The position numbers and the translations under genes were made by a program. The notes under the pieces are model-generated. The model was not told where the DNA came from, did not search any database, and was given only the letters and a program-made list of their open reading frames with translations. Shown in pieces: positions 1-64,000 of a DNA stretch of 64,000 nucleotides (position 1 is the first letter of the stretch; every line of letters begins with the position of its first letter). Source of the stretch: Blakeslea trispora (taxonomy: Eukaryota > Mucoromycota > Mucoromycetes > Mucorales > Choanephoraceae); the NCBI GenBank assembly GCA_025331445.1, contig JAIWNE010000015.1, forward strand, positions 62,001 through 126,000, in the 5' to 3' direction.

Positions 1-1013
1 TATGGAAAGTTAGAGAAGGATTCAAATAAAGTTGTTGTGTAATAAGAGATCAAGAGGAGCTGTCAAATGGGTTGAATACCAAATAGGAAATACAAAGTTG
101 AAGAAAGTGATATAGTAGAATGAATGTAGCGATCCAATTGAGCTTATAATAATCAAATAGAGGTAATGAGCCAAAGCGATTCTTGATATAAAATGTCAAT
201 AATAGCAGAGGTAGAAACATAAATAAGTGTTAAATTTTATTAGAAAATAAGGAATCATAAGCGAAATAACAAGATACTGATAACAAGTACTAAACAAGGT
301 AAGATCCATCAAAGTAAATTTTTTGTGTTCTAGTGAAAGAGATGTCAAGATAAAATAAAGCAGAAGTGATAAGCTAGAAGAAGCCGAATTTGAGAATAGA
401 TAGTAGATAGATGAAGACAGCCTGCAAGATGTTAGATATGACAACAACTGCTTTAAGGCTTTAGTTAATCTTTTTTCCCTTCAAGACTTCATCTTCAAAT
501 AGAGCAGTAAGATGTAAGTCAGAGAAGAGAAAGGCAAACACAAAACAAATAGATGTATAATATTAAAGTACATTGAGAAACTATAACATTGAGGAGACAT
601 GAGACTTTACAGTACAAAGATATATGTGCATACATGAATAAAAGCGTATGCTATAATTAGACAATAAATAAGATGAGTCAGAAAGCCAAAGATTTGTGTC
701 TAATTGAAGCATAACAAGAGATCAAAACAATTCATCGAATGAGTCAGATACTAAACAGAGAATGAACTCTTGGATTGAAAGAGCCAAAAGGAGGTTAGAA
801 AGCAGTTGAGTACCAAGAAAGGGCCTATGCAATTTGAAGGAGTTGTCCAGAAAGCAGACTTGAGCCTTACAGAATGTTGAGCATGAAGAAATACAAACAG
901 AAAATATAAACAATGTGTGGTTGCTGTTAATTTTTGTAGTATGACAACCATTCAAAGAACTCAAGAAATCAAGTAGATGTATGCAACCCATGTTTCTTTA
1001 AGGCAAAACATCT
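1..1013 (-). other. Possible fragment of a polytopic membrane protein gene
   Basis: No gene can be modelled confidently here. On the minus strand, several short open stretches are rich in hydrophobic residues and look like membrane segments. They lie near 951-751 (a stretch containing HSVRLKSAFW), 700-600, 447-196 and 190-1, and some are bounded by plausible intron signals such as an acceptor near 702. They could be exons of a multi-pass protein reading off the left edge, but I could not join them into one open frame and recognise no family. AT-rich DNA also produces hydrophobic ORFs by chance, so this is only a pointer. Confidence 0.2.
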
Positions 1014-2295
1014 GTGCATTCTGTTTCAAAATAAATGTTCATTATGAGGTTATCGAGGTCTTGTTAATCAGCTTGCAAGAAGATAAAGATATAGAAACAT
1101 ATACTAGCAATCTCAACCGAAATGTTTGAGTTTAGATTGTCGAAAGTTGGTAAGGCTTACAAAGGCTCTAGTTGGGATCAATTAGTATCTTCAGTAAAAA
1201 ATTTCCACCTGAGTGTAAAGAGATTTTTTATTATTTCTCCAAAGCTTGTGACCTGTAGATCATCTTCTGGCACTAAAATGAATAGCTTCAGAGTTTGCTC
1301 AACCCTTCAAGAAAAGCCATTCTGCTGAGCTAGTACTAATGTGTTCCTTGAGCTTTTCTCCTAATAATTTTCCTTTCTTTTTTAAAATCAAGTTTGGGTT
1401 TCGGCAACGCATGTGACAACCATGTCATGTAGATCTACGACTGATGTGCAAGACTACGGTGTATATGCCTTCGACTTGATATTCACACAACCAATGGGTT
1501 TATAATCTCAATTAAGCTAAAGGTAAATGATCTTGGGTTGGTCCTTCGCTATATAGTCAGATCTCATCATTAAATATTCAAGTGCGGCTTATTATGGGTT
1601 TGTCGAGAGATACAATGTTTATCATGTATCATTTGATGACACACTTGCTTAAAACAGCACTAAAGTCATCTGAGCTCTACCGAAACTATCCAAGTCGTCT
1701 CAGTTTCTCAGGCCAAAAAAGGCTGTTTTACCTTTCGAGATAAGGATTCGATGCTATTTCAGCAACTTTATGAGAGAAGAGGGTTTGAATTAGATTTACT
1801 ATAAAGATATCTGTTATATATATCATACATGGTATAAACAGGATCTAGTTTCAATGAAGTAGTCTAGACACTGTTAATAGATTAAATGGATTTGTTGTTG
1901 AGGGGGAGAAGCGAGTCTTTGACTGATTCTACTTGGTTGCTTTTTATAGACTCCTTTTGTTAAGCAAGAGCAAGAAATAACATGTTTCTTCGTTCAAAAA
2001 AAAAAAAAGGGTAATGGTAAACCACTTTCTCTTTCTTTGTTCTCCAACTTTTCCGAGACCTGAAAAGAAGCTACAGACGCTCTATTTTAAATGATGTTTT
2101 CTAAGCCCTTTGATATGAAAAAAAAGCCAAGCCAGCCCTTAATCGACTGTTGATCCAATTCAGTCAGATTCCAACTCAGTCATTATTCTAAATTTAGCAT
2201 TATTTCAATCTTTCTATAAATATATTGTTTTCTTGTTATTGTTGTTTTTTTTTCTTTTTTTTTTTCCTTTCTTTCTTGTATATATTTATTCAAAC
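1014..2295. other. Non-coding stretch upstream of the LEA2-type gene
   Basis: No convincing gene is visible. The last 100 bases are strongly pyrimidine-rich, with long T and C runs ending just before the start codon at 2296. That is the usual look of promoters and 5' leaders in this window. Confidence 0.5.
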
Positions 2296-3352
2296 ATGTC
2301 AGCCCCGCCACAAAGACAATACAGTAATGGTGATTATTATAGCAGTAAAGCTTCAGCGCCGCCTTTGCCACATCATATCGAGACAGCCCAATCATCCGAT
2401 CAACTCGGCATGAATGAAATGCCTGTCAATTCTCCTTCGCCTTTCCCGGTTTACAATCAAGGTAGCCCACCCAATTACGCACCTTCACCACCACACACAA
2501 GCTATAGCAATCTGCAACAACGAGACTCTATGTCAGACATGAAATTCATAGATCACTATGACTCTGATGATGAAATAGAAAAAATCATTCCTCGTGAAAG
2601 AAAGAAGCGCTCATGTATCGACAAGCTCTGTTGCGGTTGTTGTACTTGTTGCCCCAAGTGGCTCCGTTGGTGTAGTTGCATTATCTTGTTGATTATCATC
2701 ATCCTTGCTATTGTTATTGGTGTCTTGGCTGCTTTGTTCAAAGTGCCTACTGTCAGTTATACAGGTCTTCAGGGTGAACCAAATGTTGCATTCACTAACA
2801 ACGTACTCAACATGAACTTTAAGATTGGCATTACTGTCGACAATCCTAATTTCGAGAGTATAACCTTTGAAAAAATCACAGCTGATGTAAGTGAATCTTT
2901 AACATAGATGTAAGTTGGTTGAGGTTAATTGAGTTCCCTTTTTGATTTGTTTAGGCTTATTACCCTGCACCTTATAATGTCTACATTGGTGGTGGTAATG
3001 TCACTGATTTACATATCAGTTCAAACGCCATTACCAATATCACGTTCCCATTTGACGTCAGTGTGAATTCAACAGATGCAGGCCAGCAGGGCGTTTTGAT
3101 GGATCTAGTGACTAAATGTGGTTTTGATGGCAGTGCTCGCCAAAATATCAACATCGACTATTATGTTCATCCTACTGTTCGCATTATTGGTATTCCTATC
3201 ACTATCACCATCTCCAAATCGATGAGTATGGCTTGTCCTATTCAGGTAAGCTGCTAATTTTATAGTTTTATTAACTCCTTCATTAACGCACTGATTTTTG
3301 TTTATAGAGTTCGGATTTGACCTCACTTTTCGGCTCAGGCATCGGTGCTTGA
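2296..3352 (+). CDS. LEA2-domain single-pass membrane protein
   Basis: Three exons, 2296-2886, 2955-3245 and 3308-3352, give 308 aa. The start at 2296 is preferred over an in-frame ATG at 2233, because the extra 21 residues would be translated from a pyrimidine tract. Residues 1-90 are a Pro/Ser/Tyr-rich cytoplasmic-type tail. Then come a basic stretch (ERKKR), a cysteine cluster (CCGCCTCCPKW, a likely palmitoylation site) and one strongly hydrophobic helix at about 129-148. The C-terminal half, with NFKIGITVDNPN and a basic-hydrophobic beta pattern, resembles the LEA type 2 (water stress and hypersensitive response) domain of fungal vacuolar or plasma-membrane proteins. The topology (short N-tail in the cytosol, LEA2 domain outside or luminal) is inferred from family members. 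The exact function is unknown. Confidence 0.8.
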
Positions 3353-4050
3353 TCGAGCTCATTGTAAAATATCTTTCTTCACTCTACATACACTTTTTTG
3401 AATTTTTTTTTTTTTTTTTTTTTTATAAACATCTACATACAATCTACCTAAACCGGAATCCAAAAAAGTTGGCTGAAGCAGAAAAAAAGTACTTTACTGC
3501 ACAACAAAGGATCAGGTGTTTCAAGATGGATAGCATCAATACAAGATCCTTTTTTTCTTGTAAGATATAAATGTCAGTCTATCTAGGAAAGACATTTCTA
3601 AATAGCATACAAGGATTTCTGAGAAACAGAGTAAGGGTATCTATAAGCAGCTTTTGTTAATGGGGGGTATAGAGGTAACATCTTCAGTCAAATAGATATG
3701 TAGTTTTTGATGGTATTGATTCAAGAAAACAATAGTTCAGAGTTGTTGAGTTTGAGCATAAAATCCATAGAGTCTTTCATACTTTTGGATATCAGTCTTA
3801 TTTCACTAGATATAGAAATATATGGAATGATTTAAAGATATTCTTATTAAACAATCAAGTGTAGTTATGCCAGAAATTCGGCTTTGACCTCTTCATCACA
3901 CAGTAGCATTGACAATGACAGAATATCCTTTTCGATAAAGTGATCCTTTTACTTTTAAATGCAATCTTTTTTGATGGTAAAATTAAATAAACCGCCACAA
4001 TCAGCCCAATGATAAATTGGCATCGTGTTGCAAAGCCTTCAGTTTTTATT
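3353..4050. other. Intergenic region between convergent genes
   Basis: This lies between the LEA2-type gene and the 3' end of the CHD gene. It is AT-rich with a T tract near 3400-3425. No gene or structured RNA was recognised. Confidence 0.5.
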
Positions 4051-9768
<5,718 letters not shown>

Positions 9769-11459
9769 CTTGTCTATTCAAGCATACACTATTTTTTTTT
9801 AAGGGTGAAAAAGAGAATTTTTTTTTTAAATCAAGTGCCTGAGAATAATAATAATAAAAATAAAGGTCACGTTTTGGTTTCTCAAAAACGCGTTCTTTAT
9901 GAGCTTACAGTTGTTCTACTCCCAATTTGAAGATACAGCTAAAAAAGAAAAAGAAAACAAAGTATGACCCTTTTAAGAATGGTTTTGCCGACAGGGAAAG
10001 TTGAGAGCTTGAAAGTGCCCCAGATAGGTTACATAATTTATGCAGTTCTCATGCCGATTGTTTGGATACTGTAATTATATCACAAAGAAACTGAAGAAAA
10101 TCAATCAAAAGCCCTAAACGTCTTGACTTCCTAAACCTCATTTCAGTTCAGTTGGGTTAGCCTCAGAGAGTATTGAGAAAAAGGTGGGGGGGGGGAGACA
10201 GGCTAGCAACCCTTTGTGCATTTTATTCAGAAATCATCCGTGAATTTTTATAATAGATCGTTTGAATATTGAGAAATAAAGGTGTACAAAAATAGAAAAT
10301 TAGATGAATCGAAACAATAGAGAAGATTGGTTTGGAAATAGCAGTGAATTACAGGATGCCATATGTCTCGAATAGAGCTGCCTGTATTGAACGACAGAAC
10401 AGAAGAAGCAATAGAGAGAGAGAGGAAAAATAAGAATTTGAACATCTAAGAAAACTGTATTTTCTTTGTTGGACCTTTGCTTAAAATATAAAAAGCAGCA
10501 CTGTTTGTTCGTAGTGAGTAAAAAGTTCAAATAGCCTTCGATCTGACAATCAGACAGGAGAACTGACCAAACTCTTGTGGGAGAGAATCTCGGTTTAGAA
10601 ATGATTGCTCCAAATGACCATTCTTTGTAAAGTATTAAATTTCAATTGCTGATTTATTAGTACCATTTTGTGGTCATAGTGATGCACCAAAACAAAAAAG
10701 GGATGATCTTTTGTCTAGTGTTTCACAAAAAAGAAGAGACCTTTCAATCATTGTTACAACCTAATACTAGAGTCTGTTTTATATCGGAAATCATAATCAT
10801 ACAAGCTTTGTCAAATGGCCAAATATTTTTTGGTTTGTTATGGTAACAGGAAAAGTTGCAAACCTCAAAAAGTGAAGCACATCATTTCATCTTCCCTAGA
10901 TATCTATGAATTGGCGACAGCGAAAAGACACAAAGCATGCCATACAATGTCTGAGCTTGTCTGATGGGTGTTGATTTAAATTGGTTTGGCGTCTCTTTCT
11001 ATTTGAGCAACATAGAAGAGTATGAAGCGAATAGTTAAAGCAATACCAGAGTCGGAATTCTTGCTTTACTTACATAAAGGCTGCTATGGCATTGCGAGAG
11101 ATCTCAATGTATAACCTTTGTTCAATAGTATTGCTCTCCATTGGAGAAGCCCGATGAGCGGTGATGGCTGATGAAAATGTAGCCAGCTTTTGTAAAACAA
11201 AGACCATCTCAAGGAGCCAGAAGCTTGCTTGACTTTATAATATTAAAAGGCAGCAGCTGCATGATTTTTTTTAACTTTTTGACAGTCCAGAAAAACCATC
11301 TTTTTTAAATTCTCTTTCTTTCCTTTTTTTTATTCATTTTTAGTGAAGGTTTATTTTAGACAACAAAAAAAAAGCGGGTAATTTGAAAATAGGGAGAAAG
11401 AAAAGGTGTGTGTATACATGAGGAAATAGAATATGAAAATAAAATAATAGGAAAAGTGT
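9769..11459. other. Intergenic region upstream of CHD gene
   Basis: This is the shared region between the CHD 5' end and the 3' end of the V-ATPase gene. It contains a G-run near 10186-10196 and assorted A/T tracts. Short ORFs are present, but none has a recognisable motif. No gene called. Confidence 0.5.
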
Positions 11460-13907
11460 TTAAGCTTCGAGATCGTTGAATTTAGCTTCAATTTCCTTAT
11501 GAAGGGCATTGTACTTTTCGCAAAGGACATCTTGTCCTTCAGCAGGATCCTCAAACTTCATGGAAGATAACTTGTAAAGGATATCACCCATAGCTTCACG
11601 GATCTTGGACCAGGTGATTTGGTTGTTTGAAGATTCGACAGCGTGTGTGGCATGATCATAGAAACCAATCATGTTACGTAACATCCATGTTGTCTTGTAG
11701 AAGGGACAGTAACGATCGTAGTTACTGTAACCGTTCTGTTGAAGGAAATCATCCTTGATAATTTGGGCAATCTCAAGAGTGATTTTATCAGATTCGTTCA
11801 AACCGGACTTACCGACCAACTGAACAATTTCAGAAAGGTTTTCTTCCATTTGAAGAATTTCCTTACACTTATCACGAAGATGGATATATTCAGGATCGTT
11901 CTTTTCATAGTAAGGCTCGAGCACCTTCATATACTTGGAGTAAGACAAATTCCAGTTGACTGAGGGGAAGTGCTTACGTTGAGCGAGCTTCTTATCGAGA
12001 CCCCAGAAGACTTGAACAATACCAAGTGTAGAGGTAGTGACAGGATCAGAGAAATCACCACCGGGAGGAGAGACGGCACCAACGACAGTGACACTACCCT
12101 CACGGCTAGGGTTACCAAGACAGGTGGCTCTACCAGCACGTTCATAGAAAGAGGCAAGACGAGCACCAAGATAAGCGGGGTAACCGGAATCAGCAGGCAT
12201 TTCAGCAAGACGACCAGAAATTTCACGAAGAGCTTCGGCCCAACGAGAGGTAGAATCAGCCATCATGGAGACGTTCTTGCCTTGATCACGGAAGTATTCA
12301 GAAAGAGTAATACCAGTGTAAATAGAGGCTTCACGAGCAGCGACAGGCATGTTGGAGGTATTGGCAATCAAAGTAGTACGCTTCATGATAGATTCCTTAC
12401 GGCCTTCAATCTCAATAGAAAGTTCAGGGAAGTCCATCAATACTTCAGCCATTTCATTACCACGCTCACCACCTAATTGAAAAAGAAATCAATAAAGCTT
12501 CATTTTAAAATATGTTTACAGGACACGATGACTTACAACCAACATAAATAATAACATCAGAGTTGGAGTACTTGGAGAGAGATTGTGAGATGACAGTTTT
12601 ACCACAACCAAAAGCACCAGGAATAGCAGTAGTACCACCTTGAACACAAGGGAAAAGAGAATCAAGAACACGTTGACCAGTCAATAAGGGGTTGTTGGCA
12701 GTCAATTTTTCGGCAACAGGACGAGGAGAACGAACGGGCCAGAGTTGACTCATGGTGTATTTGGTAGTTTCACCTTCAAATTCAGTTTCAAGCACAACAT
12801 CCTGAAGTGTGTATTGACCCTTAGGAGCAATATAGGTGATAGTACCACGGTTCTTAGGAGGCAACATAATGTTGTGAAGACTGACAAGAGAGTTTTCATA
12901 TACTTTACCATAAATATCGCCACCAGTGATGTGATCGCCAACCTTTGTTACAAAGATGTACAAGTCAGTTTTCGTTCTCTCTTTCTTTTGGACATTGTTT
13001 TTACCTGAAAGTTGATAGGTTCAAAGTCCCAGGCAAAGGCCTTATCCAAGGCAGGTGTAGCGATACCACGAGGAATGTAAATACTTTGAGAAATATCTTG
13101 AATGGTCTAAGGTGTTTTCAGTTACTATCATTCAAATTCATCTTCTGATGTAATCTTTTACCTTAAGCGGACGTTGAATACCATCATAAATATTTGACAT
13201 AAGACCTTTTAAGAGAGAAAAAAAAAGGATGAGCCAATTTTGATATAGACAGAAACGCGTCATTTATGCAAAGACTTACCAGGACCAAGTTCAACAGACA
13301 ATGGCTTACCAGATCTCAATACTGGATCACCGACAGTAAGACCGCCTTTAAGATGAATAAAATGCGGGTAAATTTAGTATACATTTTAAATAAATAAATA
13401 AAAAAAAAAGGTGCTCGATTTCTGAAACATTTCAGTGAAAATTTACCAGTTTCTTCGTAAACTTGGATTGTTGTCTTATCACCGTCGATACGGATAACTT
13501 CACCAACAAGCTCACTGTGACCAACACGGACCTAGCATACATAAGGGGTGTTATTGAATTTGGCTGTTTGTTTTTCTCTTTGACTATCTTTATATGCTTA
13601 CCAATTCGTACATGGCAGAACCACGCATGTTTTCAGCAACAACGACTATAGAAAGAATACAAATAAGGATAAGACATCTTATTGTCAACGCCATCTAAAC
13701 CAAAAGAAAAGAAAGCTTACCTGGACCAGAAACAGAAAAGATAGAGCCAAAGTCAGACTCGCGTTCATGGTCTCTGATTCTAGGCAATTCTTTTTGTGCG
13801 TTTTCGAGTGCTCCAGCCTATTAGATATGATATTGAGAAACAGTTAATAACCAAAAGAAGTGTCTGGCTGAATAAAGTAGTATATAAGAAATGTAAAGCA
13901 TTACCAT
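11460..13907 (-). CDS. vma1: V-type H+-ATPase catalytic subunit A
   Basis: Nine exons: 13907-13905, 13817-13721, 13645-13602, 13531-13447, 13345-13280, 13205-13162, 13106-13005, 12942-12537 and 12472-11460. The total is 1860 nt, or 619 aa, the normal intein-free length for this subunit. The first coding exon is only the ATG. The protein begins [14 protein letters not shown] and carries the P-loop GAFGCGKT at 256-263, the following [15 protein letters not shown] block, [14 protein letters not shown] and [16 protein letters not shown], all diagnostic of subunit A. In the V1 sector it binds and hydrolyses ATP with subunit B to drive proton pumping into vacuoles and other endomembranes. The last intron interrupts the Cys codon of YVGC, next to where yeast VMA1 carries its intein. 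No intein is present. Confidence 0.97.
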
Positions 13908-16082
13908 GATTATATCTATTGAAATAAATAAGGTCGAATAAAAGAAAATACAAGAATATCAGTATATTGATCGTCTCTTTTGCAGGTCCTTGTTCGTCTT
14001 ATTACCTTGTAGAAAATAAAATAAAAAGTGAGAGCCGAGATGGTATAAGTAAAGAAAAAAAAACAAAAAGAAAAGAAAAGGGAAAAATAAAAAAAAAGTG
14101 TGTCAAGGGGAATCATGTGAGGAGTGTACGTTGTTTCGTGAATAGTTTGTACACTTATTTCCCGAAATGATTGGCACACTCTTTTTTCTTGCAATTGACA
14201 CACCTTGAATTTCAATCCCAGCAGGTGAAAGCTTATGTTGATTTTGGGATCAAGTTTTTAGAAACCAATGTTTGAAATACTCAAGAAATTGAACAGACTT
14301 GAGCAAGTCAAACAACTGGTAATTCAGTCTCTTGAATGCTTGACAGTAAAACGTTCTTGACCGATAAAGACTCTCATTTAATATGCCGCTTTATTTTTAC
14401 CAGCAGAGCTCAATTGGATTAACAAAAGAGAAAAAGAATTTTGTAGCCTCATTTGCTTACAAGGTGATCTGTTGTCTATTGAGGATACTGAGGCTTGAAA
14501 AAAGTATACCTCTTTCTCTCTGTCTGTATGATCAAGTATATTATAAATACATGCAGTGTGAAAGGGCAGCTCTTCAATGAGACAAACACTTCAAACTATT
14601 TCTGTCTAATAGCAAGACATTGGCAAGGATATCTTTATGATTGAGCTAGGATTGAGAGTTTTACCATGTTTATAAAGATATACATGTTGTGTCTAACAGT
14701 TGTGGCGCAAGTTTTCATCGATATCCGTCAAGAATGAAAGAGGGAAAAAATAAGCAGAGTAAAGATTGTATATGACAGCTACATTTCTTGTCTGCCTTTG
14801 AACGCAATTCGTTAGAACTTGTCTTTGCTTTGTTATCTTAGCATGCTTATAATCTCTTCATCTGTCAATAGATCGTTTTTAATAACGCCTGTTTGTATGT
14901 ATATGGTCGAATTGAGAAACAATAAAATTTCAACTTGAATGATAGTCAAAATTGTTAGAGGGACTACATCACTATATGCAAAGAAAAAGAAAAAAAAAAG
15001 AGAACAACAAAAGGTAGAATACTTACAAGGCACTCATATGTATACTCTGGATTATGTATCCAACTAGAAGAAATATGCAGAATGTTGTGTTTGTGTAGCT
15101 TTCTCAAAACACACACACATACACACCACTGATGATTAAGTCAGATCTAGACTCTATTTCTTTCTGACATGTTACAGAATAGGTCTTTTGTATCAAGACA
15201 GTCGAATGAAAACAAATCGAATGTTATCGCTTGGCAGCAAGCATATAAGAAGTATAGATCAATCATCTGTTCAGGGCAAATCAAAGGCTGTAGAAGCAAT
15301 ACAATTGTCTCATACTTGCTATATCGCTTCTAAATTGGCCCCCCTTTGAGCAATAAAAGATCTTGTCCATACTTTGACAAATCAGAATCTATTAGTGAAT
15401 TGTTTTATCTCTCTGCTTCCAAAAACATAAAATTTCTATCCCCCTTTTTTAAATTTCAATTTAATTGAATGCATCATAGTATTTTGCTTCAATTTAGACA
15501 AAACATTAAGCAGTAAGAAGCATGAATAGTAAACTAAATAATAAAAAAAAAAGATGTTGCAAGATTTGCAAGAAGGCAAGCAAGCTCTAGAGGCCTGAAA
15601 TTCATAGTAAAATGTATAGAATATGCTCTATAGTTCTTCTTTTTTTTTTTTTTAGTCTGCTTTAACAAACATAAATTTCATTCTAAAATCCGTCTTTTTT
15701 GCCTGCTTAAGAAAAAAGGCAGAATTAGGCCTGTATTTGATAAAATGTATTTCTGCAGATTCAACAAACAAACAAGAAAAGATAATGACCAACCTCTGTT
15801 TTATGTTTGTTCCAAAATACTCTTAGTCAGCGCCCCAATCAATGTTACATTATGCTCCAAACTAGTTTCGAATAACATCCGAAAATAGTGTATTTCATAC
15901 ATTAACTTTGAAACACCGCATGAATTTTGTTGTTATTTTTTTTTTGTTTTTGGTGAAAATACAGTAAGCCTATCGTTTATTTTCATCTCTTTTCATTGTT
16001 TTCTTTCTTTATTTGCTTTCGTTTAGGCATATTTAAGATCCAAAAAATAATACAAGAAGAACAGAAATAGATAGACATCAAT
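13908..16082. other. Intergenic region between divergent vma1 and CDC34-like genes
   Basis: This is a divergent promoter region of about 2.2 kb. It is AT-rich, with A/T homopolymers (for example near 14055-14100 and 15640) and a short CA-rich run near 15110. The ORFs here are short, without recognisable motifs. No gene called. Confidence 0.5.
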
Positions 16083-17338
16083 ATGGCCTCTGCCGCAAAT
16101 ATTCTTCAAAGACAGTTTAAAGGTTAGATGCAATTGAGTTAGGCGATCAACTGCGCTAAAAAAAAATAATTACTTTCTATAGAGTTGACAAGGAATCCCG
16201 TTCCTGGTTTTGTGGTTGATCTCAAAGACGACAACATCTTTGAATGGTAAGTCTAGTCAAGGAAAAAAAAAAGACAGTCTGCTGTCACTCATACATAATA
16301 TAAATTAGGGATGTTGCACTTATTGGCTCACCAAAGACAATGTACGAAGGCGGCTATTTCAAGGTAGACAAAAGATAAAAGAAAAGCAAACGAATACAGA
16401 AAACTAAAGAATATGATTTATAGGCTACAATGACATTTCCTGATGATTACCCTTTTAATCCACCTACCTTTAGATTTAATAATGAATTTTATCACCCAAA
16501 TGGTATGGTAGTTGTGCACACATTTTAAATGCCCATATATATTCATGTACATATTTATAATTATTCTTTACCCCTAATCTCCTTATCATTCAGTTTATCC
16601 CGATGGTAGACTCTGTATTTCTATCCTTCATCCCCCAGGCGAAGATCCAATCAGTGGTGAAAAGGCAGAGGTATAGTTGTAGAAAGAAGGAATGAGCTGA
16701 AACTTACTTGATTTATTCAACAGGAACGATGGAATCCTACACAGGTAACAATAAAACAAACTGAATACAGTCAAGATGATTGATGGTTATTATTTCGATC
16801 TTTTCTCCTTGTATAGTCTGTTGAAAGTATGTCTATTACAGCAGAAAAAAAAAAAAGAACAAGTGGCTGATTGTCATTCATTTAGGTGTACTTGTGTCTA
16901 TTATCTCTCTATTAGCTGATCCCAATTGCTCAAGTCCTGCAAACGTAGATGCGGGTGTAAGTTGGATAAGGTGTTAAATAAACCCTACTAACTCTTCAGT
17001 TTTAGGTGGCCTACAGAAAGAATCGTGACATGTTTGAGAGTGTTGTAAAAAGTAATTAGACAAGAGAAGACTACTGTTTCGATATACTGACTGTTTCACC
17101 TATAGAGCAAGTAGATGCCTCAAAGAAGGATATTCCTAGTGGATTTAAAATGCCAACATCAGAACAAGACTTTATGCCCACAGCTCCACCAGAAATAGAA
17201 GAAGATGACAACTTGTAAGTAACATTGATTTAAAGAAAAAAGGCTGTGTTTACTGAGATATCTTTAAGCTGGTATGAATCTGGTGATGAAAGTGATTTCG
17301 GTGTAGATGATGATGATTATGATGATGATGAGAATTAA
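16083..17338 (+). CDS. Ubiquitin-conjugating enzyme E2, Cdc34/UBE2R type
   Basis: Eleven exons: 16083-16122, 16183-16246, 16309-16363, 16424-16502, 16594-16670, 16724-16744, 16817-16826, 16886-16956, 17006-17051, 17106-17214 and 17269-17338. The total is 642 nt, or 213 aa, all in phase. Two are microexons (21 and 10 nt). The UBC fold shows YPFNPPTFRF, HPNVYPDGRLCISILH with catalytic Cys at residue 87, and the acidic insertion GEDPISGEKAEERWNPTQ after the active site, a hallmark of the Cdc34/Ubc7 group. The C-terminus is an acidic tail (EIEEDDNFWYESGDE, then an Asp run), as in Cdc34. It should charge ubiquitin for SCF-type E3 ligases and build K48 chains for proteasomal turnover. The intron donor after exon 1 is GTTAGA, slightly unusual. 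The dicarboxylate-carrier gene starts about 200 bp downstream on the same strand. Confidence 0.92.
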
Positions 17339-17545
17339 ACACGTCTTTCTTTTTTTTTTTTACGTTTTGATTTATTGCAATAAACAAGAGAACACACCAA
17401 ACAACTCCCCTTAAACGCACTGTTGATCATTTCATCCCCCCCTTAGATTCAACAAGATGGATCTATAAACAAAATAGTTTTGCTCTCTCTCTCTCTCTTT
17501 TTTCTTCCCTTTTCCACACACCCTTTCTACTCTTATTTACTTTGC

Positions 17546-18608
17546 ATGAGTGATATGGCTAAAACACCTTTTTACTTTGGCGGGCTTGCCTCTTGTTGTG
17601 CTGCTGTCATTGTTCATCCTTTAGATCTGACTAAAGTTCGGCTACAGAACTCAAGAGGTGGCCAAAATGCTGGCATGCTACACACGCTACTTAAGGTGGT
17701 ACAAACAGAGGGTTTCTTCAAGATTTATGCTGGTCTATCAGCCTCTATTCTGAGACAGGCAACCTATTCAACTGCTAGACTGGGTGGATATGATGCATTA
17801 AAACAGATGCTGCTACAAAAGAATAAAAGTAACTATCTCTCTTTTTTTTTCTTTTTTTTGTGATGGATTTGCTTTTTATTGTATGAGATACAGTTTCTTT
17901 TTTTTTTTTAAAGATTGATTTTCCTTTTTTTATAGATCCTTCAACATGGCAGCTATTGATGTGCTCAACAGCAGCAGGTATTGTTGGTGGTGTATGTGGA
18001 AATCCTGGAGATGTAGTCAATGTACGTATGCAAAATGATGGTCAACTTCCAGCTCATGTAAGAAGAAACTATCTGCATGCCTTTGATGGACTGTCAAGAA
18101 TGGCAAGAGAAGAAGGACTTGCTTCATTGTTTCGTGGCGTTGGTCCAAACATAAACAGGGCCGTCTTGATGACTTCTTCTCAATGCGTATCTTATGATCG
18201 CTTCAAGGCCTTCTTTGTTCATCATCACATCCTTCAAGATGGTCTCGGTCTCCATTTGATTTCAAGTATTCTTGCAGTAAGTTGGATCTACACTAGGCTT
18301 TAATCATCTAATTTGTTCTATAGGGGTTGGTGGCAACAACTGTCTGTTCTCCTGTGGATGTGATCAAGACTCGCATCATGTCCGCCACAGGTTCAGAGGG
18401 AAAAATATCCGCTTCCAATGTGATGCTGCAAATGTATAGAGCAGAAGGGGCTTTCGCTTTCTTTAAAGGATGGACTCCTTCTTTTATGCGAACTGGTCCA
18501 CAAACTATCTTTACTTTTATCTTTCTAGAGCAATTCAAGAAATGGCATTCTGCTTGGAAACAGGATAGCCTGTTGTCACCTTCATCTACTATTAAGTTAC
18601 AGGCATAA
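17546..18608 (+). CDS. Mitochondrial carrier, dicarboxylate carrier type
   Basis: Three exons, 17546-17828, 17936-18276 and 18324-18608, give 302 aa. The start MSDMAKTPF at 17546 is chosen. An in-frame upstream ATG at 17480 would add a run of Leu/Phe from a CT-repeat leader. Three tandem repeats carry the carrier signature: PLDLTKVRLQ, PGDVVNVRMQ and PVDVIKTRIM. The second signature, with PGDVVNVRMQNDG, and the QATYSTARLG block after repeat one match the DIC/UCP branch, especially yeast Dic1 (malate or succinate against phosphate). It would sit in the inner mitochondrial membrane with six helices. Substrate is inferred from family resemblance; another carboxylate cannot be excluded. Confidence 0.9.
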
Positions 18609-19643
18609 TAAACCAAGAAAAGAAAGGATTACTGTTTTGTAATATTACTTGATTGTATGCATCTATTCTCTATAGTTAGTTAAAGAAAAGTAAAAAAGAG
18701 TGTAAATAGATAGTGTTTGTATCTTATAGAGAAGGAAAATTAGTAACATTAATTGACACCATATTAAGCTGTTTTGTCAAAGAACAAATAAAAAAAAAAG
18801 TATTTGTCTCTACAGTATGATTTAAGTTTGCTGAAATGTCCAGGTAATACTACTGATTGGTATGCATTAACAAACTATCTTTTTTTTCTACAGTCATAGT
18901 AAAGTGCATGTACAATTCCTAGTTTTATAATAAATGCCTCAATCTTGAATGGGTAAACAAAAAGCCCTTTTTGAAAGAGTTTATTGCATAGCTCTGCATT
19001 GTCTTGTGATCTCTATATTCTGAATGCTTGGGCAAAAACACTATTCTACATGCATTTTAAATTTATCTTTTTTTTTTCCTTCTGAGCATACAGTAATCAT
19101 TCTCCTTGAACAGGGCTCATAGTATGCAGGGATATTGTATCTACTGCTTCAATTCAGGAACACCCTAAAGGACATAATAAGCTACTACTATCATGGGACA
19201 CCTGAGTGTATTTTGAAAGTCACACAAATCACATCTTTTAAAGAAACCAGGAACCAATATTTTCCCCCACACAAAATGAGCAATGATATCACTAGCTGTC
19301 ATGATCAACATGGCATGTCAATAGCCATATATACATAAGCATGCAAATATTGTACAGTGCTACATATCCATGTTCTATGATTGAAAGAAGACTCAGTACT
19401 TACATATTATGCAGCAAATGAAAGAGGCATTGAATAATGAAAATCACTTAATTTCTTTTTGGCCGAAATTACACCTGTATTACAATAAGGTGGAGCAAAA
19501 AAAAAAAAAAAAAAACTCCAAATATGGTATTTTCTGAACAAATAATTCAAATATAAATGCATTGAAATCAAACTGTCTCTCTCTTTCTCTTCTTGTATTA
19601 TATTTTCATATTTGCCCTTACACTTCATTTAAACAGTTACAAA
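18609..19643. other. Intergenic region
   Basis: AT-rich spacer between the mitochondrial carrier and the DASS transporter, with an A run at 19498-19515 and a CT-rich run just before 19600. No supportable gene or RNA. Confidence 0.5.
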
Positions 19644-21799
19644 ATGGGCGGTAACTACAATAGTATTGATGTAGCAGATCAAATAGCACCTAATGAGCAA
19701 ACCTCTTTGTTATTACCTTCAAACAATGAAAACACATCACCTACAAAAGTAGAAAGTAATAAATGGTATAGAGGTAGGTTATTCTTTGTGTTTGTGTGTG
19801 TGCAAATCAAAGGTATTCATAGGACATTATAGCATATTATGCACTGAAATCATCGAGCATATTTCAATTAATACCATCGGTAATCCTTGGGTCTATAATC
19901 TGGTTTTGTACAAATCCTACTGAGGAGCTTACGGTCACATCCATCAGATTACTTGCTGTTTTTATAAGGTATGAAGTTGAATCATATTGGTAAAAGTTAC
20001 ATAGTAATGATGATTCAAATTAGCTGTATTTTTGCTCTAATTACCACATCAGTTGATATATCAGTACTCGTCATAAGCTCATTGACCTTATTATCCCTCA
20101 CACGTTCTTTTCAATGTCGAGATCAAGTCAGCGGATTGAGTGTAGAGTGTCGTCTTTGTGGAGAACCCAATCCCTTGACAGAAAAGATATATCAATGTGA
20201 TGGAGGTCAAGAGGCCTTTCACCGTTCATTGGAGGGATTCTCTAGCTCTGTTGTCTGGCTTATTTTCGCTGCTTTCCATCTAGGAAAAGCAGTAGAGGTG
20301 ACTCAGCTCGGAAAGCGTATATCGTTATTGATGATTCGCTTGTTTGGTAACCGTATCATCGGCTTGGGTTATGCTATACTTATATCAGGCAAGAGAGAGA
20401 GAGAAACAATGGATACTTGCCATGATTTCATACATGTCTAACTTTCTTGGGGACAATCTAGAACTATTTCTAGCTCCTTTCGTGCCTAGTAATACCGCTC
20501 GAGGAGGCGGCATTGTGCTGCCTGTGGTTCAATCCATCGCTACTAGCCTAGGCTCAACCCCTTCTCAAAATCCAAAAATAGGCAGTTTCTTAATGCTGGT
20601 TGGAGCACATGCAAATCTTTTGTCTGCTTCCATGTATTTAACAGGTAATCTACAAGAGGAGAGTACTTTAATTTCATGTATGACTTACAGATAGCTTGTA
20701 GGAATGGCACCTAATCCTATTGTCTTGGCAAAAGCAAACACACTTTACCCTGATCTACACTTTAATTTCATGACATGGATCACTGGTAGCTGCATACCTG
20801 CCTTGACTTGTGCAGTTGTTCTTCCTTTAATCATTGCTTGGTCATGTGGTCTGCTAAAGACAAAAGTCAATGAAGAAGAAGAGGGCCAACAGATGAAAGT
20901 AGATGTAGATGATATAGTAAAGCATGCTGTAGTACAACTTCAAAAAATGGGACAAATGTCTTGCAAGGAATGGGTATGTAAACAATGAAATTGATTTCTT
21001 GTACCTCCCCCTTTCTTTCTTTCTTTTTTTTGTCGATCACTCAACCAATTTATGTGTAATGTAGCAATTGTGCTTGGTTTTACTTGGTTGTCTTGTATTG
21101 TGGGTTACTTCAGCTTACACCTCAATGGATTCCACCTTGGTTGCTTTGCTTGGAATAGCCGCTTTATTACATATGGGAACTATTCAATGGAAAGATGTCT
21201 CACATAATACAAATGCTGTAAGTGACACACAATAGTTGAAAACCAAAAACTAACCCCCCTTTTTCTTCCTCCTTGAAAAAAAAATTAGTGGGAGACTCTT
21301 TTCTGGCTAGGTGGGTTTGTAACAATGGCAAATCAATTATCAGAGTCAGGTGCTTCTCAGTTCCTGGGTCATAAAATCTCATCAGCCATCATTCACCTTC
21401 ATTTGCCTCCAGTACCTGCCTTGAGTATTGCGTATTTCTTTACTACCTTTATGTTTTCTTCTCTGAGTGCACACACAGTCGCATTTGTTGCTACCTTTTT
21501 GGATGCAGGTCATGCCTTGGGAGCAAATCCAATGACGCTGACATGCTTATTAGCCTATTTCGGTGCACTCGGAGGCTGTATGGTAAGGAAGAAGATCTCT
21601 CTCTTTTTTTTTAAATACATCATGCTCATCATCTGCTATTTAGACCAACTTTTCGACAGGAAGCTTAGCCATGTATTTCGCACCTGGTTATGTCAAGCGA
21701 TCAACATGGTTTATCATCGGTTTCCAAATTGCCTTCCTTTACTTGTTTGTGTATTTCACGGTTGGAATGGGATGGTGGAAGCTATTGGGATGGATGTAA
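19644..21799 (+). CDS. DASS/SLC13-family anion (dicarboxylate or sulfate) transporter
   Basis: Eight exons: 19644-19773, 19833-19968, 20024-20388, 20462-20644, 20702-20973, 21065-21217, 21289-21582 and 21644-21799. The total is 1689 nt, or 562 aa. A polar N-terminus with a dileucine-like TSLLLP precedes about a dozen hydrophobic segments. Family blocks include GFSSSVVWLIFAAFHLGKA, FVPSNTARGGGIVLPVV, MLVGAHANLLSASMYLTGMA and SLSAHTVAFVATF. These match divalent-anion:sodium symporters, closest in pattern to bacterial and plastid 2-oxoglutarate/malate translocators, although substrate cannot be told from sequence. The third intron (20389-20461) starts with GC rather than GT. Reading through it meets a stop, while removing it restores SELFLAPFVPSN in frame. 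The stop codon lies 41 bp from the stop of the convergent kinase gene. Confidence 0.9.
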
Positions 21800-21840
21800 T
21801 ATTTCAATAAAATCTAAAGTGATACATAATACGTGTTTGG

Positions 21841-24745
21841 TTATTTATTTGAATTGTACATCTTTTCAATTTCATCAAGAACAGCATGATTGATATTTCT
21901 GAGAATTTGCTTGGTATAAAAATTATGGGTATTATGCTCATCATGCTCTTTTACTTTGATGCCCATCTTGTGTCCGGCCCAGCGTGCTTCATACACCATC
22001 ACTGAAAATTTCAAGTCTCCATAATCAGGCACTTTTTGATTTGTCGGTTCGTCTGAAGGCAACGTGACATACTGTTTCCAGATGGCATGAGGACAGACAC
22101 AGTGAAATGTGAACTGATCAGCAGTAGAGCTCGAGAATGGAATATGGAGTTGATCCAATACCTGCTGCAAATCTACTATCATCTGCGTAGGAGTCACACG
22201 GAACAAATGACCTCGGTTAAAGTTGAAGAAGCTTTTAAGAGCAGGTGAAGGAGATTTCTTTCGATTCTTGGAACTGGGTAAGCGTTCAGATTTACTCTTT
22301 TTTAAGACTACAGGAGGCAGCTCTTTTTGATCTATACTCCAAAAAAAAGTGAGTCTCTCCTTTTTCAATAAAAGAAGGGAGAAATAGTAAACACGATCTT
22401 ACCTTCCTGTTTACTTTTGGATGATTGAGAAGGTGAAACTGATTTGCTTGAACTTGATGCTGAGTTTTGAGTCGCATTGTTTTCATGAGGATCTGTCTGC
22501 GTTGGCAAGCTGTCTATGGTAGGCTGGTCAAGTGATTGACGTGTACTTTTATGGCTGAATGACAACTTTCTCCAAGAAGGTCGACGGGATAGCTCATTAG
22601 GCTGACGCTTTTGTTGGTCGCGTGAAGTAGCATCATTACTACTTTGCTTAAGCCAGCTTGACTTCTTTGAGGAACTTGATGTTTGTATGCTTTCTGTTGA
22701 ATTTTGCTTTTGTTGTGCAACAGGATCTGAAGACAGAGAAGATGCAGGCATACTCACATTGGATTTCTTACTGCTGCTGCGGGAGGCAGCTACATGACTA
22801 GGCCTATCTGTATCAGAACCACCATCGTCAGGTAAATTCGTGGATGGACTTCCAATACCAGGGATCTTGAGTCCAAATTTCTTGACAGCCTGAAGACTCT
22901 TTTTACGAATCAAGGTAGAGGTACTCATTCGCTCACTCTTGGAAGGAGCAGGCACAGGGGTATTGGGTGCTGTATCGGTATCTGGCTTTGGCTTCTTTTT
23001 CAAAGAAGGCAGTTCAGGTAATTTTTTTGATGTATCAAATGTTCTTCGTCTCGTCAAGGTAGATTTGCTTCGGGCTAAGGGTACGGCAGGTTCTTGCGCA
23101 TTGTCCGCACTTGAAGATCTGCTTCCAATCAATGTGCTTGTTGATCTACTGAGAGTGAGAGCATTTGGCTCTGCATTCAACAACTGTTGCTTTCGTTCAT
23201 CTGATTCTTTTCTTTCTTTTACAAGGTAATAGATGGATACAAGTGGATCGTACATGGCAGGCAATGTCTGGAAATCGTCTTGAATGACTGTTTTCTTTCG
23301 AGTTGACAAACTGCGTCTCCAGCGAGGTTTGTTGGCTAACGTTTGATCGTCATTAGCCTTCTTTTGAAAGTTTTGATCGATTTTTGAGGCTGCCGATTGA
23401 TATTCAGATGAATGGATAATTTTCTCTAATTTGTCCTTGATTTCCTCGGGGCTTCCAAGGCCAAATCCATGCATGCCTTTGACTATCTCCATATCAATAC
23501 TCTCAATAGGCTGTCTACGAGGTAGGTAGTTGCGAATGGGCTCTTCGTATCCTTTGTTCATCCATGGATGAGCTTGGATCGCCGATAATGTGATACGTTG
23601 AGCAGGATCGACAACAAAAATTTTGGAAAGTAAATCCAGACAGTCTGCAATAGAGAGTGAGTTTGGCTGTGTCGACAATTCATTGTTTCTTACCTTTTCC
23701 TAAATGATCTGGGTAATCCTCAACTACACCAGTTTTGATTTTCTCGTGTAACGCAGGTAAATTGGTATCATCAAACGGGACTCTACCGCAAACTAACACA
23801 TAGAGAACAACGCCGAAACTCCATATGTCTACCTCTGGACCGGTATAGTGCTTTGCTCTCAAGAGCTCGGGTGCAGCAAAATAGAGTGACCCACAAAATG
23901 TGTCAAGTTGTTGTGTTGGCGAATACACGTTGGATAAGCCAAAATCAATGATTTTTAACTGCTCAGATTGAGTGATCAGGATGTTTTCAATTTTGAGATC
24001 TAGATCACAAAGAAGAGTTAACAGACAGAGACATTTTTTTTTTACTGTTGTATATCATGACTAACCTCTATGAACAATTGAATTTCTGTGACAATAATCT
24101 ATACAATTTATCGTTAGAATATCGGATTTACAATTTTTTCTCACTTCAATGCATTACCTAGTGCACTAACAATTTGTCGGGCGAATCTACGTGCCTGTTT
24201 TTCACGGAGCTTTCCATGTTTGATAATATAGTCTAATAACTGGCCACCATCTACATATTCCAGAAACATATAATATTTATCGCCTTCTGTAATATATTCT
24301 TTTAGTTGACAAATATTTGGATGCCGCAATAAACGCATGATAGCCATCTCTCGAATCGTTCGTTGTTCTCTTTCTTCAGGCGTATCTTTTGGATCTCTTG
24401 CTTTCGTTTTTCCTACAAGTGCTTCAAGATCTACTTTTGGCATGATTTTTACAGCATACTTGTATAGTAGAGGATATGTGTGAATGAGTAAGATTTTCAA
24501 ATTTCACAAAGGTAGATTTATATTACTTTCTGCTTTTCAGGGTCGGTTAAACATTCGGCCAGCTTTACTTTACCCATAGAACCTGCTCCTATGGTTTTTC
24601 GGTAAATGACATAGTTCTGAATCTTCATAACCTGATGTCGCTCAGAGGTTTTTCTAGTAAGAGCCTCTTTGCTTTGTTTGGTGGAAGGCTGACGCTTCAC
24701 CTTTTGGTCTGCTGTTTGTGCTGAAATAGCCTCTTCAGCTGTCAT
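21841..24745 (-). CDS. Kin1/Par-1/MARK-type serine/threonine kinase with KA1 domain
   Basis: Six exons: 24745-24527, 24458-24158, 24098-24066, 23999-23694, 23644-22403 and 22331-21841. The total is 2592 nt, or 863 aa. The kinase domain starts near residue 45 with [11 protein letters not shown]. It continues with the lysine in YAVKIMPK, catalytic [19 protein letters not shown] in place of plain DFG, the APELL motif and a C-lobe ending in HPWMNKG. A long Ser/Lys-rich linker follows (about residues 310-700). The last 120 residues (from [12 protein letters not shown] to the end) fit a kinase-associated KA1 domain, which binds anionic membranes. By homology with yeast Kin1/Kin2 and fission yeast Kin1, it would act in cell polarity and exocytosis at the plasma membrane. 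The 3' end is convergent and nearly touching the DASS gene. Confidence 0.92.
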
Positions 24746-26000
24746 AGGAATGATTTTTTGGTTTAATGACGAGCAATAGATAGCAAGAAAGAAAGGGAAA
24801 AAAACAAAAAAACTAGTAGAATTTCTTTATCAAGAAAATATTCGTGTTACGATGAGCACAAAAGAAAACCCAAAAAAAAAGGAGAACTAGAGAGAGAAGG
24901 GGAAATGACAGTTCGACTCATAATGTCCCGTTTGCTGTGTCAGCGTGCATTTATGGCATGATACTCTAATACCTTTATGGCATATGAAACGTGCGTATGA
25001 ATGAAATAGACTTTGTAAGGTATCACCATGGAAATAAGGGCTTGCATGACAAAAAAGAAATATATATTATATTTATATCATAGACAAGTTTCAGTTACAC
25101 ATTCCTTTGCGTCTAAAACAACTAAGGAGGCAGACAAAGAGTGAGAGAAAGAGAAAGAGAAAAAAAGAGAGAGAATATAAAGATTCCTTTAGTATTAGCT
25201 AGACATACCAAGAAAGCGCTTAGTTTTAATGCTTGAAAAAGAACATGTCAATTTTCTTTTTTATTATTTCATCAGGGACCTTCAAGGGCGCTTGGGTGAC
25301 ACACCTTAAATCCTCCATCTATTTAAACAACCACACATTATTTAGCCGTCATAATTTTTATACGCTTTCTTTACTTAAAAATCACATCCTCACATGCACT
25401 TCTTGTATATAAGAAAGCCGTCTTGTTGTCGAGGTGGTTAAGGCTAGCCACAAAGTTTGCATCTCAGTCGTTTATTATCATTAGCTACTTGGAGTACATA
25501 CTTTTCTTTTTTGGCTTTGAATTCAGCCAAGCACCTTCTTGCAAACAGATACGTTCTTCAGACTTCTTTATGTACAGTCTTCTTCTTTTTTTTTTGCAGA
25601 CTCTACACCTTCGCCTTTGGATTTTAATAGAAGACTCTCACCAAACTGTCGTCTGCAAGCAATTACGTGTATTCTAAGCCTTTAGTTGAAGGATTAGATT
25701 CAGGCTTTGTATGTTTAGTCAAAGCAGCGAATTCTTTGTAAAACTTAATGTAACAAATACATTTTCAAAATACCATGGAGATCTATACCAAATACTTCGC
25801 CCTCAGTCCGAACAATATTGCACAAGATACAGTGATCAAAACTTGATGAAAGTTGCGCTGTTAGATCAGAAAAAAGTATGCAAACTTTTTGATATACTTT
25901 TCGTTATGATTAAATGTTGTTTGCATAATTAGTAGTAAAAACAAGATTTTTTGAAAACTTGATCGATTGTATTGCATCTGAAACTCAGTAAGAAGTCATC
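24746..26000. other. Intergenic region
   Basis: Includes purine-rich AGAGAAAG runs near 25140-25175, downstream of poly-A tracts. A segment at 25424-25535 superficially resembles the 5' half of a tRNA (GAGGTGGTTAAGGC) but lacks a credible TPsiC arm. No gene called. Confidence 0.4.
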
Positions 26001-26905
26001 TCAGCATCTCAATCTTCTTCAGAAGACTCTTTTACGGCTTCTTTGCTCAAGAGTTCTTGCTAATATTCTTTGATAATATTTACGCACTTCTTCCAGAATG
26101 AAAGAAGGCTTTTTTCTTCTATTTCTTTCAGCTTATCGTCAAGGTTTGCCTTCAACTTTTGCGCAATCTCATTTAGGTCTGGGATGTATGCAATCGGGTT
26201 CTTTATCATGGACTAGACCTTTTCAATAAGCAGCAACTTGCAATGGTAATCTAGATTCACTTTCTTATCACCATCAACTGGCCATACAACAACATTTTCT
26301 TTGATCATTTTTGCGTTGGTCTTTCGTTCCTGCTTAAAAACTATAAAAGCTCCAAAAATTACCATTATTGGTTTTCTTCCAACTTCATTTACAACACCAT
26401 CTACAGTGGTCCAGGTTTTCTTGTTATGATGATCAAGATGGCAATACGATTCATTCAAGAAAACCTCAGGCTGACAATGACCAGCTAAGTTTTGCAGCCG
26501 TTTGCTGACATACAGATGTCTATAATTGACATTTTAAGGAGCATCATGCCCAATGTTCCTTCTTTCACCCTTCTTGTGTCACAAGTTCAAGGCATGAAGA
26601 TCGCTCAAGAGAACTCAATAGGTAACGTCTAACATATATGAGTCCTTCAATGCCTTTGAGATGTTTTCGGCAGTGTTCGGGTAACCGATTTGGTTGCTCT
26701 TCTTAATGATTTCCAACACAATAGAGCTATAGTTCTCCTCAATACACTTACGAGGACGGCCCATACGCTTTTTTTTTTCGGAAGGTTCCGATTCTTCATC
26801 GAGCAAAGCAATCACACCCAGGAGTTTTCAAGGTATACCCGCAATCGTATGCACCCGCCATCCGAGACCTTGTTCTTGGCAGTTACTTTATACACGCGAC
26901 TTTAA
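26000..26905 (-). pseudogene. Dead DDE_3 (IS630/Tc1-mariner-like) transposase remnant
   Basis: Minus-strand pieces of a transposase in several broken frames. The first (26815-26615) has KKRMGRPRKCIEENYSS, a typical AT-hook-like or HTH lead, followed by a helix-turn-helix-like segment. The second (about 26560-26213) reads VSKRLQNLAGHC, then NESYCHLDHHNKKTWTTVDG and a DDE-like core continuing to KLLLIEKV; in relatives the first motif is DESYVH, with the catalytic Asp here changed to Asn. Further homologous-looking sequence continues to about 26000 with stops. Stops, frame changes and the lost Asp show that it is inactive. Confidence 0.6.
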
Positions 26906-27349
26906 AGGATGTAGGTTTCGTCATTGAATCTGCAAGAGTTGAGTGTGTTTTTTTTGCAGAGATGAAAGAGAAAGACCGGTGCTTTCTAATCATAATGCCC
27001 TCAATCCTATACATCCATTCCAACGGAATAGTCGTGATAAAAAAGAAAAAGAGGCACACAACTATAGCATGGGTTGTAGTTTTTAGAATATCAGGTCAAA
27101 CAGCTAATAACTAGCCAATCAAAAATGTTTTTTGCTTGACCAAATGCTGTAGCTATTTCGTACTTCTATTTGCTAAAATAAAACAAACACTCACAACAGG
27201 CCAAAAGGATAGGTTGCAGGCTGAGCATAAGCAAAGTCTTGTTGACAATGAATCAAATGCTTGTATTCAGGATGAGCAAATTTGCTGGTCTTGAAATTAA
27301 AAAAAGTCTAAAGTACACGAGCTCATGAGAGATGAATGTAATCTTAGCC

Positions 27350-27956
27350 TAAAGCAAGCTACACGTTGGCTGGAGGTAAGAGCAAATAAGGGTGATGTCC
27401 AGAACCGCCATAAAAAAAATCGCTTAATCGAGCAATACAATGGTCGCTTTATTTAAGAATGCTCAAATTCTTGAGAAGTGCACTCTTATATTGAGAATAC
27501 TCTTTTTAACACTCTTGAATCGAGAGACTACTGTATATCAAAAGTAGGAGTGGTAAGCCTGAACATTAATGACCAAAACCACCATTAAGAAAGGTAAAGG
27601 GAGGTAAAACAAAAAAAAATTGTGGTATCTAATGATGATGGTCAAAAGGCACAACATTTGACGATTCATGCCAGAAACCTTGGACGCTTTTTAAAAGTAC
27701 GACGAAATGAAAGGGTTTTACTTTGTTATGGATAATGCGAGAATTCGCAGAAATACAAGGTATTCTCAATAAGAGAAATAGACACTACAAGTGCGTGCAT
27801 CTTTCTCCATATTCGTCTACTGAGCAATTTTGGGCGTTGGTTGAACGTAAAATTAAAAGTGAAGAGCTTAGAGATACTGTAAGAATGGTTGATGCTGCAA
27901 ATGAAGTTCCTGTTCAATGTCTTGAAATGTTAACATTTAAGAATAAAGTGTGAAAT
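27350..27956 (+). pseudogene. Second degenerate Tc1/mariner-like transposase fragment (plus strand)
   Basis: A plus-strand remnant with the signature VMDNARIRRN (second catalytic Asp in MDNA) at about 27726-27755. In a shifted frame it is followed by YKCVHLSPYSSTEQFWALVE, the degenerate form of HLPPYSPxLNPIE-FW in DDE_3 transposases. The frame changes between the two blocks, and a stop follows MDNA. A possible HTH trace (SLKQATRWLE) lies near 27345-27375. It is opposite in orientation to the remnant at 26.0-26.9 kb, so it is probably a separate insertion. Confidence 0.55.
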
Positions 27957-29133
27957 GATCCGTAAATTGAACTTCAAACAACCAGTGAAATTCCATTCTT
28001 TTTGACAAGACCCCCCAATATTTATCTGAAAACCCTTACGCAAAATCCTCACACTGGGAGTATAGTAAAGAAGGTAAGGTCTATTTTTAGCAACAACACC
28101 ATTTTAGAGCGCAGCAAAGAAGTTCTCTTTAAAGGGAAAAGCTGTGCAGAAATAGTGAAAAGTTTTATAGCATGAAACAATACCTTAAAAAGTCAATATA
28201 GTATTATGAAACACTTTGGGAATTCTCTTACACTGACGAAACAAAATTCTCTGTGCAACTTTTGTGTGTGCAAATAACCTGGTACATTCAAGAGGTACAA
28301 AGTGATATTCACTGTCCCTGACTTTTAGCTAGTTTCTCTCTTTACCATTTATGGACGGACAAATCAAAACCAGTTCTCTGTGTCTCAAATCTAGATTGTT
28401 TTACATTGCTTAATGATCTGTTCAACAATAGCCATTTGAAACTGGGTGAATAGAAGCAAGGTGTTTCTTGAAAGTAAAACATGGCGAAAGAAAACGAAAG
28501 GATATCTGCAATTTCTCGATCGAAAACACATAGAGCTATGAGATGACCTATCAGATCACAGCTTTAAAAAGACAAGCATTTGTTTTGTATGCTTTCTAGA
28601 TTGGTTGTAGAGCACTTGATAACTAAAAAAAAACACAAGCCTTTATATAAGAAAGCTTTACAGAAATGTTGATCATGATACAATGACAACACATTGAAAC
28701 TATATGCTATCATAATTTCCCTCCCTTTTTTTTTTGTAGATCAGCTCCATCGCGCGATGAAACTGCTTTTCCCTTTTTGAAACCTTGCTGTCTTTCTTTA
28801 AAGATCTTGTATTTTCTTATAAAAAAAGAATATGTTAATAGTGTTTATTACATCTATGCTTATTTTGTGTCTCCGATAGAATATGGTATTATCAAGCTAC
28901 TAAAAAAGTTTTTGCTTTAATGTTATGAGATTGCGGGGTCCTGTTGATGAAAGCTAAAAAAGACAGACACACCCAGAGAGAAAGGAAGAAGAAAGCAGCA
29001 GATTTATTGGTGCTTTACGATGATGTAATGAATCATGTACAAGGAACACAATGTATGTGTAAATGAGAATGGAAAGGGAGGAGAAGGGAGATGCACAAAA
29101 TAGATAAATATTAAAGGGAAAAAAATAAATAAA
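27957..29133. other. Probably further decayed transposon sequence
   Basis: There are no intact ORFs. Short plus-strand stretches near 28100-28250 (for example KGKSCAEIVKSF) look like the helix-turn-helix start of another Tc1-like transposase with many stops. The remainder is AT-rich spacer. Low certainty. Confidence 0.25.
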
Positions 29134-29860
29134 TTAAGATGAAGATGCTGGTGATAATTTTGTTGAAGAGACTTGTTCATTTAGAGCTATATATGACCAG
29201 TTTCCACTCTTTTGGTCTGGAAAACGTGCTTCCAAGTATTTACGAACAAAAGGACATGTTGGTATCACCAGCAAATTTGACTTTTCCACCCATTGGAATG
29301 CTTTGTATAATAAGAGGTCGCCTAGGCCTTGTTGCCGATATGCAACTGGGATTTCCTATTATAGAAGTGTGATTAATTTTTTTTATATATCAATTTCTAA
29401 AGCAAGAGTTACTGACAATGTGATAAAATTCAATGATATTTCTATATCTTGTCGGTAGATAACATAGTGCAGCTTTTTTTTTAAGAAATAACTGAATGAG
29501 TCTTTTTTTTTTTGGCTTTTCTTTATGCTTGTATCATTGTTTACCTGTAGCGCCTTTTGTATCTAATTTTATTGTAAACATACAGTGGTCAGTGTCATGG
29601 ATGATATTTAATGCGGAAATCGAGAGTGAATGATGGTTCAGTTTTGAGGATGAAGAAGAGATAGATGAAAGGGGCGGCAGTGAATCTGTTGGGTCTGTGG
29701 GCTGTAAGGGTGGTGTCTGTGGCGATAATGGCATCGATAGAATATCTTCTTTTGTGTCTGATGCTGTGTTTCTTAATAGTTGTGGTTGATTTATATATTC
29801 TTTTGCATAACCTGACATTTTAAAATCAGGAGGAGATGGTAAAGGGTGTGTATTTGTCAT
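29134..29860 (-). CDS. NATD1-like small GNAT N-acetyltransferase
   Basis: Three exons, 29860-29545, 29472-29417 and 29355-29134, total 594 nt, or 197 aa. The start at 29860 (MTNTHPLPSP) is chosen, since the upstream in-frame ATG is read from a T-rich tract. Residues 1-90 are a Ser/Pro-rich tail of no known fold. From about residue 92, MFTIKLDTKG, then ALCYLPTRYR, EIPVAYRQQGLGDLLLYKAF and LLVIPTCPFVRKYLEARF match the compact single-domain GNAT group (NATD1, plant At1g77540, bacterial YjdJ). QQGLGD occupies the acetyl-CoA-binding loop, and the CPFV motif contains the group's conserved cysteine. Substrate unknown. The second intron uses GTCAGT as donor, deduced from phase, so the join at HIEIP carries some uncertainty. 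Confidence 0.75.
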
Positions 29861-30783
29861 GATAGAGGTTTCTATGCTATTTGTTGCTATTTTTCTGCGT
29901 TTGCGTCTATCCAATTCGGATAGATAGCTTGTTACTACGTATTTGGGTTGATGTGTCAAAACGAAAAAGAGACAATAAACAAAGCAAAAAAAAAAGACTG
30001 TCTCTTGAAGAAGATGTGTTGAAAAAAAAAGAGGGAAAAAGAAAGAAAGAGAGAGAAAAGAGAGAAATATCACACTTTGGAGTTTAAATTATAAGACAAA
30101 CCGGGATCATAAAAAAGAGAAAGAGAGAGAGTGTATTTTTCCCTTTCTCTAAAAAAAGGGGTGTATGTTGTACGGGACCTGCACGGGTATAATAGAGAGC
30201 AAAATCGACAGAATAAGCTTCATTTTCTTTCCTATTTTTATTGTATTGTCCTAAAGAACCCTTCTTTTATAGTGATATCAGTCATCTCTAAAGTAACCTA
30301 GCAACGAAAGAGCGAGTAGGCAATAGAAAAAAGAATACAAATTTCAAAGAATTAACATGTCGTACCAAAAAAAAAGTTCGATTATGAGATTCCAGATTTC
30401 CACCTGATCATTTATTTTTATCTCCTTTTTTATAATAGAGAAATCTAGACTTTTGGTTCAAATTTCACTTATAAAAACAAAAAAAGCCATTTCTTTTCTT
30501 CTTTTTCTTCCTTTCCCTAAAGAAAAAAAAAAGGTCTTGCTACTTAAACAGGCTATTTTGAATGTTGTGTTCTCTTTAGTAACCAACCTTCAGTTGAACA
30601 GAGTTGGACACAAGAAGTCACGCATTTTATCAGGGTCAATTTCGTTTGAGAAAAAAATAAAAAATAGCCATGTTGATCATAGGCTCCAGAACCTTTTTTT
30701 AATTGGAAACTTATTTAAGTTTATCAATTGACAGACTTATTATGCTGAGTGAAATACGCTCTATGGACATTCTGAGAATCATG

Positions 30784-30845
<62 letters not shown>

Positions 30846-32507
30846 TGATAGAACTCCTTTGGGGCTGCTTTTATTAGCTCTAGTAAAGGGTTGTGGTTTC
30901 ATTGACAAAAAGATAGTTTCCTTTTCATTTGGTAACAGCGATACGTAACGTATTCTTGCAGGCGTTGACATCACGCTGCCAGAGTGTTATACAAGTGGCA
31001 CCTCAGCCAAGTAATATCGTTTGCAACGGCTTCATTTAATAATAAGCTTGTGGAGCAAGATGTTTGTCAGCGTATCCTCTTGTTTGAGTACTGTCTGTAA
31101 GAGGCCAATAACATCACATCGACTACCTTCAAGTCTCACAAGATCTTAATCAAACATGCCTAAGCAAAGAATTATAGGAATGCGCTTTTACTGTATTCAA
31201 GATTTTATGATTCCCATCTATTTGTTCTACCTTGACAACAACTACTAGATTTTCGTTTAGCCTTCTCTTTTTTATTGTATGCATTTCTCTCTATTTTTAT
31301 TCCTTTGTCTCTTGTTATACTTGGTGCTACCATCCATGGGTATGTTGGCTGTAACATCTTGAGCTTACTGTCTTTCTTAGAACAAGTTGAAGTGGCTCTT
31401 GGCTGTATCAAGATTTTAAAAGTAAAGAAACAAAAAAAAAAAGCCTTCATATGGCTCACTATATATATATCTGGCACGCATCCTAAGTATACTATGGCGA
31501 CATGTTTTTTTTTTGCAGACAATACGTTGGTTTATAGCCCCTTGTTGCGCTTTCTTTTTGAATCGTCAGGCTCCTTTCTTTTTCTTTTTTGGCGTTGGGC
31601 CGAGCCTGTCAAGTCATGATGTTCTTTTCTTGTATAATGTCTTTTCATATGGCAACTCTTGATGTCGAATGCTGCTGCTGTAGACACATATTTTGTACCA
31701 GGGCCCAAAAGCATTGACCGTTACATGCTTCCTACTTTCCTCAATACAAAATATTCAAGTTTGAAATCAGAAAAGCTGCTTCTTGTTGTTCTTTTGTTAA
31801 GTATGAAATTCACTGAAAAACCATGTGCTTTAATTGTACTTGAGAGCAAGAGCTTGCTTTTGTCATTTGGAAGCAAACAGTCCATACTATTCAAAGAACA
31901 AACATCATAATAGACAGGATAGGTCAGCTATAAAATGAGGAGTTTGTCTGTAATCTATGTTGGACTTTCGAACTTGCTAGAATCAAAGTTCTATAAAACA
32001 TTTGCAGTTGGACTAATGTTTAACATAACGGCTTGAGCCAACGTTTTTAGAAGCTCGTGTGCAAAGCTGTATAAAACAAAGACAGTTAATCAGACTGGGA
32101 AATTTTTTTTTATCATGCGTATCACTTTAGCTCTTTGTCTTAATAAACAAAAACCTTCTTCTGTTTTATTTGTATAGCACTAACACTAAGGAACAAGTTT
32201 TGTACAGACTCTTCTCTGAATGCAGCATTCTGGTGTCATGTATCACACAGTTGGAAATAGACTTTGACCCCCTTGTAAAAATTTCTATTGTCCTTCAATG
32301 TTCGCCTCATAACAGAGCCCATAACTAACAATTGAGTATGGTAGGTAGTTTTCAACCTTATCAAATGTTTGCCCCTGTTTTGCTCGTTTCAATCAATTAA
32401 ATGTATGTGTTTCACAATTCATTATTAAGCCGATAATGATAAAGTTTACATTATATCGTTTTTTTTTATTATTATTATATAAAGTAAAAGTATATTATTT
32501 TGACGTT
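29861..32507. other. Long intergenic region with microsatellite
   Basis: About 2.6 kb without a supportable gene. It holds purine/pyrimidine-rich tracts (30040-30150), an (AC)27 microsatellite at 30787-30840 and scattered short ORFs. One ORF at 31275-31619 has hydrophobic stretches but no family motif. Confidence 0.45.
30787..30840. repeat. (AC)27 dinucleotide microsatellite
   Basis: An uninterrupted AC repeat, 54 bp, directly visible. It gives Thr-His runs on one strand and Val-Cys runs on the other, so ORFs crossing it are spurious. Confidence 0.98.
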
Positions 32508-34324
32508 TTACTGCTGAGAAGCCGCTAAAGAGACAAGAGCAGATTCGGAAACAACATTTGTTTTTGGTTCGTGTAACATGGTGTATGTCAATGTCCATTG
32601 GATACGATGAACAGCCCACAAGCCTAATTGCCACCATCTCATGTGACCTCGTTCGGAATGGCGCATGGCTTTCATGCCTTCCCAGAAGCCAAGTCCCTTT
32701 CTATGTTGACCATATGTTTCGACCATCTCATGCATTTGTGCCTTATCCTGATGAAGCATAGGTGTTTGGTAACCGAGAGCATGAGGCAGGTTGCGTGTAT
32801 AAATAGGAAGTAGGACCAGGTCGAATAAAGAGCGGTAAATGAATGGAAAGCCGTAAGGTGAGGTCATGGGGGATAAACGAAGATGCATCAAGATAGCACC
32901 AGGAATAATGGTCAACCAAGGATAACCCAGACGGTATAAAGCTGCCATTGTATTGAAAATGGTAATTCTACCTGTACGAGCGCGATCAAATGCGTGCAAA
33001 CGTGCCAACATAGCATCGTCTTCATCCTTGGTTTCATCCTTGTCTTTACCACTCACAATTTCTCTACTCTTTTGGTATTTCTTTTCACCCTTTACTTCCT
33101 GCTCCTTTTGTTCATGTGTAGGTTCTACTTGTTTCAATTCTAGATGCAAGGATGAGAGAGATATCACTTAATGAGCCTTTTTTTGTTCTCTTACCTTCTT
33201 CTTGAATCAATTGTTCATTGTTACCCACTGGTACTTGAACATTCTTTCTTTCCTCTCTCTTTGCCTTTTCCAAAAGAACAGTTTCTTCATCATAAACAGG
33301 TAATTGATCAACATGGGGAACGGCAGGTGGAGGTGCATCCTCAAGATTAGAACTTGTTACATCAGCGAAAGACTTGGTCAATGTAGAGTCTATATCCACA
33401 GGTCAATATACACGTGTAAGTCATTTCTAATTGCTCTTTTGTTTACCTTTGTTTCTCTTCTCCTCAGTGTCATCTTTACCCAATTCACTCAATCGAGCAA
33501 TCTCGGCATAAGCCTCTCTTTCTTCTTCAGTTGCATTCTCTTGGGCCATCAAATTCGATTGACCTAAACTAGGGAAATTATCATGGTTTAATGCCATAGG
33601 ATCTTGTTCTTTTAATTGCTTGTCTTGTTCTTTGAGGATAGTTTGAGCGCGCTCACTCAAAGGTCTCTTCTCAGGAGGTATTTCTTTAGCAGCTATCTTG
33701 GCGAAGCTTTGAGAAGCAGGAACGGGTGGCACATGGACAGAGGGTTTTTCTAACATATCTTTTACATCAGGCAAATCAGACAAAGGAGGTTGGTCATTGT
33801 CTTGCTGTGATTGATCAGGCTCAGGTTCAGGGAAATCTTTGTTAGATGCTACATCGGCAAAGGATCGATCAGGATTCGGTGGTTGTGTTGTATCTATCGA
33901 TCAACATTTAATCAGTACTTGTTTAGACCCCCTCTTTTATCTCTTTTTAATTACCTTCAACTATAGGCTCATTTGTGTTATTGATCAAGTCACCAACACC
34001 TCCAGAGGCTGGCAAAGAAGTTGTGTCTGTCTTTTCCAGACTTTGTTGGGGCGTTGGGAATTCTTCCTCTTGCTTCTTTTCGCGACCAGCTACGTCTGCG
34101 AATGTGTTGGCATGGTTAGGTTGTAATTCAGGCTTTAGTAGTTCAGAAGACGCGTTTTTTTCTGGTGTAGCTTGGGTTACTTCAGCCCATGAAGAGCCAA
34201 GTGCTTCAGTAGATTTATCTATAGTGGTCTCTGTCTTGCTTTGATCTTCAGCAGCAACAGCTTCATGCAGAGTAGGGAATTCTTTTGGATCCATCAGGTG
34301 TTCTTTTAACAATTCGTTAGACAA
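32508..34324 (-). CDS. Caleosin-like protein with repetitive N-terminal region
   Basis: Four exons, 34324-33955, 33893-33447, 33389-33195 and 33139-32508, total 1644 nt, or 547 aa. Residues 1-335 are low-complexity and acidic, and carry a repeating pair of short motifs: FP[TS]L-like (EFPTLHE, EFPTPQQ, DFPEPE, NFPSLG) and [ST][FW]A[DEK][VI][AT] (SWAEVT, TFADVA, SFADVA, SFAKIA, SFADVT). The C-terminal 190 residues have LHAFDRARTGRIT (a degenerate EF-hand-like loop), a hydrophobic Pro-containing stretch (YPWLTIIPGAILMHLRLSP) and LLPIYTRNLPHALGYQT. This order fits caleosins, the lipid-droplet or ER-associated calcium-binding peroxygenases. The heme-binding histidines cannot be assigned with confidence, so activity is unproven. 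The N-terminal extension is much longer than in plant caleosins. Confidence 0.65.
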
Positions 34325-35544
34325 CCAAGTATAAGTATGATACAGATAACTTACTGTGTGTGTGTATATATGGGTTTAGCTTGAAAGAAAAAGAAAAAGA
34401 GAAAAAAAGAGAGAAAGCAGACACCATCTTATGAAAAGAGGATGAGACAAATAGTAGTGTAACAATGATGTCATTTTGAGATATGTCTTGATACAAGCAT
34501 AATGAGCAGATTTAATTGTGATTTGTATCATTTAATGGTACAGCTACCAAATAGAAGATCTCTCAGCAAAAAAAAATGAATCAAGAGCCAAAAAATGAAT
34601 GTATGCTGTTGCCGTTTTGATGTGGCAATCTTAATGTGCTGCTCTTTTTTCGAAACAATGACCATTGTACATGACACATTTTTATTCACTTTAAAGAGCG
34701 ATCAAGAAATGTCACGTCATTACAGATCATGACAACTAATTGTGTGATGCTCTGTTGAAATAGATAGCTTATTCAGGTTCAACATGTAACTTTATACTTG
34801 TGCTCAGGATCTTCTCGCGTAAACAAGTACAGATAACTTTGCTTTGTTTTGTCTCTTTGTGTTTCACTCTGATGAATTTTAGTGTCCAATTCATTCCATG
34901 ACAATCAACTGCATACTCTGCCATTTTTTTTTGTTTGTCTAAAGAAGAAGAAAGGTGAACTATAAGGTATACAACCTTGCGTCATGTATCATAATAAATT
35001 GACAGATCATCCTTTTTTTTTTTTTGAAAAAAAAGTTACATACAGACGAGGTGAGGGCAGATATTTTGGGTGTCCCCGAGCTTTAATAGCACCTCCCAAG
35101 TTACTTGTGTGGAAAATACAATTTACACTTCTGAACTGTTTAAGCTGTGTCATCTTCTTTTCTTCGTATTATAAATTGTCACTCAAAATAACAATTTCAA
35201 CACTGACTACTTTGGAGCGAAATAATTTGATTCAAGCATTTAGATAATAGTGTACTTGAGTCATAGGATGAGGAACTCGGTGATTTGACCAAGTGTAATA
35301 ATGACATTGGTTGGACTCTAAAAAGAAGCATAAAACAAGTTATGCTACTGTAGATGAAGTCCATCTTACAATTTATTTCGTCTGGTGAAGGTAAAAAAAA
35401 AGTGACCGCTTTTCTAATTTTCTGGGCACTCAAAATTAGGATACCCAAAGTATCTGACACCAGACGATGTTCCGTTTTGAGCGCGCATTTTGCTTTAAAA
35501 TAAATTTTTTCTTTTTTTTTTTTTCAGTTAAAAAGAAAGTGACG
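34325..35544. other. Divergent promoter region
   Basis: About 1.2 kb between the divergent caleosin-like and MYSM1-like genes, with short TG-rich and T-rich tracts near both starts. No gene recognised. Confidence 0.5.
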
Positions 35545-38397
35545 ATGAGTGAGGATGAAGACTTTATTGATATTGGGGATGACCAAGGAAAACATGAAGA
35601 GGTTATAAGGCATGGCATTGTTTTCCAATATAAGATACAGGCTGACTAAGTTTGTGCATGTTTATTAGTGCACCCAAAGATACAATCGATACTAAACAAC
35701 AAGACATTTATGCTTGGTCGACTGAATTACCTTCACAGGCAATTGATAGCGATATGGATGAACAATCACGGAAATTGATTGAGCAAATGCTTGCCGAAGA
35801 AGAATATTATTACGGCACTGATACGATATCTACTTTAAATAAGAAGAACAAGAGAAAATCACCTCAACAAGTAGATCTGTCTTATTCAAAAAAGCCAAAA
35901 AAGGAAGGTTGGTTCAGATAGATCTCTTCCCTTTTTTTCTTTAAAGAGAAGAAAGCTGACATTGATTTGTGTAGGAAGATCTTCTGCCTCATTACCGTCC
36001 CATAAAACAAGATGGAGTGAAGAAGAAGATAGCCGATTGAAAGAAGCTTTAGTGCGTTGTCTTCTTTTTTATTTTCTAGTTTGAATTCATTAAATCACTA
36101 ACTCTGGAATTAGGAGAAATACTCTTATGGCAATTGGAAGCTAATAGCTGAATATGTAAAAACAAGAAATCCATTGCAGTGCAAGAATCATGCAAGACAT
36201 CTACAAATGTCCGATAAAGTAACTAGATCGATATGATTTCTATTTGTTCCTTATCAGGGCTGACGCTTGTATAGATCAATCACTCTGTTTCTATCGCAAC
36301 AACAAAAAACACAGTCTCAACAGAACCGAGCCAAGTAACGCAGATTGTGCCTGAATCAGCACCTTCCCCGAAAGAAGAAGAAAAGAAAGAAAGCAGGATG
36401 GATCAATATATGACAGATAAAGAAGATGCAGTATCCATGAACGAAGATGACGAACTATCCATTGACGACAATGATGAGAACAAACAAATAGACAAAGAGG
36501 CAACTCAGGCCACTGAAAGTATACCCAACCAAGAAACCATAGCAACCGAATCAAAGCAGAAGTCTGCAATAGAACAAGCTGAGCTTGAGAAAGATAATTT
36601 CCCTGTGGTTGAACCAAATACCATACAAACATCAATAGATCAGGCCATCTCGATTCATTCAGTCAAAAAGGATCTTATGATAGTAAAGCAGCCACATAAA
36701 GAGGAAGAGAAAGAAGAAAAATCAAGCAAGGATCAAACTGAAATGACAGCAATGGATACGATCATGTTTGATCCATATACTGTTTCCGAAGCTGAGAAAC
36801 TCGATAACCCAGAATGGTTTCGACAAAAATACAGCAAAACACCTGATCGTTATCTAAAGATACGAAACCATATGTTGGCATGTTGGCAGCAATGCAAACC
36901 TAGATATTTAACAAAGACAAGTGCGCGAAAGGGTCTGAAAGACTGTGGAGATGTGAATGCGATTGGGAGAGTACATGAATACTTAGAGTCTTTGGGTGCC
37001 ATCAATGTGGACTGTGTTACAAGTGCACCTCGCCCTCCTAAGCGCATAATGCGTGATGCAGAAGAAGATGTCAACATGAAAGATTTCGTAGATGCTTCTG
37101 AGTTTGTCATTGGCTATGATGGTCCCAGAAAAAGGAAAGTGAGGAATGAATACGGTGATTGGTAAAGATTGCAGAATGTGTGTTTATCATCAAGTTTTGT
37201 TGACATCTAGCTTTTTTAGGGTTGATCCTAAAGAGCTTGAAGGTCGAGTTATTGAGCATGGCCAAGTAATCACTCGAGTAGGTAATGTGCTGCTATAGAA
37301 GTAAAGGTATTCTCCTCTTTTCTTACCATCTCTCTCTTGATGCAGACTCAAGACCAAAACGTATCCCAAAACGATCTTTCCATCAGCATTATTACGGTGG
37401 CGATGATTTCAGTCGAGGATATGATCCATTCAGGCTTGTTCCTGCTTTGCATTATGATGAAGAGACACCAGCTCCTTTTGAGGTGAACATTCTTAGCGAT
37501 GCACTGGTAAAAGATCTTCTAAATACAAAAGAAAAAGTTATAATACTAAAAAAAAATTCTTGAACTTTTTTTCATAGCTTGTCATGGATTTTCATTCTCA
37601 TCTGGCACATACAGAAATTATTGGGCTATTAGGAGGCAATTTCGTTGTACAAGGCGAATCCAAAATATTACAGGTAAAGGCAGTCTTTCCTTGTAAAAGT
37701 ACAAGCACAGGCATTCAATGTGAAATGGATCCAACTTCCGAAATGAAAGCTCGTGAAGAGTTTGCAGAGCGAGGCTTAAATGTAGTGGGATGGTATCACT
37801 CTCATCCGACATTTGAACCACATCCGAGTATAAGAGACATTGAAAATCAAACATCTTATCAGACTCTGTTTCAAGAAGAGAAGACAGGTGATGAACCATT
37901 TATTGGTGTCATTGTCACACCGTACGATCCTGAGATCTTGAGCAACCATTCACAAATACAATATTTGCACATCAGCAAACAATGGGATCAATCCCATTCA
38001 TTCCGTAAGTTTTCCTTTTTTTTTGTCATTTATTTTTCTGATTTCTTTTACCCAATATAATAGGTGTTCCCTATGCTTGCAAACGCAAAGTGATCCAGAC
38101 CGAAAGAGTGGGTGAAGGTATTCTAGACCAATTATCAGTTCTTTTGGATGAGTACAAAGATTACGAGCAGTAAGTAAACCAATCTATCTAAAGAAAAAAA
38201 AATGAGTTGACATGTCTCCTATAAGCAAAATGAACATGATTGATTCTTTTGGTACACAAACACGGCTCGGAAAACTGTTGGATTCTTTAAGAGCCCATTT
38301 ATTCATCAACAAAGAAGACGAAGAACAGTTTTTGACAACAATCAAAAATGTGATTATGGAGAAATTTGTAGATACACCAATTAATAAAGAATCTTAG
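35545..38397 (+). CDS. MYSM1-like histone H2A deubiquitinase (SANT-SWIRM-MPN)
   Basis: Ten exons: 35545-35609, 35669-35907, 35975-36051, 36114-36218, 36275-37161, 37220-37281, 37346-37506, 37578-38004, 38064-38169 and 38226-38397. The total is 2301 nt, or 766 aa. Domains: SANT/Myb at about 108-158 ([25 protein letters not shown]), an acidic linker, SWIRM at about 326-410 ([38 protein letters not shown]) and an MPN+/JAMM domain from about 533. The metalloprotease set is complete: Glu545 ([10 protein letters not shown]), His606 and His608 ([14 protein letters not shown]) and Asp619. This matches MYSM1/2A-DUB, a zinc isopeptidase that removes ubiquitin from histone H2A. The first intron needs a GC donor (35610) to keep frame. 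Alternatively translation could start at an in-frame ATG at 35652. Confidence 0.88.
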
Positions 38398-38692
38398 ATT
38401 GATTGTCTTAGTTAATTATAGGAGTTATCTTTATTTTTTTTTGTGTATATATTTGGCTAGTAATAACAAAGTAGTAACAAATAGAATATATATATATATA
38501 TGTATGTATGTATGTATGTAGGTGTTCTTTTTTTTGGTCATCTTTTCAAAAGATAGACATAATATAGAAGGGTAAAGAAAGGGTATAGGCGTCTTCCACT
38601 TCTTTTTTCTTTCTTTTTTTTTTTTCTTTTGCTGAAGGGGGTAGGGGAAATCGAATACTGCTTCACGTACAACTTATATATACAAGACACAA

Positions 38693-40903
38693 TTAAGCAA
38701 GTTGTTGTTTGTTCATCAGATTGGGCACATTGCTACCGTACTTTCTTGATTGCATCATATTGGGTGGATAAGTAGGTGTGGTAGGTGAATAAGATTGGCC
38801 TTCAGGATGGTGGTGATGAGGGAAGTAGGCTTGTTGAGGCTCACCCTGTTGGCCACCGGGAGAAGGAGCAGAAGAAGACCCAGAAGAAGAGCTATTGTAT
38901 CTTGCACGCTGCCAGTCGTAACCACTATGAGGTGACTCAATAGGGCCTGTTTGTTGCATATGAAAATGATGAGGCATCTTGGGTTCTTCTGTGGTAGGCG
39001 TAGAGCTGTTATGGTAGACTTCATTACCATAATGATGAGAGTGATTACCATCATGAACAGCATAGTTAGCGACCTGTGGATGGTGAGCATAAGGAGATGG
39101 GACAGGGGGATGCGACATGGGTGAAGAAACACCAGGTGCCATTGAATGCTGTTGAGGTTGCTGCTGAGCCTGTTGTTGAGGTTGTTGTTGAGGCTGATGC
39201 TGACCTGGTTGACCTTGAACATGAGGGTAAGGTTGGTAAGCAGAATAGTACGGATAAGGTTGCTGCTGAGATTGTTGAACAGGAGGAGGAGGAGGAGGAG
39301 GGTTAGGGTGATCATAGCTATGCTGCACCATAGGTGATGCTTCTTGAGTTGGTGTTTTAGGGTAAGAGTTGTACATCATTGGGCGATTGCTATTTTCTTG
39401 ATGAATAGGAGGTGTAGGTTGAGGTGTCATTGGCTGAGGTGTCATGGCGTCAGATACAGAGTTGATAGGCATAGCAGACGAAGCCGAATAAGGGTGGTGG
39501 CGTTCTTGATTGTCAGCATAATGACCAGGACTTCTACCACGTACCACAAGAGGAGCTGACTGACAAGAAGCTACCTTCACAAGATGGTTGCGATCTGTCT
39601 CTGCATAGAGTTCAGTAATACATATGTAATATTGCTGAGCAGCTCTTCTCTTTCCATTATTGGCTGTTGCTGTCTTGAATTGAACACGTTCAAAGGTGAC
39701 GATGTTTTGGCTATTAGCGACTGAGCTCATGCTTAGATTGCCGCCAGGTGAGATGGGTTTAGGATCAGGTTTGAATTGAGGTCCCTTGTCACGCTTGGGT
39801 GTATGCTGAATCAAGTCAATCTCCTTATCACTACTGGCCACACGAGCTGAAATCCCAAGCAAGAAGCGCTGAACAGGATACAAAGCTCCGTCTTCATCTG
39901 ATTTTACATAGACGCGAGGTTCATTGATGGAATAGTATTGATTGAAACCATGAACGGAAAAGACACTGCTAACTTGAAAGTAGTTACGACGGTAACATGT
40001 CCAATCGTTATCTGCTAAAAAGAAACCTCTATCCATTTTTGATTGAATACGAACCGAAAGCCTATCATCGTTCAAGTAAAGAAAAAAAAAAAGAGTTAGT
40101 GTTTTCTTGTTACCATCGTTTTTTTTTTCTGGATTATATGTATTTACAATGTCTGTTTGTCTGATGCATATAAATTATCGAAGGGCTTAGATGAGCTAAA
40201 GTAAGGACCAGTCTCGTTAGCAAACAGGTTAGATCTTCCTCTACAGACATTGCGAGTAGCAAATGGAGGGGGTTGTTGGTATAAAGCTGACTCGGATGGG
40301 TGTGGAAGATTTGCCACGTTGCCGTTGTTGCTTTCTGGACAAGGTGTTCCAGGTTGTGAATGCGCCATCATACTATAAATAATGATTTAAGGGAGGCAAA
40401 GAGATAAGAAAGAGAGAAAAAGGAAAGTGTTAGTATAAATTAAGAAAAAGAAAAAAAGTCTAGCTTCTTTTTTTTTTAAAGAATAAATAAATAATATAAG
40501 CTTACCCAGGCAATCTTGCATTAGGATCTGTATCTGTTGGTGTATAAGGTTGTTGCCTATGATCAATAAAAGATAAGCCATTCTGTCCTATTTTTTTTTT
40601 TTATGTGGTACCTGTTTCACTAAACAGTGATAGGTACAGCATAATGCACGGCCTTTATAAGCCCGTAATAAGAGAAATTGAACTGCCTCTCTTTATTACT
40701 GTTTCAACTTACATATTCTGTTGCGATTGAGGTCTATAAACACTGTTTTGTTGATAAGGATTAGCAGGAGAGGCTGGAAATGCATTTGCACTGTGGGAAA
40801 GTTTAGGTGAGCCAGCTGAATCAAGTGGAATGGGTGGTGTTTGCAAAGGTGGAGGCTGACAGTTGTTGCCTTGCCAATCTTTAGTTTCATGTACAGAATT
40901 CAT
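38693..40903 (-). CDS. Ndt80/PhoG-like DNA-binding transcription factor
   Basis: Four exons, 40903-40713, 40556-40506, 40372-40148 and 40061-38693, total 1836 nt, or 611 aa. The first 155 residues are polar and Pro/Gln-rich. The middle region, starting at LSVRIQSKMDRGFF and DNDWTCYRRNYFQVS, with FTVERV-like FERVQFKTATANNGKRRAAQQYY, fits the NDT80/PhoG-like Ig-fold DNA-binding domain (relatives: yeast Ndt80, Neurospora VIB-1, Aspergillus XprG), which regulate meiosis, nutrient starvation responses or cell death. The C-terminal third is extremely Gln/Pro/His-rich with poly-Pro and poly-Gln tracts, as expected of an activation region. The first intron is long for this window (156 nt). The 3' end is convergent with the MYSM1-like gene, about 295 bp apart. 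Confidence 0.85.
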
Positions 40904-43900
40904 CTTACAGAAAGGGGGTAGGAAAAGAAAAAGAAAAAAGGATTGAAATAGAAGATAACAGATGAATGGTTTTTTAAAGAAAAAATAAATAAATAAAAAA
41001 ATAACCTTTTAGTAAAGAGCCAAAAAAGTCTTCCGAAATGTGTGTAACCGTAGAATAAGAAAAAGAAAGAAAATGAGAAAAAAAAGAAAGACGCTGGAAG
41101 AGTAAATTGGCTAATACTATCGGAAATCGAATGCCGCAGTTATCAATAATAACAACAACAACAACAAAGTATCTATGCTCAAAAGAAAGCCATTTCTTTT
41201 TGTTCTCTTTATACTTTGTTCTTTCATTTTCTGCTATGCTTGTAGCATCATACACAAAAAGAAATTTGTGTATCTTAGTAATAAATGTCATTGTGGTAGA
41301 GTCCAGCATCTTTGAAGCGGGAAAGGGATCTTCAACGACTTTGTACAACGTCAGTTGTGTATCTTTTTCGCTTTGCTTCTCTGCGCAACTTTTGAGAGAA
41401 CTTTTTAGTGCTTTTCTCCTCTATAATGCCCTAACCTTGTTTATTTGCATGTCTATATGTTGATTTAGTAAGATACTAAGGTTTTATGAATATTTCATTT
41501 ATGGTTATCCCGAATTTAAGTTTATTTTATTTTGCCCAGACCATCTGTCTTCAAATCTCGTAGCCAATCAGATGCACACAGGGTCACACACATGTAATGA
41601 TTTTGAATCGTTAGCTTGAAACGGAGATTGGTTGTGTCATCACTTGCTTGGTCTCTTTTTTTTTTTTTGTCCGGGAAAATGTTTGCTTGTTCAGTCATGT
41701 ACAGAAAGGCCATTGAAGAAAGTGTTCATACCTGGGGTAACCTTGATCTCAGAAACAGTGTTGCAGACTTAACTTTTTTGTATAATTGCCCTTTTGGTTT
41801 CCTTTGTTTAGCAATCCAGGAACACAGTAGGTTGTTCAACAGGGTCTTTGATCTTCATCTATAGGTTCTTGTTCCGATGCTCTCAATTGGCATTTCTGTC
41901 GCTCTCTTTTTTTTGAAAGTAACTAGTCTTTGCTTTTGCCTGCTCAAATCCTCAGACGATTGTGGATCTTAAACAGCCTATGTCATAGACAATGATGCAT
42001 AAATATATAACAGGACGAAAAAGCTTGTTGAATTTCGATATTCCATCTCTATGATATCACAAGAAAGGAGGGAGGGATAAACAGTCTCTAACGCGATTCG
42101 AGGTCATTCATTGTTTATTCATCAATTCTTTCTCGATGATCGGTGCACTCAACACCAAATTAGCTTTATTGTCAGTCAACAAAGAACTCTTCTTTCATTT
42201 CTTATTGCCTCTGAAACAAAACTTGGATGCTAGAAATAAAAAGTGAAAACTGAAACATCATTTAAGCTGCTCAAGAGATATTTTTCATTTGGATTTGATC
42301 TTTTCTAACTTCTGCCTTGGATTGGTTTAGCGTCTAGATTGTTTGGCGCCGCATTGCGTGATAGGGCGAACATACATTATAAATACAACAAACAATGATC
42401 ACAATGTCAAACAGGTTTTGAATACAAGGCCTTGATACATATTTGATGCAAATACTATTCGGTTCTTTTTTCCGTTACAGCTACACAAGATAGAGCCACA
42501 GTAAATAAAAGAAAAGTGTCAGGTGTAACATCTTGTTTTGACTATAGGCTGCTATCTTATGCAAACGGGCTTTTAAAGCTATTCTGCTTTGTCATACTTT
42601 AAAAAGAAGCATGCATGCGCACTATACAAACGAATCTCTGTACTACTAAAAGAAAAAGGTAAAAAAGAATCCAATTAAAATGCTCCATTGCTGCTTGAAT
42701 AAACAATGAAATATACATGGGAAAGCCAACGAATGAATTGATCAGCACTCATTGCTAAAGGAAATTTAACAAGGCTTTTACTTTGTCTATAGGGGTTGAA
42801 GAACAAAGACAGAATTTTTTTTTTCGGTTTCTCTTTATTGAAGCAATACAAGTTTTGCTGTACGCTACAATCATTGTAGTATGCTCAAGATGAATTGTGC
42901 AGGGTGCCAAGTTTTTATTGTTGTTATTATTATTTTACTCTTGATTATATGTATCCATGTCAATAAAGGCTAGATATTTGATACGAATAGATATCTCGCA
43001 AAAGTAAAGGTTGGCAAGTCGCGTTTTAAAGTGGTTGCTGTTGCTTTTTTTTTCTAGCTCCAATCTCAACTAGTACAAATTTATCTTGGCCAATCTTCAA
43101 AAAGAAAAGAAAAAAGAAGAGGCATCTCTTCAGGATCAACCAAAGATTACAAGGTTTATGTCGAGATGTTGACTTCCTTTATAGTGCAGCTATAGTTTAC
43201 TTTCTCTCCATTGTTCATTTTCCTTATTCACAAACAACCAAAACACTAAATCATGCTCAAATTCACAAGCAACATAGCTGGTTCTTTTTCTTCTGGCTTA
43301 GTCAATTTGAGTTCAATAAATGGTATCCTTGTTTATTACCAAGTATATAAAGAAATAATAGTAGCATCTTCATTGTCTACAAAAGGAAGGCTCAAACAAG
43401 TTAAACTACCCCCCCCCCAGATTAAACATTGCAGCTAGTATCTGACTTGTTCTTCCTCCAACAGAAAAAAAAAAGAAAGAGAGCTAGAGCAAGAAAGATC
43501 AATATTTTAGAATACCATACTTGCGCCGAGTTATTCTTTGCCAAGTTGTGATTTGATGAGTTTCAAAAAGCGAGTAGTCAATGCAAGAGTATCAAACTCG
43601 CTCAGATGACAGCTTGAGGTGGTTTTGAGTAACATTCAACATGGCCCAAATGCTTGGCTGTTTGGCTTTGTGAATTTCGGATAGTATATTAGGTATCTTC
43701 TATAGTATTCAAATTAGAGGCATACATGACTGTGTATGCTATCAGCTGGATGGCTCGGTTAAATCTCTCAAGCATAGAAGGGTCGTTTTTTATGTCCAAA
43801 TACTAGGACTGAACCATGTATCCATTTTCTTAATTGTTTGGTGTCGATTGAGGTTTTTTCATATGGTGCCCAAGTAACACGAAAGTCGAGTGATACGATA

Positions 43901-44244
43901 GTCGTGGTTGATGCTGCTTATACCCTCTTTTAGTGTCAAATCCATAGTACGCCCCCCATTTTTCTATTTAAAAATTGGCATAGCTCTGTAGAATTCTCAC
44001 ATTCAGTGAAAATAGCTCCGCAAATCTTATTCATTTTTTTTGTTCATAGTTTGACTCGGGAACAAGTGTTTGAATTTGATTGGCCTGAGTGTTGATTAAA
44101 TAAACAGAGTATTCTAGCTCTCTCTCTTTTTTTTTTTTTTTTTTCTTTAGACGATTTTTTTTTTCTTATTTGTATCCTTCATTGGGTGGTAAACTTGGCT
44201 TAAACAACAAAAATAAGAAATAATTCATTATTGTTATAAAAATC
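40904..44244. other. Long intergenic region between divergent transcription-factor genes
   Basis: About 3.3 kb. Poly-purine and poly-T tracts, a C9 run near 43411-43419 and many short ORFs. A 61-codon ORF at 43253-43438 is preceded by a promoter-like pyrimidine leader, but it has no recognisable motif. No confident gene. Confidence 0.4.
43253..43438 (+). CDS. Possible small protein gene (uncertain)
   Basis: A 61-aa ORF beginning MLKFTSNIAGSFSSG, placed just after a CT/CA-rich leader similar to those in front of real genes here. A 39-nt GT-AG segment (43322-43360) inside it could be an in-frame mini-intron, but splicing is not required. No homologous family is recognised, and the length is near chance expectation. 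Listed only because its context is gene-like. Confidence 0.2.
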   Translation: MLKFTSNIAGSFSSGLVNLSSINGILVYYQVYKEIIVASSLSTKGRLKQVKLPPPQIKHCS

Positions 44245-45063
44245 ATGACCAACAACAATTCACTTGCTGATATACTCTCGTTGCCTATGGATTTTGCTGT
44301 TGACCCTCTTCTGGCAACTACTACTACTACTACTACTACTCTTGCTTCTCCTCCTCCTCTTTATAGTCCAAAGAGAAAGAGTGATGAAAAAGAAGAGTCT
44401 GTTGCCTCAAAAAAATCAAGACTTTCATTGGATGACAAAGACCAAAAGACAAAAGAAAGAATTCTCCGTAACCGTGCAGCAGCTCAAGAATCTCGTGATA
44501 AAAAGCGTAGATATGTTTCTGAACTTGAGTCTAACAACAAGCAGCTTACGGAACAGAATGAAGCATTAAGCGAACAAGTAAAACAACTGCAAGCTCAAAA
44601 TGCTCTCATGACTGCACAACTAGAAGCTATTACAAGACAACTGACTGGCCTACAACCACACCTTAAGTTTGACCATGATCATCCTATCTTATTTAATGAC
44701 TTTTGCGATTCAGCACGGATCGTGAAGAAGGAATGCTTTAGCTACTGAAGAAACACAAAAGATACAATCTATTCGTCTCATGCCAAGTTTACCACCCAAT
44801 GATTCTTCTTTATTTACTGTTGTTTCCTTTTCCCTGCAGCGGAGGTTGTTAAACAAGATACAGATGATACACAAGAACTTCAGGCGCCGAATTCAACCAC
44901 CCTATTGCCTTCTCCTACATTATTGTATTCATTCTCTTCAGATGAAGATACAGTGTATTCACCAAGCACAACAGTCAACCAAGATTTCCAACTGGATGAT
45001 CTGTTTAACTGGGATGATCAGCAATTCTTTGTTCTTAATTCTACTGGTATGAATGCCTTTTAA
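44245..45063 (+). CDS. HAC1/XBP1-like bZIP transcription factor with putative Ire1 intron
   Basis: Unspliced, the ORF is 44245-44748 (167 aa). It has a Thr run, a nuclear-localisation-like PKRKSDEK, a basic region at about 71-90 (ERILRNRAAAQESRDKKRRY) and a leucine zipper to about 133. It then stops. Removing 44714-44836 (123 nt) joins 44245-44713 to 44837-45063 in the same frame and gives 231 aa. The new C-terminus is acidic and aromatic (FSSDEDTVYSP, FQLDDLFNWDDQQFF), like an activation domain. The boundaries are not GT-AG. They sit in 7-nt hairpin loops (CAG|CACG and CTG|CAGC), as in HAC1/XBP1 mRNAs cut by Ire1. The factor would drive the unfolded protein response. No GT donor in suitable phase was found that would reach the acidic frame by ordinary splicing. 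Confidence 0.85.
44701..44727 (+). promoter_or_regulatory. Putative Ire1 5' cleavage hairpin
   Basis: TTTTGCGATT and GATCGTGAAG pair over 10 bp (four G-U wobbles) and close a 7-nt loop, CAGCACG. Cutting after the third loop base (44713) fits the CNG|C rule for Ire1 substrates. Loop position six is C rather than the usual G. Confidence 0.7.
44815..44858 (+). promoter_or_regulatory. Putative Ire1 3' cleavage hairpin
   Basis: The loop CTGCAGC (44834-44840) is the same as that of the animal XBP1 3' site as I recall it. TTTCC and GGAGG close it (five pairs, two wobbles), and an outer helix TTGTTT/AAACAA supports it. Cleavage after 44836 joins in frame with the 5' site. Confidence 0.75.
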
Positions 45064-45227
45064 GTCCCTTCCCCCTTCTATCATTTTGTCTTGTAATTAC
45101 TATCTATATACTACCCCCCTCCTTATCTAATATTGCGCATTTCTTTCTTTCTTTCTCTCTCCAAAGCTTGATTTTTCACTTTATTTTTTTTTTCGAATAA
45201 AAAAAAAGTAATTTCTTTTTTTTTATC

Positions 45228-46145
45228 TTAGTCTGTAAATAAGTATCTAATATCATTAAAATAAGCATGATTTAATGCATCCTTAGCACTAATTCTCAGC
45301 TGAGGTTGATATTGAAGCATTCGATTAAGTAAGTCTAGACCACATGTGTCAATCGTGGGCAAAAATTGAGAGATATGCTGAGGTGGATAGGCTACTTGAG
45401 CAGGCTTGTATTCTGGCAACTGAGATATATTAGGCCATGTTTGTTCATTGGGTGTACCCATCAAACGGAAAATCTTCTGAAGCTGATCTTCATTCGTTGT
45501 GCCTGGAAACAATGGCCGTCCTGTATACATTTCTGCCATAATACAACCTGCAGACCAAATATCAATCGATGTAGAGTACATACGTGAGCCTAACAAAACA
45601 TCAGGTGCACGATACCACAATGTTACTACTTCATTTGAAAACGTATTCACAGGGATACCAAAGGCACGGGCAAGACCAAAATCACCTAGTTTCAACTGAT
45701 GGTGCTTATTGATAAGCAAATTTTGTGGTTTCAGATCTCTGTGCAAAACACGGTTCTCATGGCAATAAGCAATACCTCGTAAGAGCTGGTACATGAACGA
45801 CTTGATGGTGTTAGCATCTAAAGCGCCATGTGTAGAGCGCGCAGCTGAGTCCATGTACTTTTTGAGGTCTTGGTCCATGTACTCAAATACAAGTGTCAGT
45901 TTGTTTTCTGTGTGAATGATATCCTGAAGTCGCATAATATTGGGGTGCTTCAACTCTTTCATCAGAGAGATTTCTCGAATGGCTGTAGATGGAGCACCTT
46001 CTTCTGGATCCAGATGTATTTCTTTTAAAGCAACAATCTCACCCGTAACTCTGCTTTTTCCTTTGTAGACTGTTGCATAGGTGCCTTCACCTAATTTTTC
46101 TAAACGCGTATATCTTTGGTCGGGTGGAAGACTATTGGCTGCCAT
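45228..46145 (-). CDS. pho85: Pho85-type cyclin-dependent kinase
   Basis: A single exon of 305 aa, and the only intronless kinase here. It has the Gly loop [16 protein letters not shown] lysine, the cyclin-binding helix [15 protein letters not shown] (Pho85/CDK5 form of PSTAIRE), [41 protein letters not shown] and a canonical C-lobe ending HAYFNDI. The activation-loop residue is Ser in NTFSNEVV, as in Pho85/CDK5, so no CAK phosphorylation is expected. Role by homology: phosphate sensing, glycogen metabolism and cell-cycle entry, acting with Pho80/Pcl cyclins. Its stop is about 165 bp from that of the convergent bZIP gene. Confidence 0.93.
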
Positions 46146-46640
46146 GGTTACTTTGAGATAAGAAAGAGTAGGAGAGAAAGAGAAAAAGAGAAAAGGAAGT
46201 TGACTTGTTTGAAGAAGAAGAAAAAAAAAGGGGGGAGGGGAAATAAAAAAAATAAAAATAAAAGGGCCAAAGTTAACCAGTAGAGGTAGATTTGGGGGGT
46301 GCGCATGCTTAATAGATGGACCAATGGAATGAATTTGTTTTAAAGTATGCTAAAGCAGAATCAGAGACAAGAGACAAAACCTAATGACTACTTATGCTAC
46401 AATATATGCCTATATTCCCCATAGATATAGTTTCGGAAAGATAGCAACCACTTTCTTACTTGGAAAATGCTAATATTCATCCTTTAGTCTATGCTTCAAC
46501 CAAAGTCACCGATTCATATGTACTGAATCAAAACATATATTACTGAAATTTGAAAAAAATTAGAGCACAGTCACGTGATTTTACCTTTACATCGAATTTT
46601 ATAGAAACAATGAAATAAATTGACTCAATCCATTACCCGT

Positions 46641-46694
46641 GAGGGCCCCCGGAGGGCGACGCCGTAGTTGAGCGTAGCGAGATTTCACAGCTAG
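46641..46694 (+). repeat. Dispersed repeat copy 1 with GCGTAGCGAG core and CTAG end
   Basis: Contains GGAGGGCGACGCCGTAG, then GAGCGTAGCGAG, ending CTAG followed by T. It shares its layout with the copy at 47781-47827. Subterminal inverted sequence followed by CTAG/T resembles a Helitron 3' end. Element identity is not established. Confidence 0.4.
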
Positions 46695-46962
46695 TATATC
46701 AAAACATCTATAACTGAAATTTGAGAAAAATTAATTTGCAGTCACGTGATCTTCGCCTTCTGAACAATTGACCATAGCGTAGCGAAGGTGCTAATTTTGT
46801 TACCAAACGTAGGTTCGGTTTGTAATATGCTCGTCATATATATACTGAAAAATCGATTTAATTATTTTCAGATCACGTGATATAAACATTTAGTACCCCG
46901 ACGCGGATGAGCAATGATTACATTACATAGATTGAGCCTAAACCAGGCTGGGAGGGGGTTCA

Positions 46963-46986
46963 AGGGGGAGGGTCGTCCCTCCCCCT
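46963..46986. repeat. Perfect GC-rich hairpin
   Basis: AGGGGGAGGG and CCCTCCCCCT form a perfect 10-bp stem around a TCGT loop, in otherwise AT-rich DNA. This suggests a transposon subterminal structure. Confidence 0.7.
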
Positions 46987-47780
46987 CACGCGAAGGAAGG
47001 TTGAATCAATTCATTGCAGAGGTACATCTTCAAAACAATCTCATCCAAGTATTTGACAATGCAAGCCTTTAATATGTATTTGCAAGTTTTACATTCAGGA
47101 ATGTCATTGTAGATTTTATAAACGAAAAATTGCTTGATTTGATACAAAATAGCCTGTAAAATCAATCTCTTCTGACAGAGCTGATTATTTTGATGAAGAC
47201 ATCAATAACATTGAAGTCTATAGAGTTTCAAACGAATATCTACAAACAACAAGCACAGGCAATTTTCTACCTGTCAGGTCAACTTCAAAAATAGGGTGTA
47301 TTACAACGCTACTTAAAAATTTTGGTCCTCAAAGAGGTCTATGCAATGGTTGTAGGTTAATTCTAAAAAGTATCCATTCAGTAAGTCCTTGAAGTTGCAA
47401 TGATGAATGATCCGAGCAACGATCATAAGCAATAAGCAAATTGAGGGTACTTCTGAAATAACCATTTCAACTTTGGGAGGTAACCATCCGCTTACTTTGT
47501 CAAAAAAAGCAATTTCCTATCAAACTAAGCTTTACCATAACTATTAAAAAGATTTGGTTTTCTTTGTTTTATTATTCACACATGATCAGTCATATATTAC
47601 TTTCTCTCAATGCGCTGACGTTCAAGAAATTGGTGCTCTATTTCGATAAAACTACTTCAAATCATTTGTCCTGCACTTTTTTGTAAAAAGAAATATCGTT
47701 ATTTTGTAAACGATACTTTATCATCAAAATATCATGCAAGTTTGAGTGTGGGTAATAAAAGTGAGAACCAGGATTCAAAC

Positions 47781-47827
47781 CGAAGGCGACGACTACCGTA
47801 AAGCGAGCGTAGCGAGTAGGGCGGCTA
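47781..47827 (+). repeat. Dispersed repeat copy 2 with GCGTAGCGAG core and CTAG end
   Basis: CGAAGGCGACGACTACCG, AAGCGAGCGTAGCGAGTAG and a final GGCTAG followed by TT. CTAC and GTAG pair across the core. It is located about 130 bp beyond the stop of the Fanzor-like pseudogene. Confidence 0.4.
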
Positions 47828-47958
47828 GTTTGTAATACTGGTTTTCAGACATCAAAAGTTATATCGAGGTTTTTTTAGGCAAAGCTGTCATGTCTGGGGG
47901 GAAGAGAAGATTTAGCAATTTAAAGCAATTAGAGTTTATGCAACACTTACAACCTTGC

Positions 47959-50900
47959 TCATCTCGCTTCGCGTGCAGCCAATAAACCGCTTCTTGTACA
48001 AAAGGATGCTGTTTTGTGATTAAATTCAGTGTTGGAGGGACTGATGGTTTGAGAGAAAGCAGGGAGGGTTTGCTGAAAGAGCAAAGTTGTAATCCCGGAA
48101 ATGGCAATAGCAAGAGCAGACAGCTTGTCACGGCCACTTACCCCACGACCATTCTTGACAGATGGGCATTCAGGGCTCAAACAATGGAATGCGCCTTTCA
48201 TGTTTCTATATACTGTTTTGCCTTTCACTTGTATGAGCTGCTTTAGATGTTGAAGTTTGTGAAAGCAATAGACACATGTCTGGGAAGTATAGTTTTCATT
48301 GGTAATGCTGACTGTTGTATAGCGGGCATGGTTATCCTGTTTCCAAGTTCCACCATAGCGCAAGTGCCGCTTGATTCTGGAGCCAACACCCATACCTCTA
48401 TCACCAATCATCATAACCAACTGCTTCTGAGATGACTGAGGCTCTACTTTCTTCTTGCCTTTTCGATCTTTGACTGCTTCTACTTTAGGGTTCAACCAAA
48501 GACGTTCTTGAGCACAAACACGATCTTTTGACTTCTTCATAAACATTTCTCTTTTCATATCACCCTTCTTCATCTTGGCATTCTGGTAGAAGCTTCTCAC
48601 CACATTTTTGTTATCTTGCAAGCACCTGTACGCATTCCAAACATCTTCTTCATTCTTGATAGTACTGAAATTTTGACGTGACAATGCTGCTTCTGCTTCA
48701 GCAACTTGCGGACTGTTTTTCTTCATCAACGCCAACTGGTGTCTGTAATGAAAGTTTCTACTTGCAAAATCAACATCTTCAGCCGAGACTGTCTTTGCTT
48801 CAGGCAATGGTTGGAATTCAGGTTCAGTTTGCTCAGTCAAAGCAGCGAAACGGTTGTGGAGCTTCAAATGGTAGACATATCGTTCGAGTGAAACAGGTAC
48901 TGATTCTGACATTTTTACAATGCCATTGTCCGTACCAGAGAAAACAAAATCTTGAGAAAGTTGTTGAGGATCTAGATCAAGTTTTGCATCTTCAGACTTG
49001 AATATAGCACCTCGTTCATTGACATCAGCCTTTTGGATATGTCTCAAGGTCTTTTCGGCCTTCTGCTTTCCCTTGTCTTTTTTAGGCATGGCAACAGCTC
49101 TACGTCGAATATACAGACTAAATCTTTGATCAGACAACTCGCGCTTGCATTCTTCAACAGCAAAATAACTCTTGTATCTTTTATTATATTGATGAGCTGA
49201 GATATCTCCTTTCGAATGTCATCTAAAGCTTTCTTTTGTAGCTCGGTAGGCATAGCCACTGGCAGTTCCTGCTGACCAGATTGAGTACCTTTGAGTTTGT
49301 TGATTGCGTTACGAATGATATTAAAGATGTCTGGCAAGCAGCCACAAAGACCGGCTTCAGCTTCTTCGGAAGGAGTGGATGGCCTAGATGGTTCAGTTGG
49401 TAGAGCTTGGGTTGCAGAAGGCTCGGAGAAGGGGTTTTTTCGATATCGCTTAACTACTTTGATTTGAATACCAAAGTCACCATCATTGTATGCTTTATAA
49501 GCTTGCTTCAGGTTCTTGGACAAATCATTCACTTCTTTCTGCAAAGTAGCAATTTCATTCTTGAGGATATTCTTGTCTTTTTCGGACTGCAACAGGATTT
49601 CCTGCCATGCTGATTCTGGAGATTGCTGGTGGAAGGCTGCTTTTTTAAAGAAGCTGTTGTTTCCTTGGGCTTGTTCATCTTTGTACCTAACAACCTTACA
49701 TGCTGTAAGCCGGGCAGAATAGTGATGTTGTGTGCGAATATCAACTTGTTTCTTTTGCATGCTGCTTGAATGCTTGCCATATTGAAAAAGGAATTGAACA
49801 CAGCATCCTTATGATTATAGACATCAATTGTACGTTGAAGCGGTGTGCCATCATATTTGAAAAGGCTTAGTCTTTGTTGACCATGATTACAATACAAAGA
49901 GTAGAGGGATTCTGCATTCATTCGGAAAGCTTTTAGGCTGGCAGACGGCATAGGCACATGTTGCGATTAAATCTAGCATAACCGGCACAGCGGAGAAGAT
50001 CGTTTGCAAGGATAATAAATGGAAGTTGGTGGCCAATAGATTCATAGTTTGCCTTGGAAGGGATATATGGTTTGAGCCTTGTGACAATAAGTAAGCATAC
50101 ATTAATCTCATGTTCTGCAAGATCAGCGCGTTTATTCACCAAAGATTCACGAGTGAGATCATCATCTTCAAATAGTAAGCTTTTCATCAGACCCTTCAAT
50201 TCGAATATACGCCTTCTACTAGCATCTTGGCTACTATCCCTCAAAGCATCTTCTTCTTCAATTATATCTACTTCTTCAACACTAGAATAGTCATCGGGGG
50301 ATGGAGGTAAAGCAGCTTCTTCAGATACTTTTTTGGCCATGGCTGATTCTTCTAACGGGGATCTCATTGGTTCTTTGCCTTTGCTAGACTTGATATTTAG
50401 AGGCTTTGCAGATTGACTTCCAACAGATACTGCCAATTTTTTGCTGCCTACAGCTCGTTCTTCATCACCTACGTCTTCAAGGGGTCTTTTTCGACTTGGA
50501 CCAGGAGCACTTTCGGCAGCAACGTCTTTGAATGTAGTTTGTTTTTGTGTCTCTCGCTTCTTCTAAATAAAGTGAAGATAAAGGTTTATGAGTTCTGCTG
50601 TTATGAGTCAAGATAAGAAACAACTGTTACCTTCTGTATGATAAAATCTTCGTACGTCTTGATACGTTTTTTGCTCTCGGCAGCGCGTGCGATCCAAATG
50701 TCACCTTTTTTTGCTTTCCGGTTATACTTCCTCAAGCGGTATTTCTCATTCCTGATGATCTTGCGATACACACTTGATGGTAATACAGAAATATCATGGT
50801 TTTGAACTTGTGGGGGCAACTGGCTCTCCTCGTTTTTCTTCTTTTGACGTTCTTTTGCACGGTCTGCGTAGGTACTGAGGTATTCTTGATGCTTTTTTTC

Positions 50901-52066
50901 TCTCAAAGGAGACAGATGGATTCTTAAGAGTGCTAACAATAGCTTGTCCAACAGGATCTTAAACATTTTCTTCTCGGCCCACATGTTGGATAGATTGGTT
51001 TGGTAGGTAGTCAGGGCAGACACGTAGCATTCTCTGTTTAGAGAGTTTTTTTCAAAGGTAGTTTGGGAGCTGTATTGTGGTTTTATGATGTTGATTAGAC
51101 TCAAGATCAGAGGTTATTTAGCTTTGCTAGCATCAGTCATGCCTCTTGCTCCATAGAATTCAGATAATAAACTCAGATGATTGCTAGTAAACAAACCGCG
51201 GATTTGTGCATCAAGAGCATCATGGTTTTGAGGTAGTGGGCTAGCGGAATGCTGAACATGTTCTTGCATTTTGAAATTGTCAGGAAATATGTCTTGTGTT
51301 CTAAAGCCTTCTGCTGCTTGGAAGTTGATTTGGTTTGTGTCCAGCACAAAAGTATGATTGCGAAATGAAAGCATGGTTAGAAATACAAGGAGTTGGAAAT
51401 CAGCTACAAAATCAGATGCAGAAGGGACAAGCATGTTCATCTTGGTATCAAATATGGTCTTGATTGGTTCATTCAAGTTTTTACGCAAAATTGAGTTAAA
51501 TGACACAGTACAGACAGCATAGTTTTCATCTTCAGTTTCTTCAGTTTCCAGTTCTTCAGGCACATCTTCAGATAGCATAGGTATATCTTCAGATGGAGAA
51601 GCAGCCATGCTCATGGGACTAGCTGCTGAAGGCGAAGCAGCACTCATTGGGCTTTGTATTGTCAAAGCAGAAAGGAAATCACTAGGAGTGCCTGCTCTAG
51701 CAGACTCTTGAAATTCTTGATAGATTTGATCAAAATTGTTTGATAGGTACTGATTCTAAGCGATATGACCCCTGGGCATATTATTATCATCTCTGAATCT
51801 TGCTGATGCTTCACCTTTTTCTAGATTGGCCATCTCCTCTACTTTGGCATAGAACCCTTTTCGAGCCGTCCTTTTAGCTTTTAGTACTTCTTTACCATTA
51901 GCAGGGTTAGGCGATTTTTGCATCCATTCAATAATATAAGTTTTTGCAGCCATTTCAAATGCGCCGATGAATTCTTGTGCAGGTTGATCTCTCCATCTTC
52001 TTCGAGTAGCTTGGGTGACAACAGAAGCAGAAGCAGATGCTAGGATTGGTCCTCTGACATCTTCAT
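47959..52066 (-). pseudogene. Decayed Fanzor/TnpB-like protein gene (RuvC + Zn ribbon)
   Basis: The last exon (from about 49220 to 47959) keeps a RuvC-like core: Asp in GTDNGI (codon 48928-48930), Glu in TNENYTSQTC (48295-48297) and Asp in SGRDKLSALAIA (48127-48129). It also has a Zn ribbon, CVYC...CLSPEC. This is the C-terminal plan of IS605 TnpB/Fanzor (Cas12f1-like TNB). Upstream on the same strand, collinear pieces run to an acceptor at 52067: GPILASASASVVTQATRRRW, a Pro/Ser-rich part, a helical part, a clean 68-nt intron (50563-50630) and LPFIILANDLLRCAGYARF. The frame is broken by an in-frame TAG (51756-51758), TAA (51114-51116) and frame shifts near 49965, 49690 and 49170. The fragment order matches one large protein family that I associate with Mucoromycota. 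The catalytic residues survive, but the full protein cannot be made from this copy. Confidence 0.75.
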
Positions 52067-52507
52067 CTGTTTAAACAGAGTATTGTCTGGCCTTTTCACG
52101 TACCATTAAAGTGATGATACTGGCGCCTGATTTACGACTTGTGTGAGTTCATTACGTTTACCTTTACAATCTTCTTTAAGCTAACTTACTTTAAATTGAT
52201 TACCTGTATTATTTGCAGCACAACAATGAAGTTAACAGAAAAAAAAAGGAATTAAAGAAGAGTGATATAAGAATGGTCCAATCCTTCTTCTAATTTATCT
52301 CTCTATTTATATATTTCTAAAGCCAATGCAGTTTTCATTGTCTTCTATTATCAAGTAATATTCCTGTTTTTGGTGTCAGGTTACACTCGAAATGGAAAGC
52401 ACAGGAAATACTTGCTTAAGCTTTATCCATTTGACACATCTTCTCAGAACAAAGAAAGTAGTACTCAATAAAGAAACAGAGTTTAATGATAACTAAAATA
52501 GATAACC
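52067..52507. other. Spacer between Fanzor-like relic and foldback element
   Basis: May include the undetermined 5' exon of the Fanzor-like gene. An acceptor ends at 52067 and a GTACGT donor-like site lies near 52104. No start codon could be assigned. Confidence 0.3.
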
Positions 52508-52510
52508 ATA

Positions 52511-52770
52511 CACCAAACGGAAAAATTATTTGCGTATTTTCGAAAAAAAGAATGGCGCACTCTCAAAAAAAAAGTTGGCGCATTTTCGAAATTCAAATTT
52601 GGCACATTTGAAAAAACGTTTCATCCCAAGACAGATAGAATAAGCTCAATTAAAGATGAAACATTTTTTCAAATGTGCCAAATTTGAATTTCGAAAATGC
52701 GCCAACTTTTTTTTTGAGAGTGCGCCATTCTTTTTTTCGAAAATACGCAAATAATTTTTCCGTTTGGTGT
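52511..52770. mobile_element. 260-bp foldback (MITE-like) element with TA target duplication
   Basis: Two arms of about 115 bp (52511-52625 and 52655-52770) are inverted copies with one visible mismatch, separated by a 29-bp spacer. The ends are CACCAAACGG...CCGTTTGGTG, with TA immediately outside each end, as expected for a TA-inserting element. Inside each arm are four degenerate copies of a roughly 24-bp unit with the theme TTGGCGCATTTTCGAAA. No ORF. It is probably non-autonomous, mobilised in trans by a Tc1/mariner-like or similar transposase (inference). Confidence 0.85.
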
Positions 52771-53986
52771 ATACAAAAAAAGATAAAATACACATCTATT
52801 TGATCAGACTCATCATGCTGACCTTCAAAGACATCTTTAATCGCTCGAAACGGCTGACAATAGGAAAGAACAATGAGCCGTTATTTGAGATAGAGGCTGA
52901 TTGAACAATACAGTTATCTACAGTAATATAATTTTAGTGCGCAATACGATAAGAGAAACATAGGCAGAAAAAAAGCAGCAGGAGAAGAACTGCTCTTTGC
53001 TATGTCTGTGTTACAGCAATCAATGCAGTTTATTGATTCCTTCTAAAGATAGCCAATACATATGAAAAGACCTATTTGATAAGGGTATAATATGTTTTTA
53101 CTTTAAAAATATTAGACTACTTGCTTGCTATCGAGTTGTACATTTTATATCATTTTGTATGTGGAGTGAACGTTATTCACCAAAAAAATCACCAAATTTA
53201 TTACTAAGGAAACAATAGCATGAAATCTTCTAAGGTGGACAGTTTTCTTTCTTTAGAGAAGGTAAGCTTTTGAAAGAACAAATAGGATCAAATGTTTGAT
53301 TTATATAGACAAACGACAACAACCAAGTTTGATCTTGGTACTGCTTGTGGTCGCCCTTCTCAAATAGAAACAAACTCCCTTTGATTTATAGCAGGAGGTA
53401 AGTTATTTCATATGCCTCAAAATGTACAGTGCTGATGATTTTTACCCAAAAAATCACATTACAAGCTTGATTCCATAAACGGGACACTTTTTTATTCGAG
53501 CATATCTTTCATTGACTCCTCTAATAGTGTTTCTTAAACGAAATCCAGCTCTTGTAAGGATTTCAGAGCGTTACTGGCTTCGTTTCTGAGACAAAGCTTA
53601 CTTCGTTAGCTTGATTGTCTTACTCACTTTCGTTTCTTATTTGTAGTCGAACAAACTTTCAATCACTGTAATTTTCTTGATGAATCTCTTTGGTAGAACA
53701 GAGAGAAAATTCTGTAGTTTTTAGTAATGTTCTGTTTGAGCCCACTCATCAAAAGGCATTGCATGTGAAAGCTTAAATGAGCGACGGTAATAACAACTTT
53801 TATTGGCTAACAGTGTCCAATCGTATTGCTTATTACCGGCGGAGTAGCCCCCAGACACAGCAGCCCTGCCTTTTTTTATGAGGGCCGGAGAATGTATCTG
53901 GTGAGTAGACTGCTTACAACACTCTCAGGCTGACGGATTTAGATTTTGGCCTAGTGAAAGTTTGCTTTTATTTCAAAAGGTGGTTC
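52771..53986. other. Gene-free region
   Basis: AT-rich DNA with no supportable gene. From about 53820 the composition becomes more GC-rich (GGCGGAGTAGCCCCCAGACA), leading into the tandem repeat array. The source is unknown. Confidence 0.4.
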
Positions 53987-54450
53987 AGTTTTGTTCTCAA
54001 TGCGTAACATGAGGTCATCAGCAGAAATGCGGGGTGGCTATTGTGGGAGTATGCTTATATACCACCATCTTACCAGGACATGCGAGCCTGGCCAAGGTGC
54101 TCTGCTCTGTATTCGCACTTTTCATAAGATGAAGCATCTTTATCTTCACTAGTTTTGTTCTCAATGCGTAACATGAGGTCATCAGCAGAAATGCGGGGTG
54201 GCTATTGTGGGAGTATGCTTATATACCACCATCTTACCAGGACATGCGAGCCTGGCCAAGGTGCTCTGCTCTGTATTCGCACTTTTCATAAGATGAAGCA
54301 TCTTTATCTTCACTAGTTTTGTTCTCAATGCGTAACATGAGGTCATCAGCAGAAATGCGGGGTGGCTATTGTGGGAGTATGCTTATATACCACCATCTTA
54401 CCAGGACATGCGAGCCTGGCCAAGGTGCTCTGCTCTGTATTCGCACTTTT
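53987..54450. repeat. 164-bp tandem repeat, about 2.8 copies
   Basis: Copies start at 53987, 54151 and 54315. The third is cut after about 136 bp. The copies appear nearly identical. Each contains ATGCGGGGTGGCTATTGTGG, a TATATA-like GCTTATATACC and GCGAGCCTGGCCAAGG. GC content is higher than the surroundings. It does not match 5S rRNA, U1-U6 snRNA or a tRNA that I can recall. Confidence 0.95.
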
Positions 54451-56071
54451 TATTTCTTATTTTGTCCAATATTCTTGATCCATTGTTAAATATTTGGTGA
54501 CTCCAAGCCAAATCTCAATTCAAGGGCTCCAGAGCATCATATACAATGCTCGAAAAACAAATTTGTTCGAGTTATGACTTGCTTAAGAATCAATGTAACG
54601 GATATCAAATAGCTTGCCTCAGAACACTTGGAATGCCCATCACTTAACTGTTACTCTTCTCAACCTGATTGCTTGAATAATGTGAAGGATTAACTTTTAC
54701 GTTTAACTTGTGTGCTTGCCGAATTCTTTATATGAAGAGTACAAAGCACAACAGTGAACAATGCAAAACAAGGAATCAGAATACTTTTTTTAGAGGATTT
54801 CTTCGTGTATACTTGAACATAGGGATTTGTAATAAAGACCACTGAGTGTTGTGTAAGATTACCAATAGCTTTGTTAAGACTTCAATGAAAGAAAGGTAAT
54901 TTACAACAAATCTCTTTTAGCTACAGGAATAATAGTTTTTAATGTCTGTGTTGAGAGATTTGCACTAGAATGAGGTTGTATATTTCGAAGAGATTTGAGG
55001 GATAGAGTCAGACAGAATATAGGACTGTGCCATAACAATTCATTATCCTCTTAACGGTTGTTGTAGCTGAAGAGCAGCTAAACAAATGTTTGTTGAAACG
55101 TGAGCTATACAATAGCTATTATTGCTTTTGAGGATAATTGGTCGCTATCATTCCACGGTCGAAGAACACCAACAACATCGTCAAATCGTTTCTGCACTAT
55201 AAGTGTGAGCACTCGCAAAAATTCCTTCTCAACTATCTTGGCATCTAGCTCACTTGAGTCCAATAAATGTACCACTTTGTTGCAGATACCTATTAAAACA
55301 TTGCATCATTTGAAGTGTTGAAGTATAAGTCTAACAAGAGACTTGCTCGTGCTAAAAGATGATTCGCGATGAATGGATGAAGATCTAAATCGTATCATTC
55401 TGAAAAGTTAAACACCAATCCAATCATTTACTTTGCAAACACAAATATTATCGGAATGATTGCAGAGAGTGCAAGTATGAATATCATATATGCTTGCTAA
55501 AAACATCTCATTCTCATGACTTATGACTATCTGGTATTTCACCAATTTAGTTTTGTTTTCTTAAGGTTAATTCATATAGCAAACATCCAGGCGCAAAAAA
55601 TATCTTTTATTAGAAAGCCCTTTAAGTTTGACTGTTCGATCAATCAAAAAGTATAAATAAGCATGAAGCCTCTGCAGTCATTATTTTCTTTGTTCCATTT
55701 TATGATAAAAAAAAGTCTAAACAGATTCTTACAGGATTTCATCTCTTTTGTCTTCCATAAAAACCAATTCAACTCATAGACTCTAACTTTCTCAAACAAG
55801 CCTAAGCAGAACTGCTGGTTGTGATATCATGAGCAATAAAAGATGCTGAACGCTCTCTACAGAAGTCTTTTCCAGGTCTTTTTGGGTTAATAACATGAAT
55901 CTTTATGACGCCCATGTAGACGATAACAATGAAATAACTCTAACAAAGACAGTAGCGACTGAGATGAAATAGTAAAGAAAAATCGATCTACAGATATATT
56001 TATGTAAGAAAAAGACAGAGACAAGAATTTCTTTCCGGGAAATACTACGTCCACTTACGTAAGTAGACGTA
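54451..56071. other. Gene-free region
   Basis: AT-rich, with no ORF bearing a recognisable motif. A short perfect palindrome around CTACGT...ACGTAG occurs at about 56046-56073, just before the transposase fragment. Confidence 0.4.
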
Positions 56072-56452
56072 GTGTTATCCGACGGCTATTGGACGAGCGA
56101 ACATATGAAGAATCAGCTTGATGAGGAGGTAATCTCTCTTTTTAAAGCTCTCCGCCCAGAATCAATCGCTTTATTCCTACTATATCAGAGCAGCAATCAT
56201 AACGCATTTGCTTCTGATGCATTGGTAACAAAGAGAATGAATATGAATGCAATTGAAATTAAGGATGCTAACCCGTCTCAAGGGCTTTTCCAAGACACAT
56301 CCTTTTACTTCGTGAAAGAATTCGACTACAAAGAGCAGCAAAAAGTTCAATTTCAAAAGAAAAGTCAACAGCTGAAAGTTCGAGAGTATCAGAAAATACA
56401 TGCAACTCCTCATCCGGTATGTATTATAGCTTCTATGGTGCTAACAGCATAA
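56072..56452 (+). pseudogene. Fragment of a fungal DDE-type transposase
   Basis: A 126-codon ORF with DGYWTSEHMKNQL, FKALRPESIALFLLYQSSNH, ASDALVTKRMNMN and QGLFQDTSFYF. This resembles the C-terminal half of a DDE-superfamily endonuclease found in many fungi, in which the second block reads FxFDNSxNH. Here the Asp is replaced (LYQSSNH), so the catalytic residue is lost. No N-terminal half is seen upstream. Inactive remnant. Confidence 0.6.
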
Positions 56453-57632
56453 GAATAAAACGAAGGGTACAGAAAGTATTTCATTAGGAAAGGAGGGATA
56501 CTCTTGAACAGATATTTGTTTAGAAGCGAGACTGAGCGATACAATATGATAAAGTATTGTAACAATGTTGTAGTCACAGGCAATAGATGTTGTGCAGTAC
56601 ACTTGTTGCAAAGTTAGTCCGACTTTGCTCAACAAAAATCCATCCTTGCCGAAGTGTATCCCAAACACCATTGCGAATACAATTGGATTGAAAGATGCTG
56701 GGGAGCTGCAAAGAGAGAAGCTTGACAAGAATGTGATTATTTTTTTGACTCTCAAAAAAAAATATTCATGCATTTTTAGATAATGTAAGCCCAGTAGGTG
56801 AAGAGCCTTTACAGCGTCTCAAACAGAAAGAAGAAAAGGACAGTGTTAATGATCTCTATCAACCCTTTACTTCCTACTAGAGTCATACCTAGCAACAGAT
56901 AACAAGAATTAAATGTATAACAGAAAGACACAACTTCTTTCATTCAATCAAACTACTACTCCAGAATTTGGTTAAAGAAAACGACCCATTTTACTATAAC
57001 TATCATCTAGTTTTTATACTAGTTCTAAAAAATTATATCTAAGTAATGTGGAGATATAATGAATGTCAAGGTAGGAATCTAACAACAGTTTGACCTAAAA
57101 CGAGTGAAGTGGATAAAATATAAATGGCAAGAGTAGAAGTAAAGATAAATCAAAGAAATAAAGTTTAAAGCAACAATAAGGAGTGAATCAAAATAAGAGC
57201 AAAAGTCGAAATAAGCTAGCAGGATGGAAATAGACAACAAAAGAGAGAGATAAACATCAGGAATATGAGTGAGATCAAAAGAGTAGTACAGATCAGATCC
57301 AGGAGAGCAAAAGGGTCTTAACGGGTCTTAAGGGTTCTTCTTACTAATGAAGAGTGAAGTAAACACATAATTGAATCGCACAATATACGGAACTGCACCG
57401 GACAACGGTTAAACTTTTTGAGCCGATGTCTACTTCTCATTATATTTCACTTGAACAAAAAAGAAAAAAAAAAAAGCCGCCTTTTGGCGTTGGAACGACT
57501 GTATGTCGATACCTCGTAAAGATGAGAGTGTGTACAACGTACAAAGAAAGGCTAGACTTAATAAATATCGCAGCAGTTTTTTTTTTTCTCTTTTTTCTCT
57601 TTTTCTTTTCTCTTTATCTTTATTATCTAATC
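56453..57632. other. Spacer and probable promoter region
   Basis: Contains short direct repeats GGGTCTTAA near 57310-57335 and a T-rich leader ending at 57630, just before the ATG of the next gene. No other gene. Confidence 0.4.
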
Positions 57633-59435
57633 ATGAAACCCTCTGACAGACCTCTTATTAAAGCTTACTTTGACTCTTGTATTGAATCCGATACTACTCC
57701 TTCTTATTCTGATTTTATTTCACACCATTTTAAATTCCTTCAAGGCAATATTGATTGCAACGATCCTACAGAATTCAATAATTGGTACAATAACTTTGTC
57801 TCTGTTGCACAATAGTACAATATAAAAATTGTAAGTGCAAAAGCATATGTGTACATGACTGCATGATCAAACATCAAGCATTGATCGCTTTTAACTTTCT
57901 ATAGATCAAAGGAAACGCAAAGAAGGTGTGGTATGAGCTTGTAAGTAAATTAAAGCTTGGAATATAGCAATGTGTTGATTATTCTTTTTTTTTAGGTTGT
58001 TCCCAAGGCTGCAAAAACCTGTAAGCGCAGCCTCAATCAAGCTGTAGTTGTAGAAGAGTAAGTGTTCTTCTTCAGACTTACAGAACTGGTCAGATAACTT
58101 TTTGAATAGTCTAGAAGGACTGGAGAAAAACCTTGCCGTCGGAGAAGAAGCGATTTGCACGAAATTCAATGAGTTTCGCGCAGTAGCAATCGAAGACTTG
58201 AAGAAAACAGGAGTAGAAAGAAGTATCTCCTGTGACTTGGATAAACTGCTGTATGTATTTTCCTTTGCCGTTATAGAATACCCATTGACTTTTATTCTAG
58301 TGCTGCCCAAGGGATACTACGAGTAACCAAGACAGCGAGCCCCTTGATGAAGGAGGCTTTTGGTGAAGAATTGCTGAAGCAGTTCAGAAAAGAAAAAAGG
58401 CTTTCATTGTTTGGTAAGCCAGCAAGAATTTGCTCAAACATCAAGCAAGAACTAGATGATGTTTTGCTTGTAAGAACATCTTTATATCCTTATACTTTTT
58501 TTTTCTTTGAAGTAAAAACAGAGCATTAATGGTTGTTGACTTAGGAATACGACGAAAACAGAGATAAAGACGAACTTGAAGAAGGCCTGTTTATGTTGAA
58601 GAAGAAAACAAATGGAGCAACCGCCAGAACGCTCAAAACAATCATGTTGCTGTAAGTAGAGCTTATACTTTCTCTTTTAAAATATCTCATTCATTCTAAT
58701 TTAGATTGGATCACATGAGTGAGAAGAAAGGCGTCATGACTGAAATGCGCCTTCAATCTGGCCTTATCACTGCTCTTTGCCATGTGTTCAAGCCAAACAC
58801 AAGCCACGATGTAGTTGGGTAAGAGAGTAATAAGACTAGCTAATAAGTACTAACTTATAGTATAGCTACAACAAGGTCCTCTTCCCCGCTTCTGTTGCTG
58901 CGAAGAACTGTCGACCCGACATCATTGTCGAGGTGGTGTCGCCCAAGGCTTTGGTGAATGTTGTTGGAGAAGTTAAGTGTGCTTCGGCACCAAAGGAGAG
59001 CGTGGCTCTTGACCTTTTCCGTCTTGGTGTTTTTGGCGTTGAAATGCTATTTGAGTACAATCTCAAGAGCTCGATAGTATTTCAAGCTGTGGGTAAGTAG
59101 CAATCAAACTGTTGGAATATAAAGCTGACGCGAAACTTGTAGGAAATGAACTTGTCTTTTTTGTCTGCTTCCTGTTCTCTGGATTCTGTGTAATGCTCGA
59201 GGTTGAAAGCCTAATCCTTCCTTCGACTTATGACGAATTTGCAAACTTCGGGCTACAGTCCCACAAACTGCAAAATATTGCCAGTTTGTATGAGATGTGT
59301 TGTGTCGAAGATAGCAACAACGCTGCCAGAAAGTGGCATAAATTCTCGTATGATGTTATCAAGAACATCTACAGCATCTGCAGCACAACAAGGACTTCAA
59401 CAGTCCATAGATCTGAAGCCTCTTCAGAGGTCTAA
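57633..59435 (+). pseudogene. PD-(D/E)XK-like gene interrupted by one TAG codon
   Basis: Nine exons: 57633-57830, 57905-57940, 57996-58057, 58110-58250, 58301-58469, 58545-58651, 58705-58818, 58866-59092 and 59143-59435. They total 1347 nt (449 codons) with all junctions in phase and canonical signals. Only codon 61 (57813-57815) is TAG, so the gene is either recently broken or read through. The protein is mostly helical, and the C-terminal third contains RPDIIVEVV...VVGEVKC followed by LDLFRLGVFGVEML. The spacing PD...E-x-K fits the core of PD-(D/E)XK nuclease-fold proteins. Similar GEVK-containing proteins are, as I recall, multi-copy in Mucoromycota and may be transposon-linked. Substrate and role unknown. 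It lies just outside the Mutator-like element. Confidence 0.55.
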
Positions 59436-59461
59436 ATTTAGCTTGTATGCCTTCTTTTGCT

Positions 59462-59657
59462 TTTCCTTGCCTCTGTTTTCCTTGCCTCTGTTTTTCTTGC
59501 CTCTGTTTTTCTTGCCTCTGTTTTTCTTGCCTCTGTTTTTCTTGCCTCTGTTTTTCTTGCCTCTGTTTTCCTTGTCTCTGTTTTTCTTGCCTCTGTTTTC
59601 CTTGTCTCTGTTTTCCTTGTCTCTGTTTTTCTTGCCTCTGTTTTCCTTGTCTCTGTC
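59462..59657. repeat. 15-bp minisatellite, about 13 copies
   Basis: The unit CTTGCCTCTGTTTTC varies at two positions (C/T in GCC or GTC, final C/T). As 15 is a multiple of three, all three plus frames remain open and yield repetitive Leu/Phe/Cys/Ser strings. These ORFs are not genes. It lies between the PD-(D/E)XK-like gene and the left inverted repeat. Confidence 0.95.
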
Positions 59658-59710
59658 TTTTTTTTTTGTCTCTGTCTTTTTCTTATATAAATATCCTAAT
59701 CATCAAATCA

Positions 59711-60070
59711 ATCAAATCAAAAGTGAAAAATTAAACACCACCTCATTTATCGGTTTTGAGCATTTCAAAGAAAATTCATAGAGCTAAAAAAAAAATGAGT
59801 GTTTTTTTATAGTCCATCACCTCATTCGGGTCATTTCTCCATGAAATAAAAAAAAAAAAGTTTTTATTTTTTCTTCAAAGTCTAAAGACCACCACCTTTT
59901 TTTGTTGCTTTTTTTTTCTAAGTCCCTGGCTTTTTTCTTGAATTTTATATGTTTTCGACATTTTCGTTTTTCTGTTTTACCTGCCATTCTCAAATATTTG
60001 AACTTTTTTTTTTCTAAGTCCTTGACTATTTTCTTGAATTTTATATGATTTCGACATTTCGTTTCTTCAA
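59711..60070. repeat. Left terminal inverted repeat of MULE
   Basis: Begins ATCAAATCAAAAGTGAAAAA and matches the reverse complement of 63653-64000 apart from scattered differences, including an 8-bp insertion (ACATTTCG) near 60052. It contains an internal duplication: the theme TTTCTAAGTCC...TTGAATTTTATATG occurs at about 59915-59980 and 60012-60063. Confidence 0.92.
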
Positions 60071-60096
60071 CTATAATACCAACGCTTGCTGTTTAT

Positions 60097-60285
60097 TTGC
60101 AGTTCAACAGTATGATCATGGTAATTGTGAGTTTACCTTTCATATTCTACTTGAATAAATCTAAGTTCTTTTTCCTATTTATCACTTCTGTGGTTATCAA
60201 TGTTATTATTGCTTTTTCTACTATGTATTTCTGTAAGTGTATGTATGAAGGAAAAAGAGTAAGTATGTTTATTTATGTTTTTTAA
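60097..60285 (+). other. Small hydrophobic ORF inside MULE (doubtful)
   Basis: 62 codons with two hydrophobic stretches, read opposite to the transposase and overlapping its 3' end by a few bases. AT-rich sequence makes such ORFs common. No splice or family evidence. Confidence 0.12.
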
Positions 60286-63200
60286 ATGTCAAATGATAGT
60301 TCCAGAAGGGTTTGACATTTTCTTTTTTTTTGAGATTGGCCATAGCTTGATAATGAAGATGATTGATAGCTGGCCAGACTATCTTAATAGAGCGTTTTAG
60401 CTCTAAAGTAATCCAATGATTTCGGTTGACGAAATGCATCAGAAGAGGAAGAGGTTTGGGTCCTGGCTTGTAGTTAGCAGAGTTGAATCTGTCTAACACA
60501 GGAAGAAAAGTCAAGTGATCGCTGTCATTGTCATAAACAGCCACTGGAACACCGAAAGTGCAAGCAGCAATTTGAGCACAATCGGGTGCCATAAACCAAT
60601 TATTTCGAGAGACAATGGTATTGGCATCCATCATCACTTTTTTGCTTCCGACTTTTTCTTCAATGCCAAAGCAGATGATGTTTTTGCATGCATCAAAATC
60701 GTATGAATTTCCAAAAGCTTGGCAATAGAGGTCGAAATTGCTTAGTAGCTGATCGCGCATAGCGTACTTCACTTCTAGAAATTCGTTTTCATCATCGAAG
60801 ATCTGTGCAGCCAAAGCACGAAACCCACAGAAACCGTCTGACTTGACATCAATAATGCTTTTGTATGCATTATCTGGTATGTCTTTGCTTATACGATCTG
60901 CAAAGCGATTACCTATTCTACTTTGTTAAAATTCATAGTGTTTTCAACAAACATAGGAACTTACCTTGGTCCTGCTTGTGTTTAGTTCTTTTGGCTTTTC
61001 TTTGGTCTTCCAAAGCTTCAGAAATGCTTAAAAACGCATCTGCGACATTTCTTCTTCTTTTGCCTGAGCAATTAACTTTATGTTCACCATTGTAATAGTT
61101 GGCTTCGTTTTCATGTTACTCACAACAAAGTCTTTTCTTTTACATTTAATTGCTGTTTTGACCTTTGCATCTAATAAACGTTCTGCTTTCACTACCTCAC
61201 TTCCATGTTGTTTAATTTCGCCTTCTTCAACTGCGTCTTTTTCATCTTCATCTTCTTCATCTTCTTTTCTCTTTTCAAACTCATAGAGGCACTAGAGTAA
61301 ACAGTTTAGTTAACAAAGCTATATAATAAGTTTCTTGAACCTCTTTACCTTTCCTGTAGTAACCTTTGATCGCATCTGTTCTGCTCTTGCCTTGTTCTTG
61401 TTCTTTATCTTTAACCAAGGGCTATAGCATGGCTCCTTGGCAGGACGGCCAATTTTGTTGACTTCTTGAGATGTAGGCAGTAAAAATGAATCATTACAGT
61501 CAGGAGCAGGAGTATCGCCATCGCTTGACTGAATTTTATAGTTATCCATTGCTTTTTGCATATGGATCAGAAGGGAAGTTTGGCTGTCTGAGGAGTCATC
61601 AAGACTACGGAATCTTGCTTCAAGCTTTAAAATGAATCGCTGCCATTCATTGGGTGTATTACTTTGGCCGGGCGAAACTGAGGTAATGGCATCAGCAGGC
61701 AAAATCGAGTCATCCATTGCTTTGAACTCTTGATCTAGATGCCAATGACGATGAAAATCACCGAGAGCAAAAGGCTTGTTACCCAAAGAAAAAACGACAT
61801 GCGGGCACGGAAGAAGAAAGTTAATTCTTGCTGAACAAGAACAGCTGTCATCATCAGTGCTCATGCCTTCACCAGACTCGACAGCAAGGCAGGCAGAGTG
61901 AGCAGCAATTAGCGCAGCACGCGAGACTTTTCCTTTGATGGCATCCAGCTTTTTGTTGTGCGAAACCAACATGTCACGTTTCTGACTTTCCTTTTGGTTT
62001 AGGAGAGCAAACCTGTTTCTTAGCGAAGTGCAGTATGAATCAATGTGCTCGAAGGCAGTGACCAAATCCATTCTTCTGGACATTCCAACCTTCAACGCAC
62101 GATGGCCACTTTTTGCTCTTTGTGTGCTCAAGCAGTTGAAGTGAGCATACTCTTTGGTCAGATAATTGGCCCATTTTTGTTTGATAGGGATCCAATTTCT
62201 TTCAAAGTAGTTGAGCGCCTTGTTGCAGTCAGGTAAATCTCTATCAGGATTATAGTCCGAAACATTTTCGGCATCATGAGCTTTTCTGCAATAAGCTTCA
62301 AAGTATTTCTCGAAGCGCTCAGCATTCTTGGCGCGAATCATCTTTTCAACAAGCTTGATGCACTCTTCTTTAGTGTCCTTATTAAAGAAGCGACCATTCT
62401 TGTTCAGCTCCTTCTTAATATTACCCATCATGTGCCAAATGCACAACAGTTTTTCTGATTGAGAAAACACTTTATCCAAAGCTAGCATAAGTGGCAAACA
62501 TTTGTCTGTCACAAACAAAGGCTGCTCAAGATCGGGAAGCGCCAAAACATCTTTCAGCGACTCCAAGAACCAGGCGTAAGTAGCATATTGCTCGCTACAT
62601 ACAAAAGCAAATGCAATTGGAAATGTTTTGAGCACATCTGAACCTAGATTGTGTACGCCATATACACAGATCAAAGGCATGTCACGATCATTTGTTTTAT
62701 ATGTTGCATCTATGACTAACACTTGGCCCATTTGTCTTGCATTCTCGATCATAGATTCATGGGCGAAGAAAATGTTCTTCAAACTCACGGATGACCCATC
62801 TTTTGCTTGTGACACTTGGTATTTGACACAGAACCCAGCAGTTTTCATTTTGTCGATGAGGACCTTTGCGTCTTCTATCTTAGAGTTAGGAATTGCCGAG
62901 TCCTTGATCTCGTTGGCAAAGTTTGCAATATCTTGATAGTCCAAGACAGGAACTCCTTCAAAGGTTTCAATGTTCTTTCTGATCTCAGGAACACTGGTGT
63001 TTTTTTAACCATTTCGACAATTTTCTTAACGTCTCCAGGCTTCAAAAGGTTCTTTTTACCTTGAGGTACGGCTCTGTTGTATTTGGCATTACAAGGATGA
63101 TCGTGCCTATGTTCATCAGCGTTGCTTGGCTTGTTGATGGACCAATAGCTTCCTTGAGACTTGAAAGTGATTCTAATGATAAACTTGCAAGTAGATTTCC

Positions 63201-63552
63201 AGCTTTGGTATTGTCTTTGGGCATTGGGCTTGGGCTCACTTGATGAAAACCGATCGCTATATTTGCAAGTAAGATACAATCTTTTGTCTTGTTCAAACTT
63301 TGATCTAATAAGGATCATGTTTTCTTTACGGGCCCGATCAAAAATGATCTCAGTAAGCGAATCAAGATTATGGAATTTCATGCCAGCAGTAACAGGCAAA
63401 CGTATTCCACCCTCAATAAACGTATAATCATTATCTGACTCGACAGATTTTTTTCCGGTGTTGACTCTAACTGCAAATTTGGCTCTCAAAACAGCAGGGC
63501 GAGGTTCCATAAAGTCATCATCGTCAGCAAAGATATTTTGAAGTTTTTCCAT
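60269..63552 (-). pseudogene. MULE transposase fused to C-terminal OTU cysteine protease (two frameshifts)
   Basis: Exons: 63552-61349, 61291-60965 and 60912-60269, with introns 61292-61348 (57 nt) and 60913-60964 (52 nt). The sum is 3175 nt. Restoring one base at each of two A-runs (near 63003 and near 61113) would give 1059 codons. Order: MEKLQNIF start; FAR1/WRKY-GCM1-like N-terminus with Cys and His pairs (SWKSTCKF, DEHRHDHPC); MULE DDE core with VLVIDATYKTND and FVTDKCLPLML, then CIWHMMGN; the third acidic position reads STQRAKSGHRALK, where relatives have Glu; SWIM finger CSCSARINFLLPCPHVV; an acidic linker; and an OTU domain with SDGFCGFRAL (catalytic Asp/Cys) and NRNHWITLEL (His). The transposase appears inactive in two ways. 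The OTU domain itself looks intact. Confidence 0.82.
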
Positions 63553-63652
63553 TTTAAGTTTATACAGAGAAAAGGAAATGTTTCTAATTTTAAATTTTTG
63601 TATTTCTGCTTTTGAAAAAAATATAATGTACATAGGAAAAAGTTGAAGACTT

Positions 63653-64000
63653 TTGAAGAAACGAAATCATATAAAATTCAAGAAAATAGTCAAGGACTTA
63701 GAAAAAAAAAGTTCAAATATTTGAGAATGCAGGTAAAACAGAAAAACGAAAATGTCGAAACATATAAAATTCAAGAAAAAAGCCAGGACTTAGAAAAAAA
63801 AAGCAACAAAAAAAGGTGGTGGTCTTTAGACTTTGAAGAAAAAATAAAAACTTTTTTTTTTTTATTTCATGGAGAAATGACCCGAATGAGGTGATGGACT
63901 ATAAAAAAACACTCATTTTTTTTTTAGCTCTATGAATTTTCTTTGAAATGCTCAAAACCGATAAATGAGGTGGTGTTTAATTTTTCACTTTTGATTTGAT
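63653..64000. repeat. Right terminal inverted repeat of MULE (truncated by window end)
   Basis: An inverted copy of 59711-60070. It ends at the window boundary while still pairing (ATTTGAT at the edge), so its true end is not visible. Confidence 0.92.

Follow-up and report, generated by a model that had tools for sequence, protein, structure and literature searches.

A predicted Ire1-type intron with an arm complementary to the putative leader in a HAC1/XBP1-like bZIP gene of Blakeslea trispora

Introduction

On the forward strand of a 64,000-nucleotide stretch of Blakeslea trispora DNA (contig JAIWNE010000015.1, positions 62,001 to 126,000; hereafter the window), a bZIP reading frame ends in front of an acidic open frame. 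The locus raises two questions: how the two frames could be joined, and what would keep the unjoined message from being used. All features of the bZIP gene described below lie on the forward strand, and their positions are those of the window. The assembly comprises 37.2 Mb in 285 contigs.

Translational control of HAC1 by a 5'UTR-intron lock has been studied in depth. In Saccharomyces cerevisiae, HAC1 carries a 252-nt Ire1 intron, pairing between the 5'UTR and the intron blocks initiation, and 11 bp suffice for repression (PMC8881652); the authors of this 2022 paper regard the association of leader and intron as found in the Saccharomyces clade alone. Unspliced yeast Hac1 ends in a 10-residue intron-coded tail, which silences it post-translationally (PMC5114014). 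The rule given for yeast Ire1 is a stem with a 7-nt loop that is cut after base three, and efficient cleavage requires C at position one, G at positions three and six, and G as the first base of the 3' leg (PMC549064). Our literature background as a whole is drawn from six articles (PMC8881652, PMC6222058, PMC4891664, PMC2905327, PMC5114014 and PMC549064).

Results

As the frame reads, the bZIP gene starts with an ATG at 44245, and its uncut frame runs for 167 amino acids to a TGA at 44746-44748, which bears out the stop at 44748 given in an earlier sequence-only reading of this DNA. The bZIP domain occupies residues 65-117 (44437..44595; PF07716, E 3.8e-12), with PF00170 matching residues 65-123 (E 1.1e-9), both above the cut-offs. 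When 44714-44836 (123 nt) is removed, one frame of 231 amino acids results, which ends at 45063 with an acidic tail and has the junction peptide CDSA|AEV. The earlier reading had proposed this removal, with cuts after loop base three on both sides, and the frame is restored as it described. Exon 1 (44245..44713) would then consist of 156 codons and one base from the ATG to the predicted 5' cut, and exon 2 (44837..45063) of 74 residues past the split codon, with the stop; this acidic tail can be aligned with the tails of relatives. In the uncut message, the in-frame TGA follows a 10-residue intron-coded tail, RIVKKECFSY. A Pfam scan found no domain besides bZIP, and no Rfam family matched 44000-45200 at E up to 5. 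Among named relatives, the nearest is a protein of Choanephora cucurbitarum, with 83% identity over 68% of the query. A close paralogue was sought in the fungus's own genome and none was found, the next bZIP match having E 4.2e-6 and 36% identity.

To place the junction, we used 122 relatives' proteins from three overlapping searches (59, 6, and the best 120 of 124 matches), of which 108 were inspected individually and all were scanned by script. The gene models of P0002 (Mucor lusitanicus) and P0027 (Hesseltinella vesiculosa) read FCDSA|AEV, identical to the predicted junction, and P0092 (Mortierella-like) joins at the same residue, as SA|AEAG. A second M. lusitanicus record, P0008, retains the intron and stops after CDSARIAKKECLIE. 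Other junctions appear in five gene models (one shared by P0003 and P0004, and one each in P0006, P0022 and P0030), and these are taken as gene-caller guesses. Four registers of the cuts in the window lead to the CDSA|AEV product; their intron ends are GC..CT, CA..TG, AC..GC and CG..CA, and no GT-AG, GC-AG or AT-AC register there does so.

We also considered whether an ordinary spliceosomal intron could serve instead. With donors at 44380-44799 and acceptors before 44960, there are 43 in-frame GT-AG pairs, 41 of which have a donor at or before 44578 and lose the bZIP domain wholly or partly. The remaining two share the donor at 44722 (44722-44844 and 44722-44883) and spare the domain, so the earlier statement that no GT-AG pair gives the frame was too strong. 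The intron 44722-44844 (ATC|GTGAAG...CGGAG|GTT) has its GT and AG in place, is in frame and is also 123 nt long; however, its product would read CDSARI|VVKQ where P0002 and P0027 have CDSA|AEV. Its donor, ATC|GTGAAG, is poor by the general donor consensus, which may differ from that of this genome, and five bases upstream of its acceptor lies a pyrimidine-tract CAG that is out of frame with donor 44722. It would, moreover, leave both of the Ire1-type loops described below without explanation, and we regard a spliceosomal intron here as very improbable. We note separately that P0059, P0029 and P0069 appear to carry one more spliceosomal intron, placed at KER|ILRNR within the basic region; the frame of the window is uninterrupted there.

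A further account would be that there is no intron, the short bZIP protein being the product and the downstream acidic frame unused. Many public gene models do end inside the intron (P0001, P0005, P0008 and P0011, for example), and therefore miss the acidic tail. Such intron-retained models are nevertheless the expected output of an unspliced resting message, and the acidic frame is conserved as protein, is in phase with exon 1, and is joined to it in P0002 and P0027. We give this account hardly any credence.

The enzymes that an Ire1-type intron would call for were sought in the genome. An Ire1 RNase domain is found at C259 (PF06479, E 2.3e-23) with a kinase domain in the same locus; the luminal part of Ire1 gave no Pfam match. 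A Trl1-type RNA ligase domain (PF09511) is also present. A three-domain Trl1 was looked for, and the ligase part alone was found: the healing domains PF08302 and PF08303 had no match in the genome, in searches run without a positive control. RtcB had no match in the genome, and the same search matched 9 of 14 control genomes. A stand-alone RNA ligase of Mucorales is reportedly the subject of published work on tRNA splicing. Together with the P0002/P0027 junction and P0092, the Ire1 RNase and RNA ligase domains support the proposal of the sequence-only reading that this is a HAC1/XBP1-type Ire1 intron in the bZIP gene of the unfolded protein response (UPR), and an Ire1-type intron in a HAC1/XBP1-like gene is our best reading of the sequence.

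Both predicted cuts fall in hairpins with 7-nt loops, whose positions and loops are as first described. The 5' hairpin (44701..44727) has a strong stem of 10 pairs and the loop CAGCACG at 44711-44717, with the predicted cut after 44713; it is equalled by 0.2% of 1,000 shuffles. The 3' hairpin (44820..44856) has 5 inner and 6 outer pairs, the outer helix being TTGTTT/AAACAA, and the loop CTGCAGC at 44834-44840, with the predicted cut after 44836. This 3' hairpin is weak, at -1.4 kcal/mol for the inner stem and -4.1 kcal/mol with the outer helix, and its pairing probability is 0.00-0.18 in four longer folds. At the 5' site the folding program pairs C44711 with G44717 and leaves a 5-nt loop (-9.4 vs -5.9 kcal/mol for the open 7-nt loop). 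Folding of the region, a check proposed along with the hairpins, did not favour the pair of them: the local minimum-energy structure has -31.8 kcal/mol, against -28.3 kcal/mol for the structure with both hairpins. Taken alone, 44690-44860 is no more stable than its shuffled versions (z -0.25).

Compared with the yeast rule, the 3' site (C-CTG|CAGC-G, on its weak stem) satisfies the pattern C-N-G|N-N-G-N with G after the loop, whereas the 5' site (U-CAG|CACG-G) has C instead of G at position six. The sequence-only reading had already remarked on this C, correctly, and the pattern turns out to be group-wide, extending to 61 relatives. In these 61 of the 122 proteins the frame continues past the 5' site as SAR, and since arginine codons are CGN or AGR, all of them have C or A at the sixth loop position and G at the seventh. 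The named records with arginine belong to the Mucorales. Thirteen records have valine at the arginine site, the named ones being Mortierella-type fungi and one Basidiobolus, and two Endogone-type records have alanine; these 15 outgroup records can keep G at position six. The rest of the 122 comprise 3 with a spliced junction and 43 without the region or modelled differently there. As far as back-translation can tell, the 5' loop looks canonical in the outgroups and shifted in the arginine group, where we infer that C1-G7 would take over the role of the canonical G6. Because one base of the 5' loop breaks the strict Ire1 loop rule, we do not claim full membership of the class.

A further feature of the locus was absent from the earlier account. 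The upstream arm TCATTGGGTGGTAAACTTGGC (44179..44199), 66 to 46 bases before the ATG in the putative leader, is a perfect 21-nt reverse complement of the intron arm GCCAAGTTTACCACCCAATGA (44782..44802), whose core is CCACCCAATGG. When the two regions were dinucleotide-shuffled 1,000 times, the longest match was 15; the maximum was also 15 among 603 control segments taken from the window with matching geometry, so that neither set reaches 21. No other same-strand complement of the intron within the window is longer than 12. We considered that the arms might belong to a dispersed repeat and rejected this, since the 21-mer, at up to two mismatches, has only two copies in the 37.2-Mb genome, both of them these arms. 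The energy of the duplex, -39.5 kcal/mol, is matched or exceeded by 2 of 2,000 shuffles, but also by 105 of the 603 controls, and is therefore uninformative as a test of pairing. Over ten assumed transcript extents, the duplex probability is 0.99 in four, 0.76 in one and about 0 in five, all five of which extend to 45180 or further. Just upstream of the leader arm, a long T-run ending in CTTTAG (44126-44151) has the look of a spliceosomal acceptor, and an ordinary intron may therefore lie within the leader.

To assess conservation of the arms, we sought the relatives' DNA for this gene among viral contigs and prokaryote genomes, with no match, and turned to back-translation of spurious protein ends, where gene callers had translated leader or intron; leader and intron come from separate records in this comparison. 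All six proteins that match the exon-2 frame have PAAE at the boundary, which is the in-frame reading of CCTGCAGCGGAG. The intron test used 19 translated introns, from the 18 proteins (of 122) with PAAE followed by V or A and from P0080. The 10-base motif was defined from the window, but several encodings had been noticed by eye before scoring; with this prior knowledge, CCACCCAATGG is encodable by 5 of the 19 introns, whereas 500 residue shuffles average 0.004 and never exceed 1. The encodings use all three reading frames (PPNG in P0030, P0064 and P0068, STQW in P0062, and IHPME in P0080 of M. lusitanicus), which suggests that the nucleotides and not the peptide are conserved. Nine of the remaining 14 introns start with Met-Glu, as would fit a gene caller using the ATG inside CCCAATGGA, and five have neither the core nor Met-Glu.

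Residues upstream of the usual start were recognised in three proteins (P0059, P0053 and P0018), and CATTGGGTGG is encodable by two of these translated leaders, as PLGG in P0059 and HWVG in P0053; for this motif, chosen in the same way, none of 2,000 shuffles reaches two leaders. In P0018, the remaining protein, just 13 such upstream residues are available. The pair 44179:44802 is T:A in the window, while the P0059 leader has C and the five introns have G at the respective positions. This would fit a compensatory change, as read from separate records. In a different part of the intron, the intron-coded tails of P0007, P0012, P0016, P0018, P0020, P0029, P0034 and P0066 have MCI, MCV, LCV, VCV or VCI just before the stop, and these peptides perhaps mark a second conserved intron element.

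These comparisons bear on another explanation of the arms, in which the intron is of the Ire1 type and the arms form no lock in RNA, being inverted copies of one DNA element (opposite CCAAT boxes) or a recent local inverted duplication. Its attraction is that ATTGG, a CCAAT box in reverse, lies within the core CATTGGGTGG, and that the duplex is disfavoured in the longer folds. However, the complementarity in the window goes 11 bases past the 10-base core. A recent duplication of this genome alone is made unlikely by the core being encodable in several relatives' introns and leaders, and the C and G at the 44179:44802 pair in the P0059 leader and the five introns are what pairing would require. 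We therefore consider this explanation unlikely, while giving it more weight than the two alternatives to an Ire1-type intron.

Discussion

Our preferred reading, to which we assign a probability of roughly 0.7, is that this Mucorales UPR bZIP gene of HAC1/XBP1 type has a 123-nt intron cut by Ire1 and sealed by a ligase, and that the 21-nt arm of this intron pairs upstream of the ATG and holds the uncut message untranslated. The upstream arm at 44179-44199 would be transcribed as part of the leader. In the resting cell, the two arms would be paired and initiation would be blocked, as in S. cerevisiae. Upon ER stress, activated Ire1 would cut both loops and remove the intron; the RNA ligase would join the exons, the intron arm would depart, and the full factor would be made, with a 74-residue acidic tail that may activate transcription. 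The message would thus probably lock itself silent until it is cut. If the lock were leaky, translation of the uncut message would yield a protein that ends in RIVKKECFSY and lacks the acidic tail.

The sequence-only reading had concluded that regulation works by an in-frame stop. That holds for the coding sequence, but given the 21-nt leader-intron complementarity, which suggests that the uncut message is hardly translated, the stop is probably secondary as a control.

By analogy, the architecture recalls the 5'UTR-intron lock known from S. cerevisiae HAC1. Both genes have a bZIP frame, Ire1-type loops, a long intron, and complementary stretches in the 5'UTR (putative here) before the ATG and in the intron, with splicing and repression being predictions in the present case. 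The leader arm lies at -66 to -46 here and at -38 to -20 in yeast (PMC8881652), and a 10-residue intron-coded tail on the unspliced protein is common to both (for yeast, PMC5114014). The two systems differ in intron length (123 vs 252 nt), in the complementarity, which is mismatch-free over 21 nt here and about 16 nt in yeast, in the sixth base of the 5' loop (C here, G in yeast), in the length of exon 2 (74 vs 18 residues), and in the host, a Mucorales-type fungus here and a budding yeast there. At 21 bp, the complementarity is above the yeast level of at least 11 bp.

The gene also resembles animal XBP1 and the Mortierella-type records, in which the cut after the bZIP falls at the equivalent residue of the protein (P0092 has SA|AE) and an acidic tail is gained by splicing. 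Animal XBP1 introns have 20-26 bases (PMC8881652), in contrast to the 123 nt here. P0082, P0091 and P0092, all Mortierella-type, have an apparent XBP1-like intron at the same residue and a long unspliced frame with a hydrophobic stretch. In P0082 and P0091 this frame runs well over 100 residues, which suggests a frame switch in the Mortierella-type records, whereas here the stop follows after 10.

The XBP1-like character of these Mortierella-type records suggests that the lock, if real, originated independently in Mucorales. On balance, we favour a history in which a leader-intron lock like that of budding yeast would have arisen independently in Mucorales from an XBP1-like ancestor: the intron would have grown, the unspliced frame would have shrunk to a short tail, the CCACCCAATG arm would have come to pair with the CATTGGGTGG leader arm, and Ire1 would read a shifted 5' loop whose recognition G is at position seven, not six.

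Pichia pastoris and Candida HAC1 share with the present gene an Ire1 intron of medium to long size, marked by two hairpins or by loops of seven bases; the length is 322 bases in P. pastoris (PMC2905327) and from 152 to almost 850 bases in Candida (PMC6222058). For P. pastoris, the sections of PMC2905327 considered here describe no leader-intron pairing, and for Candida, the term UTR is absent from the main text of PMC6222058.

Leader-intron pairing in a Mucorales HAC1 is not named in the article titles and abstract openings that we searched, a set that covers subscription journals thinly. Mucorales introns may already be listed in the HAC1/XBP1 intron survey of Hooks and Griffiths-Jones (2011).

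If the lock is real in a Mucorales-type fungus, it either arose twice or is far older than thought. It would also provide a second, longer natural duplex for studying how splicing frees a locked message, and the altered sixth base of the 5' loop, shared across the group, would be a natural experiment on Ire1 recognition.

Two neighbouring features of the window were noted in passing. A minus-strand open reading frame at 45228-46349 is protein-kinase-like, with a PSTAIRE motif, and lies tail to tail with the bZIP gene. Further downstream, an inverted repeat at 52508-52772 has 118-nt arms that are 99% complementary and 29 nt apart; it makes a long hairpin and is possibly what is left of a small transposon.
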